Assembly (NCBI GenBank): GCA_947577075.1
Contig: CANPTW010000001.1
Location: 1 to 64,000, forward strand
Direction: 5' to 3'
Source: an uncultured Oscillibacter sp.
Lineage (GTDB): Bacteria; Bacillota; Clostridia; Oscillospirales; Oscillospiraceae
DNA length: 64,000 nucleotides
The notes beneath the pieces are model-generated. The model was not told the origin of the DNA, did not search any database, and worked only from the letters and a program-made list of their open reading frames with translations. Position 1 is the stretch's first letter, and the number at the start of each line of letters is the position of its first letter. Positions 1 to 64,000 of the stretch are shown in pieces. The position numbers were made by a program, and so were the translations under genes.

Positions 1-220
1 TCAGCTTTGCGGCGGACGCGGCCTCTATCGCTTCGACCAGCCATTTCTCCATCCATATCGAATCCCGGTCTTGGAGCTGGATTTGCAGATCATCGGCTTT
101 GTCCGCCTCATTGTCGGTGTAAATCAGAGCTTCCAAATAAGGCCGGATGGACTTTGTGATGTCTGCTCCGGCAAACGCGATTTCCACCGCAGCGCGGCGG
201 GCCAGACTTTGATTGCTCAC
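1..220 (-). CDS. Phage late control protein D (tail hub), 5' part only
   Basis: This is the N-terminal 73 codons of a gene that runs off the left window edge. The reading frame is open and begins MSNQSLARRAAVEIAFAGAD if the GTG at 220-218 is used. That GTG overlaps the stop of the tail X gene (GTGA) and has AGGTGA upstream, so the two are translationally coupled. The sequence (an RRA..EI.F.G.DIT start, then a DEADDLQI-like stretch) is typical of the gpD/VgrG-like hub at the tip of contractile tails, and its place directly after tail protein X fits P2 order. Tail-tip, baseplate, fibre and lysis genes are expected further left, outside the window. Confidence 0.75.
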   Translation of the reverse strand, partial: MSNQSLARRAAVEIAFAGADITKSIRPYLEALIYTDNEADKADDLQIQLQDRDSIWMEKWLVEAIEAASAAKL

Positions 221-426
221 GGATTCACCTGCTTCCAGGGGGGCAGCGTGTCACTGGTTCTTTTGGGGATCTCCGGCAGAACCAGAACGATACCGGCGGG
301 AAACGTGTAATACTCGCGATACCGCAGGTTGGCGTTCATCAGCTTGTCGGTGTGGGCCGTGTCCCCCAGCTGGGTATAGGCGATCTTATCCCACATATCG
401 CCTTGGATGGTGGTGTAGGTTTTCAT
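217..426 (-). CDS. Phage tail protein X (LysM-like)
   Basis: A 69-residue protein starting MKTYTTIQGDMWDKIAY, the short LysM-like signature of the P2 gpX family. Family knowledge places it at the tail tip or hub, perhaps contacting peptidoglycan during assembly or entry. It ends with a VLVLPEIP segment typical of the family. The start codon overlaps the stop of the tape measure gene, and its stop overlaps the GTG of the following gpD homologue, so the three form one coupled unit. Length and order match contractile-tail phages. Confidence 0.85.
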   Translation of the reverse strand: MKTYTTIQGDMWDKIAYTQLGDTAHTDKLMNANLRYREYYTFPAGIVLVLPEIPKRTSDTLPPWKQVNP

Positions 427-3400
427 CTGAACGCCCCCCTCGCTGCATCGGCCTGTGCATCCTCCATGGTGTCCATGACGCGCTCAACAATCTCGTCCGC
501 AAAGGCCCGCAGGTCTTGAACGGTTTCCTGGGTGGCGTTTCCGTCAATCTGGAATGTCACCTGGACGGGAGGCATGGATCCCCCGGTCGGCGCCAGCTTC
601 GCAGAAACGGCCGGCTCGGACTTGGCTTGCAGCGCGGACGTCTGCGCCGCGTTCAGCACCTTTTCCCCACCGTTGAAGAACATCAGCTCGGGGCCGTTCT
701 CACCGACCATGGCCCAGCCCGGCTCCGCGCTTTCTGTGCCGGTAGCATAGCCCCGGTTTCCGCTCGAATACCATGCGCTGTTCACATACGATGGTGTCCC
801 CAGAGAGTTGGTAGCGGCCCTGGCAAGGGCCTTGTATGCGGCCTGCACTTCCGGCAGCATATCATTTGCCGCGTTAATGTACCCCTGGATGGTGGCCCGG
901 CCGCTGGCTGCTGCCTCGTCCCCCAGGTCCATGGCTTCAATGTCCTCTGCAAGCGCCTGTTGCAACTCGTCCATGGTGGAGGAAAAATCCGTTTTGAGGT
1001 CAGCTACACTTCCGGCGGCTGCCTCCTGTTCCTTTTGGAGCTCCTGCCAGTTGGTGACCATTGCCCGAAGGTCTTCGTCGCTGGCATTGGCAAGACCGGC
1101 GATAGCGTTCACGCTGTCCGCGCTGCCGTCGGCAAAACTGGCGATCACCGCGCTCAGGCCCTCAATGTCCGCGCTGCGCTCCGTCAAGGATTGCAGATTG
1201 GTGTTGTAGTCCTGCCAGTAGGTGATCTGGCTCTCCAACGCAGAATTGATACTGCCCGCACTGGTTTCGACCACAGCGGCCGCTTCATCCCACAGGGCAT
1301 ATTGCCCGGAAATGGAATCCAGCGCGGCGGTGTACGCCTCGTTATAGGCCTCCGTGAGCGCGGTCACTTGGCCCATGACATCCTCAATAGCGCCCTGTAG
1401 CTCCTGGGACTGGCGGGCAGCCTCGGCCTCCGCCGCCGTCTGCTCCTCCGTGACGCCGGTGAGCTGTTCTACGGCTTCTTTCGCGCTCTCAAACTCGGCC
1501 TCGGCGGCGGCGACTGCCTCGGCATCCTTGTCCATGGCCTTGTTGAGATTTTCGATGGTGCGCTCGGCCTCGTACATCTCGTCCCGGTACACACGGATAG
1601 AATCTTCCAGCTGGTAGTATTCGCCGGTGAGGGCCGTTCCGTTTTCGCAGGCCTCCTCGGAGAGCTCGTTCATCCGCACCAGAGCAGCATCCCAGTTTTT
1701 CTCGGCTGTCTCCAGCTTGGTCTGCGCCTGGGTCAGCTTGATACTGTTCTCCGCCGCCTCCATCAGAACGGCGCCGTACTCGTCATACAGAGAGTTAAGA
1801 TACTCCTGGTAGGCCCTGGCCTGGGCGTTCTTTTTCAGCTCCTCGGTGTTCGCCCGCAGCGTCTGCGTGTCGGTCTCCAGGGCGTAGGTAGACCGGCCGT
1901 ATTGGTCGGTGGTCTGGCTGATGCTGTCGGACAGCTCCGGCATAGTCCGCAGGAGGAGAGCCAGGGTGTTTTGATACTCCTGGTTCTGCGCCGCATTCTC
2001 GCCCTCGGCGGCCTCGATCTGTTCCAGCTTGTCGATGTAGACCCCGGCTACCTCCGCTGTGGCGAGGGTTTGGGTAGCCGCCTCCTCATAGGCGACGCTG
2101 GCCTCGTCCATCGCCTCGCCCATTTCCCGGGCGGCGGCGGACAGTTCTTTCACGGACGGCACGCCATCATCAGCGGCGGTGGTCAGGGCCATCACGCCAG
2201 CAGCCAGCGCACCAATAGCCCCCGCCGCCAGAAAGACCGGGTTGGTGAACATAGCCGCCACGTTCAGCGCCTTAAACACCGTCATAGCGGCATTCACCCC
2301 AGTAATGGCAAGGGCCGCGCCGCCCATGACGCCGGTAAAGGTCAGCACCGCCCGCACAAGGGCGGGATTTTCTTTGACAAAATCATCCACGACACCGAAA
2401 ACGTCCGTTCCGATTTCATACAGTCCCCGCATTTCAGGGATAAACTGCTCTCCGATGGTGGTTTTCAGAGCGTCCCATGCGGATTTCATCAGGGTAAGTT
2501 GGCCGTTCATATTGTCCAGCTTGACATTTGCCATGCGCTGGGCCGCTCCGGTGCAGTTGTTGATGCTGTTGGTGAGGGAGGCATAGTCGGCATCGGTGGC
2601 GTTCAGAATAGCCAGGAGGCCGTTATAACCGCGCTGTCCGGCGATGGCCTGGGCGTTTGCTACCCGTTCGGCCTCGGTCATTTGCTCGAAGTAGCCGCGC
2701 AGCTCATCAATGGTGGAGCCAAAGCCTTTCATGGTGCCGTCGGCCTTGATTGCGGAGTATTCGTACTCCCCAAAGGCCGCGCCGGTGAGGGTCACGCCCT
2801 CCAGCAAGCCATTAAACGTGTTCCGCAGGGCGGTACCGGCGATAGAGCCCTTGACGCCGCTGTTTGCCATGAGGCCCATAGCCACAGCCACGTCCTCAAT
2901 GCTGTACCCCAGGGCTCCGGCCACGGACGCAGACATTTTGAACGTCTCGCCCATGATGGCTACGTTGGTGTTGGAGTTGGTAGCTGCTGCCGCCAGCACA
3001 TCGGAGAAATGGGCCGTGTCTTTGGCTGTCAGTCCAAAGGCGCTGAGGCTGTCCGTCACAATGTCGGACACCATAGCCAAATCCTCGCCCGACGCCGCCG
3101 CCAGTTGCAGAACGCCGTCCATGCCCTGGAGCATATCGGTGGCATCCCACCCGGCCATCGCCATGTAGCCCATAGCGTCGCCGGCTTCCTTGGCGGTGAA
3201 TTTGGTGGTTGCCCCCAGGTCTTTGGCCTCAGCCGACAGTGCGGCCATGTCCCGGGCGTTGGCCTGGGATAAGGCCTCTATCGTAGACATAGCCTCCTCG
3301 AAGTCACCGGCCACGCCGACGCACTCCATGAACGCCCCAGCGATCTCTTTCACTGCCGCAGCGACGCCGGCGGCGGTGATGGCCTGCCCAGCCGCCTCGA

Positions 3401-3902
3401 ACGCCTGGGCGGTTCGCTCCCCGAATGTCCCGGCACTGTCCGCCGCCTTGTCCTGCTCGGCCCTGAGCTCCTTGATCCTGGACGTAAGCTCGGCATCCTT
3501 TTGGGCGAGGTTGCCCGTATCTACCCCAGCCTCTTTCAGACGTGCGCCGGTAGCCTCCAATTTCTGTCCCTGCCGTTTCAGCGCCGCCTCGGTATCCTTG
3601 ATGCGCTGCTCCAGCTTGACGCTCTCCCGCTCCAGACCGGCGGTAGAGCCGTTGGTCTCCCCGATTTCCTTTTGGAGTAGGTCGTGCTGCTTTTGCAGGT
3701 TTTCCAGCTTGGCGCGGGTGGCCTCGATTGCCGCCTGCTGCTTTTGGTAGGACACCACGTCGCCCTGAAGCCGGTGGAGGTCGTGGATCTCCCTGCCCAG
3801 CCGGGCAAACTCCTGCTGGGCTTTGCTGAAGGTGCCGCTAAAGCCCCCGTTCATTTTGGCGTTGAGGGCAAATAGCATCTCGTATTCTTTTCTACTGGCC
3901 AT
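423..3902 (-). CDS. Tail tape measure protein (TP901 family)
   Basis: An 1159-residue protein that should set tail length and be ejected with the DNA. The first 170 residues are heptad-rich and charged (coiled coil). The central part carries the TP901-type core with motifs such as KFTAKEAGDAMGYMAMAG and NGLLEGVTLTGAAFGE. Around residues 520-590 there is a strongly hydrophobic Ala/Val/Leu stretch able to cross a membrane. A second long coiled coil and a Gly-rich segment (residues about 1070-1090) follow. It starts just inside the end of the frameshifted chaperone frame and is coupled to tail X downstream. Length suggests a tail well over 150 nm if the usual roughly 1.5 angstrom per residue rule holds. 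Confidence 0.92.
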   Translation of the reverse strand: MASRKEYEMLFALNAKMNGGFSGTFSKAQQEFARLGREIHDLHRLQGDVVSYQKQQAAIEATRAKLENLQKQHDLLQKEIGETNGSTAGLERESVKLEQRIKDTEAALKRQGQKLEATGARLKEAGVDTGNLAQKDAELTSRIKELRAEQDKAADSAGTFGERTAQAFEAAGQAITAAGVAAAVKEIAGAFMECVGVAGDFEEAMSTIEALSQANARDMAALSAEAKDLGATTKFTAKEAGDAMGYMAMAGWDATDMLQGMDGVLQLAAASGEDLAMVSDIVTDSLSAFGLTAKDTAHFSDVLAAAATNSNTNVAIMGETFKMSASVAGALGYSIEDVAVAMGLMANSGVKGSIAGTALRNTFNGLLEGVTLTGAAFGEYEYSAIKADGTMKGFGSTIDELRGYFEQMTEAERVANAQAIAGQRGYNGLLAILNATDADYASLTNSINNCTGAAQRMANVKLDNMNGQLTLMKSAWDALKTTIGEQFIPEMRGLYEIGTDVFGVVDDFVKENPALVRAVLTFTGVMGGAALAITGVNAAMTVFKALNVAAMFTNPVFLAAGAIGALAAGVMALTTAADDGVPSVKELSAAAREMGEAMDEASVAYEEAATQTLATAEVAGVYIDKLEQIEAAEGENAAQNQEYQNTLALLLRTMPELSDSISQTTDQYGRSTYALETDTQTLRANTEELKKNAQARAYQEYLNSLYDEYGAVLMEAAENSIKLTQAQTKLETAEKNWDAALVRMNELSEEACENGTALTGEYYQLEDSIRVYRDEMYEAERTIENLNKAMDKDAEAVAAAEAEFESAKEAVEQLTGVTEEQTAAEAEAARQSQELQGAIEDVMGQVTALTEAYNEAYTAALDSISGQYALWDEAAAVVETSAGSINSALESQITYWQDYNTNLQSLTERSADIEGLSAVIASFADGSADSVNAIAGLANASDEDLRAMVTNWQELQKEQEAAAGSVADLKTDFSSTMDELQQALAEDIEAMDLGDEAAASGRATIQGYINAANDMLPEVQAAYKALARAATNSLGTPSYVNSAWYSSGNRGYATGTESAEPGWAMVGENGPELMFFNGGEKVLNAAQTSALQAKSEPAVSAKLAPTGGSMPPVQVTFQIDGNATQETVQDLRAFADEIVERVMDTMEDAQADAARGAFR
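2621..2630. repeat. Near-copy of the GGTTRYAACC palindrome
   Basis: CGTTATAACC, one mismatch, in the tape measure gene. It is in a different reading frame (GGT TAT AAC) from the exact copies. Confidence 0.4.
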
Positions 3903-4505
3903 TGCCTCCCTCCTTCCCGTCCTCGACTATGGCGTTATTGGCCTTGATCCAGTGGCGCAGTGACATCAACGGTTGAGACAACCAGAATGAAATATCATTC
4001 CGATAATTTTTTGCCAGGATCAGGTACTGCTTGCGGAGCCACTGTCTGTCCTCGCCGGCCGTGACCCCGCACGCTGCAAAAAAGACCGGGCGCTCTGGAT
4101 GACTGTCTGGAAATCCCGGATAGGCATGGACTTCAGAGCCCGCGCGTCCAGAGTACGGGTACCGTCCTCATTGCGCAGAGTGCAGGCGCGAACAGCCATA
4201 CCGCACAGGAAAAGGCCGGTAAATGCCGGCACTACCAGGGTCTTACCGTGCATCAGCACTTCATCCTCAATTTCCAAGTAGTCAGCGCCGGTCAACGTAC
4301 CCCAGTTGAATGTCAGCGTATCAACTGTGGTGTCTTTGATAGCGTCCTTAGTGATGGAGTGGAAGGTAAACGGGCCGCTGAAACGATGCGTATAGGTGGT
4401 GATGTCGTTTCCCGCTTTCGCTTCCCGCTCCATCTCCTCAGCTGCGGCCGCGCCTTGCGCGTCGGGCTGGATGTTCTCCGTACTGAATTTGTTCTCGCTG
4501 CTCAT
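3892..4505 (-). CDS. Tail assembly chaperone, -1 frameshift product (gpE+E'-like)
   Basis: If ribosomes slip back one base at the T TTT TTG heptamer (4083-4077), the chaperone frame continues as FFAACGVTAGEDRQWLRKQY and onward past 4020. It runs without a stop to TAG at 3894-3892, just inside the tape measure gene. The extension has about 60 residues, with an aromatic/hydrophobic helix (YRNDISFWLSQPLMSL) and a charged tail, like P2 E' extensions. The stretch 3903-4019 would otherwise be empty in a tightly packed genome. The heptamer is the same type described for phage P2. Slippage itself is inferred. Confidence 0.75.
4020..4505 (-). CDS. Tail assembly chaperone, unshifted form (gpE-like)
   Basis: A 161-residue protein in the zero frame. 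I chose the ATG at 4505 (MSSENKFSTENIQ) because AGGAGG lies seven bases upstream. The longer in-frame start at 4553 would sit inside the terminator hairpin. The middle (THRFSGPFTFHSITKDAI, then LTGADYLEIEDEVL) resembles the DUF-type tail chaperones of P2/Mu-like phages that coat the tape measure protein during tube assembly. It sits between the tube gene and the tape measure gene, the conserved position, and ends in a Ser/Arg-rich out-of-frame tail after the slip site. Confidence 0.8.
   Translation of the reverse strand: MSSENKFSTENIQPDAQGAAAAEEMEREAKAGNDITTYTHRFSGPFTFHSITKDAIKDTTVDTLTFNWGTLTGADYLEIEDEVLMHGKTLVVPAFTGLFLCGMAVRACTLRNEDGTRTLDARALKSMPIRDFQTVIQSARSFLQRAGSRPARTDSGSASST
4077..4083 (-). 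promoter_or_regulatory. Ribosomal -1 slippery heptamer T TTT TTG
   Basis: Read on the minus strand, the codons TCT TTT TTG contain the X XXY YYZ heptamer T TTT TTG. It is followed by GC-rich DNA (GCGTGCGGGGTCACGG) that could form a stimulatory structure. The -1 frame beyond it is open for about 60 codons and ends at the tape measure start, as expected for a programmed tail-chaperone frameshift. Confidence 0.75.
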
Positions 4506-4528
4506 AGGGATCCTCCTACAAAAATTTG

Positions 4529-4558
4529 GCCCGGTGCAGAGGTTGATCTGCACCGGGC
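4529..4558 (-). terminator. Intrinsic terminator after the tail tube gene
   Basis: A perfect 12-bp inverted repeat (GCCCGGTGCAGA arms, 4529-4540 and 4547-4558, six-base loop) is followed on the minus strand by CAAATTTTT. It lies between the tube gene stop (4572) and the chaperone RBS. It probably attenuates rather than blocks transcription, giving much more sheath/tube than chaperone and tape measure. Confidence 0.8.
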
Positions 4559-4571
4559 GATATTTTTCTGA

Positions 4572-5090
4572 TTAGGTCATGCCCATCGCTTTGCGCACAG
4601 GCGCGGCGTTGTCCACGCCGTTGACCTCATGCTGCTGGCTGAACTGGTCGATGTCGATCACCTTCGCACCGTTCTTATACACCGTGTACTTACACACGCT
4701 GTATACGCCGGAGGCATCGGCGGCAGAGGCCGTCGCAATGGTTCCCGCGCTGGTCTCGGTGGGCCGGATGGAGAGATCGAACTTGTTCTGCTCGATTTCC
4801 TCTTTGCGGCTCACGGAATCAAAATACTGATCCGCAGCATACAGGGAGACATCGTGCCACTCGTTCGTGCCGAGCTCAACAGCGGCATCGGTGACGCTGG
4901 AAAACTGAATGTTGAACGTCATGGCCTCGATCATAGCCGCCAGGGGGATGGTGACGTCACCCATGAGGCCAGCGCCCGAAGCGGTGACAGTCTTGTACTT
5001 GATCGTGGGCATGGTGACCTTGGCAATGCCGATCAGCGGGCCACCATTCTTATACATCAGGTAGTCTACATGGCCATTGGGATAGATCAT
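4572..5090 (-). CDS. Major tail tube protein (FII-like)
   Basis: A 172-residue protein with the tube family pattern: a short N-terminal strand region (NGHVDYLMYKNGGPLIGIAK), a conserved Gly-rich GLMGDVTIPLAAMIEAM segment and a C-terminal beta-rich part ending in VRKAMGMT. It should polymerise as the inner tube of the contractile tail. It lies 14 bases downstream of the sheath gene, the usual FI-FII order of P2-like phages, and is followed by a strong hairpin terminator. Confidence 0.88.
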   Translation of the reverse strand: MIYPNGHVDYLMYKNGGPLIGIAKVTMPTIKYKTVTASGAGLMGDVTIPLAAMIEAMTFNIQFSSVTDAAVELGTNEWHDVSLYAADQYFDSVSRKEEIEQNKFDLSIRPTETSAGTIATASAADASGVYSVCKYTVYKNGAKVIDIDQFSQQHEVNGVDNAAPVRKAMGMT

Positions 5091-5104
5091 AGTCGGTTAC
5101 CTCC

Positions 5105-6559
5105 TTATGCCACCAGCGCCGTCTCGACATAGGAGACATCGTACTCCAGGATGAAGTCGATCCTCTGGGCCGGGACGGGCGGGGCGTTGTAGACGTGCAG
5201 GGTGATATGTCCGGCCAGCAGATTGGTCAGGGGATTCTCGTTCGCCAGCAGCTCGCACCGCGCCCCATAGAGGTACCCGCTGCCGCACAGCCCGCCCAGC
5301 CAGATATTGCAGGTCTGGATGATGGAACCCTTCAGCGGCGTGGTCAGGGGCTTATCCTGCTTGGGCCAGAACGTCCGAATCAGGGTATTTCCGATGAAGT
5401 CGAACATCCGGGACACGGGGATAAACTGATCCTTGACGTCGGTGTTACCGGGGAAGCAGGCGGTGTAGTTGCCCTTGGCCACCCAGCCGCTGTCCATAAA
5501 GTTGACGGCGGTGACCACGCCCCAGTCGCCGGACACCATCTCCACCTGGGGCCACGTCAGGTTGACCTCGGTACCGTCCTCCAGGCAGCAGGTGTCCATC
5601 TTGAGATTCTTGTTGGACGGGCTCTCGTAGGGGACACCCCGGTTGTCCGTGTCCACCTTGGCCATCAGGCCGCACAGCTGCGTGGACAGGTGGAACATAT
5701 AGTCCCCCAGCTTTACCATGGGCCAGCAGAGGATCTGATCCACATCCACAAAGCTGTTCTTGTTCTTGTATGCGGACAGCTGGGAATACTCCGTGACACC
5801 CTCCGAGCTGCTGTCCGCGTCGATGACGGCCTTGCCCTTGAACAGACCGCTGATAGCGGAAGCTTTGGTAGCCATCACCGCTGCCACTACCGTATTGTGG
5901 GACCAGCCGGGGGCCGCAATCAAATCGGGAACCGTACCCACCACCGTCATGGCCGCGTCCACCTGGCCCACGCCGTCCACCACATCGGCCACCGTTGCCG
6001 TCTCAGGGGTGACGGCATCATAGCCAATGTTCAGGGTGGCAGCGTCATACGCCGCGCCGCCGTCCAGCAGCTCCACGATGCAGACATAGGTATCGGTATC
6101 GTCCCGGTCATAGAACACAGAGAAGTCCTCGTCCGGCTTCAAGGTGACCGGGGACGCGCCCTCACCGCTCCCCGGGGTAGTCACCTGCAGCGAGCCGGCA
6201 ATGGCGTCGATGGGGAGGATCACCTGATGATTGGTCACGGGATAGTCTTTCGGCTGTGCCGCCGCTTTCATCTTGGAGGGATCCAGGATGTTGCAGAAGA
6301 TTGCGGGCTGCTGGCCGAACAGCTGGAAGTGGGAGTACATGAACTCGCAGAGCGTGTACTTCTTCCAGTCATAGGAGAAGCCCAGCTTCTCCACCGCCTC
6401 GTCCCAGCTGGTGGCCAGAACGGGGGTATTGGACTTGGCAGGCTTCGTTGCCGACTGCACCGGCGCCGTCCCCACCACAAAGGGGATGCCCACCTTGGCC
6501 ACGTTGGGCGTACTGACCGACGTGGCCTGTTCGTATGCGTGAACGCCGAGAATTGCCAT
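5105..6559 (-). CDS. Contractile tail sheath protein (FI-like)
   Basis: A 484-residue protein beginning MAILGVHAYEQATSVSTPN, with the sheath signature VGIPFVVGTAPV near residue 25. The conserved C-terminal core (residues about 370-470) carries FMDSGWVAKGNYTACFPGN, VSRMFDFIGNTLIRTFW and a terminal strand IDFILEYDVSYVET, the parts that build the sheath lattice. This marks the phage as a myovirus. It is the highest-output structural gene of the tail module and is followed directly by the tube gene. Confidence 0.93.
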   Translation of the reverse strand: MAILGVHAYEQATSVSTPNVAKVGIPFVVGTAPVQSATKPAKSNTPVLATSWDEAVEKLGFSYDWKKYTLCEFMYSHFQLFGQQPAIFCNILDPSKMKAAAQPKDYPVTNHQVILPIDAIAGSLQVTTPGSGEGASPVTLKPDEDFSVFYDRDDTDTYVCIVELLDGGAAYDAATLNIGYDAVTPETATVADVVDGVGQVDAAMTVVGTVPDLIAAPGWSHNTVVAAVMATKASAISGLFKGKAVIDADSSSEGVTEYSQLSAYKNKNSFVDVDQILCWPMVKLGDYMFHLSTQLCGLMAKVDTDNRGVPYESPSNKNLKMDTCCLEDGTEVNLTWPQVEMVSGDWGVVTAVNFMDSGWVAKGNYTACFPGNTDVKDQFIPVSRMFDFIGNTLIRTFWPKQDKPLTTPLKGSIIQTCNIWLGGLCGSGYLYGARCELLANENPLTNLLAGHITLHVYNAPPVPAQRIDFILEYDVSYVETALVA

Positions 6560-6570
6560 ACTCTATTCCC

Positions 6571-6864
6571 TCACTTTCCCTCCGGCTTTTTCAGCTCGTT
6601 GTAATTGGCATACAGGACGTTGCCAGGGGTCTTGACCCGCAACCGCGCCTCCGGCAGCGCGTCGCCGGCCACGATCAGGGTCTTGACCTTGGGGTGCTTC
6701 TCGATAGCAGCGGCCGCCATCTGGTGCGCGTGCTCCCGGTCGCCCCGGTAGATGCTCCCGGTCTGGATCAGGCCCTTGATGTTCGGGCCGATGTAGATGT
6801 AAAAGCCGGACGTGTTGGCCTCGGCCGCCTTGGATGTGGCCACAGGCTGCTCTTTCTTCGCCAT
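6571..6864 (-). CDS. Phage structural-region protein of unknown function
   Basis: A 97-residue protein (MAKKEQPVATSKAAEANTSG start) with a YIYIGPNIKGLIQTGSIYRG motif, basic and beta-rich in the middle. It lies between the putative tail-terminator gene and the sheath gene, where many Clostridia myophages carry a small conserved protein of unknown role. It may help tail completion, but nothing in the sequence proves this. It is spaced 11 bases before the sheath start, in the same operon. Confidence 0.7.
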   Translation of the reverse strand: MAKKEQPVATSKAAEANTSGFYIYIGPNIKGLIQTGSIYRGDREHAHQMAAAAIEKHPKVKTLIVAGDALPEARLRVKTPGNVLYANYNELKKPEGK

Positions 6865-6865
6865 A

Positions 6866-7432
6866 TCATTCGCTTCCTTTCAGTCTTATAGTTTCTTCCA
6901 GGTGCTGCGGGTGGGGATCCCAAGGCGGCATCCCGTGAATGACCCGCGTTGTGTCAAGCCGCTTCACCGGCGGCATACGCCAGACCGTCACCATCTCACC
7001 AGCAAAGTAGGGGGCGGAATCCTCCGGGTAGGCCATAGATTCCATACCGGCTTCCAGGTCAAGCGTGAATTGTGCGCCTACGATGGGACGCTCCAAAAGG
7101 GAGAGGTACAGCTGATCCATGAGGGTCAACAGCGCAAGCCCGCCCTCCTGTTCGTCCGGGTTATATACGCAGAAAATCGAACGCACAACGGCCGTAGAGT
7201 TTAACCGCTGATCCTTGGGCTGGATGGTTTTATCGTTGATGAACTGGTGCAAAATGTAGGGAGCCTTTTTCTTTGCCGATTTGCTGTCGGGCAGACGGGT
7301 ACAGAACACTTCCGCTGCCCTGGGCTTAGGAGGCTCCTTGTCCTCTTTCTGCTGTGCCACCGGGAAAATCAAATCCCGCGTAACATCCAAGGTGAACGCT
7401 TTCAGCTCTTTCAGCAGGATTACCTTGCTCAT
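6866..7432 (-). CDS. Probable tail completion/terminator protein
   Basis: A 188-residue protein starting MSKVILLKELKAFTLDVTRD. It has no recognised catalytic motif. Between the gpZ-like protein and the sheath gene, phages of this type usually carry a tail terminator/neck protein of similar size that caps the tail and joins it to the head. Features seen are a KKAPYILHQFINDKTI segment and a Pro-rich C-terminus. The function is from synteny only. The gene ends one base before the next start. Confidence 0.6.
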   Translation of the reverse strand: MSKVILLKELKAFTLDVTRDLIFPVAQQKEDKEPPKPRAAEVFCTRLPDSKSAKKKAPYILHQFINDKTIQPKDQRLNSTAVVRSIFCVYNPDEQEGGLALLTLMDQLYLSLLERPIVGAQFTLDLEAGMESMAYPEDSAPYFAGEMVTVWRMPPVKRLDTTRVIHGMPPWDPHPQHLEETIRLKGSE

Positions 7433-7435
7433 GGC

Positions 7436-8047
7436 CTACCTCCCCCAGCCGTTGAGTAAGCGCAGGATTTCATGGTCGATGCGCTTCTCGTAGGTGTCGG
7501 CCACCTTGCGCTCGATCTCGTCCGTCACTTCCTCGTTGGAATACATCATCTGCGGCGTGGCCGGGCCGTACAGCTCCTTGACCGGGAACCGGCTGGGGCC
7601 GATGCGTTCATATACGCCCCGGTGCCCGCCCATCTGTGCAGAAAAGGCCCGGTCCAGCGTCGCCGCCGAACCAGACCTTTTGACCTGCGTGACTACTTGG
7701 CCACTGCCGTTGACGTGGGTGCTGAACTTCATCAGCGGGATCACATTCCCCCGGAAGCCAAATACCACGGAGAGCCCGCCGCTATCTTCCCGGACAAAAT
7801 GGTTTATGTCCCTGGTGCGGGCTAAAAACTCGCTTTGGCTGATGGTGTACTCTTTTGTGACCGGCTGCTTTGCAGCAGTCTTGCCGGCGGCCGCAGCGCG
7901 AGTGAGCGCACTTCCCACCGCCTTATAGACGCCGCCGTTGATACCGGCCAGGAGCCGGGTGGCCTTATCCAGACTGTCCTCGGCGATGTCTACCACCAGA
8001 CCGGCGTACATAGCATGGCCGCTGTCGGCGCTGGTAATATCACTCAT
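7436..8047 (-). CDS. Minor tail protein Z-like (head-tail joining)
   Basis: A 203-residue protein resembling the prophage minor tail protein Z family: an N-terminal DKATRLLAGINGGVYKAVGS helix followed by AAAAGKTAAKQPVTKEYTIS and a SRFPVKELYGPATPQMM motif near residue 150. In lambda, gpZ helps prepare the tail for head joining. It overlaps the preceding connector gene by four bases and lies in the expected neck-gene position between connector and tail sheath genes. Confidence 0.78.
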   Translation of the reverse strand: MSDITSADSGHAMYAGLVVDIAEDSLDKATRLLAGINGGVYKAVGSALTRAAAAGKTAAKQPVTKEYTISQSEFLARTRDINHFVREDSGGLSVVFGFRGNVIPLMKFSTHVNGSGQVVTQVKRSGSAATLDRAFSAQMGGHRGVYERIGPSRFPVKELYGPATPQMMYSNEEVTDEIERKVADTYEKRIDHEILRLLNGWGR

Positions 8048-8409
8048 TCGTCAATCGCCTCCAATTCCACCCGCAACATCCCCAGCTCGCAGACTGAGGA
8101 TGCGACATAGAACTCCCGGAAGAATCCTCCGCCGCCCTCCTCGTCATTGATCTTGATGCGGGTGCCCTTTTCCGGCTGGTTGCCGCCCAGGTCATCCAAG
8201 GCGCAGTGCAGCACCGAGGACACCAGGAAGAGCCCTTGGACATGATCGCTCACCAGCTGGCGCCGGTCCTTTTCCTTGAGGCCGGAGAGGACGATGGGAA
8301 TATCCTCATAGCGTTCCCCGTCATATTCCACGGTGCGCTTCTCGGCGAACTCTCCCAGGTTCAGAAAGACGCTGTGGATGTCCGCGGCCACCATGTCCTT
8401 GAAGCTCAC
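8044..8409 (-). CDS. Probable head-tail connector protein
   Basis: About 121 residues if translation starts at the GTG at 8409, which overlaps the stop of the upstream gene as GTGA. That gives an N-terminus SFKDMVAADIHSVFLNLGEF. Longer in-frame starts lie inside the preceding gene. The LGEFAEKRTVEYDGERYEDI pattern resembles short phage neck proteins with an SH3-like beta barrel. It sits between the capsid genes and the gpZ-like gene, which supports a connector role. The GTGA overlap recurs at 218-220, so this phage uses GTG for coupled starts. Confidence 0.65.
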   Translation of the reverse strand: MSFKDMVAADIHSVFLNLGEFAEKRTVEYDGERYEDIPIVLSGLKEKDRRQLVSDHVQGLFLVSSVLHCALDDLGGNQPEKGTRIKINDEEGGGGFFREFYVASSVCELGMLRVELEAIDE

Positions 8410-8891
8410 GCCCCAGGAATCGCGGCGGAGGGCGCAGGCGGCTCCTCGTCCCCCTCCGTGACCTCCACGGCGGCAATCAGCGCCGCAACATCGCCCTTGT
8501 TGTTGCACTTCTTGATGGCGGCAACATCCACGCCCAGCGCATCTGCCATTTCATCCAGCTTCTTCCGCGTCAACTGGAGTAAGCTCTCCACTGTGTAGTG
8601 GCCGTCCACGATATCCAAAACGGGCTCGTCGCTCCTGCCCATTTCTTGGCCCGGTGTGCCGCCTCCGCCTTCAGGTATGGTGCTACCCGGATTATTGCCG
8701 CCATCGCCAGGAGGCTGGGTTACAACCGCCTCCTTGGGCCTTTCCTCGTCCACATAGGCGGCGACACCCAGACCAACCAGCCGTGCAGCCTCGGTATCAG
8801 GCACATCACAGATGCCACCCTTGGGTACAGGTTCCACAGAGCCATCGTCAGGCCGCCAACCGTAGGTGCCAGCAATTATTTTGACTTTCAT
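8406..8891 (-). CDS. Phage capsid-region protein with LEM/HeH-like C-terminal helix pair
   Basis: A 161-residue protein. The N-terminal 55 residues (MKVKIIAGTYGWRPDDGSVE) are a compact beta-rich unit. The middle is a Pro/Gly-rich linker. The C-terminal part has SLLQLTRKKLDEMADALGVD, similar to short HeH/Rho-N-type helix-extended-helix motifs that bind nucleic acid. It lies directly after the major capsid gene where head-tail adaptor or capsid-associated proteins are found. Exact role unknown. One copy of the GGTTRYAACC palindrome lies within its coding sequence. Confidence 0.65.
   Translation of the reverse strand: MKVKIIAGTYGWRPDDGSVEPVPKGGICDVPDTEAARLVGLGVAAYVDEERPKEAVVTQPPGDGGNNPGSTIPEGGGGTPGQEMGRSDEPVLDIVDGHYTVESLLQLTRKKLDEMADALGVDVAAIKKCNNKGDVAALIAAVEVTEGDEEPPAPSAAIPGA
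8718..8727. repeat. Palindrome GGTTRYAACC, copy 1 (exact)
   Basis: GGTTACAACC on the plus strand. On the minus strand it reads GCG GTT GTA ACC inside the 8406-8891 gene (residues A-V-V-T). One of six exact copies scattered through the prophage. Confidence 0.7.
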
Positions 8892-8914
8892 GGTGTGCTC
8901 CTTTCAGATATATC

Positions 8915-9991
8915 TCATGCTACCACGTTGGCGGCAAAGATGTAGGGGCAGTAGTTGAGCGGTGCGGCCAGGGGCCGGGTAGCCAAACGGAGTTTCCGCT
9001 GATCCTTGTCCTGGTCGATGCTGAACTTGGGAATGCGGAGGCCTACGTGAGTGGCGGGTTCCGTGGAGCCGTAGTCAATCTGAGTAATGCGGCCATACAT
9101 CAGGTGCCCGCATCCAGGGGCCGTTACCATGGCGCCGTTCACAGGAAAGTATTTCTGCGTTGCGCCGGAGACGTCCACATAGGACTCGTTGACTTTGAAC
9201 AGGTTCAAATCGAATCCGCCAAAATTAAGCACTCCCATGAACACTACGCCGGGATAACCTGTGAGCTGCTGCTTGATCTCCCCGACAATGATGCCGCTCT
9301 GCTTGTTCAGCGTATCGCGCACATCCTTGTTCTTTACGATAACAGCCGCTGTCTTGGGGCCAAGGATCAGGTCAACGGCAGGCAGCCCCCGGTCAGACAA
9401 GAGCGTACTCATAGCCTCGACATCACCGAAGAAGTCGCCATCCGGGTCGCTCCACTGCTTGGCAACCGTGAAGATGTGATCGCTGGTGTCGTCAAAGAAT
9501 CTGACGCGCAACACCTCGCCCTCGGTCTTGTCGTCCATGTAGGTCTGCATGGTGCAGGCGTTGTTGATCATCGTCTGCACGGCCATCCACTCCTCACGGC
9601 GGCGGATACGTCTGTCCATGTCAGTCAGATCACGGAGCTGCAGACGCGCAGCACGCTGAGCAGGGGTGGAGTTAGCGTAGATGGCCTCGCCAAAACCGCG
9701 CTTGTTCAGTTCATCCATGGTAAGGAGGCGGGAAGGGGCGATATAAGCAGGCTCAAACTCATGGATTTCGTAGCCCTGACGCCCCATGGGGATGTCGCCA
9801 GCGCGCCGGTCCACGAACGCCGCCATCTTCTGGTCTCCCCGCATATACTCGGTGAGCACCTTGTCAGCGTCGAAAACATCATCCTCGCCAGTGACGAAAT
9901 ACCGGTCACGAAAGAAAGAGGGAACCGGCACAATTTCCTCGGTAATGGCCTTGAGGACATAGGTATCAAAAAAGTTCAGTGTAGCAGGCAT
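8915..9991 (-). CDS. Major capsid protein (lambda gpE family)
   Basis: A 358-residue protein from the ATG at 9991 (MPATLNFFDTYVLKAITEEI), chosen because AAGGAGGG lies just upstream. The HK97-fold lambda E family is indicated by the N-terminal helix, the SFFRDRYF and MRGDQKMAAFVDRRAGDIPM segments, and the late YGRITQIDYGSTEPATHVGL region with RIPKFSIDQDKDQRKL. It follows the decoration protein gene, as in lambda D-E order. Confidence 0.92.
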   Translation of the reverse strand: MPATLNFFDTYVLKAITEEIVPVPSFFRDRYFVTGEDDVFDADKVLTEYMRGDQKMAAFVDRRAGDIPMGRQGYEIHEFEPAYIAPSRLLTMDELNKRGFGEAIYANSTPAQRAARLQLRDLTDMDRRIRRREEWMAVQTMINNACTMQTYMDDKTEGEVLRVRFFDDTSDHIFTVAKQWSDPDGDFFGDVEAMSTLLSDRGLPAVDLILGPKTAAVIVKNKDVRDTLNKQSGIIVGEIKQQLTGYPGVVFMGVLNFGGFDLNLFKVNESYVDVSGATQKYFPVNGAMVTAPGCGHLMYGRITQIDYGSTEPATHVGLRIPKFSIDQDKDQRKLRLATRPLAAPLNYCPYIFAANVVA

Positions 9992-10004
9992 CGTGTTACC
10001 CTCC

Positions 10005-10436
10005 TTAGGTGGCGGGGGCGGCAGCCTTAAAGACAATGTTGCGCATACGCAGATTGTCTTTGTCGCCCTCGGTGATGGTGTAGTCCTTGGCTGTCGTCAC
10101 CTTGCCTGGATCGAAACATCCAGCGGTGTAGGTGGCCACTTTCACGTCCTCGGTGGTGCCCACCTCGGTATCGTCGCACAAGATGCAGTCCGGGATCAGC
10201 GTCTCGGCGGGAACAGCCGGCTGCCCCTCGGCGGCTTCCTTGGCGGGGGCGGCCTCAGTACCCAAGATGACCAGCTTGCCGCTAATGCTGGACTTCGCCA
10301 GCAAAGTCCCCCGTTTGTAGAGCGTGGCGGTGGTCAGCTTGGCGATGGTGCCGCCACGCACCTGGGGTTTGGGGGTGAGGTCTGTGATAAGACCGTCGTA
10401 CTCCATATCGCCCAATTTTCTTCCGAGTTCTCTCAT
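10005..10436 (-). CDS. Head decoration protein (lambda gpD-like)
   Basis: A 143-residue beta-rich protein of the gpD trimer type: LITDLTPKPQVRGGTIAKL near the N-terminus, then a GTLLAKSSISGKLVILGTEA stretch and a C-terminal TITEGDKDNLRMRNIVFKAA segment. It should bind the expanded capsid at three-fold sites and stabilise packaged DNA. A 20-residue Ala/Glu/Pro insertion (about residues 65-85) is longer than in lambda D. It lies between the protease/scaffold and capsid genes, the lambda C-Nu3-D-E order. Confidence 0.85.
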   Translation of the reverse strand: MRELGRKLGDMEYDGLITDLTPKPQVRGGTIAKLTTATLYKRGTLLAKSSISGKLVILGTEAAPAKEAAEGQPAVPAETLIPDCILCDDTEVGTTEDVKVATYTAGCFDPGKVTTAKDYTITEGDKDNLRMRNIVFKAAAPAT

Positions 10437-10439
10437 GGC

Positions 10440-10862
10440 TTATTTGCCCTCCTTTCCGAATAGGGCCTTGACTGACGCGCGGGCGTCGGCCATACGCTGA
10501 TCCGGCGTCTGCTTTTCCGCGGGCAGTGCCTCGCCACGGTCGTGCGCGGCACCCACGCCCTGAGCGCCGGAGGCCTGGTTGTCGGCCTGCATCTGGGTCA
10601 GGAACGTCTGGCCCTTTTCGGCGGCGGCCTGGGCCGCCCGATAGGTCAGCTCCTGGGCCGTGCAGGCTTTCTCGCCGTACTTGGCCTCCTGCACCAGCGC
10701 AGGGTCGATCACGCCGGCCACAGCATCAATCTCCTGGAGCCGCTTACGCTCCGCCTCGATGTCACCGGCAGCGCCGGAGACAGCGGCAGCTTTCGCCTCA
10801 GCCTCCAGTTGGGCCGTCAGTTCCGGGAATTCTGCCCGAAACTCTGCTAAGGTTTTTGCCAT
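10440..10862 (-). CDS. Nested internal start: separate scaffold protein (Nu3-like)
   Basis: Inside the protease gene, in the same frame, an ATG at 10862-10860 opens a 140-residue product (MAKTLAEFRAEFPELTAQLE). A strong AAGGAGGAG ribosome site lies about nine bases upstream. It corresponds exactly to the scaffold half. Lambda makes Nu3 from gene C by the same trick. The separate product is inferred from the ribosome site and the domain boundary. Confidence 0.7.
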   Translation of the reverse strand: MAKTLAEFRAEFPELTAQLEAEAKAAAVSGAAGDIEAERKRLQEIDAVAGVIDPALVQEAKYGEKACTAQELTYRAAQAAAEKGQTFLTQMQADNQASGAQGVGAAHDRGEALPAEKQTPDQRMADARASVKALFGKEGK

Positions 10863-11681
10863 AGGGTGGTCTCCTCCTTCTTTACTGCCGGGTTCATCCG
10901 GCGATTTTTTATGTGTCTCAGCCGGGGGTTCGTCCCCAGATTTGACCGTAGGGATACCGTCCGGGGCAAACATCCCCGGAGCCAGGTGGAGCGTCCGGCC
11001 ATTCACGAACAGCCGCCGCCCGTCTGCGCTGGCCGCAATTTGGGCCGGTTCGCCGTCCTCCAACAGTTCGTCGGCAAATCCCTTGCTGACAGCCTCCCGG
11101 CCCGTCATGTAAGTAGTGTCCGACATCATGTGCGACAGCACTGTGTCAGACAGGCCGGTCTTGCGCTTGTAAATCTCCACCTGCATCTTGTCCCAAGCAT
11201 CCTGGTTGGTGGCCTGCTCCCGCAGTTCATCCGCGTTATAACCGCCAAAAAGGAACGTCCAGCACTTGTGGATCATCACAAGGCTGGACGGATTGACCTT
11301 GACGGTATCGCAGGCGCACATGATAAGAGAGCCCCCGGACATAGCCACGCCGTCCACAATGCAGGTCAGGTGTACCCCTGCCCGGGCCAACTCCCGAAGC
11401 CGGTTATGGATGGTGTTGGACACGCCAGCGTCGCCGCCGTAGCTGTTCATACGGATGGTGATCTCGCTGCACCCGGCAATCCGTTCCAGGTCGCTCATGA
11501 ACTCGTCCAGGAGGATGAATTGCCCCTCAACGGGGTCGCCCCACCAGTCCGTGGGTTGCTGGTCGTAGATGTCGCCATACATGGTGACCTCGGCGCTCTG
11601 GCCGTCCGTAGTCGCCATGGCATAGGCGGATTTCTTGATATTGACAGCGGGAACTTTGCCCGGTTTCGTAGGTTTGCTCAT
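10440..11681 (-). CDS. Prohead protease fused to scaffold (ClpP-fold, lambda C-like)
   Basis: A 413-residue two-part protein. Residues about 30-210 form a ClpP/S49-like serine protease with the Ser in VAMSGGSLIM and a His in MIHKCW. Then comes a Pro/Lys linker and a C-terminal scaffold-like part from about residue 273 (MAKTLAEFRAEFPELTAQLE) with long Ala-rich helices. The protease matures the prohead and the C-terminal part acts as assembly core. The start overlaps the portal stop. One near-copy of the phage palindrome lies at 11234-11243. Confidence 0.88.
   Translation of the reverse strand: MSKPTKPGKVPAVNIKKSAYAMATTDGQSAEVTMYGDIYDQQPTDWWGDPVEGQFILLDEFMSDLERIAGCSEITIRMNSYGGDAGVSNTIHNRLRELARAGVHLTCIVDGVAMSGGSLIMCACDTVKVNPSSLVMIHKCWTFLFGGYNADELREQATNQDAWDKMQVEIYKRKTGLSDTVLSHMMSDTTYMTGREAVSKGFADELLEDGEPAQIAASADGRRLFVNGRTLHLAPGMFAPDGIPTVKSGDEPPAETHKKSPDEPGSKEGGDHPMAKTLAEFRAEFPELTAQLEAEAKAAAVSGAAGDIEAERKRLQEIDAVAGVIDPALVQEAKYGEKACTAQELTYRAAQAAAEKGQTFLTQMQADNQASGAQGVGAAHDRGEALPAEKQTPDQRMADARASVKALFGKEGK
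11234..11243. repeat. Near-copy of the GGTTRYAACC palindrome
   Basis: CGTTATAACC, one mismatch from the palindrome, within the prohead protease gene. It is read in a different codon frame (GGC GGT TAT AAC) from most of the exact copies. Confidence 0.45.
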
Positions 11682-13297
11682 TCCGTTCCTTCCCCCTCGT
11701 AGTCATTTTTGTTTGGGTCTATCATGGCGGAGCCGCCGCCAGCCACAGACAGCAGTTCGTTTTCCCGCTTCAGTTGCTCGGCGTTCTCCTCCCAGTCTCC
11801 GCCGCCGCGCTCTCTGGTGATCTGCTCGTGGGTCTTGACGGCGTGTTGGGTCAGTAGCACATCCGCTTTGGCCTCCTTCAGCGGGTCAAGAGAGCTCTGC
11901 ACCGGCCCGATCCACCGCGCTCCACACCACGCGGCCCTGAGCAGGGGGTCAGTGAAAAAGCCCGGTGCGTTGATACGCCCCCGGGCCACAGCCTCCGCCA
12001 GCCAAATCTCATAGGCAGGCTGGCAGAAGTCGCTCACAAACCATTGCCGCCGCATTCTGAAGGCGTCCCATGCGTCCTGGAGGGCGGCGCGGGACGCGGA
12101 GTAAGAGGCGTTGTATTCCTTGATCAGAACGTCATAGGGAATCTCCAGCGCCGCGCCAATCAACTTGCAAAACATCTTGACAAAGGTGTCAAAGCCAGTC
12201 ACCGGCATGGTCGGATTGCCAAATCGGATGTCCTCGCCCTCCTGCAAGACGTTGATGGTGCCAGGCCCCATCTCCAACTCGTTCTCGCTACGGGATACGT
12301 TTTCTTCTCTGGGGTTTACTCCAGGGACGCCGTAAAGGTCGCCCGCTCCCACCTCGCTGAATGGGATTGCGTCAGGGTCGGCCTTGGTGACGATCCAGGC
12401 GGTGAAGAAACTCTGAATGACCGCCGCCATGAGCGACGAATCGGTGTATCGCCTCAGCTGCAAGAGCGGTTCAATGACCTGCGCCAGATAGCTGACGCCG
12501 CGGTATTGGTCGGGGCGTTCGCTGGACATGATGTGCAGGATGTTCGGCAGGCCTGTCTGTTCGCCGTAGGCTACCACCCGCTCCCATTTGGTTTCCTCGG
12601 CGGTAATCTGCCAGGGGTAGGTGTTGCGGATGTGGTAGGCCTCCACCATGCCGTCCACGCCCACCTCCACGCCGTCGTAGATGCAGTTCCCGGTCTTGGT
12701 GTTCTTCCCGTCCGTATAGCCGGGAGAGGTCGCCGCTCCCCCGTACTCGGCAGGAGTGCTCACTCGGTCTGCCTCCACCAGATGGAGCCGCAGCGTGTAG
12801 GGGCTAGTGGCGGTGGGCTCGGCCCGTTTCACCACCGCAAACACATCCCCGGACATGAGCCAGGAGAGAAGTGCCAACTGCTGCATCCCGTCAAAGTCGT
12901 TCATCCCGGTGGCGTCGCACCGCTCTTTCCTCCCAGCCCACATTCGGAACTCCCGCTCCGTCTTCCGCTGCCACTCTTTGGCGGCATCAGGGGAGAGCCC
13001 CAAAATATCCCGGTCAACGGCGCTTTTCAGGCTCAGGCCCACACCGACAACCTTTGTCCGATTGGTGTTGATGGCGGACGTTGCAACAGGAGAGGCCATA
13101 TAGAGCATTCTGGCCCTTTGCCGCAACGTGTAGTTGTTCCAGTTAATGTCCTCGTTGGGGCTCCCGCTGCGGGGCAGAAAGCCCTTCATGGATCTCCGGG
13201 TGATACTGGCCCCGGCCTCACTGTAACCGTTGGCCTGTGGGCGGACGCTATCCGGCAAGAGCAGACCGGTTCGTTTATCCTGATAAATGCTGACCAC
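11678..13297 (-). CDS. Portal protein (lambda gpB family)
   Basis: A protein of up to 539 residues of the lambda portal family: NWNNYTLRQRARMLYMASPV, TNRTKVVGVGLSLKSAV, LSWLMSGDVFAVV and AALEIPYDVLIKEYNASYSA are family-typical segments. It forms the dodecameric DNA entry ring. The start is uncertain: the GTG at 13297 lies inside the likely GGGAGGTG ribosome site, so an ATT seven codon-bases downstream, or a later start, may be used. It overlaps the protease gene by four bases. Confidence 0.92.
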   Translation of the reverse strand: MVSIYQDKRTGLLLPDSVRPQANGYSEAGASITRRSMKGFLPRSGSPNEDINWNNYTLRQRARMLYMASPVATSAINTNRTKVVGVGLSLKSAVDRDILGLSPDAAKEWQRKTEREFRMWAGRKERCDATGMNDFDGMQQLALLSWLMSGDVFAVVKRAEPTATSPYTLRLHLVEADRVSTPAEYGGAATSPGYTDGKNTKTGNCIYDGVEVGVDGMVEAYHIRNTYPWQITAEETKWERVVAYGEQTGLPNILHIMSSERPDQYRGVSYLAQVIEPLLQLRRYTDSSLMAAVIQSFFTAWIVTKADPDAIPFSEVGAGDLYGVPGVNPREENVSRSENELEMGPGTINVLQEGEDIRFGNPTMPVTGFDTFVKMFCKLIGAALEIPYDVLIKEYNASYSASRAALQDAWDAFRMRRQWFVSDFCQPAYEIWLAEAVARGRINAPGFFTDPLLRAAWCGARWIGPVQSSLDPLKEAKADVLLTQHAVKTHEQITRERGGGDWEENAEQLKRENELLSVAGGGSAMIDPNKNDYEGEGTE

Positions 13298-13389
13298 CTC
13301 CCGTCAGTCAAATAAGCGGGCCGCCCTGCGGAAAAGGAGCGGAAATCCGCAGGGACAGCCCATGGTAAAAGCCCCGTAGGGCGAATACC
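13298..13389 (-). other. Short intergenic region with two hairpins
   Basis: This 92-base gap between the gpW-like gene and portal holds two inverted repeats: 9-bp arms CCCTGCGGA at 13324-13332/13346-13354, and 6-bp arms at 13376-13393 overlapping the upstream stop and followed by GGGGCTTTT on the minus strand. The second could be a weak terminator. No ORF is seen. Confidence 0.4.
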
Positions 13390-13647
13390 CTACCAGTCGC
13401 GCGGCAGGATGGCGAAGGATTTTCGCACCCTCCCGCCGTTCAGCAGAGCTTCCAGCTCGTCAACCTTACGCTCCGCCTCCTCGATCTTGTCCTGAAGTTC
13501 GGGCAGGTCAAAGCGGGTGAGCTTTCTGTCGTCGATGGAGTAGGACTTCACCCCACCGTCCAGCAGGGCCAGATACGCCTTGCGGAGCTTCGCCAGGGCC
13601 TCCCGCCAGAACTCAAGCCGCGCCTTTATCTCCGTTCGATTTGCCAT
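13390..13647 (-). CDS. gpW-like/DUF6148-type small head protein
   Basis: An 85-residue protein from the ATG at 13647 (MANRTEIKARLEFWREALAK). A longer start at 13671 also overlaps the terminase gene. It is almost wholly helical, with a YLALLDGGVKSYSIDDRKLT turn and a C-terminal EAERKVDELEALLNGG coiled coil, the pattern of gpW/DUF6148 proteins found between terminase and portal. gpW in lambda stabilises packaged heads before tail joining. Confidence 0.75.
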   Translation of the reverse strand: MANRTEIKARLEFWREALAKLRKAYLALLDGGVKSYSIDDRKLTRFDLPELQDKIEEAERKVDELEALLNGGRVRKSFAILPRDW

Positions 13648-13657
13648 ATAGCCCACC

Positions 13658-15604
13658 TCACCATTCGTCATACTGTTTCGCCCCGGCAGACCGCTTGACC
13701 CGGGAGCGCCGGGCTGGGGCGGGTGCTGCGGCGGTTGTAACCGCCTTTCCTCTGGATGCCTGGAGCCAGCGGTCTATGGCGTCCAGGTCTTTGGGGATGG
13801 CCTGGAACGCCGCCATAGCGTAGTTGCGGCAGTCCAGGGCCTCGTTGCGCTCATGCCCCGGTATCTTTTTCCACTGCCAGGGCTGGCGCTTTTCCTTGTC
13901 GTAGACAAGCCGCTCCGACAGCAGACCGACGAAATATCCGGCGCCATAATCGTCCCGCTTGGGGAAATGGCAGTATCGGGGGCCTGGTTCCTCCACCCGC
14001 AGGGCGTCCATGATGCGCTGCTTGCCGGAGTCTACGCCGATTTCATACATCCAACAGCTGCCAATGTAGCGGCCTTTTATCATGATTTTCTGCTTTTTGG
14101 GCCGGTCGGTGTAGGGCGCGTCGTGCTTGGTGGAGCCCATGATGGCGAACACCTTCTTGCTAATCCTGTTGCGGCACTCTTGCCGGACTTCACCGGAGAA
14201 GTGACCGCCCTGATCTACAAAACTCAGGGACAGACGCAGCGTGATACCGTCCGCGAAGTGAAACTGGCGGTCGAACAATACCTCGTCCAGCTTCTTCCAT
14301 GTGTCTGGGTCGTCCGGTCTCCCCATGACGATGCCCTTCTCAATGCCCCAAGTCTGCCCGAAGTGACCATGGCCCACGACCTCATACTCCATGCGGTCGT
14401 CCTGGGTGTCCACACCGGCGGTCAGCACCAGAACGCCGTCCGGCAGCTCAATGGGCGTCCCGCCCTCTTGCAGACCGTAGGGCTCGACTTCCCGTCTGGA
14501 CATCAGCGTGTCCTCGCTGGCGAGGTCGCCCCGATCTTCCCACAGCTCGCCGAAACGGGTGTTGTAGACCACCTGCATTTTCTCGGTACTGCCCCTGGCA
14601 TACAGATATTCCAGGATGGTGGATTCCCAGGAGGCCCACGGGCTCACAAAAGAATTCAGCCAAAAAGAACGGACGCCCCGCTTGTAGGCGTCCGGGTTCT
14701 CCGCAACCCATTTGGCTGGCTGTCGCTTGATTTCCGCCTCCTCCGAGACGCAGGCACAGCCGGGGCACAGGTACAGAATATTGCTGACCTCGTATTGGGT
14801 CTTTTTCTGGACAACCGTTTCTTTGATGTCGAAACGGATATTTTCAAATTTAATGTCGTGGTACTCCCCGCAGTGAGGACACTGGACGCACCACCGCTCC
14901 ATCGTCCCCTCATAGAAGGAGTCCGCGATTGCGCTGGCCCCCTTGATTGTGGGGGTGCTGACCTCCACCGCCTTGGCGTTGTAGAACGTGATTTGTCGGG
15001 CCATTGCCAGTTTCCAGGGGTCGCCCTCTTTGCCGGCCGACACCGCCCAACGGTCCCGCTCGTCCCCAATCACATAACGGATGGGCTTGGATGCCAGAGC
15101 GTGGGCCTCGGTGGAGCCGCAGAGCGTCAGGATGCCGCCGGGGTATGTCTTTTGCAGAATGGTGTTTCCGCTGTCTCTGCTCTTGGGCGAGGCCACCTTC
15201 CGGCGCAGCGTTGGGCAGTCCCGTATCATCGGGGCGATTCTCAGCTTGGAATACTCCTTGGCGTCCACGGTGGTAGGATGGACAAACAGGATGGAACTGG
15301 GGTCTTGGTCGATGATGTAGCCGATGATATTGTTCTCTAGCTCCGATTTGCCGATCTGGGAGGATGACACTAGCACCAGCCGCCGTATCTTCGGGTCGGT
15401 GAATGCGTCCATGATCTCCCGTAGATAGGGCGTCCGACTGACACGGTATGCGCCGGTCTCCGCGCTGCTCTCGGAGGACAGGCGGCGCTTCTTCTCCGCC
15501 CACTCTGTAACAGTGTAATTCTGCGGGGGCTTCATTCCGGCGAGGGCCTTTGAAATGGCGATATTGAGCCGGGTCGCCCTGACCGCTGCCTGCATATCAG
15601 CCAT
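13658..15604 (-). CDS. Terminase large subunit (lambda gpA-like)
   Basis: About 648 residues from the ATG at 15604 (MADMQAAVRATRLNIAISKA, GGAGGA upstream). Upstream in-frame starts lack a good site. The ATPase half has a Walker A-like SSSQIGKSE and Walker B-like VIGDERDRW. A zinc-binding pair (CPHCGEYHD and CPGCACV) follows. The C-terminal nuclease begins at LTAGVDTQDDRMEYE with acidic residues. It cuts and pumps DNA into the prohead. Overlaps the small subunit gene by eight bases. A copy of the phage palindrome lies near its 3' end. Confidence 0.93.
   Translation of the reverse strand: MADMQAAVRATRLNIAISKALAGMKPPQNYTVTEWAEKKRRLSSESSAETGAYRVSRTPYLREIMDAFTDPKIRRLVLVSSSQIGKSELENNIIGYIIDQDPSSILFVHPTTVDAKEYSKLRIAPMIRDCPTLRRKVASPKSRDSGNTILQKTYPGGILTLCGSTEAHALASKPIRYVIGDERDRWAVSAGKEGDPWKLAMARQITFYNAKAVEVSTPTIKGASAIADSFYEGTMERWCVQCPHCGEYHDIKFENIRFDIKETVVQKKTQYEVSNILYLCPGCACVSEEAEIKRQPAKWVAENPDAYKRGVRSFWLNSFVSPWASWESTILEYLYARGSTEKMQVVYNTRFGELWEDRGDLASEDTLMSRREVEPYGLQEGGTPIELPDGVLVLTAGVDTQDDRMEYEVVGHGHFGQTWGIEKGIVMGRPDDPDTWKKLDEVLFDRQFHFADGITLRLSLSFVDQGGHFSGEVRQECRNRISKKVFAIMGSTKHDAPYTDRPKKQKIMIKGRYIGSCWMYEIGVDSGKQRIMDALRVEEPGPRYCHFPKRDDYGAGYFVGLLSERLVYDKEKRQPWQWKKIPGHERNEALDCRNYAMAAFQAIPKDLDAIDRWLQASRGKAVTTAAAPAPARRSRVKRSAGAKQYDEW
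13733..13742. repeat. Palindrome GGTTRYAACC, copy 2 (exact)
   Basis: GGTTGTAACC inside a perfect 16-bp palindrome GGCGGTTGTAACCGCC (13730-13745). It lies in the terminase large subunit gene and is read as GCG GTT ACA ACC GCC. Confidence 0.75.
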
Positions 15605-16169
15605 TTTCTTCATCCTCCGCGGCAAAACTCTCCCAGTCACGCCGTTCCCGCACCCGCTCCTCGTACTTCTGCGGGTCGTACTTGTATTGCGACAGCTCCC
15701 GCATCACCTTGAATATCTCGGCCCGGATAAGCTCGGACGCCTCTGCCGCTGATGTGATGTTGGCGACGTCTACGGCCAGGCGCCCAGGCAGGGCCAGGAG
15801 CGCCCCCCGTATGGCGTAAATCAGATCCTCCGTCATAGCGGCCACGTCCTCGGAGCGATGCATCTTTCCCTCCAGCTCGTCAGCCTCCAGCTTGGCAATT
15901 TTGGCCTTGGAGTGCTTCAGTGTGACCTCCGCCGCCTGCTTCGCCCGTTCCAGCTTCATGTCCTCGTCGGATACCGGTTCCTTGTTGATGGTGGCGATGT
16001 ACCGTTGCAGGGAGTCTGCCAGCAGCAGGTGTCCACGCTTCACGGTCTGGAGCGTCCCGCCCCGGATCAGCTGATAGATGCGGTCGGCGCTCAGGCTGAG
16101 GAGTGCAGCCAATTCCGCAACGCTGACCTCTGTGTCTGCACCCAGCTTTTCACGTTTTGCCGCCGCCAT
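15597..16169 (-). CDS. Terminase small subunit (Nu1-like)
   Basis: A 190-residue protein. The N-terminal half holds a winged helix-turn-helix (SVAELAALLSLSADRIYQLI, then GGTLQTVKRGHLLLADSLQR) as in lambda Nu1. This is followed by a charged coiled coil with HSKAKIAKLEADELEGKMHR and a C-terminal segment for large-subunit contact. It should recognise the packaging site. GGAAGGAGG lies upstream of the start. An AT-rich inverted repeat just upstream could be part of its DNA target. Confidence 0.88.
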   Translation of the reverse strand: MAAAKREKLGADTEVSVAELAALLSLSADRIYQLIRGGTLQTVKRGHLLLADSLQRYIATINKEPVSDEDMKLERAKQAAEVTLKHSKAKIAKLEADELEGKMHRSEDVAAMTEDLIYAIRGALLALPGRLAVDVANITSAAEASELIRAEIFKVMRELSQYKYDPQKYEERVRERRDWESFAAEDEENG

Positions 16170-16187
16170 TTGGCTGCCTCCTTCCAG

Positions 16188-16212
16188 AAATTTTAGTGAA
16201 ATGACAAAATTT
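16188..16212. repeat. AT-rich inverted repeat upstream of terminase genes
   Basis: AAATTTT, an 11-base spacer, then AAAATTT, in otherwise GC-rich DNA immediately before the terminase small subunit ribosome site. It could be a binding site for the terminase small subunit (pac/cos region) or a regulator. The position is suggestive only. Confidence 0.35.
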
Positions 16213-16369
16213 TTCTCTGGTAACTGAACGAAAATCGGGGTCGTCGAGCCCGCATAAGAGGGGCGGCCCCGTCACAGTACCTTGATGGTCGTGGCGGGAC
16301 CGCGTTGCCGCTCCTATGCTCCTGGCAGGCCACAGCAGCCTGTGTGTCGGTAGTTGTCGTGTTGTCCAT
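16193..16369 (-). CDS. Possible 58-residue ORF between ParB-like and terminase genes
   Basis: The ATG at 16369 opens 58 codons ending TAA at 16193, the only ORF in the 250-base gap between the ParB-like gene and terminase. It begins MDNTTTTDTQAAVACQEH, is Arg-rich near the end and resembles nothing I recognise. A weak GAGGATAGG precedes it. It could be real or simply an open frame in a non-coding packaging/late promoter region. I saw no clear -35/-10 pair in the gap. Confidence 0.3.
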   Translation of the reverse strand: MDNTTTTDTQAAVACQEHRSGNAVPPRPSRYCDGAAPLMRARRPRFSFSYQRKILSFH

Positions 16370-16419
16370 GGTCTAACCTATCCTCGGTGATGGATGCGGA
16401 CACACGGCTTTCCATGGCC

Positions 16420-16944
16420 TCAGATGGTGGTATACATCTCGGCCTTGCTGTATGAGGTCTTGCCCTTTATCATCATCTCCAGGAAGTCGTCTCTGGAGAA
16501 GTCAGACAGGCGGAATACTTCTTCAGGCCTCATACCCAGTTGACGCCCTATCTCTTGAATGGTCTTGCCCTCGTCCAGCAGTCGTTTCACGATTGCTTTC
16601 ATGGGCTCTAACAGGTGTGTTCCTCTCGCCCGGTTGTGCGTGACGGTGCCGTAGATGTCCTCGCTGGCGTCCTCGTGGAACACTCTCACCACGGGGACTT
16701 TGCCATCCAGCATGGACAGCAACGGCTCCTCTCCTGCCACAGTCCAACGATGGAACCCGTCGATGATGGTATAGTCTGGCCGCACGACAATAGGGAGTGT
16801 CCATCCATTGGTGAGGATGGATTGGGTCAGCAGCTTCAGATTCTCCTTGCTGACCTTGTTGGGGTTGTAGTCGTTCGGTTTGAGCAGTTGCCTGTCCACC
16901 CATTCCAGGGTAGACAGAGGGGCCAACAGCTTTTTGTCACCCAT
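16420..16944 (-). CDS. ParB/sulfiredoxin-fold protein with HTH (IbrB-like), last gene of the cassette
   Basis: A 174-residue protein from the ATG at 16944, eight bases inside the previous gene. The N-terminal two thirds carry the ParB/Srx fold (LLKPNDYNPNKVSKENLKLL, then TIIDGFHRWTVAGEE, the catalytic-pocket GxHR-type motif). The last third has a helix-turn-helix (TIQEIGRQLGMRPEEVFRLS). Pairs of such a protein with a DUF3440/PAPS-reductase-like protein are known as IbrB-IbrA in enterobacterial prophage regions, where they affect expression of surface proteins. Here it ends the symporter cassette. Function in phage biology is not established. Confidence 0.8.
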   Translation of the reverse strand: MGDKKLLAPLSTLEWVDRQLLKPNDYNPNKVSKENLKLLTQSILTNGWTLPIVVRPDYTIIDGFHRWTVAGEEPLLSMLDGKVPVVRVFHEDASEDIYGTVTHNRARGTHLLEPMKAIVKRLLDEGKTIQEIGRQLGMRPEEVFRLSDFSRDDFLEMMIKGKTSYSKAEMYTTI

Positions 16945-18091
16945 GCGCCTCCACCTCCCTCCGTTCAGCCTTGGCATCCTCGATGTACTGGCTGTAGATG
17001 ATTTGGTAGAGGGCCCGGTATGACCTCAGCTTGGGGTCGCCTTTTTGGAGGGCCTCGTACATTCGCTGGTAGTCCTTGGGCGTAGCGAACAGGCCTATCT
17101 TGATGAACAGGTTGCGGTAGGTCTTTGCCACCCGGAGCTTGTTGGGGGTGTTGAAATACCGGGGCATATCGGAGAACATCTCCGTGAGCAGGGCTTTGTA
17201 GTCCTTGGTGATTTCCTCGCCCTCCGCTTTCCGGCGGGCCCGGGAGCGCCGGCCAAACATCTCACTGTCCCAATAGAGGGCAGCGAGGTAGGCGTTTGGC
17301 TCCCGCCGGATCACCCGCTCCATGAGATCGGGGTAATACTCGTTCATCTGCACCAGCGTCCGGGCCGTGTCGATGGAGAAAAACTGCGACACCCGGAGTT
17401 GGTTCCGGTTCGTGCCGGACTGCCAGAGGTAGAGGTAAATCTGCGGGATCTCCACGCCCTCGTTGCGGAGGTAGAGCCACACGTCGTTGGTGGTCCAGTC
17501 ATAGATGGGGAAAATCTGCCTGCGGCCGGTCATACCTTTGCCGCCAAGGTTTAGCCGCGCCATGTATTGGAGCCGTTGAACGGACTCCGCCGAGCGTACC
17601 CCTGTCATGGTGATACCGTCCATGCACACCCGGGGCATAAAGCTCTGGTAGTTGTCTTTCCTGGGCCTCAGCATGGGGTGGCTCATAATGGCAAAAGGAG
17701 GGGGCTGTCTCACCCACACATCCCGCTTGCGCTTATCCCAGCAGATGAACGTCTCCTCCTCCGACAGCTCGTTAAAGCAGTTGAAGTGTTTGACCTCCAC
17801 GCAATACCACTCGAATTTGGCCCCGGCATACATGAATTTGCGGCGCCAGTCCATCACCGTCTTCTCGATGCAAGGGAAAATGGCCTCCTCGTCCACAAAC
17901 TGGACGGTCAGCAGGGAGGGGTCAATCTCCCCGCTCTGGATCAGGCTGAGGGTCAGTTGGGCAAGGGTCAGGCTGTCCTTTCCCCCGGAGAACGACATAT
18001 AGACCGGGACACCGTTGCGGAACGCATTGCGGATTCGGATTTTAGCCGCCGTCACCACGTCCATGTCGGACTGTATCCGTTTTACAGCCAT
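16937..18091 (-). CDS. PP-loop PAPS-reductase-like protein, DUF3440 type (IbrA-like)
   Basis: A 384-residue member of the adenine-nucleotide alpha hydrolase fold. The PP-loop SFSGGKDSLTLAQL lies at about residue 33. Further motifs are TVQFVDEEAIFPCIE, WDKRKRDVWVRQPPPF, TMTGVRSAESVQRL and IFPIYDWTTNDVWLYL. The Cys-containing ECGIH tail of genuine sulfite-forming PAPS reductases is not seen, so it more likely adenylates an unknown substrate. A C-terminal domain (after residue 270) is typical of IbrA/DUF3440. Both gene boundaries overlap ParB-fold genes. Confidence 0.85.
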   Translation of the reverse strand: MAVKRIQSDMDVVTAAKIRIRNAFRNGVPVYMSFSGGKDSLTLAQLTLSLIQSGEIDPSLLTVQFVDEEAIFPCIEKTVMDWRRKFMYAGAKFEWYCVEVKHFNCFNELSEEETFICWDKRKRDVWVRQPPPFAIMSHPMLRPRKDNYQSFMPRVCMDGITMTGVRSAESVQRLQYMARLNLGGKGMTGRRQIFPIYDWTTNDVWLYLRNEGVEIPQIYLYLWQSGTNRNQLRVSQFFSIDTARTLVQMNEYYPDLMERVIRREPNAYLAALYWDSEMFGRRSRARRKAEGEEITKDYKALLTEMFSDMPRYFNTPNKLRVAKTYRNLFIKIGLFATPKDYQRMYEALQKGDPKLRSYRALYQIIYSQYIEDAKAERREVEAHG

Positions 18092-18693
18092 ATCTTTTCC
18101 CCACAGTGAGGGCAGACCACATACTGACGGACAGGCTCTTTCGGCTCCTCTTGTGCGGGGGCCTCCTCCGGCTCGTCGTCCCCGCCCTCGTCCGCAAGGC
18201 CGGCGGTCATGTAGAGGTCTTTCCGCTCCCGGGCCGCTTTGATTTCCTCAATTTCCTCCTCGTCAAGCGTCCCATACTCCTGGAGCTTTTCGGAGACTTC
18301 CCCGGCCTGGGCCACCATGCTTTTCAGCAGCTCCTCGTCAAAACCGGGGATGTCGAGGTCGTCCTTCAGGTCAACCAGGAAAGCGTCGAACGTCTCCAGG
18401 TCGTCCACACCCAGGCCGAATATCTTGTTGTCGGCCAGCATGAGCTTTTTCTTCTGGTTCTCAGTCAGGCCCTCCACCTGGAGGACGTCGGCCTCCTCCC
18501 AGCCCAGCCGGAGGAGGGTTTCAAACAGCCCGTTCCCGGCCAGGATCACGCCCACCTCGTCCGCCACGATAGGGCGGAGCTGTCCGAACATGGAGACGCT
18601 GCGCTCAAACTCTTTCAGCTGCTTCTCGGTGTGCATCCGCACATTCTGCTCCGGCCTTTGCAGGCTGGACAGGGGCATCTTCCTGATGTTCAT
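18082..18693 (-). CDS. ParB/sulfiredoxin-fold protein with acidic tail and CxxC
   Basis: A 203-residue protein. Residues 1-90 hold a ParB N-terminal-like fold (SLQRPEQNVRMHTEKQLKEF, then VILAGNGLFETLLRLGWEEA and LTENQKKKLMLADNKIFGLG). Unlike the other ParB-fold proteins here, the usual GxHR motif is GNGLFE and I see no clear helix-turn-helix. The C-terminal 60 residues are very acidic and end with VVCPHCGEKIW, a single zinc-knuckle half. It overlaps both neighbouring PP-loop genes and is likely their partner. Confidence 0.78.
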   Translation of the reverse strand: MNIRKMPLSSLQRPEQNVRMHTEKQLKEFERSVSMFGQLRPIVADEVGVILAGNGLFETLLRLGWEEADVLQVEGLTENQKKKLMLADNKIFGLGVDDLETFDAFLVDLKDDLDIPGFDEELLKSMVAQAGEVSEKLQEYGTLDEEEIEEIKAARERKDLYMTAGLADEGGDDEPEEAPAQEEPKEPVRQYVVCPHCGEKIWL

Positions 18694-19472
18694 TTTCCGG
18701 CCACCTCCAGATATGCGCGCGCTCCCGGCAGATAGTCAGCGGCGGTTATAACCACGCTCTTGTCGATGTTATAGACCTCCCGCCAGCCGTTCTCCTCGCT
18801 GCCCGTCCATTGACGGGCAGGCCAGGGGTGAGTGCCGCAGAGATAACCGTTTGCCCAGCCGTAGATAGGGGGCAGCGGCAGTTGGTGGTAATGGATGAAC
18901 GCCAGGATATGCTCGTGCGACCAGTCGGAAAGGGGGCTGAACCGGGTGATACCCTTTCCGTCCGTGTAGATATTGGATTTGCGGCCGACATAGTTGCCGT
19001 CCGCACGTCGGCGGCCCAGGATGATGGAATCCAGCTTGTGGGTCTTGAAGTAAAGGCGCTGCGCCCGGTGCTGGACGATGGAGAACCACTGAGCCGCAGT
19101 CTTGCTGTCCTGGGGGAACAGCATTTCGGGGTGACGGCTCAGCCATTCCAAGTCCTGCCCGGTGTTGATGATCTCGCAGCCCTCCGGCTTGTTGGCCTCT
19201 ACCCAAGCCATAAAGGCGGGGTATTCCAGATTGCACACGCCGATCATGCTGTCGGTCACGCCGGCCATCTCGCAGACTTTAGCGAGGACAACGCTGTCCT
19301 TACCGCCGCTCCAGGCATAGGCGGCGTGCTCTCCCTCGGTGGTGGCCCTGATGTCCTCCACGGTGGAGGCGGTCAGGGCATCCAGTTCCTCACGGGACAC
19401 GGCCTGCTCGATAGAGGCGACGGCCTCCAGCCAGGCGTCGTTGCTGATGCTCTGCTTTCTGCCGAGGCTCAT
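18690..19472 (-). CDS. PP-loop PAPS-reductase-like ATPase, second copy
   Basis: A 260-residue protein with PP-loop AYAWSGGKDSVVLAKVCE at about residue 50 and later motifs IILGRRRADGNYVG and TRFSPLSDWSHEHILAFIHY, the PAPS-reductase family core. It has no ECGIH tail and no C-terminal domain, so it is a minimal version quite unlike the IbrA-like neighbour. It starts at ATGA overlapping the symporter stop and ends overlapping the ParB-fold gene. A palindrome copy lies at its 3' end. Confidence 0.83.
   Translation of the reverse strand: MSLGRKQSISNDAWLEAVASIEQAVSREELDALTASTVEDIRATTEGEHAAYAWSGGKDSVVLAKVCEMAGVTDSMIGVCNLEYPAFMAWVEANKPEGCEIINTGQDLEWLSRHPEMLFPQDSKTAAQWFSIVQHRAQRLYFKTHKLDSIILGRRRADGNYVGRKSNIYTDGKGITRFSPLSDWSHEHILAFIHYHQLPLPPIYGWANGYLCGTHPWPARQWTGSEENGWREVYNIDKSVVITAADYLPGARAYLEVAGK
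18744..18753. repeat. Palindrome GGTTRYAACC, copy 3 (exact)
   Basis: GGTTATAACC within the second PP-loop gene, read GTG GTT ATA ACC GCC. GTT and ATA are unusual codons in this GC-rich gene set. Confidence 0.7.
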
Positions 19473-20863
19473 GCCCTCGCCCCCTTTCGGGAGAACGCCA
19501 GGGAGACGGCTCCGCTCAGCAGCACCGTGATAAGACTGCCGGCCGTCTTATAGGCGGCGATGTTCCAGATGTTCCCCACAGCGAACACGGGGAGGCCGAT
19601 GCACAGGGAGGCAACGATACCGGCAAACACGCCGTTGGGGCTCAGCCGCTTGCCCAGGAGGGTCAGCGCCGTAGGTAACAGCGTGGAGGCCCGCAGGGTG
19701 CCGTAGAACAAGAACAGGTGGGTCACGGTCAGCCCCGGGATGTTCGCCGCCAGGATACCCACCAGGAGGAGGCCGGCCATCGCCAGCCGGGACAGCCTCA
19801 GCCGTTCCTTGGAATCCATCGTGGCGGAGATTCGCCAGTCGGTGGTCAGCGACGCCGCGGCGCAAAGGTTGCTGTCCACCGTGGAGAGCAAGCCGGAGAG
19901 CACCATCATCAGGAGCGGAGCCAATACCCACGGCGGGAGCAGAGACGTGATAAACTCCACGTTTACCATGCCAACGTCTGCGGGGATAAAGCCGGTACCG
20001 GCTGCGGCAAATCCTATAGTCCCCATAGAGAGGGGGACGACGGCAAAAATCAGGGCGCCGATAAAGAACGATCTGCCGATGCGGTCCTTGCGGATCGCAA
20101 AGGTGCGCTGCCAAAAACACTGGTCGCCAAACGGCCCGGAAATCAGGCCGACGGCCGTGGGGAGGCCAAAGCCCAGGAATACAGAAAGCCCCGTCTCCGA
20201 GAACAGGGACGCATGGTCGCCCGTAATGGAGCCGAGGCCCGCCGTGACAGCGCCCACCCCTCCGGCCCTGGAAAGGCCCCAGGGGACGAGGAGGGCGCAG
20301 CCAAGTAGAATAATGGCAAGCTGGATAACGTCGGTTGTAACCGACGCCTTGAGGCCGGAAAAGCACGAATAGGAGTAGGCAATCACCGCAAGGATGATTG
20401 TCATGCTCCAGAACGGCGCTCCGGTGATGGCGGACAGCATTTTGCCTCCGGCCAGGAGCTGGACGGCGGTGGACAGGACGGCCAGCGCCCCCAGCTGGAA
20501 CGAGTACGCCCCCTTGACTTTTCGGGAGCCGTAGACCGTGGCCATGTAGCCCGTCAGGGTGACGCCTTCCGGGTACGCAGACCTCATACGTTTTGCGAAC
20601 GGGATAAAAAGAATCAGGCACAGCACGTTCGGTACCAGGAACCAAAACAGCCCCGGGATACCGCTGGTGTATGCCTTTTCCGCAGATACGAAGAGGGAGG
20701 GTGCCCAAATCCATGTTGCGGCTATGCTCATGGCAGCAACCCCTGTTCCGATGCGGCGGTCAGCTACATGGAAACTCTCGGCATCATGCGTCCGCTTTGT
20801 GAATACCACCGTGGCCCCAATCATCAAGGCGGCGTAGGCGATAAGCACAACAATGCCTAACAT
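19469..20863 (-). CDS. Phage-borne sodium:solute symporter (SSS family)
   Basis: A 464-residue polytopic membrane protein from the ATG at 20863 (AAAGGAGG upstream). About 13 hydrophobic segments are visible, e.g. MLGIVVLIAYAALMIGATVV at the start. SSS hallmarks include SIAATWIWAPSLFVSAEKAY, SCFSGLKASVTTDVIQL and LLSTVDSNLCAAASLTTDW (the GLLST..S..N.A..SL.T.D Na-site region). The substrate cannot be told from sequence. It is the first gene of the five-gene cassette, 150 bases downstream of a consensus promoter. A transporter of this class is very unusual in a phage. Confidence 0.88.
   Translation of the reverse strand: MLGIVVLIAYAALMIGATVVFTKRTHDAESFHVADRRIGTGVAAMSIAATWIWAPSLFVSAEKAYTSGIPGLFWFLVPNVLCLILFIPFAKRMRSAYPEGVTLTGYMATVYGSRKVKGAYSFQLGALAVLSTAVQLLAGGKMLSAITGAPFWSMTIILAVIAYSYSCFSGLKASVTTDVIQLAIILLGCALLVPWGLSRAGGVGAVTAGLGSITGDHASLFSETGLSVFLGFGLPTAVGLISGPFGDQCFWQRTFAIRKDRIGRSFFIGALIFAVVPLSMGTIGFAAAGTGFIPADVGMVNVEFITSLLPPWVLAPLLMMVLSGLLSTVDSNLCAAASLTTDWRISATMDSKERLRLSRLAMAGLLLVGILAANIPGLTVTHLFLFYGTLRASTLLPTALTLLGKRLSPNGVFAGIVASLCIGLPVFAVGNIWNIAAYKTAGSLITVLLSGAVSLAFSRKGARA
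20333..20342. repeat. Palindrome GGTTRYAACC, copy 4 (exact)
   Basis: GGTTGTAACC inside a perfect 18-bp palindrome CGTCGGTTGTAACCGACG (20329-20346). It lies within the symporter gene and is read TCG GTT ACA ACC GAC. Confidence 0.75.
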
Positions 20864-20948
20864 TTGCAATTCCTCCTTTGTTCTCCCCGCTGGCGAGGCG
20901 AGGGTATCACAAAGGGGCGGCGTCGGGCCCTCCTTTCCCGCAAAAGTA

Positions 20949-20986
20949 GAACCGCCCCGCACCTAAAGAAAGGCGCAGGGCGGTTC
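20949..20986 (-). promoter_or_regulatory. Leader hairpin before the symporter gene
   Basis: Arms GAACCGCCCTGCGCC and GGTGCGGGGCGGTTC (15 pairs with wobble) enclose an 8-base loop, about 30 bases after the predicted transcription start and 85 bases before the symporter ATG. It is followed only by TACTTTT, so it may be a weak attenuator, an RNA-stabilising element or a protein/ligand-responsive leader. It could also stop read-through from upstream genes. Confidence 0.55.
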
Positions 20987-21013
20987 CCGGCTGATTAAGA
21001 TTTTACAGCTTGC

Positions 21014-21042
21014 ATTATAGCATTTTGGAATTGCCTTGTAAA
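21014..21042 (-). promoter_or_regulatory. Consensus sigma-A promoter for the symporter/PP-loop/ParB cassette
   Basis: On the minus strand: TTTACA (21042-21037), 17 bases, TATAAT (21019-21014). Only the second -35 base pair differs from consensus. It is in the 195-base gap after rusA and points into the symporter gene. It would let the cassette be expressed independently of lytic operon read-through, even in a lysogen. Confidence 0.75.
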
Positions 21043-21058
21043 TGAACGATTTTTGCCC

Positions 21059-21445
21059 TCAGCTTTCCAGGAATTTTATCACCACTTCCGTCCGGGGGTT
21101 GTCCTTGTCATAGAGTACCCGGCTCCCATCGTGGGATGTGATGATTTCGCTGTTGTCGTCCTTTAGGACTTCATACTTCACCAGCACGTCGTCAATGGCC
21201 TCCAGCAGATTTGTGAGATCCACCCGGCGCTTTGTAGGCATATAAAACAGGCAGACGACCTCACAGGGCTGGGTATGCTTTTTCCCGCGATTGGGAAGAA
21301 AATAGCCGGCGTCCTTTTCGTATTGGACGTAGGCCTTGCTGGGGAGAATTTTGCTGTACTGGCCGCAGTTGGCGATACGCTGGGAGTTCTTCTTGGTGAC
21401 GGGGGCAAGCGGGATCGTGAACTTAAGCTCTTTCATCCCTGCCAC
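21059..21445 (-). CDS. rusA: RusA-family Holliday junction resolvase
   Basis: Up to 128 residues. Starts at GTG 21445 or ATG 21436 are both possible. Family marks are LKFTIPLAPVTKKNSQRI near the N-terminus, the acidic metal-site segment RRVDLTNLLEAIDDVLVKYE and DDNSEIITSHDGSRVLY before the C-terminus. It cuts four-way junctions during phage recombination/replication before packaging. It ends the accessory early block, immediately before the cassette promoter, and overlaps the gene upstream. Confidence 0.9.
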   Translation of the reverse strand: MAGMKELKFTIPLAPVTKKNSQRIANCGQYSKILPSKAYVQYEKDAGYFLPNRGKKHTQPCEVVCLFYMPTKRRVDLTNLLEAIDDVLVKYEVLKDDNSEIITSHDGSRVLYDKDNPRTEVVIKFLES

Positions 21446-21797
21446 CCCGCAGCCATTGGTCTGCCTCCTCCGTCATGGCGTTAAGCATTTTCTGAATGTT
21501 TGTCAGGGCCTCCCGGATGGGCCTGCCCAGGTCTTTGGCCCCATTGCGCCAGGAGGCGGACACGGACACACAGGCGTGGCCGTCGTGGTCGAAGAAAAAG
21601 CAGGTATCCAGGGTATCGCAGTAGAGATAGGAGCTCTTGTAGGGCATACCCTTTCGATAGCTGTTCAGCATGAGCTTTTCGGCATAGGTGTGGGCATCGC
21701 CCTTGCGCTCCATATAGGCGATGTGGGCATCCAGCCCCACCTTCCGGGCCGCATTATACAGGGCGTCCCGCTCCTGTTCGATTGTCAGTCGGTTCAT
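21423..21797 (-). CDS. Phage protein of unknown function
   Basis: A 124-residue protein starting MNRLTIEQERDALYNAARKV. It is mixed helical with DTCFFFDHDGHACVSVSASW in the middle. No domain recognised. It overlaps the HNH-like gene before it and rusA after it, so it is part of the coupled recombination/accessory block. Nothing shows its role. Confidence 0.65.
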   Translation of the reverse strand: MNRLTIEQERDALYNAARKVGLDAHIAYMERKGDAHTYAEKLMLNSYRKGMPYKSSYLYCDTLDTCFFFDHDGHACVSVSASWRNGAKDLGRPIREALTNIQKMLNAMTEEADQWLRGGRDERA

Positions 21798-22081
21798 TCG
21801 TCTGTCTCCTCTGGCAGATAGTTCTTTCCAAACTCACGGCGGAAGTCCTCAACGGTGGCGTTCTGCTCCCGCATGAATTTCCTCTGCCCATATTCGTGGA
21901 GGCGCTGAGCCGTCTCCCGGCAGTTGTGTGCTGCCTGGGGACCGTTGCGGTGGCAACGATCCCCACACAGGAACACGGTCAGGCCATACTTGGTTGACTT
22001 CTTGCGGTAGGCGCCGCCGAAGATGTGATGCTCCTCCAGGCGTCCCCAGCGACCGCAGAGCCAGCAGTAGCCGTCACGCAT
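21794..22081 (-). CDS. Small HNH-like zinc protein
   Basis: A 95-residue protein with CWLCG near the N-terminus, LEEHHIFGGAYRKKS and VFLCGDRCHRNG, i.e. paired Cys plus a His-His motif as in HNH/McrA-type nuclease folds of phage origin. The second half is helical. It could nick or bind DNA next to the RusA resolvase, but the classical final H/N is not certain. Overlaps both neighbours by four to eight bases. Confidence 0.68.
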   Translation of the reverse strand: MRDGYCWLCGRWGRLEEHHIFGGAYRKKSTKYGLTVFLCGDRCHRNGPQAAHNCRETAQRLHEYGQRKFMREQNATVEDFRREFGKNYLPEETDE

Positions 22082-22358
22082 TTTCTACCCTCTTTCTCCA
22101 CCAGCTTTCTGCAGCCTGTTTGGATTCAAAGCCATGTTCTGACAGCCATTCTCCTCGCGGCGTGTTCTCGTCTTTCCCGTGTATTCCATCATTAAGGCGA
22201 AATCGTGGACAGCCAACTGACCAGCCGAACCAAAAGCCATCTACTGTATCACCGTGTATATAGGCTTTTGCTCCGCAGATTGGGCAGGGCGGAAGTCCCG
22301 TCTCTTGCCCCGATGTGTTTTCGTCTGGATGGATTCTCAACAGGTGTACTGGGGGCAT
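22074..22358 (-). CDS. Lar-like zinc-ribbon protein (possible restriction alleviation)
   Basis: A 94-residue protein. After a 22-residue lead it has LPPCPICGAKAYIHGDTVDG and a GCPRFRLNDGIHG segment ending in AESWWRKRVENA, the CPxCG...C....WNxR pattern of Lar/DUF restriction-alleviation proteins seen in many prophages, in a degenerate form. A second Lar-like protein is encoded at 27304-27783. Anti-restriction activity is inferred from family only. Confidence 0.6.
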   Translation of the reverse strand: MPPVHLLRIHPDENTSGQETGLPPCPICGAKAYIHGDTVDGFWFGWSVGCPRFRLNDGIHGKDENTPRGEWLSEHGFESKQAAESWWRKRVENA

Positions 22359-22360
22359 GG

Positions 22361-22549
22361 TTATTTGTACCCCCTCTCCTCAAACTGGCAGTCGGTGCAG
22401 ACGTCCTCCCATTCGCCATCGACCTTGCGGCTGATCCAACCGGCGTCTCGCTTTATCTGGACTGCTTCAGCAAAGCTCTCACCGCCCGGGAGCCTGGTGC
22501 CGCAGCAGTCGCAAACAGGGGTGAACTGGCGATAGTAGCGGTCAATCAC
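22361..22549 (-). CDS. Small zinc-ribbon protein
   Basis: A 62-residue protein with CDCCG and CTDCQ, a likely four-Cys zinc ribbon, around a GGESFAEAVQIKRDAGWISR helix. Start is GTG at 22549, which overlaps the stop region of the tiny ORF upstream (GTGATTGA). Function unknown. Such treble-clef peptides are common in phage early operons. Confidence 0.6.
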   Translation of the reverse strand: MIDRYYRQFTPVCDCCGTRLPGGESFAEAVQIKRDAGWISRKVDGEWEDVCTDCQFEERGYK

Positions 22550-22643
22550 GGCGCCCCACCCCTCTTTTCAAGAGATTGGTGGTCAGGTGCCGGAAGATAT
22601 ATAGCAGCTGCATGATATACGGGTGTTTCTGCTTATAGGCCAT
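22542..22643 (-). CDS. Tiny coupled ORF, 33 residues
   Basis: The ATG at 22643 lies inside the last codons of the MazG-like gene, nine bases after AGGAGG, and opens 33 codons ending TGA at 22542. The stop overlaps the GTG of the next gene. The peptide (MAYKQKHPYIMQLLYIFRHL start) is basic and amphipathic. Without it there would be an 83-base gap in a block where all genes overlap. The overlaps on both sides argue that it is translated. Function unknown. Confidence 0.55.
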   Translation of the reverse strand: MAYKQKHPYIMQLLYIFRHLTTNLLKRGVGRRD

Positions 22644-22941
22644 CAGCATCATCCTCCTGGATACCCAACCGCCCTTTCAGACGCCGGATCTTCTTGTCCA
22701 TGTGGGCGCACACCGCATCGTTGACATTGTAAATGAGCCTGAGCTGCTCCAGCATGATCGTCACGTCGGCAATCTCGTCGGCGAGGGCCTCCCGGTCGAT
22801 TTTCCCACGCCATATCTTGCAGATTTCCTTTGTCAGCTCACTCATTTCCTCTACCGCCATCATGGTTTGCGCCTCGGGGCCCCATGCTTCAAGCGCCACT
22901 TGGTAGGTAGCTTTTCTCCTCTCGTAGTCGATAGCGTTCAT
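22633..22941 (-). CDS. MazG-like nucleotide pyrophosphohydrolase
   Basis: A 102-residue all-helical protein with the MazG metal-site pattern: MMAVEEMSELTKEICKIWRG (EExxE) and ALADEIADVTIMLEQL (ExxD). Such phage enzymes hydrolyse non-canonical or signalling nucleotides, (p)ppGpp or dNTPs, during infection. It starts one base after the stop of the AAA+ gene and contains the ribosome site of the tiny ORF that follows. Confidence 0.83.
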   Translation of the reverse strand: MNAIDYERRKATYQVALEAWGPEAQTMMAVEEMSELTKEICKIWRGKIDREALADEIADVTIMLEQLRLIYNVNDAVCAHMDKKIRRLKGRLGIQEDDADGL

Positions 22942-23838
22942 CTACGTTTCTGCCTCCTCCTGCAAAATGTGTTTGACTACAACATCCGTACACTCCCTCA
23001 CAACGGTTGAGGCAGGCACAGCTCCCTCAAAGGTTTTGCCGCACCACTCGTCTACCCAGCCGTCAGAGGGCAAACCGGCGTATCGAAAGAATCTGCGCGA
23101 GAACGCTCTTACCTCGTCGGGGGACAGCGGCATCAGTTCATACCGCAAAGGGAACCTCCGCACAAGGGCCGGGTCGAGCTGGTCAAAGCGATTGGTGGTG
23201 CCGATGATGATTGCATTGTTGCGGGTCTGGTCAAGCTCTTGCATGATAGCAATTACTACGCGGTTCATTTCCCCCATCTCATGGGCCTGCCCCCGAGCTG
23301 TCCCTATGGCGTCAATTTCATCGAAACACAGGACACACGGGTTGGTGCGGACGTACTCAAAAATTTTTGCAAGATTGGACTGTGTACCGCCCAAGTGGGA
23401 ATCTACGACGCTCGAAAAGCGGACATAGGCGAACGGTAGCCCGGCTCTATGGGCTATGTACCGGGCCAGTTCAGTCTTCCCACACCCGCTCTCTCCGTAC
23501 AGAATGAGAGCGGGCAGATAGGGAATGCCCATGCTCGCAAGGCGCTCGGATGCACGATAGAGTGATATGGTTTTCTCCGCCGCCTCCGCCTCCGTTTTGC
23601 GGAGCAGGAATTTTGCCTCCGGGAAAATAGAGGAATCATCGACCACCAAAAGGCCTTTAAGCGTGTCGGGCAAATTCACAAAGCCTTTTCGCGCCTCTAT
23701 CCGACGGATCATATCATCCCGGAAAGCAGCATCCCTTTGGGATGTGATTGCACCCAAGATACACCTGGCCTGAAACTGGGCCCGTCGCATATCTCCATCG
23801 CACACATACCGAATAAGGACGCGCTCGTCATTATTCAT
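22942..23838 (-). CDS. AAA+ ATPase
   Basis: A 298-residue protein from the ATG at 23838, overlapping the radical SAM stop (ATGAATAA). A longer frame exists but would lie inside the upstream gene. It has Walker A LILYGESGCGKTELARY, a pore-like RFSSVVDSHLGGTQSNLAKI, Walker B CVLCFDEIDAIGTARG, sensor 1 NAIIIGTTNRFDQLDPAL and arginine finger RRFPLRYEL, all of the classical (FtsH/ClpX-like) clade. An N-terminal 80-residue helical domain is not recognised. Partner and substrate are unknown. Confidence 0.85.
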   Translation of the reverse strand: MNNDERVLIRYVCDGDMRRAQFQARCILGAITSQRDAAFRDDMIRRIEARKGFVNLPDTLKGLLVVDDSSIFPEAKFLLRKTEAEAAEKTISLYRASERLASMGIPYLPALILYGESGCGKTELARYIAHRAGLPFAYVRFSSVVDSHLGGTQSNLAKIFEYVRTNPCVLCFDEIDAIGTARGQAHEMGEMNRVVIAIMQELDQTRNNAIIIGTTNRFDQLDPALVRRFPLRYELMPLSPDEVRAFSRRFFRYAGLPSDGWVDEWCGKTFEGAVPASTVVRECTDVVVKHILQEEAET

Positions 23839-24532
23839 TGGCAGTGCCCTCCATCTCTTTTCGCAGGCTGTCCTTGATGTAGTAGTCCAGGCCCCGGCCC
23901 TTGCAAATGGCCTCCGCATCCCGTCCAAACCGCGCCCAGTCGATGTTCGACGGGTGGTAATTCAACTTCCCGATTTTCACTCGCACGTCCTCCCCAATCA
24001 GGGAGAGGAGGGTCAAAACAAAGTCCTGCTGTATGACCGGCTCAAAAGAAATCCACTTTCTACACGGTGCATTCTGCATGATCCCAAGTCGCTGCCCCTC
24101 CGGTATTGCTCCCGGCTCCTGGCTTTCGTGGTCGGCTCCACTTACAGTCACACCATACCAATCCTCGCTGTCCAGCAGGTCAAAGTCCCGGCTCCCATCG
24201 CCTTTTGTGAGTATCTGAACGTGGTTTCCGCTCTCTTTGAGAACCCGGATAATCTCCCTGGTGGCGGAATCGTCACACCCTCTTGGGTAGGGGTCGCAGG
24301 TAAAGCACAGGTGAACGAGCTTGTCGGTAATGGACTCCCTCTCAATCTGTTTTTTGAGAGCCTCCACAATCCAGGCCCTGGGCTCAACACGGGAGTGAAA
24401 TGCCTCCCGCTCCCGGTGGAGCACCTGGGGCGCAAAGCAGTAATAGCAGCGGTGGGGGCATCCGGTATAGATGTTCACGGCATAGTCTCCGTACTCCTTG
24501 GCACGTCCTCTCGGAACATAGAGCGGTTTCAC
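23831..24532 (-). CDS. Radical SAM protein of the spore photoproduct lyase type
   Basis: A 233-residue protein with the cluster motif NIYTGCPHRCYYCFAPQVLH (Cx3Cx2C) at about residue 25, then LCFTCDPYPRG, VQILTKGDGSRDF and KWISFEPVI, typical of the SplB-like radical SAM clade. It lacks a second domain. Family members repair UV lesions or have unknown roles; in phages this type is recurrent but uncharacterised. It is coupled to a 41-residue Cys-rich ORF upstream and to the AAA+ gene downstream. Confidence 0.82.
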   Translation of the reverse strand: MKPLYVPRGRAKEYGDYAVNIYTGCPHRCYYCFAPQVLHREREAFHSRVEPRAWIVEALKKQIERESITDKLVHLCFTCDPYPRGCDDSATREIIRVLKESGNHVQILTKGDGSRDFDLLDSEDWYGVTVSGADHESQEPGAIPEGQRLGIMQNAPCRKWISFEPVIQQDFVLTLLSLIGEDVRVKIGKLNYHPSNIDWARFGRDAEAICKGRGLDYYIKDSLRKEMEGTANE

Positions 24533-24654
24533 TGGTTATCATCCTCCGTTTCTTCTCTATTCTTTTCCTCGGCCCAAGCCAGCCAGATCGGGCAGTTGAT
24601 GAACAGGGTGTAGGGACACGGCCTATTGCAGCTTTCGCAGGGGTTGACATCCAT
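24529..24654 (-). CDS. Small Cys-rich ORF, 41 residues
   Basis: Starts at ATG 24654 within TAATG (overlapping the stop of the upstream gene), has GGGAGGAGC in front, and its TGA overlaps the ATG of the radical SAM gene (ATGA). The peptide starts MDVNPCESCNRPCPYTLF and has five Cys in its first half, then an acidic tail. The Cys pattern (CxxC...C...C) could bind zinc or an iron-sulfur cluster. Coupling on both sides supports a real gene, perhaps a partner of the radical SAM protein. Confidence 0.65.
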   Translation of the reverse strand: MDVNPCESCNRPCPYTLFINCPIWLAWAEEKNREETEDDNQ

Positions 24655-25217
24655 TACTGCTCCTCCCATGCGACCGGCATAAACATACGCTCACCGCGCA
24701 CCTTGTCTTTGCAGTAGACGAACACATCTTTCCCCAGCCCGCCGAACAGTCCGTAGACTTTCCAGTTGCAGACTGTTCCGTCGCTTCTGACAATGCCGGT
24801 ATCGCACTCATACGGAGAACTGCTGATACCGCTACAGCATGGGCACCGAAAGCCGCTCTTGCCGATAGAGGCAATCATATCTTCCACGGTGTCGAATACC
24901 CGCACCCTCTCGCCCTCAATGCGGGGCTGCTTGCACTCCTGGTAATAGTTCATGTACCAGTAATCTCGCTCAGACTCCCAGGAGTTCAGAATTTCCTCCC
25001 AGGGGATACCCAGCTTCTCGGCGTAATGCTTGGCCCTGTCAACGGCCCACTTGAACGTGTCACAGTAGCGATGGTCACAATGCTTATATCCAGGTTCACC
25101 GTATTTCCCGATTTTGGCGCCCTCGACGTTACAGCCGTCAGGGTTGAAACAGCCGCAACCATCATGGTCGGCGCAGTCCTTTATGACAGCGGCCTTTAAC
25201 CTCTCATATCCGCTCAT
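24654..25217 (-). CDS. Cys-rich phage protein of unknown function
   Basis: A 187-residue protein. The N-terminal part has GCGCFNPDGCNVEGAKI and HCDHRYCDTFKWAV (many Cys/His). The middle is helical (GIPWEEILNSWESERDYWYM). Near residue 120 a FRCPCCSGISSSPYEC ribbon precedes a beta-rich C-terminus. Two metal-binding sites are likely. It is start-stop coupled with both neighbours. No family assigned. Confidence 0.65.
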   Translation of the reverse strand: MSGYERLKAAVIKDCADHDGCGCFNPDGCNVEGAKIGKYGEPGYKHCDHRYCDTFKWAVDRAKHYAEKLGIPWEEILNSWESERDYWYMNYYQECKQPRIEGERVRVFDTVEDMIASIGKSGFRCPCCSGISSSPYECDTGIVRSDGTVCNWKVYGLFGGLGKDVFVYCKDKVRGERMFMPVAWEEQ

Positions 25218-25630
25218 TACAGATCCTCCACGCTGAACACGATCCCCACACAGAACAGCTCCCCGCCCTCGTAGATATTGAACGTCTCATGGGGGATGTC
25301 GGTCTTGAACGTCCAGCTTACCCCGCCTGCGCCCCACACGGCCTCGATGGTCTTGGCAGCATTTTTGGCGGCGGCAAAGTAGGGGCAGTTGCAGTTCTCT
25401 GCGGAGTCGCAAGCGGGCTCCTGGAGAACCCCGGCTTTAGTCAGCCGGATAGTAGTGCCGTCCCAAGCTCCGACCTCGCTGTCGATAGCTCCCCGGAGCT
25501 CCACATTATCGTCGGAGTAGCCGTAGACCACCACCAAGCCGGCATCGGCCGCCTGCCGCTCCTCGTCCTTGGCAATCTCCATGCCGTACTCACGGTCGGA
25601 GAGCATTTCAGAAAATTCTTTAGCTGTCAT
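25217..25630 (-). CDS. Phage protein of unknown function
   Basis: A 137-residue acidic protein (MTAKEFSEMLSDREYGMEIA) with beta-rich middle (GLVVVYGYSDDNVELRGAID) and CDSAENCNCPYFAAAKNAAK, then a C-terminal IFSVEDL. Similar proteins are common beside phage adenine methylases but have no known role. Stop overlaps the next start by one base. The start overlaps the Dam gene end. Confidence 0.62.
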   Translation of the reverse strand: MTAKEFSEMLSDREYGMEIAKDEERQAADAGLVVVYGYSDDNVELRGAIDSEVGAWDGTTIRLTKAGVLQEPACDSAENCNCPYFAAAKNAAKTIEAVWGAGGVSWTFKTDIPHETFNIYEGGELFCVGIVFSVEDL

Positions 25631-26448
25631 ATAAATTCTCCTTTTGGCGTGTCAAAAAGTGTTATTTGTCCCATTGGCTCGAAATTCATCCAAAGAATTT
25701 CTTCTTTTTGCTGAGATAACTGGTCTGTGGTTATAACCGCCTCTCGGTGCCATTCCCGGAGTTCTGCGTCGTACATAGGGCTTTTATAGCCACTTATTAG
25801 GACGGGCCCCTTGTGGTGTTTTAGCACGTCCAGGAGGTGCAGGTGGTCGTCGTCCGTCATTTCACATCGGTATTGTTTTCCTCGGCGGGTTGACAGGACA
25901 TAGGGCGGGTCACAGTAGACGAGGACTCCCGGAGCATTGAATCGGGATATGAGTTCCGCCGCAGGGGAACACTCAATCTGGACGCCCCGCAACCGCTCAG
26001 CGGCTGTTACGATAATGTCCGGCAGTTCTGTCCAGGCCTTTGCCGCATACGCTCTCTCCCGGCCGGCAACATCGTTCTTCCAGCCGACACGCTCCCCCGT
26101 AGTGCGAAAGCCATGGCCCATATTGCAACGAACCAGCAGACGGGCGGCGCGGTCAAAGGGCTCCTTTGGTATCTCCTTGGAAAACGCTTTGTCGTAGGAA
26201 GCTCGGGCATAGGGTGTGAAGTAGATATCCCTGGCCAGCCTCTCCGGATCTGACTTGATGCACTCAAACAGGTTTATCACTTCGCCGTCGAGGTCGTTTA
26301 TTGTCTCGATGTTCGACCGACTCTTGTTGAAGAACACCCCGCCCGAACCAAAGAACGGCTCCAAGTAGCTGTGGTGTGGAGGGAAAAAGCTGATTACCCA
26401 CGATGCAATGCCCCACTTGGCCCCCGGGTACTTCAGCACACAGTTCAT
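25627..26448 (-). CDS. DNA N6-adenine methyltransferase (Dam/D12 class)
   Basis: A 273-residue protein with the D12 class order: KYPGAKWGIASWVISFFPPH at the N-terminus, motif I YLEPFFGSGGVFFNKS, and catalytic motif IV VLVYCDPPYVLSTRRG. It uses AdoMet to methylate adenine in a short DNA site, likely protecting phage DNA from host restriction or marking it. It contains one palindrome copy. It overlaps neighbours by four bases each. Confidence 0.92.
   Translation of the reverse strand: MNCVLKYPGAKWGIASWVISFFPPHHSYLEPFFGSGGVFFNKSRSNIETINDLDGEVINLFECIKSDPERLARDIYFTPYARASYDKAFSKEIPKEPFDRAARLLVRCNMGHGFRTTGERVGWKNDVAGRERAYAAKAWTELPDIIVTAAERLRGVQIECSPAAELISRFNAPGVLVYCDPPYVLSTRRGKQYRCEMTDDDHLHLLDVLKHHKGPVLISGYKSPMYDAELREWHREAVITTDQLSQQKEEILWMNFEPMGQITLFDTPKGEFI
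25729..25738. repeat. Palindrome GGTTRYAACC, copy 5 (exact)
   Basis: GGTTATAACC within the D12 methylase gene, read GCG GTT ATA ACC ACA. One arm extends to GGCGG, the other does not. Confidence 0.7.
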
Positions 26449-26645
26449 CTCGACCGCCCGGGGCCTTTCCGCCGCCGATTCCTGGCTTTCTCCTCGCAGT
26501 AGTCCCGGATGATTTCCTGCTGCTCGTAGGACGTGGTGTTGGCTACCAAGCAGCCATAGCTGATGCCGCGGCGCCGGGCCTCCAGCGCCAGGGCCGACAA
26601 CTCCTCGGTGGGGGTGGCGTAGACACCGTTCCGCAGTTCAGTCAT
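26445..26645 (-). CDS. Small basic phage protein
   Basis: A 66-residue protein (MTELRNGVYATPTEELSALA) with helices and a very basic tail (EKARNRRRKGPGRSR), suggesting nucleic-acid binding. Overlaps the Dam gene by four bases and the next gene by eight. No family recognised. Confidence 0.6.
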   Translation of the reverse strand: MTELRNGVYATPTEELSALALEARRRGISYGCLVANTTSYEQQEIIRDYCEEKARNRRRKGPGRSR

Positions 26646-26967
26646 TCCAGACCTCCCATCCCCGGGCGCAAGCCAGCCGGTTCAAGTCCTCCTGGGCTTC
26701 ATCAAAGGTTTTCCGCCACGGAACAGCGGCCACCCCTTTCCACCCGTCGCTACCAGTTTTTTCGGGCTTTTGGTAGCGGGCTTTGAATGTGTCTCCGCCG
26801 ATTCCGCTCATTACCTGGTACTTCCACCCTCGTGCATCAATGTACTTACGCACAAATCTACATACTCCCGGTATCGGGTGAATGGTTCCCGGAATGCCAG
26901 GGCAGGTTCTCGCATTGCACTGGATGTTGGGACACATACAACAACGCATAGTAACCAGCTCATCCAT
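26638..26967 (-). CDS. Cys-rich phage protein of unknown function
   Basis: A 109-residue protein with CCMCPNIQCNARTCPG near the N-terminus (five Cys, probable metal site) and a C-terminal half WRKTFDEAQEDLNRLACARG that resembles small phage proteins built around an Asp/Arg helix. Role unknown. Coupled to both neighbours. Confidence 0.6.
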   Translation of the reverse strand: MDELVTMRCCMCPNIQCNARTCPGIPGTIHPIPGVCRFVRKYIDARGWKYQVMSGIGGDTFKARYQKPEKTGSDGWKGVAAVPWRKTFDEAQEDLNRLACARGWEVWND

Positions 26968-27307
26968 CTGCCAGCCCCTCCCCTCGGAGGATCTTTTCGC
27001 CCAGCGGTTTCAGCTCCTGGAACAACTTCTCCTGCTTGGCCTTGATACCGTCCAACTCTTTGATGTACCCCTTGATGGTCTTCTCCCGGAACTTCTTGGC
27101 GTGGGCCGCCTGGATTTTTGCCTGTACTACTTTGCGCTCCTCGATCAGTTTCCGCATTTCATCGTTGAGGGTGAGGACGTGGTACTTCTCGCCACAGGCC
27201 GGGCAGGAGAAATACTGCACCGTGAGGCCGTCTGCCTCAGCTACCCCGTAGAGAGAGACATCCAGAGCAAACCATTTGCCGCACTCATTGCATTGGACGT
27301 TATTCAT
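26960..27307 (-). CDS. Zinc-ribbon/coiled-coil phage protein
   Basis: A 115-residue protein from the ATG at 27307, which overlaps the preceding stop (ATGA) and has GGAGG nearby. A longer frame to 27493 is out of keeping with the coupling. The N-terminus holds a four-Cys ribbon (VQCNECGKWFALDVSLYG then YFSCPACGEKYHVL), the rest a basic coiled coil (KKFREKTIKGYIKELDGIKA). It may bind DNA or RNA. Function not known. Confidence 0.65.
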   Translation of the reverse strand: MNNVQCNECGKWFALDVSLYGVAEADGLTVQYFSCPACGEKYHVLTLNDEMRKLIEERKVVQAKIQAAHAKKFREKTIKGYIKELDGIKAKQEKLFQELKPLGEKILRGEGLADG

Positions 27308-27783
27308 TCCTCGCCGCCTCCCTCCTTGCTGGGCGGCGTTCTGCGGTTCCACATTCTCCCGACAGTCGCCGGGGCCTGTGCGTATCCGGGGTCTATGCAG
27401 GCGATACATTCGGTACACCAACAGCGCCACCGCTCTCCTGCGGTGTGGGTGTACTTTTCGTAAACCACCTCTTTGCTCCCACAAAAGGGGCATTCCAGCA
27501 GGCGGAGATCAGCGTTGCCCTCGGGCGGTTTCACAATCTCGGTGCTGCCGTCGCCAAAGCGGGCAAAAATGGGCTGCTTGGCATTGACGGGGGAGAGGGC
27601 CTCGGTTAAATCAGTTACGACCTCGCAAATCTCCTCCGGGAAACTGCTGCCCTTGCCGTACCAGCACTGGTACTCCGGCTTATACAGCCAGTCGGCGGTC
27701 AGCTCATAGGGCTTCATGTTGGGGTTCTTGGGGACGATCCGCATGGTGCCCCGGAACGCTTTGTATCCCTCGGAACAAATCAT
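27304..27783 (-). CDS. Phage protein with Lar-type zinc finger
   Basis: A 159-residue protein from the ATG at 27783, overlapping the previous stop. The N-terminus MICSEGYKAFRGTMRIVPKN and YELTADWLYKPEYQCWYG form a module frequent in Clostridia phages, of unknown use. The C-terminus LLECPFCGSKEVVYEKYTHT then CWCTECIACI and ATVGRMWNRR is a Lar-type restriction-alleviation zinc finger (CPFCG...C..C....A...WN.R). Lar in the Rac prophage dampens EcoK restriction. The same role here is an inference. Confidence 0.7.
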   Translation of the reverse strand: MICSEGYKAFRGTMRIVPKNPNMKPYELTADWLYKPEYQCWYGKGSSFPEEICEVVTDLTEALSPVNAKQPIFARFGDGSTEIVKPPEGNADLRLLECPFCGSKEVVYEKYTHTAGERWRCWCTECIACIDPGYAQAPATVGRMWNRRTPPSKEGGGEE

Positions 27784-27977
27784 GTTGCCATATTCTCCTT
27801 TCTGTGGGCGTCCTTTGCCGGACGCTCTTTTTTGGGCTTGGCGTCTTTTGCCAGCCCGCACCGCCTGGGGCTGTTCAGGCAGTGGTTGACGCACCGGCTA
27901 TAATCCGGGCAAGTGAAACAGCAGCGGTTCTCCCGGTGCCGGTCGCAGTTGAAGATACTGCACATCTTTTTTGCCAT
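27780..27977 (-). CDS. Small Cys-rich basic protein
   Basis: A 65-residue protein with ten Cys in its first 40 residues (e.g. MCSIFNCDRHRENRCC and CPDYSRCVNHC), probably binding two or more metal ions, then a Lys-rich tail. Coupled to the Lar-like gene by ATGA overlap. Similar peptides occur next to ArpU regulators in Firmicutes phages. No role known. Confidence 0.6.
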   Translation of the reverse strand: MAKKMCSIFNCDRHRENRCCFTCPDYSRCVNHCLNSPRRCGLAKDAKPKKERPAKDAHRKENMAT

Positions 27978-27983
27978 CAGCCC

Positions 27984-28529
27984 TCACCGCCTTTTCAAGC
28001 CGTCCACCCCGAACATCAGGGCGGCGATCCGCTCACAGGCAATGTCAATGTCCTTGTAGATCGTGCGCTCAACCACGCCCTCGGCCTGGGCCAGCTCCTT
28101 GACGCTCTTGCGCTCGTCGCTGATATACAGCCCATTGATAATACGCCAGCGGCGCTCGTCCTCGGCCGTTCCGATGGTGGTGCAGTACACCTTGTAGAGA
28201 TCCATCATGGCCTCCATGTGCTTGACGATGGTGGCGGTTCTGGCTACGGACTGCTTAATGCTCTCCACAAACAATGTGCTGTCGCGCCCCGGTATCATCA
28301 GGTCGGCCCAGATTTCCTCCAGGGGCATATAGTCGTCCACCTCGAAAACGGAGTTGGCGACGTGGGCCTCGAACGAGCGGTAGTTCTTCAGCAGCAATTT
28401 GGTGTTCCAGAGGCGGCGGTCTGCCATCTCCTGACGGTCACGCTGGCGCTCCCGATCCAGTGTCTCCATAGCAGCCTTGGCGCCGGCCTCAGCCGCAAGT
28501 TTAATGATTTCTTCCTGGTTCATTTCCAC
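27984..28529 (-). CDS. ArpU-like phage transcription regulator
   Basis: A 181-residue protein. The C-terminal 60 residues hold a sigma-4/ArpU-type helix-turn-helix (RWRIINGLYISDERKSVKEL, then AQAEGVVERTIYKDIDIACE). The N-terminal part is charged and helical. ArpU/RinA-type proteins in Firmicutes phages switch on late genes, so it may act on a late promoter downstream (for example the cassette promoter or one near terminase). The start overlaps the preceding small gene. Confidence 0.8.
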   Translation of the reverse strand: MEMNQEEIIKLAAEAGAKAAMETLDRERQRDRQEMADRRLWNTKLLLKNYRSFEAHVANSVFEVDDYMPLEEIWADLMIPGRDSTLFVESIKQSVARTATIVKHMEAMMDLYKVYCTTIGTAEDERRWRIINGLYISDERKSVKELAQAEGVVERTIYKDIDIACERIAALMFGVDGLKRR

Positions 28530-28692
28530 ATCCCTCCTTTGGCTTTTTCGGGATAATTCGATATGCCTGCTTGTCCAAATGCTTCAGTAGGAGTTCCAGG
28601 GGCCACCGCTCGGGGCAGTAGTAGATTGCCATCCAGCGATACCCTCTCAATCCGCCTTGTGTACGCAGGATTCGCTTTTCGAGGTAAAACAC
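28501..28692 (-). CDS. Small phage protein
   Basis: A 63-residue protein, start GTG at 28692 with AAGGAG eight bases upstream, giving MFYLEKRILRTQGGLRGYRW. It is basic and aromatic. A competing 80-residue frame at 28520-28762 overlaps the HNH gene and lacks a ribosome site. Function unknown. Confidence 0.55.
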   Translation of the reverse strand: MFYLEKRILRTQGGLRGYRWMAIYYCPERWPLELLLKHLDKQAYRIIPKKPKEGCGNEPGRNH

Positions 28693-28694
28693 GG

Positions 28695-29519
28695 TCAGGC
28701 TCCTTTTCCTCGCTTTTTTGCGGCCTTTTTCTTCTTGTAGACGGTGGTTCTGACACGGGCAACCATGACGCCAGCCTCGGTCAGCTCGGCATCCGTACTG
28801 AACAGGCCTCGGCGCGTCATTTCCAGCCGCTCAGCCTTGGTGACAAGGGCAAGGTTGGAAAGATCGAAATTCCGCCTGTTTCCATCTTTGAAGATAACCA
28901 CGCAGTCGGGAGGGATGGGGCCGTATGCCTGTTCCCAAATCAGCCGGTGCTTTGCCACAAAGTTGTCGTTACAATCCGGCCGGCTGGGCCTCATTTTGAC
29001 CTTTACCTCCACATAGCCGTCTCTATTGATCCGCTCATAACCGACCGGCTTAGTGGTCGCTGGCAGGTTGCCTTTCCGAAATTGGGTCCTCTCGCACCCC
29101 GGGGCGCACACGCCCTTTTTCCCTTTATTGGCGGGGATGTGCCCTTTCTCAAACCGCCCGTCAAGGCCGCTGTTAAGCTTATGGTTTTTATAGAACGAGT
29201 TGATTTGCTTTACGGAGTATGATGTTCCAAATATCTCATTCAAGCGTCGAGCCATTTCTGTGTTTCCAACGCCTTTGTAATTTTCCCGGATGTAGTCAGC
29301 AATAGCTTGCGGGAAAACGTCGGAGGCATGGCCAGCAGGCAGGCCCCCAGGGGTACCGCTCTTTAGGTGGTGGTTCGTTTTGTAGGATTTCATTGCGCTC
29401 TCGGTGAAGTCCAGATTGAACCGGGCGTTGACGAGGGAGACAAGCTCCCTCGTCGTGCGCCCCACGACATTTTCGGCAATAAACTCATGGACTTCCCGGG
29501 GATACCGACGAGCCATCAC
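28695..29519 (-). CDS. HNH endonuclease with N-terminal DNA-binding region
   Basis: A 274-residue protein. Residues about 180-220 carry the HNH core (NFVAKHRLIWEQAYGPIPPD, then VVIFKDGNRRNFDLSNLALV). The N-terminal 110 residues contain two helix-turn-helix-like repeats (RTTRELVSLVNARFNLDFTE and NTEMARRLNEIFGTSYSVKQ). This layout is common in phage homing-type or packaging-assisting HNH enzymes. It lies inside the early operon rather than beside terminase, so a homing origin is likely. Confidence 0.85.
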   Translation of the reverse strand: MMARRYPREVHEFIAENVVGRTTRELVSLVNARFNLDFTESAMKSYKTNHHLKSGTPGGLPAGHASDVFPQAIADYIRENYKGVGNTEMARRLNEIFGTSYSVKQINSFYKNHKLNSGLDGRFEKGHIPANKGKKGVCAPGCERTQFRKGNLPATTKPVGYERINRDGYVEVKVKMRPSRPDCNDNFVAKHRLIWEQAYGPIPPDCVVIFKDGNRRNFDLSNLALVTKAERLEMTRRGLFSTDAELTEAGVMVARVRTTVYKKKKAAKKRGKGA

Positions 29520-29761
29520 TTGGCCTCCAGCATGGGCGGCAATTTCCGCTCTCCGCTCTGGCCGACGCCGTACTCCTCCGCATGGCGCAACGCTTTCAGC
29601 GACAGTTCGCCATTGTGGATGATGGTTTCAGCCACCGATGTTACAGCCTCGCTCCTGGTAATCTCTTTTTGGAGTTGTTCTTCGGTCAACTCGTCGTCTG
29701 TCAGCCGCTCCAACGTCTCAAAGAGGTAATTGTTAAGGTCGGTCAGTGTGTTCCGCATCAC
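29516..29761 (-). CDS. Small acidic helical phage protein
   Basis: An 81-residue protein starting MMRNTLTDLNNYLFETLERL, mostly helical and acidic, C-terminus with KALRHAEEYGVGQSGERKLP. This type recurs in Clostridia phages between ParB-like and HNH genes with no known role. Overlaps both neighbours by four bases. Confidence 0.65.
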   Translation of the reverse strand: MMRNTLTDLNNYLFETLERLTDDELTEEQLQKEITRSEAVTSVAETIIHNGELSLKALRHAEEYGVGQSGERKLPPMLEAK

Positions 29762-31110
29762 ACATCCCTCCGGCTGAGCAGTTGATGGGTGCCGTCCCGC
29801 ATAGCCTTTTCCTCGTCGGACATCTCATAGCCCAGGGAGATCAGGAAGTCGTAGAGGTGGTCGAGGTCGTTGTTGGGCTTGTGCAGGTACTCGTAGCATC
29901 TCTTTTCGGAGTTCCATTCCCAGCGCCAATACCCGTTATCGTCCCCATCAGCGGAGGCATAGGCACAAACCAGCAGCCCATACTCCGGGCTCTCGGCGAT
30001 GTGCTGTTCCGCCATGGCCTTAAAGGTGGGGTAATCTGTGTTATCGTCAATGTCCAGATCCAGAAGTTCCCCCACAATTTCAGCGTTGACGCCATCCTGG
30101 CTCCATGTGCCATCCCCAACGATAACGCAGGCGGCATATTCGCAAATTCCGGCCAAATGCTTTTTTGCGGCGGAGAAATCGGAAACGAACTCAGACCGCA
30201 GGGAGTAGTGCCGTTCGGTGATCTCTTTCAGCTCGGACTCAATCTGCTTGGCGATTCTCTCCCGCTCCTTGCGCTGGCGATCCTCCTCGGTTTCGACCCG
30301 CTCCTGCCGGTCTTTGTAGAGGTCGATTCCGTTGGTGCCAACGAGGTAATAGTATTTGACCTCGCCGGCGTCCTCAGGCCTTTCCACCATCTTGTCTTTG
30401 GGCGACCAGATGCCGAAGTTGGTGACATAATCCATGGGAACCGCAGTAGAGCCAACACAGTCCCGCTTTTCGATTTTGATGGCAAACGCCTCCAGGTCAG
30501 TTTCCCACTGAGCCATCCTGCGCAGATTCTTCTCCTCCTCAACAGCCTTTTTCAGAACGTCCCTGAAATTGGCGGTGCCGATGGCATCCAGGGCCTTGTT
30601 CTTCAACTCCGGGTTCTCGATTTTGTCCAACTCCATGTAGTCCTTTAGGGTAGCGCCCCGGGCCTCGGCTTTCTTCACCTTGTCGCTGTCCAGCTCCAGG
30701 AGCTTTACCCGGCGGCGGACGGTGGTCTGCGAGAAACCACAGTCCTTGGCGATGCTCTCCACCGTCTCGCCCATGTCCAGCATCATCTGGAACCCCTGGG
30801 CCTGCTCGTACAGTGTGAGGTCGCTCCGCTGGATATTCTCCATCAGCATGGTTCTGACCTGCTCCTGCGGGGTCATTTCCATTGCCACACAGGGAACCAC
30901 CGACAGGCCAGCTTTCTTGGCCGCTGCCAGACGCCGGTGTCCGATCACGACGGTGTACTGGCCACTGCTCATGGGCACGACGGTGAGGTTTTGCAGTACG
31001 CCATTGGCCTTGATGCTGTCGGACAGCTCCTGAATGTCCCCCAGGTTCTTCCGGGGGTTGTCCGGGTGCGGAAAGATTTTCGATACGTCGATATATTGCA
31101 ATTCAGGCAT
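29758..31110 (-). CDS. ParB-family DNA-binding protein
   Basis: A 450-residue protein. Residues 1-100 are a ParB N-domain (PHPDNPRKNLGDIQELSDSI, then YTVVIGHRRLAAAKKAGLS with the GHRR box), followed by a helix-turn-helix (ESIAKDCGFSQTTVRRRVKL). The rest is a helical and acidic region rich in Asp/Tyr. True ParB binds parS and spreads using CTP. Phage homologues may act in segregation, replication or regulation. No ParA gene is seen nearby. It is a candidate reader of the dispersed GGTTRYAACC palindrome. Confidence 0.82.
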   Translation of the reverse strand: MPELQYIDVSKIFPHPDNPRKNLGDIQELSDSIKANGVLQNLTVVPMSSGQYTVVIGHRRLAAAKKAGLSVVPCVAMEMTPQEQVRTMLMENIQRSDLTLYEQAQGFQMMLDMGETVESIAKDCGFSQTTVRRRVKLLELDSDKVKKAEARGATLKDYMELDKIENPELKNKALDAIGTANFRDVLKKAVEEEKNLRRMAQWETDLEAFAIKIEKRDCVGSTAVPMDYVTNFGIWSPKDKMVERPEDAGEVKYYYLVGTNGIDLYKDRQERVETEEDRQRKERERIAKQIESELKEITERHYSLRSEFVSDFSAAKKHLAGICEYAACVIVGDGTWSQDGVNAEIVGELLDLDIDDNTDYPTFKAMAEQHIAESPEYGLLVCAYASADGDDNGYWRWEWNSEKRCYEYLHKPNNDLDHLYDFLISLGYEMSDEEKAMRDGTHQLLSRRDV

Positions 31111-31129
31111 GGTAATCTCCTTTCGATTG

Positions 31130-32020
31130 TCAAAATAGTGTCAGTTGTCCCGCAGGGGTTTCGCTCAGGGGCTGGGTCACTGGTTCCGGGTGCTGCTCTG
31201 CTGGTTGCTCCACTTCGACCGCCGCCTCTCCCTCGGCTATTGGTTCGACTGGCCGAGGGTCGGAGCAGACCAGCCGGTCAACCGTCCACCACAGTCGGCG
31301 GTAGTGCCACACGTCCCGGAAGTACATGGGGGTGTACCAAATGTTCTCCCCGTGAATGGGAATCAGGGGGTTCTCGTCCACGCCGACGCATGGGTGGGTG
31401 AGGCTATTGGCAATCACCACATACCCAGGGCACCCCAGCAGACTCAACTGGATATAGCACATACACCCCACGATGTAGTCGATGTCCTGGGCCACGAACA
31501 GCACCGACGTCTGATAGTTCACGTTCTGGAGCTTGCATTCATTGGCAAAGGCCACCAGGAGGGCCCCGGCTCCGCAGGCCGGGTCGTTGACGGATACCCA
31601 CCCACGCTGTTCGATTTTCTCCTCCAAGCCCTGGCCGTAGGTCATTTTTGCCATCATCTTGCACACGTTGTACGGTGTGAAGAACTGGCCGTTGTGGTCG
31701 TTTCCGAGATCCAGCGCCATGAACATTTCCCCAAGGAAGTCCTGGTCTGGATTTTCGTCGATGCCGCTGACGGTTTCAGCAAGCATCCTGCAGATGCACT
31801 CCAACTCCTGCTTGTCGTACTTGGAGGCCAGGGACATATAGGTTTCTTCCCTGCCCTTGGCGTTGCTCTTGTCCACGGTGTTGGAAATGCTGGCGGCAGC
31901 CATGACCACAAAGTCTGCCCAGACAGTCCAGCGATTGTGCCGCCTACACGCCTGGTCGAAAATGCGGATGAACTCTTTCTGCCGATCATTCCGCAGCTGC
32001 CGGGTGACACTCCGGGCCAT
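31130..32020 (-). CDS. HsdM-like methylase-fold protein lacking motif IV
   Basis: A 296-residue protein from the ATG at 32020 within TAATG (GGGAGGGGG upstream). It resembles the AdoMet-binding core of type I/N6 methylases: QFFTPYNVCKMMAKMTYGQG and motif I WVSVNDPACGAGALLVAFAN. The expected catalytic NPP(F/Y) is absent; at that place it reads GYVVIANSLTHPCVG. It may therefore be catalytically dead, use an unusual motif, or be a regulatory or restriction-decoy protein. Family members like this occur in Clostridia phages. Confidence 0.8.
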   Translation of the reverse strand: MARSVTRQLRNDRQKEFIRIFDQACRRHNRWTVWADFVVMAAASISNTVDKSNAKGREETYMSLASKYDKQELECICRMLAETVSGIDENPDQDFLGEMFMALDLGNDHNGQFFTPYNVCKMMAKMTYGQGLEEKIEQRGWVSVNDPACGAGALLVAFANECKLQNVNYQTSVLFVAQDIDYIVGCMCYIQLSLLGCPGYVVIANSLTHPCVGVDENPLIPIHGENIWYTPMYFRDVWHYRRLWWTVDRLVCSDPRPVEPIAEGEAAVEVEQPAEQHPEPVTQPLSETPAGQLTLF

Positions 32021-32580
32021 TACGCCCCCTCCCAGTAGTAGGGGTAGCAGAACACATGGCCTCCGATGGTGCCCCACACGTTGTCGTTCTCCCCCTTCTG
32101 GCTGAAGAACACGACCTCCGCAGGCAGGATATTCGGCCCGCTCAGGGCGGTGCTGATGGCTATGTACTGCGCCTCCGTCGGCTCGGCGGACTGGACGCGC
32201 TCGGCGGTGGAGAACTGCCCCTCCTGGTAAATCACTTCATCCAGCGTGTCAGGAAACGCCGGGGACAGCATACGGTTGAACACTACCTCGGCCACGGCCT
32301 GCTGTCCCTCGAACGGCTCACCCCGGGCCTCCAGCCAAATCACCCTGGCAAGGGTGTCCGTCTCTGCGTCGGTCAGGTGGATCGCCCCGTACCTCCCCGG
32401 GCACTCCGGCGCCATGGCCTCTGGCGTGGCCTCTATCGCCGGTTCCTCCGAGGGGATGGTGGTATAGGGGGCATCGATAAACTCGTCTGTCCTCGGCCCC
32501 TGGGGGCCCCTGGCGATACACAACGGTACCGCCAGGGCGAGGAGCAGAGCGAGAACGAAAATGAATGCTGCTTTGTTCAT
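32020..32580 (-). CDS. Secreted SleB-type cell wall hydrolase
   Basis: A 186-residue protein with a clear export signal (MNKAAFIFVLALLLALAVPL, residues 1-23), a Pro/Glu-rich linker and a Hydrolase_2/SleB domain from about residue 70 (LARVIWLEARGEPFEGQQAV with the catalytic Glu, then AEVVFNRMLSP). SleB-type enzymes cut cortex or vegetative peptidoglycan. It is coded in the replication block, not with lysis genes, so a role in superinfection control, host-surface change or sporulation/germination of lysogens is possible. Confidence 0.82.
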   Translation of the reverse strand: MNKAAFIFVLALLLALAVPLCIARGPQGPRTDEFIDAPYTTIPSEEPAIEATPEAMAPECPGRYGAIHLTDAETDTLARVIWLEARGEPFEGQQAVAEVVFNRMLSPAFPDTLDEVIYQEGQFSTAERVQSAEPTEAQYIAISTALSGPNILPAEVVFFSQKGENDNVWGTIGGHVFCYPYYWEGA

Positions 32581-32582
32581 CG

Positions 32583-33482
32583 TTAAAAAGCTCCTTTGTT
32601 TTCGTCGCGGTCTAAATCGTACATCTCCGCTTGGTGGAGAGAGGTTATCCCGCGCTGTGCGAGGCGTCCGAGGACGCCGTTGATGTACTTCCAGTCCCCT
32701 TGCTTTCCAGCAAAGGCCGCTTGTTCAAAGGCGTACATCAGCAGGTCGATTCGGTCTTGGGGAAAAGTTACCGTCCACGTCCCGGCCTGCTCGTCGTGTT
32801 CGCTCAGGTGGATGGCCTGGAACACGCTGGCCCGGTCTGCGTCGGTAGGGGGACGTCTGGCAAACCTGGCAAAGATGGCGTCGGTATAGGCGGCGACAGT
32901 GGCAAGCTCCTGTTCGGAAACGCCGAAGTAGGTGCTGGCATCCAGATTGCGGTAGCCCAGGTATTCGGCCACGGCGCTCTCCGCCGCCTCGCGCGCGTGC
33001 GCACCACCACCAGAGAAAGAAATATTTTCTTCTTGACTTTCTTGTATTATTGCTTTATTTATTCTTCCTTTGTTGCCCGGTTGTTCGCCCTTTGTTTGCC
33101 TTTTGCTTGCCCCTTGTGTGCCCGGTTGCTCGCCCTCTTGCTTGCCCGCGGCGTCGGTCGGGGACTGGAAAAAGTCGTATTTTTCAACGGTTATAACTGA
33201 ATATTTGTTTGTCGTTCTGATTGTCAGCTCGTTTGTCCGAGTTAGCTTGCCGAGGGCGGTTCTGACCTCTTTGGTTGTTAGCCCCGTTTCCTCGGCCAGC
33301 TTTGCAACCGACGTCAGCCTTTGCCCTCGATGAATGGTCTCCCCGCGCCATGTGGTATCCTCGTAATTTGCCGTCAAGAGGAGATGGATAAAGAGGCGGG
33401 ACACATTGACATCGGAGTACCATTCCCATTTCAACAAGGAGCGCCAGAGCTTGATGTAGCCCGCCCCCAGCACATACGTCAC
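32583..33482 (-). CDS. Replication initiator / replisome organiser
   Basis: A 299-residue protein. The N-terminal 110 residues form a winged helix (LLKWEWYSDVNVSRLFIHLL, GQRLTSVAKLAEETGLTTKE) typical of phage replisome organisers. A low-complexity middle has the near-repeat KQEGEQPGTQG / RQTKGEQPGNKG, then a C-terminal helicase-loader-like region (VAEYLGYRNLDASTYFGVSE). It should open the origin and load the host helicase. The repeat-rich middle overlaps a DNA stretch that looks like an origin. Confidence 0.83.
   Translation of the reverse strand: MTYVLGAGYIKLWRSLLKWEWYSDVNVSRLFIHLLLTANYEDTTWRGETIHRGQRLTSVAKLAEETGLTTKEVRTALGKLTRTNELTIRTTNKYSVITVEKYDFFQSPTDAAGKQEGEQPGTQGASKRQTKGEQPGNKGRINKAIIQESQEENISFSGGGAHAREAAESAVAEYLGYRNLDASTYFGVSEQELATVAAYTDAIFARFARRPPTDADRASVFQAIHLSEHDEQAGTWTVTFPQDRIDLLMYAFEQAAFAGKQGDWKYINGVLGRLAQRGITSLHQAEMYDLDRDENKGAF
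33012..33150. other. Candidate phage origin of replication inside the initiator gene
   Basis: A 58-base AT-rich tract (33012-33069) adjoins about seven tandem degenerate units of 10-12 bases, core TTGYTYGCC (33070-33150). These include two near-identical copies of TGCCCGGTTGYTCGCCC about 45 bases apart. Iterons plus AT-rich DNA within the initiator gene are the arrangement of the lambda O/ori region. Confidence 0.5.
33189..33198. repeat. Near-copy of the GGTTRYAACC palindrome
   Basis: GGTTATAACT, one mismatch, in the initiator gene just beside the candidate origin, read TCA GTT ATA ACC GTT. Confidence 0.45.
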
Positions 33483-33510
33483 CCCCTTTTACGGCTGGTG
33501 CGATACTGCC

Positions 33511-33990
33511 TCAGAACGGGAGTTCCCCGTCGTCCTCTTCCAACTCGTGGAACTGGCTGTCGCCGTAGCCCCCGGCGCTATATCCCCCGGGAGTGTAACC
33601 GCCATATCCGGCGTCGCCATAGCCGCCAGCGGGCGGATACTGCTCAGCAGGCGGCGGGCCAGAGGGCTCTTTCTTGCTGTCGCCGAAGTAGCAGCTGTCG
33701 GCAACTACCTCAATCGAGGTCCGCCGGTTGCCGTCCCGATCCTCCCACTTCCGGCTTTGGAGCCGGCCGTCCACAACCACCATCCGGCCCTTGGTAAAGT
33801 AGCGGCTGACAAACTCGGCAGTGTTCCGCCGCGCCACAACGTCGATGAAGTCCGTGACTTTCTCTCCGTCCTGGCCCTTGAAGTCGCGCTCCACGGCCAG
33901 CGAGAAGGACGTAACGGCGATGTTGGATTGGGTGCGCCGCAACTCCGGATCACGGGTGAGACGGCCCATGATGGTAACACGGTTCAGCAT
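33511..33990 (-). CDS. ssb: Single-stranded DNA-binding protein
   Basis: A 159-residue SSB from the ATG at 33990 (MLNRVTIMGRLTRDPELRRT). It has the OB fold through about residue 105 (VERDFKGQDGEKVTDFIDVV, GRLQSRKWEDRDGNRRTSIE), a Gly/Tyr-rich linker and the conserved acidic tip EDDGELPF that recruits partners. It protects single strands in phage replication and likely works with the Sak4-like ATPase encoded just upstream. Confidence 0.95.
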   Translation of the reverse strand: MLNRVTIMGRLTRDPELRRTQSNIAVTSFSLAVERDFKGQDGEKVTDFIDVVARRNTAEFVSRYFTKGRMVVVDGRLQSRKWEDRDGNRRTSIEVVADSCYFGDSKKEPSGPPPAEQYPPAGGYGDAGYGGYTPGGYSAGGYGDSQFHELEEDDGELPF

Positions 33991-34373
33991 TGGCGGCTCC
34001 TTTCCTCTTGGCATATCTGAACGACCCGTTCGCACCGCGCCGTGTCAAACATACCGATGTGGGTTTTCTCCTGGGGCAAGCCCATCTGCTCGGACAGCCA
34101 GGCATAGGCGGCCTTGCGGTGCCCCTTGAAGCGTCCCTCTTTCCAGAGAGGGTCAAAGGCGGCGTGGGCCTGCTTTTTCAGTTCCCGCAACTCCATATCA
34201 GCCAGCCGTCCCAGGGGACGGTCGGTGCCCTTGTGTACGCCGACATAGGCATACCCAGGGCAACAGCGGCAAAGGTAAATCATGCCGTAGCTTTTGCCAT
34301 AGATAACCTTGCTGTCCACGAACTCGGCCCGTCTGCCGCAGTAGTCGCAGTAGACTTCTTTCACGGTTGCCAT
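33984..34373 (-). CDS. DUF3268-type zinc-finger protein
   Basis: A 129-residue protein with an N-terminal four-Cys ribbon (YCDYCGRRAEFVDSKVIYG, then YLCRCCPGYAYVGVHKGT), the GTDRPLGRLADMELRELKKQ signature and a C-terminal TARCERVVQICQ. This family is common in Firmicutes phages next to ssb and has no proven role. It overlaps ssb by seven bases. Confidence 0.8.
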   Translation of the reverse strand: MATVKEVYCDYCGRRAEFVDSKVIYGKSYGMIYLCRCCPGYAYVGVHKGTDRPLGRLADMELRELKKQAHAAFDPLWKEGRFKGHRKAAYAWLSEQMGLPQEKTHIGMFDTARCERVVQICQEERSRQC

Positions 34374-34900
34374 TCCTCCTTGTATCTGGCAATTTGCTCC
34401 GGGGTGTCGGTATCGATACCGAGGCCCTTTGCAACATAGATAGCGCCGTCAATCAGGCGGGCCATCTCCTTTGTGTCCAGGGTGTGTGTACGCTTGTAGA
34501 ACAGGTAGCAGTTATACTCCCGCCCCTCCAGCGTCATGGTCTTGTAGAGCCGATAGTACGGGTAGAAATCGTCCATATCGGCGGTCACCGGGAGCATGGC
34601 CCCCAGGGTGTTGCCGTCCTCGTCTTTGGCGAGGGCCCCGTACTCCACCACCAGACTGCGCTTTACCTCGTCGTCGCCGAGGCTCTGGGCCTCGGCGATC
34701 TTGTTGACGAGGACGTGGAAATATGCGTTGGCGTCCCTGCTCCGGGGCTTGCGCCACTTCTTGATCTCCACGTTGATGTCGGTATCCTTGAGGGCGTCGT
34801 AGCTCTCCCGGAAGTCGCTGGTCACGGTGATGGTGATATGCTGCTCTCCATGAGCGCCAAAGGTCAGGTCTTTCAACCGGCCTTTCATTTTGCCAGCCAC
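34361..34900 (-). CDS. NinB-like recombination protein (tentative)
   Basis: A 179-residue protein starting MAGKMKGRLKDLTFGAHGEQ. The segment VEIKKWRKPRSRDANAYFHV followed by NKIAEAQSLGDDEVKRSLVV resembles NinB-type (lambda Orf) proteins that bind SSB and single-stranded DNA, though homology is weak by eye. It lies between the zinc protein and the PD-(D/E)XK nuclease in the recombination block, which supports such a role. Confidence 0.6.
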   Translation of the reverse strand: MAGKMKGRLKDLTFGAHGEQHITITVTSDFRESYDALKDTDINVEIKKWRKPRSRDANAYFHVLVNKIAEAQSLGDDEVKRSLVVEYGALAKDEDGNTLGAMLPVTADMDDFYPYYRLYKTMTLEGREYNCYLFYKRTHTLDTKEMARLIDGAIYVAKGLGIDTDTPEQIARYKEEWQP

Positions 34901-35496
34901 TTCTCCTGGTAGAGTCCCAGGAGGTCACGGGCGGTCAGCCAGTCCAGGAAGTCAGAAATGACGGGGAAAATGCTGGGGGTTTCCTCGCGCAGATACCGCT
35001 CCTGCCAAACATCGGTTCCGTTGCTCACCAAATAGGTGAAATGCCCCGCCTCTGGCACCAGCTCCAGATAGGTAGGATGCTGAGTGCTGTCAAAGTATTT
35101 GCCGCGGTCATAGCCCTTGGAGAACTTGATGTCATAGATGCCGCCAGCGTAAAGCACGTCCAGCCGCCCATAGAGGACAAGCGTCAGGCCACCCACGCAA
35201 ACCTCTTTCCGGGCCCGGTATTGCAGGACGCCCCCGCCGACGATGGCGGCGATCTTGGAGGCGGCGCCGTACCAGCGGTGGTTGGGGTCGCCTTTTCCGG
35301 CCACAATGGCCGTCACCAAATCCTCAAAGTCGATGCCGTTCTGCATGGCCTCGTTGGTCGGCGTGGGTTCCCGGCGCAGGGTCTGCATGAACTCAGCCAG
35401 GGGGTCACGCTCGGAGGCGGCATCCTCAAAGGGGTTCTCCTTGATGGCGTAGAGCCAGGACGACAGCAGCGAGTGGGTCATAAGGTAGCGGTCCAA
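34885..35496 (-). CDS. PD-(D/E)XK nuclease (Cas4/RecB-like)
   Basis: A 203-residue protein with an early GIDFEDLVTAIV helix (Glu), then GGLTLVLYGRLDVLYAGGIY and DIKFSKGYDRGKYF, giving the D...DxK catalytic triad of the PD-(D/E)XK fold. These phage nucleases trim DNA ends for single-strand annealing. Four bases from and co-transcribed with the Sak4-like ATPase. Confidence 0.85.
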   Translation of the reverse strand: MDRYLMTHSLLSSWLYAIKENPFEDAASERDPLAEFMQTLRREPTPTNEAMQNGIDFEDLVTAIVAGKGDPNHRWYGAASKIAAIVGGGVLQYRARKEVCVGGLTLVLYGRLDVLYAGGIYDIKFSKGYDRGKYFDSTQHPTYLELVPEAGHFTYLVSNGTDVWQERYLREETPSIFPVISDFLDWLTARDLLGLYQEKWLAK

Positions 35497-36495
35497 TTAC
35501 TCCGCCCCCTTTGCCCCTTTCGCGGAGGCCCTGCCTCTCGCGCCCTTTTTCTCCTCCTCCGGGGGCGCCGGGGTGTATTTCTTCAGCACCTTGTCGTAGA
35601 ACAGGCCGAAGGCCTTGATCTTGGCGTTGAACAGCACACCGACCTCTTTCTCCGACGTCAGGCAGTGCTTGATGGCCTTGATCTTGGGCATGGCGGCGTT
35701 GGCGGTGTCGGCGTCGGTGATGGCCTCCACGATGGTCCGGCCCTCGGCCATAGCCGCCTCATAAGCCTCCTGGTCGGCGGCGTTCTTTGCCAGCTCCTCG
35801 GCGGAAATGGCGTTGTACTGGGCGAACAGCTTGGTCAGGAAATCGTTGGGGCTGGTGGGGGTGAGGGCGGGGATTTTCCGAACGCCGGAGATCCCGCGGG
35901 TGCCCTTGGCGAAATACCGCTCACAGTTGCTGAAGCCGATGGTGCGGTCGTTGCCGTACATCTCCACAAAGCCGCCCAGGTCCATGGGCTCCCACACGTT
36001 GTTCTTGGTCTGGCCCTCGACCTTGATGCGGAGGCGGGTGTTGTCGCCGTCCTTTTCCTCGGTGGCATGGAACACGATCACGATGTTCTTCTGGAGCTCG
36101 TAGAAGCAGTAGTCCATCAGGCGGACAAACTCCTTGCCCACAAAGCCGTAGCCCTTGAGGGAGAGGGAGCCGTCCCGCTGGCCGTACTTCAGGTCTTTCT
36201 TGATGGCCCAGAGGGACATGAGGGAAATCAGCTTGCCGCCGGTGTCGAACACCAGCGTGTCGAAGTCCTTGATGTTCTCCAGGGTCAAGTCCTCCAGGAT
36301 CTCGTCGTAGGAGCTGGGCTGGATGTAGGCCTTGCGGTACCGGGGCTCGATGCGGTCGATGCCGAAGTCCACGTCGATGTGCAGGGGGTTGGGCGCAGAC
36401 AGCGCCAAGGTAGACTTGCCGATGCCGGGGTAGCCGGCAATCAGCATACGGATTTTCTTCTCTCCGTCGTGGATGTCGTTGGGGTTCCTAATCAT
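35497..36495 (-). CDS. Sak4-like RecA-fold ATPase (phage nucleotide-binding protein)
   Basis: A 332-residue protein from the ATG at 36495 (AAAGGAG upstream). Walker A is MLIAGYPGIGKSTLALSAPN, Walker B DFDTLVFDTGGKLI, and a later IVIVFHATEEKDGDNTRL. This matches Sak4-type single-strand annealing ATPases, which need their own SSB, encoded three genes further. A C-terminal Lys/Ala-rich tail is disordered. Together with the PD-(D/E)XK nuclease and SSB it forms a recombination set. Confidence 0.83.
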   Translation of the reverse strand: MIRNPNDIHDGEKKIRMLIAGYPGIGKSTLALSAPNPLHIDVDFGIDRIEPRYRKAYIQPSSYDEILEDLTLENIKDFDTLVFDTGGKLISLMSLWAIKKDLKYGQRDGSLSLKGYGFVGKEFVRLMDYCFYELQKNIVIVFHATEEKDGDNTRLRIKVEGQTKNNVWEPMDLGGFVEMYGNDRTIGFSNCERYFAKGTRGISGVRKIPALTPTSPNDFLTKLFAQYNAISAEELAKNAADQEAYEAAMAEGRTIVEAITDADTANAAMPKIKAIKHCLTSEKEVGVLFNAKIKAFGLFYDKVLKKYTPAPPEEEKKGARGRASAKGAKGAE

Positions 36496-36727
36496 TCGGA
36501 TAGCTCCTTTCGTAATTGGGGAAGCAGTCGGCCACTTCCCAGGCGTCGGCGGTGGTGACGCAGAGGTCACAGCCGACAATATCTAAATCCTTGGTTTTGT
36601 AGATGGTTTCGCACTCCTCGCCGCAGACAGGGCAGCGGGGGTATCGGGGCTCTTTCCCGTCCGGGTAGCCGGTGCGCTCCATATTGCGGATAATGGGATG
36701 GTCCGGGACGTCGTTGTATCCGTTCAC
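36488..36727 (-). CDS. Small zinc-ribbon phage protein
   Basis: A 79-residue protein from the GTG at 36727, overlapping the preceding stop as GTGA. It holds a four-Cys ribbon (YPRCPVCGEECETIYKTKDL then VGCDLCVTTADAWEVA). Unknown function; overlaps the Sak4-like gene start. Confidence 0.63.
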   Translation of the reverse strand: MNGYNDVPDHPIIRNMERTGYPDGKEPRYPRCPVCGEECETIYKTKDLDIVGCDLCVTTADAWEVADCFPNYERSYPND

Positions 36728-37287
36728 GGCGTCCCCTCCCGCAAGGCCCTCAGCACGACCTCGCAAAGCCATTCCTGGCTGGACTGACAGCCGCTTTCCC
36801 TGACACGCTGCTCCAACAGCGTGTAGTCCTCGTCTTTCATGCGGAACGTGAGTTTCCGGGCGAGTTTACGGTTGGCCTGCTTCCGGGGCCTGGGGGCGGT
36901 TATAACCGCCTCGGAGGGGCCGTCCGGCAGGCTCACGCCGTAAGCGGCGCAGATAACGCCAAGGGCCTCCGGGTGGATGATGATGCCATACTTCTCCCAG
37001 GCCTCGCATTGGGCCAGGAGCTGGCGGTTGAACTTGGGGAACACGTCACGCACCACCAGGGCGGCGTCCTTTGCCATCGCCCCGGTATCCATGCGGATTT
37101 CCCGGAGCCGCAGGCAGTCGTTGACATCCGGCTCCCGATGTGTTACCCTTGTGTCAGCGACAGAACCATTTTCCACTGAGGGCGTCCCCGGGGCATCGGG
37201 GGCGTCCTTTGTCTTGTCCTGGCAGTCGCACCGTTCGCCGGGATCCAGATGCGCTCCGCAGTGGGGGCAGGTCTTGTATTGCGCCAT
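36724..37287 (-). CDS. Phage protein with zinc ribbon and ribbon-helix-helix-like tail
   Basis: A 187-residue protein. The first 20 residues MAQYKTCPHCGAHLDPGERC form a Cys ribbon. The middle has a helical region (KFNRQLLAQCEAWEKYGIII). The last 60 residues (KLARKLTFRMKDEDYTLLEQ and CQSSQEWLCEVVLRALR) look like a ribbon-helix-helix DNA-binding fold. A palindrome copy lies in the linker. Function unknown; perhaps a regulator. Confidence 0.65.
   Translation of the reverse strand: MAQYKTCPHCGAHLDPGERCDCQDKTKDAPDAPGTPSVENGSVADTRVTHREPDVNDCLRLREIRMDTGAMAKDAALVVRDVFPKFNRQLLAQCEAWEKYGIIIHPEALGVICAAYGVSLPDGPSEAVITAPRPRKQANRKLARKLTFRMKDEDYTLLEQRVRESGCQSSQEWLCEVVLRALREGTP
36898..36907. repeat. Palindrome GGTTRYAACC, copy 6 (exact)
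   Basis: GGTTATAACC within a perfect 16-bp palindrome GGCGGTTATAACCGCC (36895-36910), read GCG GTT ATA ACC GCC in the 36724-37287 gene. Confidence 0.75.
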
Positions 37288-37290
37288 AGC

Positions 37291-37575
37291 TTAATCCTCC
37301 TCTCTGATTTTGAAATACCTTTTGTAGAACTGTGCGCGGCTTTCCTCAATGGGAATGTCCTCGGGGTATCTGTGGACACGGGCCAGACGCTCCTCGCCGC
37401 ACTTGGGGCAGTACGCCTCGTCGAGAATGGGGAGCAGGATGATCTCGTCACAGCCGACCAAACTTCTCAGGCACTCGTCGCAGATGGGGCGCTCGTTCTC
37501 CGAATACTCTGACAGCTCCTGACAGGTGATTTTCAGCCAGGGAGTACCAGCCAACGTGCGGTGAAATTCCGCCAT
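37291..37575 (-). CDS. Zinc-binding phage protein of unknown function
   Basis: A 94-residue protein with CDECLRSLVGCDEII and AYCPKCGEERLARV, likely a four-Cys metal site, then an acidic tail ending KIREED. Located between two early genes, with three- and eleven-base gaps. No family recognised. Confidence 0.6.
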   Translation of the reverse strand: MAEFHRTLAGTPWLKITCQELSEYSENERPICDECLRSLVGCDEIILLPILDEAYCPKCGEERLARVHRYPEDIPIEESRAQFYKRYFKIREED

Positions 37576-37586
37576 CCTGTCACCCC

Positions 37587-38360
37587 CTACTCCGCCCGGG
37601 GTTTCTCCAGCTTGATAAGCCGGGTGCGAACCATCGTGCCGCTCTTCTTAAAGGCCCCCTCGTCCAGCCTGACCATCTCGGCACCGTGGCTGTCCAGGAA
37701 CTCCCGGAACGCGATGGCTTTCTTGTTCGACCAGAAGAACGGCGACTCCGACACCACCGACACGAGGATACCGCCGGGGACGAGGATGTCATAGGCGGCG
37801 AGGATGTGGTCGATGTCCTGCTGCTTGGTAAAGGGCGGGTTCATCACGATCCGGTTCCACTCGTGGTCGATGCCATCATCCTTGGCGAAGTCCAAGAAGT
37901 CGATGCCGACCATAGTGGTGTAGGGCTTGCCTTTGAGGTAGCGTTCCATGTCCCGGTTGAGCTCCAGGCCATACAGCACCTTGACGCCGGCCTCGGACAC
38001 GACGTCGGCCAGATCGCCTTTCCCGCACGACGGCTCCAGGACGACGCAGGTGCTGTCCAGCTCGGCCATCTGGCACATCTGCTCCGCAACGGGGCGGGGC
38101 GTGGGGAAGAACTGGTACTGCTTTTTGAGGTCAACCGTCTCGCCGGTCATCAGGACGTTGTTCAGCAGCTCGGCGGGGTCGCCGTCAGCGAACACATGGC
38201 CCTGGGCCTTGCGGTTCCACTTGCCGCCGATGTTGACCAGCACCTTGTTCACGGCCTGATAGGTGGGCCGGTCAAGCTGGCGGTCGGGGAGAAAGAGGGT
38301 GTCCCCCTCCACGCGGCACTCCCCAAGGATGCTGAGGATGTTGTCAGCGATCCTGCTCAT
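37587..38360 (-). CDS. AdoMet-dependent DNA N6-adenine methyltransferase
   Basis: A 257-residue protein. An N-terminal 70-residue beta/helical part (LFLPDRQLDRPTYQAVNKVL, KWNRKAQGHVFADGDP) precedes motif X-like FFPTPRPVAEQM, motif I VVLEPSCGKGDLADVV and catalytic motif IV NRIVMNPPFTKQQDID. This NPPF enzyme should methylate adenine. It is distinct from the D12 enzyme at 25.6 kb, so the phage carries two apparently active methylases of different types. Confidence 0.88.
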   Translation of the reverse strand: MSRIADNILSILGECRVEGDTLFLPDRQLDRPTYQAVNKVLVNIGGKWNRKAQGHVFADGDPAELLNNVLMTGETVDLKKQYQFFPTPRPVAEQMCQMAELDSTCVVLEPSCGKGDLADVVSEAGVKVLYGLELNRDMERYLKGKPYTTMVGIDFLDFAKDDGIDHEWNRIVMNPPFTKQQDIDHILAAYDILVPGGILVSVVSESPFFWSNKKAIAFREFLDSHGAEMVRLDEGAFKKSGTMVRTRLIKLEKPRAE

Positions 38361-38375
38361 GGGTAGCAGCTCCTT

Positions 38376-38564
38376 TCACTTTGCGGCGGCTTGTGCCGCC
38401 TTTTTGTCTTTCTCGGCTTTCCAGCGTTGATACCGCTCCTCGACACCGGGCTGCTGGAAGTAGGCCGCTGTCGCGTCGTAGACGATGGACAGCAGTTCAA
38501 GCCGAACGTGCTCGGGGATCTGGCTGGTGTCGATGGCTATTGCGGAATGCCCTGGTGCCGGCAT
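38376..38564 (-). CDS. Small early phage protein
   Basis: A 62-residue helical protein (MPAPGHSAIAIDTSQIPEHV) with RLELLSIVYDATAAYFQQPG and a Lys/Ala tail. Similar short proteins follow cro in Clostridia phages. Function unknown. Confidence 0.6.
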   Translation of the reverse strand: MPAPGHSAIAIDTSQIPEHVRLELLSIVYDATAAYFQQPGVEERYQRWKAEKDKKAAQAAAK

Positions 38565-38596
38565 TCATGGCACCTCCTTTCGCGGCGTTTAGTCGG

Positions 38597-38797
38597 TTAA
38601 ACACTCTCGGCAAAAAAAATCTGGTCCACACTGGTGCCGAGAGCCTTGGCGAGTTTGAACAACGTCTTTGTGGTCGTCGTTCTAACAAACCCATTTTCAA
38701 GGGCGGAAATGGTTCCACGGCTTACGCCGCTTTTCTCCGCCAGTTCTTCCTGGGTCATTTTCCGGGCCTCGCGCACCTCTTTGATCTTGTAGCCCAT
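38597..38797 (-). CDS. Cro-like HTH repressor, first lytic gene
   Basis: A 66-residue XRE-family protein: KIKEVREARKMTQEELAEKS, GVSRGTISALENGFVRTTTT and a final FKLAKALGTSVDQIFF, the full five-helix HTH with almost nothing else. It is transcribed leftward from the divergent control region, opposite to the cI-like gene, the place of Cro. It probably binds the TTGAAC palindromes. Confidence 0.87.
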   Translation of the reverse strand: MGYKIKEVREARKMTQEELAEKSGVSRGTISALENGFVRTTTTKTLFKLAKALGTSVDQIFFAESV

Positions 38798-38814
38798 GAG
38801 GTTCCTCCTTTCTG

Positions 38815-38832
38815 TTGAACGGTGGTGTTCAA
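38815..38832. promoter_or_regulatory. Operator palindrome TTGAAC-N6-GTTCAA
   Basis: A perfect 18-bp dyad in the divergent region, between the leftward -10 and the cro-like start. It matches the size expected for an XRE dimer site. Related half-sites recur nearby. Confidence 0.7.
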
Positions 38833-38846
38833 GCGATTACACAGCC

Positions 38847-38875
38847 ATAGTACACCATGGAAAAGCGCCTGTCAA
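38847..38875 (-). promoter_or_regulatory. Leftward early lytic promoter
   Basis: TTGACA (38875-38870), 17 bases, TACTAT (38852-38847), pointing to the cro-like gene and the whole lytic operon. Confidence 0.75.
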
Positions 38876-38880
38876 GTAAA

Positions 38881-38899
38881 TTTAACAAAAAATGTTCAA
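38881..38899. promoter_or_regulatory. Second operator-like site TTTAAC-N7-GTTCAA
   Basis: An imperfect copy of the TTGAAC dyad between the two divergent -35 boxes. A further TTGAAC half-site lies at 38950-38955, just after the rightward -10. Together these suggest three repressor sites as in lambdoid switches. Confidence 0.55.
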
Positions 38900-38917
38900 C
38901 AAATTTCACAGGCCGGA

Positions 38918-38946
38918 TTGACAGCCGGAAAAACAGCGTGTATAAT
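38918..38946 (+). promoter_or_regulatory. Rightward repressor-maintenance promoter
   Basis: TTGACA (38918-38923), 17 bases, TATAAT (38941-38946), a full consensus promoter 30 bases before the cI-like ATG, with a TTGAAC half-site immediately downstream for autoregulation. Confidence 0.82.
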
Positions 38947-38975
38947 AAATTGAACAATCCAAAGGGGGCGCAGGA

Positions 38976-39383
38976 ATGAAAATAGGGGACCTTATTCAGA
39001 AGTACCGGGCAGAACACGATATGTCCCAGCGGCAGTTTGCTACTATGTGCGGACTCTCTAATGGGTATATCTCTATGCTGGAAAAGGGCAAGAACCCAAA
39101 GACGGGGCAACCGGTTACACCTACTCTGCCAAAGCTAAAGGCGCTTGCCGATTGTATGGGTATGAGCCTAATGGAAATCTTTGAGTTGGTTGATGATATG
39201 CCGCTCGACATGGAGGAGCTGGCAAATTATTCGGGCAACAAAATGTCCGCCCCCGCAAGCGGAGACGGACAAATCGGATCGTTGGATATGGAAATTGCGT
39301 CACTCATTCTCCAGCTTTCGCCTGAGAAGAAACGTGAGGCCGTAAACTATCTCCGCTATCTTGCAGAGAGCGCAGATAATTAA
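38976..39383 (+). CDS. cI-like phage repressor (XRE family)
   Basis: A 135-residue protein: N-terminal HTH (KIGDLIQKYRAEHDMSQRQF, TMCGLSNGYISMLEKGKNPK), a linker, and a C-terminal helix LQLSPEKKREAVNYLRYLAE. It lacks the LexA-type peptidase domain of lambda CI, so it is not self-cleaving; induction probably needs another factor. It is transcribed rightward from a consensus promoter and overlaps a convergent short ORF at its 3' end. Confidence 0.88.
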   Translation: MKIGDLIQKYRAEHDMSQRQFATMCGLSNGYISMLEKGKNPKTGQPVTPTLPKLKALADCMGMSLMEIFELVDDMPLDMEELANYSGNKMSAPASGDGQIGSLDMEIASLILQLSPEKKREAVNYLRYLAESADN

Positions 39384-39459
39384 GGGCCCGCAGTTTGTCA
39401 GCCGCCGGCACACTTGCAAGAAGTCGCAACAAGGCCCCCAGTTCTTTGCTTGATACCAT
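39304..39459 (-). CDS. Short ORF antisense to the cI 3' end
   Basis: The ATG at 39459 has AAGGAG eight bases upstream and opens 51 codons ending TGA at 39304. The peptide starts MVSSKELGALLRLLASVPAA and contains KLRALNYLRSLQDSGD, strikingly like the cI tail (KREAVNYLRYLAESAD) encoded on the other strand of the same DNA. An extended -10 promoter (TGATATAAT) sits 43 bases upstream. The overlap covers the last 80 bases of cI. It may be a regulator or interfering transcript. Confidence 0.45.
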   Translation of the reverse strand: MVSSKELGALLRLLASVPAADKLRALNYLRSLQDSGDSLRPHVSSQAKAGE

Positions 39460-39501
39460 TATCCCAGCTCCTTTCGTAAAGTAGCTGCCGGCAGCACCGT
39501 C

Positions 39502-39510
39502 ATTATATCA
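39502..39510 (-). promoter_or_regulatory. Possible extended -10 promoter for the antisense ORF
   Basis: TGATATAAT on the minus strand (TG-n-TATAAT form) without a good -35, reading into the antisense ORF and toward cI. Confidence 0.4.
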
Positions 39511-39614
39511 GACGTTGCGGAATTTCGCACAAAAAGATATTTAATCACATTCGACAGACAATGACAACGCACATTGTGCAACATAAAAATTTATGATCGA
39601 GGAGGAACCATCCA

Positions 39615-40160
39615 ATGAAAAGACTTGCGCTCGCTCTTGCTCTGTTTATTCTTCTGGCCGGGTGTTCAAGTGAACCAAGTGCCTCAAGCGAAACAACCAC
39701 AGATAAAGTAGAGAATGTAATCAGTATTGAGGATTACAAGCAACAGGTAACAGAGTTGAATGACAAGATTTTGAATGCAAGTATCCCGTTGGGGAATATG
39801 GCTCAGTGGGAGCTAAATTTCATGAAAACACTGGGAAGGTCAAGCGATGATATTGTGGATCGAGCATTCGAGTGGCTGGAAACGGAATCCGACTATACAG
39901 AAACAGGCGTAAAAGATACTTGCACCGAGATTGCCTCTTTGATGAAAGAAATTTCCGACAACACTGACACCAGTCCCGAAAGCCAGATGATTGATATTTT
40001 TAATCAGACCGTTTCTTTGTACGAAAGCTATGTGGGGCTATATGAAACTGTGACCGAGGCCCCGACTTCTGTTACTGCGTTTGCCGAAGATGTGTCTACA
40101 TACTTTCCTGCAATCCCTACAAATTCAAAGACTTTGACTGATATGCTTACAGACGAGTAA
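39615..40160 (+). CDS. Prophage lipoprotein (possible lysogenic conversion gene)
   Basis: A 181-residue protein with a lipoprotein signal (MKRLALALALFILLAGCSSE, lipobox LLAGC, lipidated Cys17), a Ser/Thr-rich stretch, then an acidic helical domain with no known motif. GGAGGAACC lies upstream. It stands between the repressor and the recombinase, where prophages often carry genes expressed in the lysogen, such as superinfection-exclusion lipoproteins. That role is inferred. Confidence 0.75.
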   Translation: MKRLALALALFILLAGCSSEPSASSETTTDKVENVISIEDYKQQVTELNDKILNASIPLGNMAQWELNFMKTLGRSSDDIVDRAFEWLETESDYTETGVKDTCTEIASLMKEISDNTDTSPESQMIDIFNQTVSLYESYVGLYETVTEAPTSVTAFAEDVSTYFPAIPTNSKTLTDMLTDE

Positions 40161-40214
40161 CTGCGTTGTTTCGGCCTTAGCCCCAATACAAAAGTACAGA
40201 AGGGAGAGAGATTT

Positions 40215-40247
40215 ATGCCGTTCTGGAAGGCAGATTCCAGAGTCTAA
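40215..40247 (+). other. Possible 10-residue leader peptide before the recombinase
   Basis: The ATG at 40215 has GGGAGAG upstream and opens MPFWKADSRV then TAA. The DNA holds a small hairpin (TCTGGAA-N6-TTCCAGA). It ends 15 bases before the recombinase ATG. It may couple or tune recombinase translation, or be chance. Confidence 0.22.
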
Positions 40248-40262
40248 ATAAGGGGGTGCCAA

Positions 40263-41942
40263 ATGTCTCCACGCAAAAAACTGTCAGAACAGCAGGGCGG
40301 ATACTCCGGCATCGCCGTCATTTATGCCCGGTACAGCTCCCATAACCAGAGGGACGTCAGCATCGAGCAGCAGGTGGAGAATTGTCGGGAGTTTGCCGAG
40401 CGAAATAATCTGCTTATCACAGAGGTCTACGCAGACCGGGCAATCACCGGGAAAACAGACCGGCGCCCCAATTTCCAGAGGATGATGCGGGACGCCGCAA
40501 AAAGCAAATTCCAGTACGTCGTTGCCTGGAAGTCAAACCGCATGGGGCGCAATATGCTGGACGCTATGATGAACGACGCCCGGCTCCGAGACATGGGTGT
40601 CCGCTGCCTCTACACCGAGGAGGATTTCGACGACACCGCCGCCGGCCGCTTTGCCCTCCGCAATATGATGAACGTCAACCAGTTCTACTCCGAGAACATG
40701 GCCGAGGATGTCATGCGGGGCATGATGGACAATGCCAAGAAGTGCATGGTCAACGGGCCCCTCCCGTATGGGTACCGGCGGGGCGATGATGGGCGGTATG
40801 AGATCGAGCCGAAAGAGGCTGAGGTAGTCCGGGAGATCTTCGAGCGGTTCTATGCGGGGGATCTGCTGGTTGACATCGGCAATGACCTCAACGGCCGGGG
40901 GATAAAGACCGGGGCCGGGAACCTCTGGAACAAAGGGAGCTTTCACAGGATACTCGTCAACGAGCGGTATATCGGGGTGTATGAGTACGCCGGGTACCGG
41001 GTGGAGGACGGAGTGCCGGCCATCGTGAGAAAGGAGTTGTTCTATGCGGTGCAAAAGAAGCTGAAAACGAAAAAGAACCCCCAGGGGCGGCACCGGGAGA
41101 ATGGCGACTATCTCCTGACGGGGAAACTGTTCTGCGGCCACTGTGGGGGCTTTATGGTGGGAATGTCGGGTACCAGCAAGACCTCGGCCAAGCACTACTA
41201 CTACGACTGCCAGACCAAGCGCAAGGAAAAGACCTGCCGCAAAAAGGCGGTGCGCCGGGACTGGATCGAGCAGAAGATAGCCGAGGCCACCAAGCAGTAC
41301 ATCATGCAGGACGAGGTTATCCAATGGCTGGTGGACGGCTACGACAACTTCCTGAAGCTCCACCGCAAGGACTCCATGCTGCTGGCGGCGGAGGAGGAGC
41401 TGGACGGGGTAAAAAAGGCGATAAAGAATGTGATGGCCGCTATCGAGCAGGGCATCATCACCCCCACCACCAAGGAGCGGCTGGTCGAGCTGGAGGACGA
41501 GCGGCGCCGCCTGGAGGCAACGGTCGCCATCGAGAGAGCCGCGCTGGTGGACATACCAAAGGACAAGATACAGTTTTGGCTTGAATCGTTCCGGGAGGGC
41601 GACGTAGAGGACAAGCGGTACCAGGCGAAATTGATCGACTCTTTCGTCCAAGCGGTTTACCTCTATGACCACGAGTTGAGGGTAGCTTTCAACTTTACAA
41701 GGAACCGGGACGGTGTTACAATACCCTTTGAAGAGGTAGATGGGCTGTGTCCTGATGGTGCCCCGGAGGGTTCGTATAAACTCCCCTATGGGTCACCAAT
41801 TCAGAAATTCCCATCACCGCTCCGTTTCCGGCTTCGCCGAAAACTGCGCTGTGATGGGAATTTCTTCGCGCCCGGCCCCGATTCGCTTCGCTGGATGCGG
41901 GGCCGAATAGGGCCGGGGGACGCGGGGCCGGTTTTCGGGTAA
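40263..41942 (+). CDS. Large serine recombinase (phage integrase)
   Basis: A 559-residue recombinase. The resolvase domain (residues 15-165) starts AVIYARYSSHNQRDVSIEQQ with the catalytic Ser in YSS and later Arg-rich AWKSNRMGRNMLDAM. The recombinase domain spans about 185-285, a zinc ribbon LFCGHCGGFMVGMSGTSKTS follows, and then a coiled coil (EELDGVKKAIKNVMAAIEQG). It integrates and, with a directionality factor, excises the phage. The last 60 residues run into a hairpin repeat and look non-native, as if the 3' end lies at the attachment junction. Confidence 0.92.
   Translation: MSPRKKLSEQQGGYSGIAVIYARYSSHNQRDVSIEQQVENCREFAERNNLLITEVYADRAITGKTDRRPNFQRMMRDAAKSKFQYVVAWKSNRMGRNMLDAMMNDARLRDMGVRCLYTEEDFDDTAAGRFALRNMMNVNQFYSENMAEDVMRGMMDNAKKCMVNGPLPYGYRRGDDGRYEIEPKEAEVVREIFERFYAGDLLVDIGNDLNGRGIKTGAGNLWNKGSFHRILVNERYIGVYEYAGYRVEDGVPAIVRKELFYAVQKKLKTKKNPQGRHRENGDYLLTGKLFCGHCGGFMVGMSGTSKTSAKHYYYDCQTKRKEKTCRKKAVRRDWIEQKIAEATKQYIMQDEVIQWLVDGYDNFLKLHRKDSMLLAAEEELDGVKKAIKNVMAAIEQGIITPTTKERLVELEDERRRLEATVAIERAALVDIPKDKIQFWLESFREGDVEDKRYQAKLIDSFVQAVYLYDHELRVAFNFTRNRDGVTIPFEEVDGLCPDGAPEGSYKLPYGSPIQKFPSPLRFRLRRKLRCDGNFFAPGPDSLRWMRGRIGPGDAGPVFG
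41804..41864. repeat. Hairpin repeat copy 1 at the recombinase 3' end
   Basis: Perfect 14-bp arms (GAAATTCCCATCAC / GTGATGGGAATTTC) enclose a 33-base core (41818-41850) that is itself partly self-complementary (CCGGCTTCGCCG). It is within the recombinase reading frame. The core recurs at 41986-42018. Confidence 0.75.
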
Positions 41943-41981
41943 ATCGATTTTGGCTGCTTCTTGCAGCTCAAAAAGCTCCCC

Positions 41982-42018
41982 TCACCGCTCTGCTTCCGGC
42001 TCCGCCGAAAACTGCGCT
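41982..42018. repeat. Hairpin repeat copy 2, downstream of the recombinase
   Basis: TCAC plus a 33-base core 30/33 identical to copy 1, flanked by different but again roughly complementary arms (CTCCCCTCA / TATGAAGGAG). The two copies bracket the recombinase stop. Possible attachment-site material or a dispersed palindromic element. Confidence 0.65.
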
Positions 42019-42102
42019 ATGAAGGAGTCCGGCCCTCCGCCTTCTTGTATGCTAACCTGCCGGTATTCCGGAACGGCCCCGAAGAAGCGCCCGGTTACAG
42101 GA

Positions 42103-43938
42103 TCACAACTCCGCCGCAGCTTTCCGATCTGCCTCCGCAAGCGCTTTTTGCCCAAGGGCCTCGTATGCATACGCACGATTTAGGTAAGCATTTTTATATT
42201 TTGTGTCCAATTGAATCGCCCTTGTAAAGTCTTTAATGGCTTTTTCGAATTCCTTAAATTCCCCATATAGAAGTCCCCTGTTGAAGTAGGCAATTTCGCA
42301 TTTTTCGCATTTAGGGTTTAACTCAATTTTCTTATCGTAATCCCTGAGGGCTTTTGGGAATTCGCCTAAATTGTGGTATAAAATTCCCCGCTCAAGGTAA
42401 GCATTTGCGTAATCAGGGGCCAGCTCTATTGCTTTATCGTAGTCCTCAAGGGCTTTTTGGCGGCTTCCTAAATTGCGGTACAAATTCCCTCGGTTGTTAT
42501 AAGCAAGTACGTACTCGGAATTTAACTCAATTGCTCTATTGTAATCTTCAAGAGCTTTTTGGGTGTCTCCTAAATGATAAAATAAATTCCCCCGGTTGAG
42601 ATAAGCGGCCGCATAGTCGGAATTCAGTTCAATTGCTTTATTGTAATCTTCAAGGGCCTTTTGATGATCCCCTAATTCCTTATACAGAATCCCCCGACTG
42701 TTATAGGCAGACGCATAACTGGGATCCATTTCAATTGCTTTTGTGTATTCTTGAATAGCATCCTGCTTACAGCCTTCTTTGCTGGCGCGACGCCCTCGGA
42801 GGAAATGATCCCGGGCGGTAAGGGATTCCTCTTTTTCCCGCCGCTCCTCTTCCTGCTGCTCGGTTACATTCATCTCGCGGAGGGCGTCCCCCATCGTTTC
42901 ATTGAGCTTGTCCCATTGCTCATGATACATTCGCATGCGGTCGTCGTGGGTCTTCTTCAGCTTTTCCTCCGTGCGGCCGGGGCGGATTGCGTCGTCGTAC
43001 AAGGTTTTCCCGATTTCCACCATCAGCGCGTCAAACCCGTCGATGGCCACGAAATAGCCCTTGCGCTTTTCCACAAACTCCTGAATATTTGCCCCGGGCA
43101 GGTCCGACGGGCTGCATTTCCCACGGTAGCACCAATACACTCCGTTGGGCATGATCGTGCTCGCCTCCTCCAAAAAGGACATCAGGCTGTGGTCTCCGCC
43201 GGCATAGCCGATCACAACGGGCGTGTAAATGGTAAAGGCATGCCGCAGCGCCGGTTCCCATTCCTCTTTCAGCTTTCGGGTGGTTTCCGGGTTGTTGAAG
43301 GGCGAGTACATCAGGCCCCGGTGCACCTTTGCCACAATGGGGCGCTGGATGTTGGCCTTCATGTAGTCCGCCAGAGATTCATGGCTGACGACGAGAGGCT
43401 TCTTATTTGTGTACAAAAACAGCGCGTCTTCCACCAGGCTGTCGAAATTTGTGGTGATCACAAGATTGTGCTGGCTGGTTTCCGTCAGCAGCTTTGCCAG
43501 CGTATGATACCCCAGGCTGGGGTCGCAGCGCTCCATAATCCGTTCCAGGTAATTGTAGCCCTGATGGGGATTCGCGTGGAAGCGCAGCCTGTAGATGTCA
43601 AAGTAAAACTCGCTGGGAATGGACCGGCCTTCCTTCTTTGCCCGGAGCCAGGCGTCCTCAATTTCGCGGAACTCGTGCTCGATCTTCTTTTCGGCGTAGA
43701 GTGCGGCGGCGGTTTTCCGGGTGTCGTCAACGTCCATGGCAGGCATGCCGCGGTCGTCCATTTTGCCCATCAGGCAGTCCATCCAGTCCATCTCCAGGGA
43801 ACTGCCGCTGGGAATGCCGGATTCCACCGACGCGCCGGAGCCCAGGATAAAGCAGAACCGTTCGCCGCCTTCTGAAACCTCCTTCATCAGATGCGACAGC
43901 TGCCTTGCGGAAATGATGCTGGACCTTGGGAATCCCAT
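42103..43938 (-). CDS. SIR2-domain/TPR protein, probable anti-phage effector
   Basis: A 611-residue protein from the ATG at 43938. The upstream in-frame start overlaps the promoter -35/-10. The N-terminal 280 residues are a SIR2-like NADase domain: ILGSGASVESGIPSGSS, NLVITTNFDSLVEDALF, IVAKVHRGLMYSPF and VVIGYAGGDHSLMSFL. Residues about 400-610 are six to seven TPR repeats (e.g. KALEDYNKAIELNSDYAAAY) that should sense a partner or phage protein. Such proteins deplete NAD on phage infection. The TPR region is AT-richer than its neighbours, suggesting transfer. Confidence 0.85.
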   Translation of the reverse strand: MGFPRSSIISARQLSHLMKEVSEGGERFCFILGSGASVESGIPSGSSLEMDWMDCLMGKMDDRGMPAMDVDDTRKTAAALYAEKKIEHEFREIEDAWLRAKKEGRSIPSEFYFDIYRLRFHANPHQGYNYLERIMERCDPSLGYHTLAKLLTETSQHNLVITTNFDSLVEDALFLYTNKKPLVVSHESLADYMKANIQRPIVAKVHRGLMYSPFNNPETTRKLKEEWEPALRHAFTIYTPVVIGYAGGDHSLMSFLEEASTIMPNGVYWCYRGKCSPSDLPGANIQEFVEKRKGYFVAIDGFDALMVEIGKTLYDDAIRPGRTEEKLKKTHDDRMRMYHEQWDKLNETMGDALREMNVTEQQEEERREKEESLTARDHFLRGRRASKEGCKQDAIQEYTKAIEMDPSYASAYNSRGILYKELGDHQKALEDYNKAIELNSDYAAAYLNRGNLFYHLGDTQKALEDYNRAIELNSEYVLAYNNRGNLYRNLGSRQKALEDYDKAIELAPDYANAYLERGILYHNLGEFPKALRDYDKKIELNPKCEKCEIAYFNRGLLYGEFKEFEKAIKDFTRAIQLDTKYKNAYLNRAYAYEALGQKALAEADRKAAAEL

Positions 43939-43963
43939 TTCAGCCACCCCCCCATTTTTCTCC

Positions 43964-43992
43964 ATTTTATCCGCGTTTTCAGCCTTTGTCAA
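43964..43992 (-). promoter_or_regulatory. Promoter of the SIR2-TPR gene
   Basis: TTGACA (43992-43987), 17 bases, TAAAAT (43969-43964), 26 bases before the ATG at 43938. A GGGGGGGTGG ribosome site lies between. It argues against the longer start codons. Confidence 0.75.
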
Positions 43993-44069
43993 CCACACGT
44001 GCCCGGACGCCCCAGGCAGCCGGAAGAGCGGCGGAGAATGGCGCGCTCTTTTTGGAACGGCTTTATCGA

Positions 44070-44103
44070 AGAAAAAGCCCTGCGGCCGATACAGCCGCAG
44101 GGC
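44070..44103 (-). terminator. Terminator at the end of the glycan operon
   Basis: 10-bp arms GCCCTGCGGC/GCCGCAGGGC (44077-44086 and 44094-44103) followed on the minus strand by TTTTTCTT. It lies just after the NeuC gene, before the SIR2 promoter, and closes the long glycan transcription unit. Confidence 0.85.
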
Positions 44104-44150
44104 GTTTCGTTTACGAAGATGAGCAAGGCATCCTCATACGCATCCTTTGC

Positions 44151-45308
44151 TCATTTGTCCAGGGGATCATGCTTCTTTAAAATCTGTTTGGAAAAGTCCG
44201 TACTTTTTATAATTTCATAGGCCTTCCTCGAACTGAATCCATCCCCGAAGATATTTTTCACACCTTTTATGGACGCCCGGTACTCCGCGCCCGCCGCCCG
44301 TTCGACCGCCTCGGAGAGGCCCCGGCGGTAATCCTCCACGACGATCACATTTTCCGTATTCCCCCGGCCCTTCTGCCGCGAGCCCACGTTCACCACGGGA
44401 ATCGGAATCGACGCGGCCTCCAGCACGCCGGCGCTGGAATTGCCGATCTGGAACAGGGCATGGCGGTACAGGTTGATAAACAGGTTCCGGTCCAGGTTCC
44501 GGTAGAAGAAAAAGTTGGGATGGTTTTGGTACAGGGCGTATTTTTCCAGGATGGCGTGGTTGTTGAAATCCGTGTTGGGATAGTTGACAATGGTTGGAAT
44601 CCCCTTCTCGGCCAGAACCCGCAGGATGGCTTCGATCTCCTCGTTTTCTCCCGCGATTTCCGCCGGAGGATGGTAGATCAGCAGGGCATAGTTCTCAAAC
44701 CCGCGCAGGCCCAGGGCCTGCAGGACCTCACCGGAGGAAAGAAGCGGCTCCTCCCGGAACTTGTCCAGGGCCACGCTGCCGATGTTATAAACCCGGCAAT
44801 CCTCTTCCCCGATGGCAAGCAGCCGGTTTTTATGCTCTTCGCAGGACACGAAATGGGCGGTGGCGATTTTGGACGCGGCGTGGCGGACCAGGTTGTCCAC
44901 ATGGCCGGAGTCCTCCTGATCCCCCGCAAAAAAGTGGAGGAAGGGGATCTGCATGTACAGGGAAACCACCGCCATGGCCATCACGTCTTCCCGGTCCCCG
45001 GCGGCAATCAGGACGTCCGGGCGGAAATTCCGGACCGCGTCCGTGAGGGATTGAATGAGGATTCCCGTGGCCTTTGCCCGGGAGCTTCTGTGGTCGGAGT
45101 GCAGAATGTCCTCGATTTCGGCCACGATGCGGTTTCCGTCCTTTTGAATGTCCCCCAGGCTGCTGCCGTAGGCGTCCGTAAGGTGCCCGCCGGTTACGAC
45201 AAGCCCAAAGTCGATTTCCGGGTCCCGGTTGAAATAGCGGTACAGATAGGACATCAGGTCATAATCCGCCCGGTTGCCGGTGATGGATAGGATTTTCAAG
45301 TAGATCAT
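44151..45308 (-). CDS. neuC: UDP/GDP-GlcNAc 2-epimerase, hydrolysing (NeuC/LegG type)
   Basis: A 385-residue GT-B-fold enzyme: LKILSITGNRADYDLMSYLY at the N-terminus, DVLIAAGDREDVMAMAV, HVDNLVRHAASKIATAHFVS and ALFQIGNSSAGVLEAASI. It converts a nucleotide-activated amino sugar to a free 2-epimerised sugar (ManNAc or its 6-deoxy-diamino form), the substrate of NeuB/LegI encoded upstream. It is the last gene before the terminator. UDP versus GDP substrate cannot be told by eye. Confidence 0.88.
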   Translation of the reverse strand: MIYLKILSITGNRADYDLMSYLYRYFNRDPEIDFGLVVTGGHLTDAYGSSLGDIQKDGNRIVAEIEDILHSDHRSSRAKATGILIQSLTDAVRNFRPDVLIAAGDREDVMAMAVVSLYMQIPFLHFFAGDQEDSGHVDNLVRHAASKIATAHFVSCEEHKNRLLAIGEEDCRVYNIGSVALDKFREEPLLSSGEVLQALGLRGFENYALLIYHPPAEIAGENEEIEAILRVLAEKGIPTIVNYPNTDFNNHAILEKYALYQNHPNFFFYRNLDRNLFINLYRHALFQIGNSSAGVLEAASIPIPVVNVGSRQKGRGNTENVIVVEDYRRGLSEAVERAAGAEYRASIKGVKNIFGDGFSSRKAYEIIKSTDFSKQILKKHDPLDK

Positions 45309-45578
45309 CTCCTTATGGCCTGTTCACATAGGATAAATACGCGGATTTTCGGGCAGGTTCCCGCCAAACGCAAGACAAACATTATCCGAGAGGACGCGCG
45401 TCCGGCTTTACGGAAACAGGGATGCAAGGGCCCCCGCCCCCATCGGGACGCCGGGCGCTTTGCTCCCGCCTGTTCGGCGGGGACACAGATTCCCCTGCGG
45501 AAGGCAGCCCGGTACGGCGGCAGGCCCGCGCCTTATCGCCGGGAGTCGCATAATCCGCGGGACGGTATAAAATGCCCT
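45309..45578. other. 270-base gap between neuB and neuC with a dispersed repeat
   Basis: No convincing gene. At 45320-45365 it holds a 46-base sequence about 70% alike to 47269-47315 (shared CTGTTCACA, GCGGATTT, CCGCC). It also holds a small CCCGCC-GGCGGG hairpin near 45466. A 66-codon minus ORF (45382-45582) is Arg/Pro/Gly-rich and looks spurious. Confidence 0.5.
45320..45365. repeat. Dispersed repeat upstream of neuC
   Basis: CTGTTCACATAGG... through CCGCC, related to 47269-47315. Both lie just upstream of minus-strand gene starts. The GTCTGTTCACA-type end resembles ends of small mobile or repeated elements, but no transposase or target duplication is seen. Confidence 0.45.
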
Positions 45579-46574
45579 TCACAGCTCAATCATCTCATCT
45601 TCCCCAAAGTCCCGCTGGGCCTCCGCGCCCAGAACCTCAAACCAGCGCATGGGGCTGACGCCGCCGCCGGGGCGCTTGGCGGTGATATTCTCCTCCGTGA
45701 ACCGCTCGCCCCGCTTGATGGCCCGGCGGGCGACAATGCTCTTCCGGGCGATCTCCCGGTTCTTTGCCTCCGAGGGGCTCATGGCCTTTTCCCCGCTGCC
45801 CAGCGCCGCCTCAATATGCCGGACCGCCGTTACCATGGCGGCCAGCTCCTCCGGCTCCAGGCTGGCCTTGTGGTCGGGGCCCTCCATGCCGCGGTCCAGG
45901 GTGAAGTGCTTTTCTATGACGGCCGCCCCCAGGGCGGCGGCGGCAATGGGGACCTCGATGCCCGGGGTGTGGTCGGAATAGCCCACGTCCACCCCGAACC
46001 GCTCCCTCATGGCCGTCATGGCCCGGAGGTTTACGTCCTCGTAAGGCGTGGGATACTCCGTGTTGCAGTGCAGCAGGGTGATCCTGGGCGCGCCGCCGGA
46101 CCGCAGGACGTCCAGAGCGGCCTGGATCTCCTCCGGGCCGCACATGCCGGTGGACAGGACCACCGGCTTTTTCGTCCGGGCGACGGCCAGCAGATAGGGA
46201 AGGTTTGTCACCTCCCCGGAGGGAATTTTCCAAAAGGGCATGCCGATGCCGTCCAGAAGGGCCACGCTCTCCAGGTCGAAGGGCGTGGACAGGAACGTGA
46301 TGCCGATTTGGCCGCAGTGGTCCTTCAGGCGGCGGTATTCCTCCGGCCGGAGGGCCAGCTTCTTCAGCATGTCCAGCTGGCTCTCCCCTCCTCCGGTGGC
46401 CGCCTTTTGATAGTCGGCCTTCTCGGCGTACCGGGAAACCAGGGCCTCCGGCCGGAAGGTCTGGTATTTCACGATATCGGCCCCCGCCGCCTTGGCCGCG
46501 TCCGCCATTTTGACGGCAAGGGCCACGTCTCCGTTGTGATTGACGCCCGCTTCCGCGATGATTTGAATCGACAT
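45579..46574 (-). CDS. neuB: Nonulosonic acid synthase (NeuB/LegI type)
   Basis: A 331-residue enzyme with an N-terminal TIM barrel (IIAEAGVNHNGDVALAVKMA, IVKYQTFRPEALVSRYAEKA, GITFLSTPFDLESVALLDGI, FWKIPSGEVTNLPYLL) and a C-terminal SAF/antifreeze-like domain (IARKSIVARRAIKRGERFTE). It condenses the 2-epimerised sugar with phosphoenolpyruvate to make a nine-carbon acid, likely legionaminic acid given LegC nearby. The YSDHT metal-site motif is present (VGYSDHTPGIEVP). Confidence 0.92.
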   Translation of the reverse strand: MSIQIIAEAGVNHNGDVALAVKMADAAKAAGADIVKYQTFRPEALVSRYAEKADYQKAATGGGESQLDMLKKLALRPEEYRRLKDHCGQIGITFLSTPFDLESVALLDGIGMPFWKIPSGEVTNLPYLLAVARTKKPVVLSTGMCGPEEIQAALDVLRSGGAPRITLLHCNTEYPTPYEDVNLRAMTAMRERFGVDVGYSDHTPGIEVPIAAAALGAAVIEKHFTLDRGMEGPDHKASLEPEELAAMVTAVRHIEAALGSGEKAMSPSEAKNREIARKSIVARRAIKRGERFTEENITAKRPGGGVSPMRWFEVLGAEAQRDFGEDEMIEL

Positions 46575-46590
46575 GGGATTCCCCCTATTC

Positions 46591-47235
46591 TTATATGGAT
46601 GAAAAACGCTTCCGGATTACGGCGGGGACTCCGGCGGCCAGGACGCCCCCCGGGAGGGAGGACAGCACCGCCGCGCCGGCGCCAACGGTGGTGCGGGGCC
46701 CAATCTCCACATGGTCGGAAACCGCCGCCCCCAGGCACACCCAGCAGCGGGCCCCCAGTATGACGCCGCCGCCGAGGACCGCGCCGGGGGATATGTGGGA
46801 AAAGTCTCCCACCCGGCAGTCATGCTCCACGATGGCGCCGGTATTAACGATGCAGCCCTTCCCGATTTGGGCGTCCGCATTGACCGCCGCCCGGGGGCCG
46901 ACCATCGTGCCCGGCCCCAGACGGGCGCTGGGGCTGACGGCCGCCGAGGGATGGACCAGCGTGACCAGGGTGAAGCCCGCCGCCTCCAGGGAGGACAGCA
47001 CCGCTTCCCGCAGGGCCCCGTCCCCGATTGCCACGAAGGCAAGGGGGCACTGCGCCTTCCACTCCGCAAGGGTTTGGGCGGACTGGGGGAGAATGGGGAT
47101 ATCCCGCCACTGTCCGCCGGCTCCGCCGCCAAGCATAAGCTGGCGGGGGTAGAGGCTCCGGGCGCAGTCGCTTGCCGCTTTCGCGTGGCCGCCTGCTCCG
47201 AAAATCAAAAGGTCTGCCGGTTGGTTTGATTCCAT
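46591..47235 (-). CDS. neuD: NeuD-family sugar acetyltransferase (left-handed beta helix)
   Basis: A 214-residue protein: a Rossmann-like N-part (LLIFGAGGHAKAASDCARSL, PLAFVAIGDGALREAVLSSL) and a hexapeptide-repeat C-part (IGKGCIVNTGAIVEHDCRVG, DFSHISPGAVLGGGVILGAR). It acetylates an amino or hydroxyl group on the sugar; in legionaminic pathways a related LegH acetylates the 4-amine. Directly upstream of neuB, 16 bases apart. Confidence 0.88.
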   Translation of the reverse strand: MESNQPADLLIFGAGGHAKAASDCARSLYPRQLMLGGGAGGQWRDIPILPQSAQTLAEWKAQCPLAFVAIGDGALREAVLSSLEAAGFTLVTLVHPSAAVSPSARLGPGTMVGPRAAVNADAQIGKGCIVNTGAIVEHDCRVGDFSHISPGAVLGGGVILGARCWVCLGAAVSDHVEIGPRTTVGAGAAVLSSLPGGVLAAGVPAVIRKRFSSI

Positions 47236-47268
47236 ATGATCCGTGAGTTCCTTTCAGCCTATTAGGGT

Positions 47269-47315
47269 CTGTTCACACAAACCAAATGTGCGGATTTCCG
47301 AGGAAATTTTCCGCC
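47269..47315. repeat. Dispersed repeat upstream of neuD
   Basis: About 70% alike to 45320-45365, starting CTGTTCACAC and ending CCGCC. It lies between the radical SAM gene end and neuD start. It may carry a regulatory signal or be a relic element. Confidence 0.45.
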
Positions 47316-47319
47316 GCCT

Positions 47320-48351
47320 TTACGGGCGGACCGCCTGGGCGCATTCCATGCGCTTTAAGATATCCTCCGCATATGCGTCGATATTGTCTGTGGAATTATA
47401 GGTGGGATACGTGCATGCCGCGCACATCTCGTAGCGTGCCCGATTGCCCGACAGCATGTCGATCCAAAACTTTTTCAGCACATCCCCGTCCCACACTTCC
47501 TTCAGGCTCTGACGGTTCAAGTCCCCAATGACCAGCTTGCGTTTCCAGTCCGAGCAGCATACGGTTGCAATCCCATCCGGGGTAATTACTAAGCTGTACA
47601 ACGGAAAGGGGCAGACCTTTATTTCCCTCAGGGCCTGGCCATGAACGCCGATCTGCTGTAATTCAAAACGGTTTGACAGGTCGTCCCACCCGGCCCAAAT
47701 GGGGATGATATGATCAATCCACATTTTATGGGAAATATTTTCAAAGAGGCTGTAAAACGCCGCTTCCCGCTCCTTGGTGTTTGCGGTGGCGTCAACCGTC
47801 TTTACATAGACCTCGCACGAATTTCCGGCCAAAACGCTGCGGCGGTAAAAATCCCCAATGTTGGCAAGCAGCTCATCAAAATCCACCCTTGCCCCGGTGA
47901 TTTCCCGGTATCCTTCCGCGTCGAGCGCTTCTATGGAGATGCGGATGCAGTCCAGTCCGCTCTCCACCAGCGCTTGGTTCAGCTCCGGCTTCAGCAGGCT
48001 TCCGTTTGTCACGATTTCGACAAATTCCGTGACGCCCTTCTCCTTTGCGTAACGAATCATCTCCGGCAGCTGGGGGTGAAGCAGGGGTTCGCCATGCGCG
48101 GCAAGCCGCAGCATTTTCAATTTATCGGGAAACCCGCTAATGTCGTCAATGATCTTTTTATACAGCTCCATGGGCATAAGCTGCTTTTTAAAAGGCAGCG
48201 GCTCCTCGGACGCCTGCATGGCGCAGAACCGGCATTTAAAGTTGCACAGACTGCAGGGATCAATAAACAGGCAATAGGGCGTCTCCAGCGGCAGCACTTC
48301 TTCCAGCCTGTGCCGCCCCCGGTTGATCAGGTTCTTCTTTTCCGCACTCAT
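47320..48351 (-). CDS. Radical SAM/SPASM enzyme of the glycan locus
   Basis: A 343-residue protein from the ATG at 48351. The cluster motif is FIDPCSLCNFKCRFCAMQAS (Cx3Cx2C), followed by LRLAAHGEPLLHPQLPEMI, and a C-terminal SPASM-like Cys set (VCPFPLYSLVITPDGIATVC, MCAACTYP). Similar enzymes occur in surface-polysaccharide loci, where their sugar or peptide substrates are mostly unknown. A role in modifying a sugar intermediate is a guess. Confidence 0.83.
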   Translation of the reverse strand: MSAEKKNLINRGRHRLEEVLPLETPYCLFIDPCSLCNFKCRFCAMQASEEPLPFKKQLMPMELYKKIIDDISGFPDKLKMLRLAAHGEPLLHPQLPEMIRYAKEKGVTEFVEIVTNGSLLKPELNQALVESGLDCIRISIEALDAEGYREITGARVDFDELLANIGDFYRRSVLAGNSCEVYVKTVDATANTKEREAAFYSLFENISHKMWIDHIIPIWAGWDDLSNRFELQQIGVHGQALREIKVCPFPLYSLVITPDGIATVCCSDWKRKLVIGDLNRQSLKEVWDGDVLKKFWIDMLSGNRARYEMCAACTYPTYNSTDNIDAYAEDILKRMECAQAVRP

Positions 48352-48404
48352 AAAACACCTTTCTTCTAAACATACCGTATGCAACTGGACTGCTGCGAAA
48401 CCGC

Positions 48405-49286
48405 TTAACGGGTCTTTCTCAGCTCATAAAGGGGAATATCCCCCTTATGAGCTTGATAATAGGCGTAAAGCTCTGTGACGGCGCTTCCCAGCTCATGGAG
48501 CCGGGGCGCCCCCATCTCCGCCGTCAGGCGGCCGCAGCTGGCGGTATAGGGCAGGTTCCAGCCCTCCTTCGCCACCTCGACGGGCAGCGCCTTCCCGGAA
48601 ATCTCCCGCACCACGGCGGCAATCTCCCCCAGGGACACGGGCCGGCCGGTGCAGACGTTATAATCGTGGAATTTCGGCTCGTGCTCCAGAAACCAGAGCA
48701 CAATGGGCCCCAGGTCCTCCACATACAGATAGTCGAACATGCAGTCCTGGCGGATGCTCAGGGGCAGGTCATACAGGGCCTTGCAACAGAGGTTGGAGAT
48801 GAACTTGCTCTGCCAGCGCTCGTATTTTCCGAAGATCCCAAACAGGCGCAGGTTGTAGATGTTCCGGCTTTCCCGGGCGCGAAGGGCCATGATGTATTTC
48901 TCCAGCCCGTAATAGGAGGCCGGAACGGAGCGCCCCAGGTCCTCTTCCCGGATGTCCTCCATGGGCAGCCGCTTGTCAAACTCCGCGCCGGAGCCGAAAT
49001 ACAGCACCTTGTCCAGCCGCCCGCTGAGCTTTTCGAGGTTATAGAACATCTGCAGGTCGTGGAGCATGGCGTCCTCCGGGCCGGTCTGCAAAACGTTCTG
49101 CAGGGCGCTGTGAACGACGGTATCAATGCGGTGTTCGTCCATATACCGGGCCAGGAGCTCGTAGTCACAGAGGTCCAGCTCCCGGCTGGAGGGGGTGAAC
49201 ACCTCGTGCCGCTCCCGGAGGGCGGGCGCGAGGTTCCGCCCCACAAAGCCCCGGGGCCCCGCCCCGGTCAGCAGAATCCGCCCCAT
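48405..49286 (-). CDS. NAD-dependent nucleotide-sugar epimerase/reductase
   Basis: A 293-residue short-chain dehydrogenase. The nucleotide-binding start ILLTGAGPRGFVGRNLAPAL departs slightly from GxxGxxG. It has FGSGAEFDKRLP and SYYGLEKYIMALR (YxxxK), and a Rossmann tail. It immediately follows the TPP enzyme gene. In yersiniose synthesis a reductase of this fold (YerF) reduces the branched ketosugar, so it is one candidate for that step. Confidence 0.83.
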   Translation of the reverse strand: MGRILLTGAGPRGFVGRNLAPALRERHEVFTPSSRELDLCDYELLARYMDEHRIDTVVHSALQNVLQTGPEDAMLHDLQMFYNLEKLSGRLDKVLYFGSGAEFDKRLPMEDIREEDLGRSVPASYYGLEKYIMALRARESRNIYNLRLFGIFGKYERWQSKFISNLCCKALYDLPLSIRQDCMFDYLYVEDLGPIVLWFLEHEPKFHDYNVCTGRPVSLGEIAAVVREISGKALPVEVAKEGWNLPYTASCGRLTAEMGAPRLHELGSAVTELYAYYQAHKGDIPLYELRKTR

Positions 49287-49287
49287 A

Positions 49288-51093
49288 TCACGCGTCCTCC
49301 CCCAGGGCCGCCCGCAGCCATGCCTCCGTCTCCTCCCTGGGCAGGAAGGGATACAAATCCTCCAGAACCGAGGAGCTCATGGACCCGTCCGGATTCACCC
49401 GGGAGGCCGCCTTTGGAATTTCATCGAAGGTGCGGTCCGCGAAAATTTCGCACAGGACGGGCTCGTCGTCCGCCATGACGCGGCTGAGGACCGGGGCGAT
49501 TTCATCGTCCCCGTGGATGGCGTAATAATTCAGCTCATACAGCTCCGCCAGCTTCCGGATATTGCAGAGGAATACGCCGCTCTCCGGACCGCTGCCGGCG
49601 TAGCGGCTTTGGAAGTGATTGTCCTGCATCACGGAGATGGAGGAATAGCCGTTGTTGTTCAAAATGAACAGCTTAATGGGAAGGCCGTAGCCCCGGATCA
49701 GGGCCAGCTCCTGCAGATTGTGCTGCAGGCTGCCATCGCCGTCCAGGGTGATGGTGCGGCGCTTCCCGCAGGCGATGCACGCGCCGATGGCCCCGGGTAT
49801 GGCAAAGCCCATGCTTCCAAGGGCCATGGAGCCGATTTCCACCTGGCCCTGTTTCCGCTCATACAGCAGGCCCATAGCCGTGCAGGCCCGCCCTGTGGGG
49901 CTTTGCACAATCACGTCGTCCGCCCGGGTGAAGCCGGACAGCTCATGGGCAAAGCGGTAGGGGCTCGCCTGGGTCTGGGGCTTGGGCTGAATTTCCCGGA
50001 AGACCGGATAGGCGTCCTTCGCCGCGCGGCAGAACCGCAGCCAGTCTCCGGTGTCCAGGGGGCCGATTCCCTCCGCCCTTTCACACAGGCGGGGAACGAA
50101 ATCGGCGGCGTCGCAGACCACGGTCTTGGCAAAGTCCATATGGAGCTTGCGAATCTCATGGGGGTCGATGTCCACCATCACATGCTTGGCCCGGCAGGCA
50201 AAATGCGGCTCGTTGAAGGCCGTGATGCCGATGTTCAGGCGGGAGCCGATGGTCAGAAGGAAGTCGCAGGTCTGCAGAATCCAGTTGGAATACCGGGGGC
50301 CGAGGTTTCCAGCATGCCCGAAATACAGCTCGTCGTCGTCGGGGAACACCATTTTTCCCCGCCAGGTGGCCAGCGCCGGGACTTGCAGATCGTGGCAGAA
50401 TTTCCGCAGCGCCTCTCCCGCGCCGCCGGAGACGACGCCCCTGCCCGCAAGAACCAAAGGGCGCTTGGCGGAGCGCAGCATGCCCAGGATCTCGTCCACG
50501 TCCGCATCCGGGAGGGAGAAATTGGGGACCAGCCCCTCCGCCCCGGGGTCGAACTCCACCAGCTCATCCTCCTCCACCTGGGCGCCCTGGATGTCCAGGG
50601 GCACTTCCACCCAGACGGTGCCCTTCCGCCCGTGGGCGGCCAGGTAGACGGCCTTGTCCAGGTGGTATTTTACCATGGTTTTATCCGTGATGCTGACCGC
50701 GTATTTCGTCACGGGCCGCATCATGGCGGTGATGTTAACCTCCTGGGAGCCGCACTGCCGGACGCCCCGGTCCCCCACCAGGTCCGCGGTCTTGGCCTGG
50801 CCGGAAATGACCAGCAGGGGCTCGGAGTCGATCCAGGCGTCCACCGCGCCGGTAATGGCGTTGGTGGCGCCGGGGCCGGAGGTCACCATGCACACGCCCA
50901 GCCGGCCGGAGGCCTGGGCATAGGCGCCGGCGCCGATGGCGGCGGCCTGCTCATGCAGGCTGCACCAGGGATGAATGGTCCTGCTTTGGAAAAGGGAATC
51001 CAGAAGGTGCATCATCCCCCCGCCGCTGAGGAGAAAGACGTCCTGAACGCCGTGCTCCTCCAGGCGGCGGACGATGTAGTCGGATACTTTCAC
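49288..51093 (-). CDS. TPP-dependent acetolactate-synthase-like enzyme (YerE-like)
   Basis: A 601-residue three-domain TPP enzyme from a GTG at 51093. The catalytic Glu is in CSLHEQAAAIGAGAYAQASG, the middle domain begins near residue 190, and the TPP-binding motif is ITLDGDGSLQHNLQELALIR followed by LFILNNNGYSSIS. Standard acetolactate synthase sits with ilv genes; here it lies among CDP-sugar genes, like YerE, which adds a two-carbon unit from pyruvate to CDP-4-keto-3,6-dideoxyglucose to form a branched sugar. That assignment is inferred. Confidence 0.85.
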   Translation of the reverse strand: MKVSDYIVRRLEEHGVQDVFLLSGGGMMHLLDSLFQSRTIHPWCSLHEQAAAIGAGAYAQASGRLGVCMVTSGPGATNAITGAVDAWIDSEPLLVISGQAKTADLVGDRGVRQCGSQEVNITAMMRPVTKYAVSITDKTMVKYHLDKAVYLAAHGRKGTVWVEVPLDIQGAQVEEDELVEFDPGAEGLVPNFSLPDADVDEILGMLRSAKRPLVLAGRGVVSGGAGEALRKFCHDLQVPALATWRGKMVFPDDDELYFGHAGNLGPRYSNWILQTCDFLLTIGSRLNIGITAFNEPHFACRAKHVMVDIDPHEIRKLHMDFAKTVVCDAADFVPRLCERAEGIGPLDTGDWLRFCRAAKDAYPVFREIQPKPQTQASPYRFAHELSGFTRADDVIVQSPTGRACTAMGLLYERKQGQVEIGSMALGSMGFAIPGAIGACIACGKRRTITLDGDGSLQHNLQELALIRGYGLPIKLFILNNNGYSSISVMQDNHFQSRYAGSGPESGVFLCNIRKLAELYELNYYAIHGDDEIAPVLSRVMADDEPVLCEIFADRTFDEIPKAASRVNPDGSMSSSVLEDLYPFLPREETEAWLRAALGEDA

Positions 51094-51113
51094 TTCCGTG
51101 TCACACCTTTCGT

Positions 51114-52103
51114 CTATTTTTCACACAGCTCATTCCCATCAAATATGTACGTCTGATACCAGTCGAAGGTTCTCCGGATCCCCTCCTGCAGGGAAACGCA
51201 TTCCACGGCTCCAATGATCCTCCGGGTCTTCTCCATGCTGGGGCATCTTCTCACGGGGGAACCCGGAGTATCCGGTCCCTCCGAAATGGCGGAGGACTTT
51301 TTTACTGTGGCGAGAATGGTTTCGGCCACTTCCCGAATCGTAACCTCCGGCCCTTCGTTGCCCACATTCAGCGTCTGCCCTTCTGCCGCAGGGGATTCCG
51401 CCAGTTTCCGAATGATCGCCACCGCGTCGCCAATATAGCAGAAGGTCCGCTTGTGCGTGGGGGAAAACACCGTCAGCGGCTGGTTTTCCTCTAAGAAATA
51501 AGCCTTTTTCAAAAGCTCCGGAATCACATGGGACATCCCCATCCGAGGGCCGTAAAAATTGTGCGGACGGACGATGGTGAAAGGCAGGCCGCTCTGCTGA
51601 AGCAGCGCTTCCCCGTATATTTTCGACAGCATGTAGGATGTGCGGGGATGTTCCAGCGGCGTGACGGTCAGGGGCGTCGCTTCCGGCGTAGGAGTCTCCA
51701 GCTGGTAATATTTCAGGGTTCCCGCATAAACCTCGCTGGTGGAGGTGAACACAAAGCGCCGCAAATGCTCCTGCCGCCGGGCTAAGGCAATGGCGTTGAC
51801 CGTCAGTTCCACATTTCGCTGCAGGACCTGGTAAGAATGCTTCAGCACATTTTGCACGCCGATAATTGCCGCCAGGTGAAAAATATAGTCAAAATCCCGG
51901 CCCAGTTCCAACACGTCGCCCATGCGGGTCAGGTCTGCGGAGAGAATGGAGACGCCGGGGCGGTCCTTCAAGCTCTCCAGGAAGCTGTCTGCGACGCCCC
52001 GGGAAAAGTTATCCGTAATGACAACTTCATATCCGTGGGCAAGCAGTTCTTTTGTCAGATGATAGCCGATGAAGCCGGCTCCGCCTGTAATCAGGACTTT
52101 CAT
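51114..52103 (-). CDS. NAD-dependent nucleotide-sugar epimerase/dehydratase
   Basis: A 329-residue extended short-chain dehydrogenase from the ATG at 52103 (AGAGGTGA upstream; the GTG at 52112 lies in that site). It has MKVLITGGAGFIGYHLTKEL (GxxGxxG), FVFTSTSEVYAG, SYMLSKIYGEALL (YxxxK) and IVRPHNFYGPRMGM. It resembles UDP-glucuronate decarboxylase/4-epimerase types rather than LegB. With the dehydrogenase just upstream it could make a UDP-pentose or epimerised uronate. Confidence 0.85.
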   Translation of the reverse strand: MKVLITGGAGFIGYHLTKELLAHGYEVVITDNFSRGVADSFLESLKDRPGVSILSADLTRMGDVLELGRDFDYIFHLAAIIGVQNVLKHSYQVLQRNVELTVNAIALARRQEHLRRFVFTSTSEVYAGTLKYYQLETPTPEATPLTVTPLEHPRTSYMLSKIYGEALLQQSGLPFTIVRPHNFYGPRMGMSHVIPELLKKAYFLEENQPLTVFSPTHKRTFCYIGDAVAIIRKLAESPAAEGQTLNVGNEGPEVTIREVAETILATVKKSSAISEGPDTPGSPVRRCPSMEKTRRIIGAVECVSLQEGIRRTFDWYQTYIFDGNELCEK

Positions 52104-52121
52104 AATGCTCACCTCTGTCCG

Positions 52122-53537
52122 TTACCTGCCAATGCAGGCCAGGGTTATATGATCGAATTGTACAAGGTCGGCACGCTGTTCGTCACTTAAGACACGGTTC
52201 GCGTCAAAAACCACGGTCCCCGGGTCCAGCCGGGCCTCCCGGAACTTGATTTCCCCATACTGCCGATGCTGGACGGTAAAAACGATAGCGTCAAAGCCGG
52301 TAAAGGAAGGAATTTCGTGGAGCACCGTCATGTCCAGTTCTCTCCAGTGCGAAACCATCGGATCCTGGCATACCATCTCGGCGCCGCGGCGCTTGCCCTC
52401 GGCAACGAACAGCTCGGTGGGCGAATGGCGTGTATCCCCCACGTCCTGGCGATAGCTGACGCCCAGGACCAAAATCCGCTTGTCTTTAAGGCTGCCCCCC
52501 AGCAGCGCTTCTATTTTATTCAGGCTCACGAGCGGCATGGCATCGTTGACGGCCACCGCCCGGGTGCTGAACGGAAAATCCATGTTCTCCAATCCAAACA
52601 GTTCTCTTGCCGCCAAGGGTGCAAAGTAGGGATCCTTGGTCAGGCAGTATCCGCCGACGCCAAATCCCGGCTGCCGCATATTAGAGTGGGTTGGACGCAT
52701 GCGGATAGCGTCAATGACCTCATAGAGGTCGACGCCAACGGCTTCCGCAAACCGGCCCCACTCCTCGATAAACGCAATATTTGCAGCGCGATAGGAGTTT
52801 TCCAGTACTTTGGCGGTTTCCGATGCAGTCGTTTTTTTCAACCTGGTTAACGGATACGTATCGGTCTTGATCACATTTTCCAAAAATGCCTGGCACCGGT
52901 TCGCGGACTCCTCGTCTATTCCGGAGTACACACGCCAATAATTCACAATGGAATCAAAGTAGTGCTCTCCCGGCATGACCCGCTCATAAGAATGCGCAAC
53001 GTAAAATTTCCCGTCCTGCAGGCCCCGGCGCTGAAATTCCTCCGACAAAATTGGGCAGACAATCTTTTCACAGGTGCCTGGGGGAACGGTTGTTTCGACG
53101 ATGACCAGCGTCCCCGGCTTTATATGCGTTCCGACCGTTCGGATTGCACGCTCGAAGGGCGTCATATCCAAGGAAGGCCGGTGGCCCTCCGTATAACCGA
53201 CATCCAGATTGACGTCGACAACGACCACATCTGCGCATTGGAAATAGGCGGGGTCGGTTACAGCCCACAGGTTCCCCTGCTGCGTAACGGCCTGCCGGGC
53301 CTCCTGCAGGGTTTTATCGTTGTTTTCAAAGGGAAATAGTCCGCGATTGATGGCATCGGTTCTTTCGCGGCCCGTGTCGTTTGGAACGTCGATTCCGATT
53401 ACGTTATATCTAGGGTTTCCAGCTTTGTCTCTCGCGTTTGCAATGGCCAGCGCCATCGCGGAGCCCACAAATCCGAGGCCCTGTACGCAAATAATGTCCC
53501 TGCCGGGCTGAAACCCGGCCGGAAGTCCTTCCTTCAT
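52122..53537 (-). CDS. Nucleotide-sugar 6-dehydrogenase (UDP-Glc/ManNAc DH family)
   Basis: A 471-residue enzyme: Rossmann start DIICVQGLGFVGSAMALAIA, central MRQPGFGVGGYCLTKDPYFA with the catalytic Cys, and a C-terminal domain with ILVLGVSYRQDVGDTRHSPT. It makes two NAD oxidations at C6, forming a nucleotide-sugar uronic acid for the next gene or the polymer. The N-terminus has a small insertion after the first strand. Substrate is not certain. Confidence 0.9.
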   Translation of the reverse strand: MKEGLPAGFQPGRDIICVQGLGFVGSAMALAIANARDKAGNPRYNVIGIDVPNDTGRERTDAINRGLFPFENNDKTLQEARQAVTQQGNLWAVTDPAYFQCADVVVVDVNLDVGYTEGHRPSLDMTPFERAIRTVGTHIKPGTLVIVETTVPPGTCEKIVCPILSEEFQRRGLQDGKFYVAHSYERVMPGEHYFDSIVNYWRVYSGIDEESANRCQAFLENVIKTDTYPLTRLKKTTASETAKVLENSYRAANIAFIEEWGRFAEAVGVDLYEVIDAIRMRPTHSNMRQPGFGVGGYCLTKDPYFAPLAARELFGLENMDFPFSTRAVAVNDAMPLVSLNKIEALLGGSLKDKRILVLGVSYRQDVGDTRHSPTELFVAEGKRRGAEMVCQDPMVSHWRELDMTVLHEIPSFTGFDAIVFTVQHRQYGEIKFREARLDPGTVVFDANRVLSDEQRADLVQFDHITLACIGR

Positions 53538-53546
53538 CCGATCCCC

Positions 53547-53633
53547 GTCCTTTCCGGCGGCTTTTCAAAGCCCCAGTTCCTTCATCATGTTTTGCATCTC
53601 GCTGAGCCGCCCATGTCCAGCCAGCTCTTCTCC
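53547..53633 (-). pseudogene. Duplicated 3' end of the CBS-nucleotidyltransferase gene
   Basis: About 87 bases nearly identical to 54912-54999 (a few substitutions and one single-base indel). It encodes the tail LSEMQNMMKELGL plus the region after the stop. The FkbM gene lies between the two copies, so it seems to have entered by a recombination that duplicated the neighbour's 3' end. The indel shifts the frame, so no protein is expected. Confidence 0.7.
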
Positions 53634-53722
53634 ACAGCGGAACGGTCCACCCAAGAGGCTTTCGGCGCGGTGGGAAAAAACGCGCCGGCAAGGCCCGTCC
53701 TTCCCGCCCGGTTCCGCAGGCG

Positions 53723-54901
53723 TCAAACCGCTCCTTCTTCCGCCGTCCTGCCGCTGGGGAGGGCATACAGCACAGTCTCGGAGCCGGACCACATATGGTG
53801 GCGCAGATAAAAACGGTAGTCCGGAACCAGTGTGCGCAGATAGTTCCAAATTTCCAAAATGTCTTCTATCTTATGATACACGCAGACGGCCAGGACCGGA
53901 CGGTTCTTTGCAATCTGCCTCTCAGCACCGCGCAGCGCCTGGAGCTCCGCTCCCTCAATATCCATCTTCATATAGGAAATGGGCTCCGTGACAACTTCGT
54001 CCACCATGGCGGTTTCAATTGTACAGCCCGTTTCCTCCCGCCGGCCCAAGATGTGGGAGTCCCCCGTCTCGGTTCCCGTGCTGGAAAACCGGAGCTCGGT
54101 GGCGCTGCTCCATGCGCCCTTGGGAACGATATGGACGCATCCCCCGTGCGCAGCCTGCGCCTCTCGAATTTCCTCCAGCGCGGGCAGGAGGTCCTTATTC
54201 GGCTCAAAGCAGTAAACCGCCCGGTAGTCCGGGCAGAGCCGGATAAACTGCAGCAGCGTTGCGCCGTCATAGCCCCCCAGCTCCACCATGACCTCGCCGG
54301 CCGAGAAGCGGATGATGTCCGCGGGATAATACTGGTCCGGCGCACAGCACTGCCGGAAGTACGTCAGGTCCCCGGTGATCCTCCCCTTGATAACGGACGC
54401 AAAGGTCCGGCGGGACGCTTCGTCGGACAGCGAATCGTAAAACTCGGAAAACTCCGCCCAATGGGACAGCAGGTAGCTCCGGTACTCCTCTACGTCCAGG
54501 ACATACTTCAAATAAAGCTCCATTTCAAAGGAAGCCACGCACTGCTGCGGGAACCGGCGGGCAATGGTTTCCCGGATGCTCTTTTCCGCGGAAGGGGCGG
54601 AGATCACAAAAAGGCACTCCCGCCCGGGATCTCTCTCCTGCAGAAAGTCGTCAAAGCTCATGATGGGGATATCCCCATCGCAAGAGTCCTGATAAGGACT
54701 CTTGCGGCGGCCGCTTGGCTTATTGCTGTCCAGGATGGCCCTGACGGGCACCCCATAGCGCCGCATAAATCCCACCGCGAAGGGAAGATACTTCCCGGCT
54801 CCGTATAGGTAAATGTCCCCCGAAAAGCCCTTGGCCTGTTCCACAAACGCCAAGGCAATGTTCTTTTCAGACTGTACAAACGCAAGCAGTTCGTTCTTCA
54901 T
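53723..54901 (-). CDS. FkbM-family methyltransferase
   Basis: A 392-residue protein. The N-terminal 130 residues are Rossmann-like (GDIYLYGAGKYLPFAVGFMR, ECLFVISAPSAEKSI). The C-terminal 200 carry the FkbM methylase: VMVELGGYDGATLLQFIRLC (AdoMet motif), AVYCFEPNKDLLPALEE, and PISYMKMDIEGAELQALRGA. It likely O-methylates a sugar of the surface glycan. The coding DNA has two adjacent palindromes (54662-54706) and the gene sits between duplicated flanks, hinting at recent insertion. Confidence 0.87.
   Translation of the reverse strand: MKNELLAFVQSEKNIALAFVEQAKGFSGDIYLYGAGKYLPFAVGFMRRYGVPVRAILDSNKPSGRRKSPYQDSCDGDIPIMSFDDFLQERDPGRECLFVISAPSAEKSIRETIARRFPQQCVASFEMELYLKYVLDVEEYRSYLLSHWAEFSEFYDSLSDEASRRTFASVIKGRITGDLTYFRQCCAPDQYYPADIIRFSAGEVMVELGGYDGATLLQFIRLCPDYRAVYCFEPNKDLLPALEEIREAQAAHGGCVHIVPKGAWSSATELRFSSTGTETGDSHILGRREETGCTIETAMVDEVVTEPISYMKMDIEGAELQALRGAERQIAKNRPVLAVCVYHKIEDILEIWNYLRTLVPDYRFYLRHHMWSGSETVLYALPSGRTAEEGAV
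54662..54706. repeat. Two abutting palindromes inside the FkbM gene
   Basis: GATGGGGATATCCCCATC (54662-54679) is directly followed by a hairpin with 12-bp arms CGCAAGAGTCCT/AGGACTCTTGCG (54679-54690 and 54695-54706). Both are in frame, encoding an RRKSPYQDSCDGDIP surface stretch. Confidence 0.6.
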
Positions 54902-54929
54902 GAAGACCTCTGTCCTTTCCGGCGGCTTC

Positions 54930-55979
54930 TCAAAGCCCCAGTTCCTTCATCATGTTCTGCATCTCGCTGAGCTGGCCCATGTCCAGCCAGCTCTTCTCCG
55001 TAATGGGGTAGCCCCCCACGCGGAAGCCCCGGGCCATCAGCCGCTTGGCGACGTCCGGCATGTCGATGTGCTCGCCGTCTTTCATCGAGGCAAGGACGCA
55101 GGGCTCCGCCAGGTAGATCCCCGTGTTGACCAGGAAGTCATACTCCGGCTTCTCGCGAATGGCCGCGACGGCTCCCTCCTGGTCCAAATCCACCACCCCG
55201 TACGGGATTCCCACCCGCTTGGCCGCCAGAATAAAGGTCAGGGCGTTTTGGTGGGCCTTATGATACTCATACATGCAGGTATAATCCGCGTCCAGCAGGC
55301 AGTCGCAGTTGGAGAGGAAGAAGGTCCGGTCAATTTTCCCCCGCAGGAGGGACAGCCCGCCGCCGGTGCCGAGGAACTGCTCCTCATCCACGTAGTGGAG
55401 GCGGTAGGGAAGCCCCGCCTCGTTGTAATAGGCCTTGATCATATTCCGCTTATGGTTGAGGATCAGGTAAACCTCCCGCACGCCGAAGCGGCCGAAGCGG
55501 CCGATGATATGGTCCATGATCGGCGTTTCCCCGATGGGGATCAGGGGCTTTGGCAGGATGCGGGTATAGGGATACAGCCGCGTCCCCTTTCCCCCGGCCA
55601 TGACCACCAGGGGGACCTCCTCCGGCAGGGGCCGGAATGCCTCCCCCACCTTCAGCTCGTCCCGGAAGAGGATCCGCACGACCTCCCGCCGCTGGTCAAG
55701 GATGGGCACCGCCACCGTCAGGCTGTTCCCCATGAACTCCAGGGCCTCGTCCTCCTGCAGGATGGAAAAGGCAATGGGGGCGGGGTTCATGGCCTGGGAG
55801 ACCGGCTTGCCCATGTCCCCGTCCCGCAGGATATAACGGCGCATGTCGCCGTCCGTGAAGCAGCCGCTCAGGCAGCCGTCCCGAAGGCAGAAGACGACCT
55901 TCTTCTTCCCCTCGTCGATGCGGCGCACCGCCTCGGCAACGGAAATGTCCTCCGGAACCAGATACTTGTCCAGGTCCAT
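54930..55979 (-). CDS. CBS-domain nucleotidyltransferase (PtmE/LegF-neighbour type)
   Basis: A 349-residue protein from the ATG at 55979 (AAAGGAGGAGG upstream). Residues 1-115 are a tandem CBS pair (YLVPEDISVAEAVRRIDEGK, ILQEDEALEFMGNSLTVAVP). Residues 120-349 are a sugar-1-phosphate nucleotidyltransferase (VPLVVMAGGKGTRLYPYTRI, LPKPLIPIGETPIMDHIIGR, FLSNCDCLL). The same CBS fusion is seen in PtmE, the GlcN-1-P guanylyltransferase of the Campylobacter legionaminic pathway. A GDP-linked route is therefore likely. Confidence 0.87.
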   Translation of the reverse strand: MDLDKYLVPEDISVAEAVRRIDEGKKKVVFCLRDGCLSGCFTDGDMRRYILRDGDMGKPVSQAMNPAPIAFSILQEDEALEFMGNSLTVAVPILDQRREVVRILFRDELKVGEAFRPLPEEVPLVVMAGGKGTRLYPYTRILPKPLIPIGETPIMDHIIGRFGRFGVREVYLILNHKRNMIKAYYNEAGLPYRLHYVDEEQFLGTGGGLSLLRGKIDRTFFLSNCDCLLDADYTCMYEYHKAHQNALTFILAAKRVGIPYGVVDLDQEGAVAAIREKPEYDFLVNTGIYLAEPCVLASMKDGEHIDMPDVAKRLMARGFRVGGYPITEKSWLDMGQLSEMQNMMKELGL

Positions 55980-56040
55980 TCCGCCTCCTCCTTTCGTTAT
56001 AGGCAGCACAGTTGAAAAGAGTCCAAAGGATTCGTTTCCA

Positions 56041-56175
56041 TACGGCGCTGTTTTACAGCGCCGTACGCCGCGCGAGCGGCTCACGGTGCTTGCCTTCATA
56101 GGAAACGCGCAGGCGCTTTGCGCCCCGGCGGGCCATAGGCCCGCCGGTTGAAAAGAAGGGTATGCTTCTTTTCAA
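56041..56175. repeat. Cluster of three hairpins between LegC and the CBS-nucleotidyltransferase
   Basis: Arms TACGGCGCTG/CAGCGCCGTA (56041-56065), CCGGCGGGCC/GGCCCGCCGG (56125-56147) and TTGAAAAGAAG/CTTCTTTTCAA (56148-56175, overlapping the legC stop). The rest of this 190-base gap shows no gene. The third could help end transcription; the set resembles a repetitive palindromic element. Confidence 0.6.
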
Positions 56176-57368
56176 CTGCGTTGACTATATCCCCGGTCCT
56201 CTCCGCCAAAGGCCAGAAGGGCCCCGCAGACCCGGTCCAGCTGCTCCGCCGTCAGGTTGGTGCCGCAGGGGATGTTGATCACCCGGTCATAAAACCGCAG
56301 CGCCCGGGGGCAGTCCATGGCCCGGTATTGCCGGAAGGGCGTCTGGGTGTGGTTCAGCTTCCAGATGGGCCGGGCCTGAATATGCCGGCCGCCGAGATAG
56401 CGAAGCAGGCGGTCCCGCTTTCCGGGGTCGGGGTCCCGGAGGGCGAAGGAGTAAAACCAGCGGTTGGAGCCGTCCCCGCTCCCGAAGGGCAGGAGCTCCC
56501 CATAGCTGCAGCCGGCCAGCTTCTCCCGGTAGCGGGCGTAATTTTGGCGCTTGATCTCCAGGAAGCCGTCCAGCTCCTCCAGCTGCGCCAGTCCGAGGGC
56601 GGCCTGGAGATTGGTCATGCGGTAGTTATAGCCCCATTCCTCGTGGACAAAGTAATCCGCGTCGTCCTTGGCCTGCTGGGAGAGATAGCGCATGTGCTCC
56701 ACCGCCGGCGCGTCGTTGGAGACGATCATTCCCCCGCCGCCGGTGGTGATGATCTTGTTGCCGTTGAAGGACAGGACCCCCGCGTGGCCCACGGAGCCGG
56801 TGGCCCGGCCCGCGTACCGGCCCCGGGTGAAGACGCCGCCCAGGGATTCGGTGGCGTCCTCAATCACCGCCAGATGAAAGCGCTCCGCCAGGTCCATCAG
56901 GCGGTCCATGTCGCAGTGGTCGCCAAAGACGTGAACGGGCACGATGGCCTTCACGGTTTTGCCGGAGGCGGTTTCCACGGTCCTTCCGCCCTCCAGGCGG
57001 CATTCCCGCTCCAGATACGCCCCGACCTGCTCCGGGTCCATGCACAGGTGCTCGTCGCAGTCGAAGAACACCGGCTCCGCGGACTGGTACAGCACGGCGT
57101 TGATGGTGGCGATAAACGTCAGGGTGGGAACCAGCACCAGGTCCCCTGCCGAGACGCCGAAGTGGCGCAGGCAGAGGTGCAGCCCCGCCGTGCCGGACTG
57201 GCAGGCGCAGGCCTGGCGGACGGACAGTTTGTCCGCCATCCGCTGTTCAAACCGGCCGATAAAGGCCCCCGCGGTGGATACCCACTCGGTATCAATGGCC
57301 TCGTTTACGTATTTTTTTTCGTTTCCACGGAAGTTGGGGGTGGAAAGGGGGATCAGGGATTCCGACAT
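56172..57368 (-). CDS. legC: LegC-type sugar aminotransferase (DegT/DnrJ family)
   Basis: A 398-residue PLP enzyme: LIPLSTPNFRGNEKKYVNEA and TEWVSTAGAFIGRFEQRMAD at the N-terminus, cofactor pocket ACQSGTAGLHLCLRHF, VIEDATESLGGVFTRGRYAG, and the Schiff-base Lys in VLSFNGNKIITTGGGGM. The pattern is that of LegC, which adds the 4-amino group to UDP-4-keto-6-deoxy-GlcNAc (or its GDP form). Its dehydratase partner LegB is not seen in the window. Confidence 0.9.
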   Translation of the reverse strand: MSESLIPLSTPNFRGNEKKYVNEAIDTEWVSTAGAFIGRFEQRMADKLSVRQACACQSGTAGLHLCLRHFGVSAGDLVLVPTLTFIATINAVLYQSAEPVFFDCDEHLCMDPEQVGAYLERECRLEGGRTVETASGKTVKAIVPVHVFGDHCDMDRLMDLAERFHLAVIEDATESLGGVFTRGRYAGRATGSVGHAGVLSFNGNKIITTGGGGMIVSNDAPAVEHMRYLSQQAKDDADYFVHEEWGYNYRMTNLQAALGLAQLEELDGFLEIKRQNYARYREKLAGCSYGELLPFGSGDGSNRWFYSFALRDPDPGKRDRLLRYLGGRHIQARPIWKLNHTQTPFRQYRAMDCPRALRFYDRVINIPCGTNLTAEQLDRVCGALLAFGGEDRGYSQRS

Positions 57369-57403
57369 AAGCGTTCACTCCTTTAAGCTGACAGGGCGGC
57401 AGG

Positions 57404-59686
57404 TTATAAGGCGGTCCTTTCCGCAAACAGTGCAACCGCATCCGAAATGGTAGCCACATGGAACTTCGAGGCATCCAACACCTCTCCTCCGGTTACGCTG
57501 CGGCCCTCCTGATAGCTTTTCACAATCTCTTCCTGTTTTACGAGATACTTCGGCTCCAGGATGTGACGAAGGTGCTCTTCAAACCACGCGGAGTGACCGG
57601 AGGAGAGCTTTTGCGCCATGAAGCGGAACGTATGGAGGATCAAATCAAATGTATCGAATCGAAGAGAGGTGGACTCAACGGTCTGCCTGACGGCTGCCTT
57701 CCAATCGCATATACGGTCGGCGGCCTCTTCCTGAAGCAAGCCCTCTTCCACCGCTCTTGCAAGCGTAAAATACAATATCCCACCATCCACGCCCAAAAAC
57801 ACAAGGCGTTCTCTCGCTCCCGGGATATAGCGTCCCGCATTGTCCAGCTTAAAGAGCCGGTTTCTGACCTGAATCTCTTCTCTGTTTTCCTCATCCTCGG
57901 AGGGCCGGTTTACCAAATATCCCATGGAGGAGGTACTCATCCCCGCAATGGTAACCGGATATGCAATGGTTAGAATCTGCTTATGGATACAGCAGTTGAT
58001 AATTCCCGTCTGAATGTCCTGGCTGCCTCCGTCCAGCAGCTTTCCGGTTTTTTGCAGCAGGGTTTTCAGGTAGCTCCGCCGGAAGCCGGAGTTGATGTAC
58101 AGCAGCGGCAGGAGATAGATATTGGACGGGTTCTGCGCCACCTGGTCGAGCAGCACCTTCGTATCCACCATGCGGGCGTTCAGCTGCCCCCGCTGGTAGG
58201 CCCGGGGAATGGCGAACATATTCTGCTGCCCGCCGTTGAAGCCCGGCCAGGCGTAGAACCCCCGGTCCCACAGCAGGATCTCCTCGTCCGGGCAGTGGTC
58301 CAGGGTGACCTTCACCGCGTCCAGGGCCCAGGGGAGAAGCCCGTCGTCCGAGCCCAGGGAGAAGACAAACCTCCCCCGGGTCTGCAGATAGCCGAACTCA
58401 AAGCTCTTCGTCAGCTGCAGGCTGCGGGGCGTTTTGACGTACCGGATGCGGGGATCGTCCAGCTCCCGGCAGAGGTCGTAAACCTCGTGGCTTTCGTCCA
58501 CCGAGTTGTCGCTGACGACAATCTCATAGCTGCCCTGATAGCGCTGGTCCAGGCAGGTCTGGAGGGTATACCGCAGGGTCGCCGCCGAGTTCCTGGCCGG
58601 GATGACAATGGAGAACTCCACCTCCGGCTCCCGGTCGATATCCGCCCGGACGTCGTATCCATACAGGTCGCTGATATAGGAGAGGTAGCTGCCCGCCCAG
58701 GCGAAGTGCACCTTTTCCTCCGTAAAGTCGGCCTCATAGGGGGACAGCCTTCCCATGCGGCCCCGGAGGCCCTCTCTGGTATAGAGATCCTCCAGCAGGC
58801 AGCCGCTGCAGAGAATGACCGCCTGGTCCCGGGAACTCTCCTCCCGGCAGATGTGGTCGATGATATAGTCCCGGTTGTCGCCGTAAGGCTCCCCCTCCTC
58901 CGTCAGGACCACCGGGGGAATGACGCACATATCGGGATAGCGCTCCATCTGCTCCATGCTGACGGGAACGGTTTCCCGCAGATCCACCCGGCCTTCCGTT
59001 TCAAAGGCCAGGGGCGGACTCAGCAAAAAGACCTGATGGCCCAGGCAGTGGAGCAGGTGGCCCAGAATTTCCAGGGAACGGTCCAGGCAGTCGTCCATAA
59101 CCAGGACGAAGGTGCCGGGGTCCCGGGCGGTGAGCTTCTCCTCCAGGTAGCCGTAATTCGCAATTTTATGAACCCAATGCTCCTCCCGCCGGGCAAGGCC
59201 CCGGCGGACCAGCTCCATGTATACGATGAAATAGGCGGCCATGTCCGAGGTGCGGTACAGCGCCCGGGCCAGCGCCCGGAGGCGTTCTCCGTCTTCCGCA
59301 TCCTCCGCCACCGCCTCCAGCGCCTCGACGGCCTCCCCCTCCAGGCGGGCGCAGCTTCTGCCGCAGGCCTTTTGGTAGAGATAGTCCTCCCGGACGGCGT
59401 CGTCCGGACGGCCCCATTGCTTATAGGCCTTGCTCCGGAGCTTCATGCACTCCCGCAGGCCGGGATAATCCTCCGCGAAGAAATACTTGCCCTCCAGCAC
59501 GCCCAAAGCGGCCTCCGGATTCTGCTCCTTTTTTAAAACAAGCTCCGCCTTTGCCACGAACCACAAAAGCCGGGTGGGCTTGTAGGCGTATATTTCATCC
59601 AGGAGCCGTTCCGCCAGCTCCAGATTTCCGCCGGAAATGTGCCGGCGTATGGCGTGAATGCGGTCAAAATATTGCTGTTCCGTCAT
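57404..59686 (-). CDS. Large glycosyltransferase with GT-A (family 2) domain
   Basis: A 760-residue protein. The N-terminal 330 residues are helical, TPR-like at the start (AERLLDEIYAYKPTRLLWFV), of unknown role, followed by a Rossmann-like part. The GT2 domain begins near residue 352 (VEFSIVIPARNSAATLRYTL, YEIVVSDNSVDESHEVYDLC, FVFSLGSDDGLLPWAL with the DD metal site). The C-terminus is helical. It likely transfers one sugar in the surface glycan. It overlaps rfbG by four bases. Confidence 0.85.
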   Translation of the reverse strand: MTEQQYFDRIHAIRRHISGGNLELAERLLDEIYAYKPTRLLWFVAKAELVLKKEQNPEAALGVLEGKYFFAEDYPGLRECMKLRSKAYKQWGRPDDAVREDYLYQKACGRSCARLEGEAVEALEAVAEDAEDGERLRALARALYRTSDMAAYFIVYMELVRRGLARREEHWVHKIANYGYLEEKLTARDPGTFVLVMDDCLDRSLEILGHLLHCLGHQVFLLSPPLAFETEGRVDLRETVPVSMEQMERYPDMCVIPPVVLTEEGEPYGDNRDYIIDHICREESSRDQAVILCSGCLLEDLYTREGLRGRMGRLSPYEADFTEEKVHFAWAGSYLSYISDLYGYDVRADIDREPEVEFSIVIPARNSAATLRYTLQTCLDQRYQGSYEIVVSDNSVDESHEVYDLCRELDDPRIRYVKTPRSLQLTKSFEFGYLQTRGRFVFSLGSDDGLLPWALDAVKVTLDHCPDEEILLWDRGFYAWPGFNGGQQNMFAIPRAYQRGQLNARMVDTKVLLDQVAQNPSNIYLLPLLYINSGFRRSYLKTLLQKTGKLLDGGSQDIQTGIINCCIHKQILTIAYPVTIAGMSTSSMGYLVNRPSEDEENREEIQVRNRLFKLDNAGRYIPGARERLVFLGVDGGILYFTLARAVEEGLLQEEAADRICDWKAAVRQTVESTSLRFDTFDLILHTFRFMAQKLSSGHSAWFEEHLRHILEPKYLVKQEEIVKSYQEGRSVTGGEVLDASKFHVATISDAVALFAERTAL

Positions 59687-60780
59687 AGATCTCCCTCAAC
59701 TTGCGTTCTTCGTTCAAAGGCCGCGATCTGGCTGCGGCAGATTTCCCCGGCTCCCTTCCGGTAATCCCGGTACCACTCCGCCGTAAAGCGGAGGGTTTCC
59801 TCCAGCGAGAGCCGCGGGAACCAGCCCAGGCGCTCCTTGGCCTTGGAGCTGTCCAGCAGCAGAATGGCCGCCTCATGGGGAGCCTGGGCCTCGCCGGCGC
59901 AGACGACCCGCCCGCCGCCGTAAAGGCCGGCAAGACGCTCCGCCACCATGCCCACCGTGGCCATCTGTTCCGGGTCCGGGCCGAAGTTCCAGCCCTCGCA
60001 GCAGGTCTCCGGCGCGGACCAGAGATCCTCGGCCAGCATGAGATAGCCCGCCAGGGGTTCCAGCACAAACTGCCAGGGGCGGACGGCCCCCGGATTCCGA
60101 AGCCCGATGGGCTCCCCGGCTTCCAGGGCCCGGATGCAGTCCGGGACCAGCCGGTCCGCCGACCAGTCCCCGCCGCCGACGACGTTCCCGGCCCTGGCGC
60201 TGGCGACGGCCGTGCGGCAGTCCCCGCTTCCGCCGGGGGCAAAAAAGGACCGGCGCCAGGAGGCGGTCAGCAGCTCCGCACAGCCCTTGCTGGCGCTGTA
60301 CGGGTCATAGCCCCCCATGGGCTCGCTTTCCCGGTAGGGCCGGGGCGTATTCCGGTTTTCATAGCATTTGTCGGAGGTGACGATCACCGCGCTGCCCACG
60401 GAATCCGTCCTCCGCAGCGCCTCCAGCAGGTTCAGCGTCCCGATCACGTTGGTTTCAAAGGTGCGCTTCGGCTCCCGGTAGGACAGCCGGACCAGGGGCT
60501 GGGCCGCCAGGTGAAACACCACCTCGGGGCGGTACTGCGAAAGCGTGCTCTCCAAAAGCGGCGCGTCCAGAACGTCGCCCCGGACGTCCGTCATGGAGTC
60601 CTCCAGACGGCAGAGGGCAAAAAGGTCCCGCTCCGTATAGGGCGGCAGCGCGTAGCCGATCACCTGCGCCCCCATTTCCAGAAGCCACAGGGAGAGCCAC
60701 GCGCCCTTGAAGCCGGTGTGCCCGGTGACCAGGACCCGCTTCCCTCTCCAAAAATCCCGATTGACGTTCCGCCTTTCCAT
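59683..60780 (-). CDS. rfbG: CDP-glucose 4,6-dehydratase
   Basis: A 365-residue short-chain dehydrogenase: KRVLVTGHTGFKGAWLSLWL, FHLAAQPLVRLSYREPKRTF, AVIVTSDKCYENRN, PYSASKGCAELLTASWR (YxxxK) and ARAGNVVGGGDWSADRLVPD, all RfbG hallmarks. It makes CDP-4-keto-6-deoxyglucose, substrate of RfbH next door. Confidence 0.94.
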   Translation of the reverse strand: MERRNVNRDFWRGKRVLVTGHTGFKGAWLSLWLLEMGAQVIGYALPPYTERDLFALCRLEDSMTDVRGDVLDAPLLESTLSQYRPEVVFHLAAQPLVRLSYREPKRTFETNVIGTLNLLEALRRTDSVGSAVIVTSDKCYENRNTPRPYRESEPMGGYDPYSASKGCAELLTASWRRSFFAPGGSGDCRTAVASARAGNVVGGGDWSADRLVPDCIRALEAGEPIGLRNPGAVRPWQFVLEPLAGYLMLAEDLWSAPETCCEGWNFGPDPEQMATVGMVAERLAGLYGGGRVVCAGEAQAPHEAAILLLDSSKAKERLGWFPRLSLEETLRFTAEWYRDYRKGAGEICRSQIAAFERRTQVEGDL

Positions 60781-60798
60781 GGGCGCAGCCTCCTGTCC

Positions 60799-62142
60799 TC
60801 AGACCGTTTTCACAAAGCGGAGAATCTCCTCCGCCATATACCGGAGCATTTCCTCCGTCATTCCGGGGTAGACGCCGATCCAGAAGGTCCGCTCCATCAC
60901 GGCGTCGGTGTTCGTAAGGGGCCCGGCGGTCCGCCATCCGGTTCCGGCGCTCCGCATTTCGTCAAAGCAGGGGTGGCGCAGCAGGTTCCCGGCAAACAGG
61001 TTCCGGGTCTGAATGTTTTTCCCCTCCAGGTGCCGGACCAGCGCATCCCTGGAAAATCCGGCGTCCTCCCGGACCGTCATCAAAAAGCCGAACCAGCTGG
61101 GCCGGCCGCCGGGAACCGCCTCGGGAAGGATCAGCGCCTCCGACGCCTCTTCCAGCAGCTCCCGCAGCAAGGCCCAGTTGTTCCTTCGGGCGGCGGTGAA
61201 GCGGTCCAGCTTATCCAGCTGGGCGCAGCCGACGGCCGCCTGCAGGTCCGTGGCCTTCAGGTTATAGCCCAGGTGGGAATACACATATTTATGGTCGTAG
61301 CCCCTGGGCAGCTCCCCGAACTGCCCGTCAAAACGGCAGCCGCAGGTCCCGTCCCGCCCCGGGGGGCACCAGCAGTCCCGGCCCCAGTCCCGCAGGGAGT
61401 TCACAATCCGATGGAGCAGGGGATCGTCCGTATAAACGGCGCCGCCCTCGCCCATGGTGATATGGTGGGGGGGATAAAAGCTGGAGGTCCCGATGTGGCC
61501 GACGGTCCCGGTTTTCCGCCACTCGCCCCGGAAGCAGTACTCGGAGCCCAGGGCGTCGCAGTTGTCCTCCACCAGCCAGAGCCCGTTTTCGTCGCAGAAG
61601 CGGCGGACCTCCTCCAGCGGGAAGGGGTTTCCCATGGTGTGGGCCAGCATGACGGCCTTCGTCCTGGGAGACAGGGCGCTTTCCAAACGGGACGTATCGA
61701 TATTATACTGCGGAATGGAGACGTCGACAAAGACCGGGACCGCGCCGAACTGCACAATCGGAGCCACCGTGGTGGGGAACCCCGCCGCCACGGTGATCAC
61801 CTCGTCCCCCTTGCGGACCCGCCGCTCCCCCAGAAGGGGCGAGGTCAGGGCCATGAACGCCAGCAGATTGGCGGAAGAACCGGAGTTTACCAGGGAACAG
61901 TGCCGGACGCCCAGCCAGGAGGAGAGCTTCTCCTCAAACTCCTGGGTAAAGTGCCCGCCGGTGAGCCAGAATTCCAGGGAGGCGGACACAAGGGCCTTCA
62001 GCTCCTCCTGGTCAAAGACCCGGCCCGCGTAGCCGATCCGGTCCCCGGGGTGAAAGGCGGAGCCGCCGCCGAAGCGCGCCCGGTAGTACTCCTCCGTCAA
62101 AGCCAGGATTTTTTCCTGAACGGTTTGTGCGTTATCCATCAT
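60799..62142 (-). CDS. rfbH: CDP-4-keto-6-deoxyglucose 3-dehydrase (E1)
   Basis: A 447-residue PMP/[2Fe-2S] enzyme. The usual Lys is replaced by His in SFYPPHHITMGEGGAVYT, as in DdhC/RfbH. A Cys cluster (DCWCPPGRDGTCGCRFDG) ligates the iron-sulfur centre. N-terminus AFHPGDRIGYAGRVFDQEEL. It removes the 3-OH to make a 3,6-dideoxy-4-ketosugar, with a reductase partner (E3) not seen here. Confidence 0.94.
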   Translation of the reverse strand: MMDNAQTVQEKILALTEEYYRARFGGGSAFHPGDRIGYAGRVFDQEELKALVSASLEFWLTGGHFTQEFEEKLSSWLGVRHCSLVNSGSSANLLAFMALTSPLLGERRVRKGDEVITVAAGFPTTVAPIVQFGAVPVFVDVSIPQYNIDTSRLESALSPRTKAVMLAHTMGNPFPLEEVRRFCDENGLWLVEDNCDALGSEYCFRGEWRKTGTVGHIGTSSFYPPHHITMGEGGAVYTDDPLLHRIVNSLRDWGRDCWCPPGRDGTCGCRFDGQFGELPRGYDHKYVYSHLGYNLKATDLQAAVGCAQLDKLDRFTAARRNNWALLRELLEEASEALILPEAVPGGRPSWFGFLMTVREDAGFSRDALVRHLEGKNIQTRNLFAGNLLRHPCFDEMRSAGTGWRTAGPLTNTDAVMERTFWIGVYPGMTEEMLRYMAEEILRFVKTV

Positions 62143-62164
62143 CGTTCCTCTCCATGCCGGGGAA

Positions 62165-62944
62165 TTACCAGACCTTCCAGGGGGCCCGGCGGCTCTCCCA
62201 CAGATGCTCCAGCACGCTCCGGTCCCGCTGGGTGTCCATGCACTGCCAGAAGCCGTGGTGCTTGTAGATGCCCAGCCTGCCCTCCCGGGCCAAGGTTTCC
62301 ATGGGCGCCCGCTCCAGGATGCAGGACTCTTCCTCGCTCAAATACCGGAAGACCTCCGGTTCCATCACCATAAAGCCGCCGTTGATCCAGCCGCCGTCCT
62401 CCTTGGCCTTCTCGCGGAAGCCGGCCACCGTCAGTCCCGAGGCGTCCAGGTCCAGCACGCCGAAGCGCCCCCCGGGCTGGATGCCCGTCAAGGTCACGGT
62501 CTTGCCGGAGGAGCGGTGCTGCTCCAGCAGGGCTCCAAGGTCCACGCTGCCGACCCCGTCGCCGTAGGTCAGCATGAAGGGCTCGTTCCCAATGTATTTC
62601 TGCACCCGCTTGACCCGGCCCCCGGTCTGCGTGTTCAGCCCGGTGTCCACCAGGGTCACCCGCCAGGGCTCCGCCACGTTTTCGTGGACGGTCATCCGGT
62701 TTTCCGCCGAAAAATCAAAGGTCACGTCCGAGCGGTACAGGTAATAATCCGCAAAATACTCCTTGATCAAATGCCCCTTGTAGCCGCAGCATATGATGAA
62801 ATCGTGAAAGCCGAAGCTGGAGTAATACTTCATAATATGCCAGAGAATGGGCTGTTCCCCGATGGTGACCATGGGCTTGGGTTTCAGGTGGCTTTCCTCG
62901 CTGATGCGGGTTCCGAAGCCTCCCGCCAGAATCACGACTTTCAT
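62165..62944 (-). CDS. rfbF: Glucose-1-phosphate cytidylyltransferase
   Basis: A 259-residue nucleotidyltransferase: MKVVILAGGFGTRISEESHL, KPMVTIGEQPILWHIMKYYS, FIICCGYKGHLIKEYFADYY and VTLVDTGLNTQTGGRVKRVQ, the full RfbF signature. It makes CDP-glucose, starting the CDP-dideoxysugar branch. Its start overlaps the stop of the upstream gene (ATGA). Confidence 0.95.
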   Translation of the reverse strand: MKVVILAGGFGTRISEESHLKPKPMVTIGEQPILWHIMKYYSSFGFHDFIICCGYKGHLIKEYFADYYLYRSDVTFDFSAENRMTVHENVAEPWRVTLVDTGLNTQTGGRVKRVQKYIGNEPFMLTYGDGVGSVDLGALLEQHRSSGKTVTLTGIQPGGRFGVLDLDASGLTVAGFREKAKEDGGWINGGFMVMEPEVFRYLSEEESCILERAPMETLAREGRLGIYKHHGFWQCMDTQRDRSVLEHLWESRRAPWKVW

Positions 62945-64000
62945 GTGGGGTCCTCCTCCAGGAGGTGGGCAACCTTCTGATAAACCGGGCTGGCCTTCAG
63001 AGCTGCCACCGCCGGGTCCTCCGGCGAATAGGCGGACAGCAGCGCCCGCACCTTTTCCGCCAGCTCCTGAAGCTCGGAGCTGGGGGAGGGCGCCTGCAGC
63101 GCCGAGGTGTGCTCAATCAGGAATTCCACCATGTCCTTCATAGACGGGCAGGCGGCAAGGCCCGCCCGGAGGAAGCGCACATGCCCCAGCTGGTCCCCCG
63201 CCTCCAGGGCCTCAAACGCCTGGGCGCAGTACCAGCCGAAGCGGTGCATGGAGGGCAGAACATAGAGGTTCCCCTCCCGCAGGACCTCCGGCGCGTAGTA
63301 GCCGGAGATGAACGCCCGCTCCACCTTGGTGAAGATCCGGGCCAGCGTCATGGACTGTTCCGCGTCCTTCCAGTCACAGTGCTGCACCGCCAGCAGCGCC
63401 AGGGTCCGCGCCCAGGTCAGGGTCTGCCAGCTTCCGGCAAAGTCCTCGGAGGCGGTCTGCGTCAGGGTATTGCAGAGCACGGCCCAGTTCCTGGACAGGC
63501 GGGTGGCCACGTCCTCCAGATCCTCGAGATTCATGGGGTTTTTCTCCGGCGGGAACACCGCGCCCCAGCTCAACGCGTGGCTGAGGGCGGAGATTGGCAG
63601 CTCCGTCCACTTCTGCACCCGGTTCAGCAGGGCGTTCAGCTCGGCGGCGTCCGTGGTTTCCAGCATGGCGGCGGCCAGGCCGAAGGGGATCTGGTCCGCC
63701 AGCGGGAGGAAGACCGTGTACATGGGGCGGTGGAAATCCTCGCGCTTCCGCTCCCGTTCCCGGGAATCGGGCAGGAATGTGGACGCGCCCCGCAGGATGA
63801 AGGCGGCGCGGCGCTCATCCGCCCGCTTCTGGTTGGGGACAGGGCGGTTGATTCCCTCCCACAGGGCGGACGTCAGGCCGCTGGTGTCCACGTCGCTGCG
63901 GAGGTGCAGGTCAAGGAGCAGGTTGGTCAGGTTTTGGGTCTGCTCCACCGTCAGCTGGCTGAAATCCAGAGACATGGCGCCGTCCAGGGCTTTTCTGGGC
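62941..64000 (-). CDS. Unknown helical protein, 5' end outside the window
   Basis: The frame is open to the window edge; in-frame Met at 63975 (MSLDFSQLTVEQTQNLTNLL) lacks a ribosome site, so the true start may lie beyond. At least 344 residues, almost all helical, with repeats of about 35 residues resembling TPR/HEAT and segments LSHALSWGAVFPPEKN and MHRFGWYCAQAFEALEAGD. No family recognised. Four-base overlap with rfbF places it in the glycan operon; a scaffold or glycosylation accessory role is only a guess. Confidence 0.6.
   Translation of the reverse strand, partial: PRKALDGAMSLDFSQLTVEQTQNLTNLLLDLHLRSDVDTSGLTSALWEGINRPVPNQKRADERRAAFILRGASTFLPDSRERERKREDFHRPMYTVFLPLADQIPFGLAAAMLETTDAAELNALLNRVQKWTELPISALSHALSWGAVFPPEKNPMNLEDLEDVATRLSRNWAVLCNTLTQTASEDFAGSWQTLTWARTLALLAVQHCDWKDAEQSMTLARIFTKVERAFISGYYAPEVLREGNLYVLPSMHRFGWYCAQAFEALEAGDQLGHVRFLRAGLAACPSMKDMVEFLIEHTSALQAPSPSSELQELAEKVRALLSAYSPEDPAVAALKASPVYQKVAHLLEEDPT

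What the first reader, a model, noticed from the sequence alone, without database searches (positions are those of the whole stretch)
16420..21042. Five-gene phage cassette: Na+/solute symporter, two PP-loop ATPases and two ParB-fold proteins under one promoter
All four junctions overlap by 4-10 bases, and a TTTACA-N17-TATAAT promoter with a structured leader precedes the set. ParB-fold plus PAPS-reductase-like (IbrB/IbrA) pairs are known in prophages, but the biochemistry is open. A sodium symporter fused into the same unit suggests that a small molecule is imported and then adenylated or transferred, possibly to nucleic acid. This may be an undescribed DNA/RNA modification, sulfur or nucleotide-scavenging, or lysogen-benefit system.
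Basis: partly seen in the sequence, partly recalled or inferred. Interest (0 to 1): 0.82.

Follow-up and report, generated by a model that had tools for sequence, protein, structure and literature searches.

The report
Phage cassette pairing importer with enzymes
A recurring gut-phage gene set that joins a sodium-symporter-type importer to ATP-using enzymes and ParB-fold proteins sits just before the DNA-packaging genes, in a spot where some sister phages keep DNA methyltransferases, so it may be an unrecognised way for phages to tag their DNA with an imported chemical.

Summary
The five-gene set is real and no one-off. Of 80 kept IMG/VR symporter loci (148 found), 78, 77 and 77 carry ParB1, PapsB and ParB2 in the same order; PapsA is optional (63). 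The transporter is exchangeable: a 333-aa SSS-like protein fills its place in 55 of 80 loci of a second scan; transporter type changes at least 4 times on the PapsB tree. Terminase genes follow in at least 89 of 101 loci. Beside the window's own terminase type, the same slot can instead hold ParB fused to DNA methyltransferase or amidoligase, or an IbrA/IbrB-like pair. A covarying leader RNA without an Rfam match precedes many of these alternatives and cassettes. Best reading: a nucleic-acid-modification module of the late genes, its substrate supplied by a phage-encoded importer and activated by PP-loop adenylation. Import, adenylation, DNA target and timing are inferred; the substrate is unknown. 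No structure could be predicted. My searches listed no paper describing it.

The parts
19469..20863 (-). SSS: sodium/solute symporter-family transporter, 464 aa (phrog_20720)
   Evidence: Pfam SSF 2.7e-24; phrog_20720 1.1e-173, function unknown; closest solved chains DUR3 urea and choline transporters
18690..19472 (-). PapsA: PAPS_reduct-family PP-loop protein, 260 aa, optional member
   Evidence: Pfam 2.5e-9; present in 63 of 80 SSS loci; at least 21 changes of presence on the PapsB tree
18082..18693 (-). ParB1: ParB-fold protein with C-terminal CPxCG, 203 aa; same family as the ParB part of phage ParB-methyltransferases
   Evidence: phrog_620 4e-44, phrog_498 'DNA methyltransferase' 6e-28; the ParB1 profile scores 204.8 bits on ParB-MTase fusion L256
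16937..18091 (-). PapsB: PAPS_reduct-family PP-loop protein, 384 aa, SGGKDS motif, core enzyme
   Evidence: Pfam 4.4e-11; phrog_2302 6e-88; profile's best solved-chain hits, over short stretches, are FAD synthase and CysD
16420..16944 (-). ParB2: IbrB-like ParB-fold protein (start by homology; upstream ATG at 16977)
   Evidence: Pfam ParB_N 9.3e-7; phrog_2159 2e-69; profile hits ParB/Noc/Spo0J structures
21014..21042 (-). promoter TTTACA-N17-TATAAT
   Evidence: 11 of 12 matches
20993..21006 (-). leader box GTAAAATCTTAATC, probably near the transcript 5' end
   Evidence: 0 mismatches in the window; box recurs in leaders
20949..20987 (-). leader hairpin P1; in relatives a stem of changing sequence, often followed by a U-rich tract (intrinsic-terminator-like)
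   Evidence: fold; 9 of 9 P1 pairs with a change on both sides in alignment A8
20929..20939 (-). GGGAAAGGAGG box after the hairpin
   Evidence: sequence; recurs in leaders
20909..20915 (-). anti-SD CCTTTGT pairing with ACAAAGG at 20875-20881, which overlaps the SSS ribosome-binding site 20872-20879
   Evidence: fold; 79 of 114 leaders have at least 6 Watson-Crick pairs over the SD core, 28 distinct SD strings; complementarity exceeds the mean of 10 shuffles in 101 of 115
20860..21006 (-). whole leader RNA
   Evidence: covariance model R1, 43.6 bits, E 1.6e-9
15597..16169 (-). terminase small subunit, the downstream neighbour
   Evidence: phrog_57 3e-26
13658..15640 (-). terminase large subunit
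   Evidence: profile built from this ORF scores 1155 bits on Taranis gp42, annotated terminase large subunit; 69 relatives in IMG/VR

Best explanation
A phage module for modifying nucleic acid, most likely the phage's own DNA before packaging. The transporter (SSS, or its shortened 333-residue relative) brings in a small molecule, most plausibly an amino acid or a small amine-type nutrient. PapsB, helped in many phages by PapsA, uses ATP at its PP-loop to adenylate either that molecule or the target base or phosphate. ParB2 and ParB1 bring the chemistry to DNA, ParB1 doing for PapsB what the same domain does when fused to a DNA methyltransferase. The set is transcribed as the first genes of the terminase/head block, behind a leader with a terminator-like hairpin and a hidden ribosome-binding site. 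Shown by computation: membership, order, recurrence, transporter exchange, slot sharing, leader structure. Inferred: import, adenylation, DNA as target, late timing.
For: (1) Strict linkage: of 80 kept SSS loci, 78, 77 and 77 carry ParB1, PapsB and ParB2 in order on one strand; among loci lacking one of these, only L009 is not at a contig end. (2) The transporter differs while the rest stays: 55 of 80 loci of the Taranis-PapsB scan score over 400 bits for the 333-aa protein and 10 have SSS; at least 4 changes on the PapsB tree. (3) Slot: of 35 terminase-matched loci with at least 2.5 kb upstream, 21 hold the full transporter cassette and 7 a single ParB1-domain gene. Four of those 7 were scanned by Pfam: 3 ParB + N6_N4_Mtase, 1 ParB + Amidoligase_2 at 2.5e-54. 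L263 holds an IbrA/IbrB-like pair, and L297 (under the label threshold) is a ParB-methyltransferase. (4) The same leader precedes several of these alternatives. (5) Terminase follows in at least 89 of 101 loci: 45 with the window type, plus 44 of the 52 scanned from the other 56. (6) PapsB's best solved relatives by profile, over short stretches, are nucleotidyl-transfer enzymes, FAD synthase and CysD. (7) A glucosyltransferase-like gene (phrog_854) is inserted in the set in 2 of the 80 loci of the second scan, L114 and L122. (8) Of nine non-phage relatives of this SSS looked at, four sit beside an AsnB-like PP-loop protein (L226, L227, L233, L236) and one beside a ProRS-like protein (L238).
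Against: No substrate, modification or activity is shown. A shared slot may hold unrelated accessory genes (moron position). Counts are not independent: the scans hold near-identical phages, and several contigs recur between scans. ParB and PP-loop proteins also occur without a transporter (L087, L088, L090, L263), so import is not always needed. The window prophage already has two methyltransferase-family genes elsewhere (25627-26445, 31130-32074), so the cassette need not serve that role. Slot alternatives L266, L270, L297 and L298 gave no leader match. Three Treponema cassettes (L217, L223, L224) show a coding-like upstream region, not the leader. In the short Lachnospiraceae-type leader only 1 of 15 predicted pairs covaried. 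Of the nine cellular SSS relatives, L228, L230 and L231 have neighbours I judged AsnB-like by eye, but the two such proteins scanned matched no Pfam family, and L242 shows no adenylating neighbour; all nine are distant (41-51% identity) and may carry another substrate.
Confidence: 0.5

Rival explanations
1. Host-metabolism module: the importer and PP-loop enzymes scavenge or activate a nutrient (nucleotide, sulfur, amino acid) for infection or lysogeny, and the ParB proteins are small-molecule enzymes or regulators.
For: A transporter is present in the intact cassettes. PHROGs files these PAPS reductases under moron/auxiliary metabolic genes, and one paper labels phrog_424/2302 in a C. clostridioforme prophage 'host metabolism' (PMC11318856, passages seen).
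Against: Two ParB-fold proteins are kept together with PapsB. The slot is shared with ParB-DNA methyltransferases. Pfam shows no further metabolic enzyme in the window set, and no CxxC motif is conserved.
Confidence: 0.17
2. Regulatory module: IbrA/IbrB-like proteins co-activate prophage genes or late transcription, with the transporter sensing or supplying a signal.
For: The closest named relatives are IbrA/IbrB, annotated 'co-activator of prophage gene expression'. The set lies at the head of the terminase block.
Against: The leader is kept when the cassette is replaced by a ParB-methyltransferase, so the cassette is not needed for the promoter. ParB1 matches methyltransferase-linked ParB domains.
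Confidence: 0.1
3. Membrane effector: the SSS-like protein acts as an anti-superinfection or host-takeover factor rather than an importer, and the shortened 333-aa form is no longer a transporter.
For: The 333-aa form lacks part of the SSS length. Phage membrane proteins often block superinfection (general knowledge).
Against: The full SSS form keeps conserved residues along its length. In the phage loci it appears without the enzymes only at contig ends or in deleted or decayed copies.
Confidence: 0.13
4. Sulfur modification of DNA of the DndC or BREX type 4 kind.
For: Weak profile similarity of PapsB to DndC and BrxP (2.6e-6 and 9e-8) over a short stretch; a [4Fe-4S] tRNA thiolase is also in the weak structure hits.
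Against: No CxxC motif; only one cysteine each above 80% conservation in PapsB and PapsA. No other Dnd-type gene among the five. A cluster bound by scattered cysteines is not excluded.
Confidence: 0.08

Closest known systems
IbrA/IbrB pairs of phages and prophages
   Same: PAPS_reduct PP-loop protein beside a ParB-fold protein; PapsB and ParB2 are their homologues
   Different: Adds ParB1, often PapsA, and a transporter; no DUF3440 hit in the window; placed before terminase
Faecalibacterium phage FP_Taranis gp35-gp38
   Same: Same order before TerS/TerL, annotated 'transporter membrane protein', ParB, PAPS reductase, ParB
   Different: Transporter is the 333-aa form and PapsA is absent; PapsB 44% identical. 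A term search of the describing paper's main text (PMC5883640) found no 'transporter', 'IbrA', 'IbrB' or 'ParB'
Phage ParB-N6/N4 DNA methyltransferase fusions (phrog_498)
   Same: ParB1-family domain, same slot and, where tested in L248, L256 and L309, same leader
   Different: No methyltransferase domain; separate PP-loop enzymes and importer instead
Dnd phosphorothioation and BREX type 4 (DndC, BrxP)
   Same: PAPS_reduct-type PP-loop enzyme in DNA marking; DndB is a ParB-superfamily protein (PMC12839542, passages seen)
   Different: No conserved CxxC motif; no other Dnd or BREX gene among the five
SSS transporters (DUR3, CHT, PanF, PutP)
   Same: SSF domain over the cut-off
   Different: Far below the NCBIfam equivalog cut-offs; its own PHROG family of unknown function, substrate unassigned

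Membership tests
SSS (sodium:solute symporter) family | SSF domain over the curated cut-off | tested here: met
   86.2 bits against 22.8
SSS (sodium:solute symporter) family | Assignable substrate class | tested here: not met
   best equivalogs PanF 62.4 of 328 bits, PutP 57.1 of 515.5 bits
SSS (sodium:solute symporter) family | Na+-coupled transport | not testable with these tools
   needs an uptake assay; sodium-site residues were not mapped
IbrA/IbrB pair | PAPS_reduct PP-loop gene next to a ParB-fold gene | tested here: met
IbrA/IbrB pair | DUF3440 domain in IbrA | tested here: not met
   no hit in PapsA or PapsB; present in L263
IbrA/IbrB pair | co-activation of prophage genes | not testable with these tools
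   annotation only
Dnd phosphorothioation (DndC) | conserved cysteines of DndC | tested here: not met
   above 80% only C97 in PapsB (47 of 48 rows) and one Cys in PapsA (101 of 104 rows), no CxxC; the DndC requirement is recalled, and PMC12839542 mentions a Cys dyad
Dnd phosphorothioation (DndC) | DndC profile over the NCBIfam cut-off | tested here: not met
   19.2 of 290.4 bits for PapsB
PAPS reductase (CysH) | equivalog or subfamily score | tested here: not met
   TIGR02057 17.7 of 254.2 bits for PapsB
Phage DNA-modification enzymes (ParB-methyltransferase type) | ParB1-family domain in the slot upstream of TerS | tested here: met
Phage DNA-modification enzymes (ParB-methyltransferase type) | methyltransferase domain | tested here: not met
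   none in the five proteins
Phage DNA-modification enzymes (ParB-methyltransferase type) | altered base or backbone in virion DNA | not testable with these tools
   needs mass spectrometry
Known RNA families (Rfam 15) | gathering-score match of the leader | tested here: not met
   0 matches in the window; best in the leader E 0.21, far under its cut-off

The most novel reading that the evidence does not exclude
A viral nucleic-acid-modification pathway that carries its own dedicated sodium-coupled importer. The imported molecule (amino acid or amine) is adenylated by PP-loop enzymes and joined to phage DNA by ParB-guided chemistry before packaging, in a late-operon slot exchangeable with DNA methyltransferases and controlled by an undescribed leader RNA class combining a terminator-like hairpin with an occluded ribosome-binding site.
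Probability: 0.38. Interest if true: 0.92.

Novelty: new variant of a known kind. Interest (0 to 1): 0.75.

Why it matters
IbrA/IbrB-type PP-loop/ParB pairs recur in phages (213 phage records match PapsB) but I know of no established chemistry for them. Here evolution gives handles: an importer that travels with the enzymes, so the substrate can be sought by uptake assay; a slot shared with DNA methyltransferases, which points to DNA as target; and a described relative, Faecalibacterium phage Taranis, in which virion DNA could be examined. The leader is a separate find: a structured RNA without an Rfam match at the head of the terminase block of many gut phages.

Tried and rejected
Host-capture origin of the symporter: rejected, at most 27% identity to the host assembly's other SSS proteins. 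Plasmid origin: only 15 plasmid records with SSS matches, all under 60% identity. Known riboswitch: no Rfam match. Ligand-specific riboswitch for the transporter: I first suspected it, then dropped it, because the same leader precedes ParB-methyltransferase, ParB-amidoligase and IbrA/IbrB-like genes. The first t333-versus-SSS profile comparison was inflated because SSS rows had entered the t333 profile; the clean one gives HH probability 91.7% and an hmmsearch E of 5.8e-8 at best, that E being for a set of only 93 sequences. One pair count had helices 2 and 3 one column off; one search is the right one. Short Lachnospiraceae-type leader: no covariation support. G393/L320 leader hit: judged chance, no cassette or terminase label follows. 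Riemerella PapsB as a viral query found 1 locus. Fold predictions for PapsB and the 333-aa protein were never accepted.
Full report
OBSERVATION. Pfam supports SSF, two PAPS_reduct and one ParB_N over the cut-off; ParB1 is below Pfam's cut-off but clear against PHROGs. DUF3440 is not found. The promoter matches 11 of 12 consensus positions, but promoter-like sites are no commoner here than in shuffles. The leader folds better than 199 of 200 shuffles.

RECURRENCE. A scan of IMG/VR with the symporter found 148 relatives; the best 80 were kept. Profiles built from the window genes gave, beside the SSS, ParB1 in 78, PapsB in 77, ParB2 in 77 and PapsA in 63 of the 80, on the same strand and in the same order. 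The loci lacking ParB1, PapsB or ParB2 are L009, a deletion, and L034, L039 and L061, where the contig ends. In one genome per species, 74 loci were found: 56 hold SSS with ParB1 and PapsB, by record title mostly Clostridia, and four are Treponema MAGs. In a sample of 299 genomes of the phylum only 2 (the window's own and one other) had a match at E 1e-60, so the element is widespread but sparse. Annotated phage records held one SSS match, an unannotated gut contig. Counts are not independent: near-identical phages occur within scans, and several contigs recur between scans (for example L066/L139, L051/L141/L247, L009/L253).

TRANSPORTER EXCHANGE. PapsB as query reached Faecalibacterium phage Taranis, where ParB1-PapsB-ParB2 follow a different 'transporter membrane protein' of 333 aa, again just before TerS/TerL. 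This protein has no Pfam family over its cut-off and no PHROG match. A scan with Taranis PapsB gave 249 relatives, 80 kept. In the SSS position, 55 score over 400 bits for the 333-aa protein (two of them cut by a contig end), 5 have a fragment of it at a contig start, and 10 have an SSS. In the other 10 no transporter was called, and there the contig starts within 200 bases of the first cassette gene (my count). Profile comparison with the two transporter sets kept apart gives HH probability 91.7%, aligned over the first part of SSS, and hmmsearch E 5.8e-8 at best in a set of 93 sequences; I read it as a shortened SSS relative, not proven. On a tree of 147 of 217 PapsB sequences (near-identical ones dropped) transporter type changes at least 4 times and PapsA presence at least 21 times. 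Sets lacking the transporter exist (L087, L088, L090, L263). In the phage loci the transporter without PapsB occurs at contig ends or in deleted or decayed copies (L009, L206, L234, L237 and the like); otherwise it is seen in distant cellular relatives.

THE SLOT. Of 101 loci with ParB2 and at least 3.5 kb after it (one of them, L087, without transporter), 45 have the window-type large terminase within 3.5 kb. Of the other 56, 52 have an ORF of at least 390 aa there, of which 44 match phrog_2 terminase large subunit; one of the 52 matched a portal protein. Scanning with the window's large terminase gave 69 loci; 35 of the 66 new ids had enough upstream sequence. The slot holds the full transporter cassette in 21. 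Seven hold a single ParB1-domain gene, one a deletion form (L253), one an IbrA/IbrB-like pair (L263), one a ParB2 remnant (L274), and 4 nothing by these profiles. Pfam on ten slot or nearby proteins shows ParB + N6_N4_Mtase in L248, L309 and also L297 (one of the 4), N6_N4_Mtase behind a ParB1-like part in L256, ParB + Amidoligase_2 in L268, PAPS_reduct + DUF3440 in L263, and a PAPS_reduct protein in L266 (another of the 4). L249, L269 and L271 were not scanned but have the same lengths and N-termini as L248 or L268. In L256 the protein scores 204.8 bits with the ParB1 profile. So the position is often occupied by ParB-linked enzymes, several of them DNA-modifying.

LEADER RNA. Many leaders upstream of the transporter share: a -10 element, a box GTAAAATYYTAATC about 6 nt on, a hairpin of changing sequence often followed by a U-rich tract, a GGGAAAGGAGG-like box, and an anti-SD that can pair with the transporter's ribosome-binding site. 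Box within 2 mismatches: 116 of 174 non-identical leaders, against 39 of 870 first-order Markov resamples. In 79 of 114 leaders at least 6 Watson-Crick pairs cover the SD core, with 28 different SD strings (no control of its own); in the related score, 101 of 115 leaders exceed the mean of 10 shuffles. For 24 leaders of the long type (alignment A8, hand-picked: 20 from transporter cassettes and four slot alternatives), three helices give 90.5% paired cells and 100 doubly changed cells. Shuffles give 33.6 (sd 4.5, none of 500 as high), and sliding the partner gives 15-20. The loop of the second helix usually carries a CUCCU-type anti-SD, and GCCA of the UCGCCA motif is invariant. A model from A8 finds the window's leader, which was not in the set, at E 1.6e-9. 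At E 0.01 it matches 37 of 80 SSS loci (6 of them training rows), 39 of 54 given of the 55 333-aa loci (7 training rows), and 28 of 62 others, being 58 of the 66 terminase loci and L087, L088, L090 and L171, none of which four matched (4 training rows). Slot alternatives outside the training set that match are L249, L263, L269, L271 and L274; L266, L270, L297 and L298 do not match. In 150 family genomes 5 matched: the window's own, three with cassette or ParB/methyltransferase-type genes and mostly window-type terminase downstream (L317, L318, L319), and one I judge to be chance (L320). The short Lachnospiraceae-type leader showed no covariation support. Since the leader stays when the cassette is swapped, I read it as control of the slot, a late-operon attenuator, not as a riboswitch for the imported molecule. 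Rfam has no match.

MECHANISM. PapsB keeps an SGGKDS-type PP-loop and the PIYDW region. Its profile's best solved-chain hits are FAD synthase (1.6e-6) and CysD (4.2e-6), over stretches of about 35 residues; a tRNA thiolase, PAPS reductases and tRNA-lysidine synthase follow more weakly. No CxxC motif is conserved, and only one cysteine each exceeds 80% in PapsB (C97, 47 of 48) and PapsA (101 of 104). This fits adenylation better than reduction or sulfur transfer but does not prove it. ParB2's profile hits ParB, Noc and Spo0J domains; its top-listed hit, an unrelated repeat protein without a passing stretch, I set aside. The SSS is nearest to DUR3 urea and choline transporters but fits no named substrate class. 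Nine non-phage relatives (41-51% identical) were looked at. Four sit beside an AsnB-like PP-loop protein plus a zinc-ribbon/Toprim-like protein (L226, L227, L233, L236), and one beside a ProRS-like and an alpha/beta-hydrolase gene (L238). L228, L230 and L231 have neighbours that look AsnB-like by eye, but the two such proteins scanned had no Pfam match, and L242 shows nothing of the kind. This hints that the symporter is paired with adenylating enzymes and at amino-acid chemistry; it is a hint only. A glucosyltransferase-like gene inside the set in L114 and L122 fits a modification pathway.

LITERATURE. Full-text searches listed no paper whose title or shown abstract start describes this cassette or the leader; most subscription papers are not held, and listings were capped. 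Passages seen: BREX review PMC12839542, C. clostridioforme prophages PMC11318856, F. prausnitzii phages PMC5883640, glacial viruses PMC4490671, gut phages PMC10294663. In those passages IbrA/IbrB appear only as annotations (PMC4490671).

VERDICT. The function remains inferred, at about even odds for nucleic-acid modification with an imported substrate.

Noticed in passing
window 25627-26445, 31130-32074, 29758-31107: The prophage also carries a D12-class adenine methyltransferase, an N6_Mtase-family gene and a ParB+HTH gene.
   Followed up: no
window 23831-24532 and 22942-23928: A radical-SAM gene and an AAA ATPase gene upstream of the cassette.
   Followed up: no
L226:5161-9596, L227:1665-5898, L233:5030-9362, L236:5231-9401: A conserved non-phage neighbourhood: SSS close to the phage family, an AsnB-like protein with no Cys at position 2 in the ORFs as called, and a zinc-ribbon/Toprim-like protein.
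   Followed up: partly
L268:3275-4657 (also L269, L271): ParB fused to Amidoligase_2 behind the same leader; the one paper listed was not read for this.
   Followed up: partly
L114:914-1651, L122:2154-2927: Glucosyltransferase-like gene (phrog_854) inserted between the 333-aa transporter and PapsA.
   Followed up: no
L253, L009, L274: Cassette decay: deletion of ParB1/PapsB (L009 and L253 are the same contig), or only a ParB2 remnant left behind the leader.
   Followed up: no
L015:9197-9619: HNH-endonuclease-like ORF inserted between PapsB and ParB2.
   Followed up: no
L231:2830-4329: YcaO gene upstream of a duplicated SSS region in a MAG.
   Followed up: no
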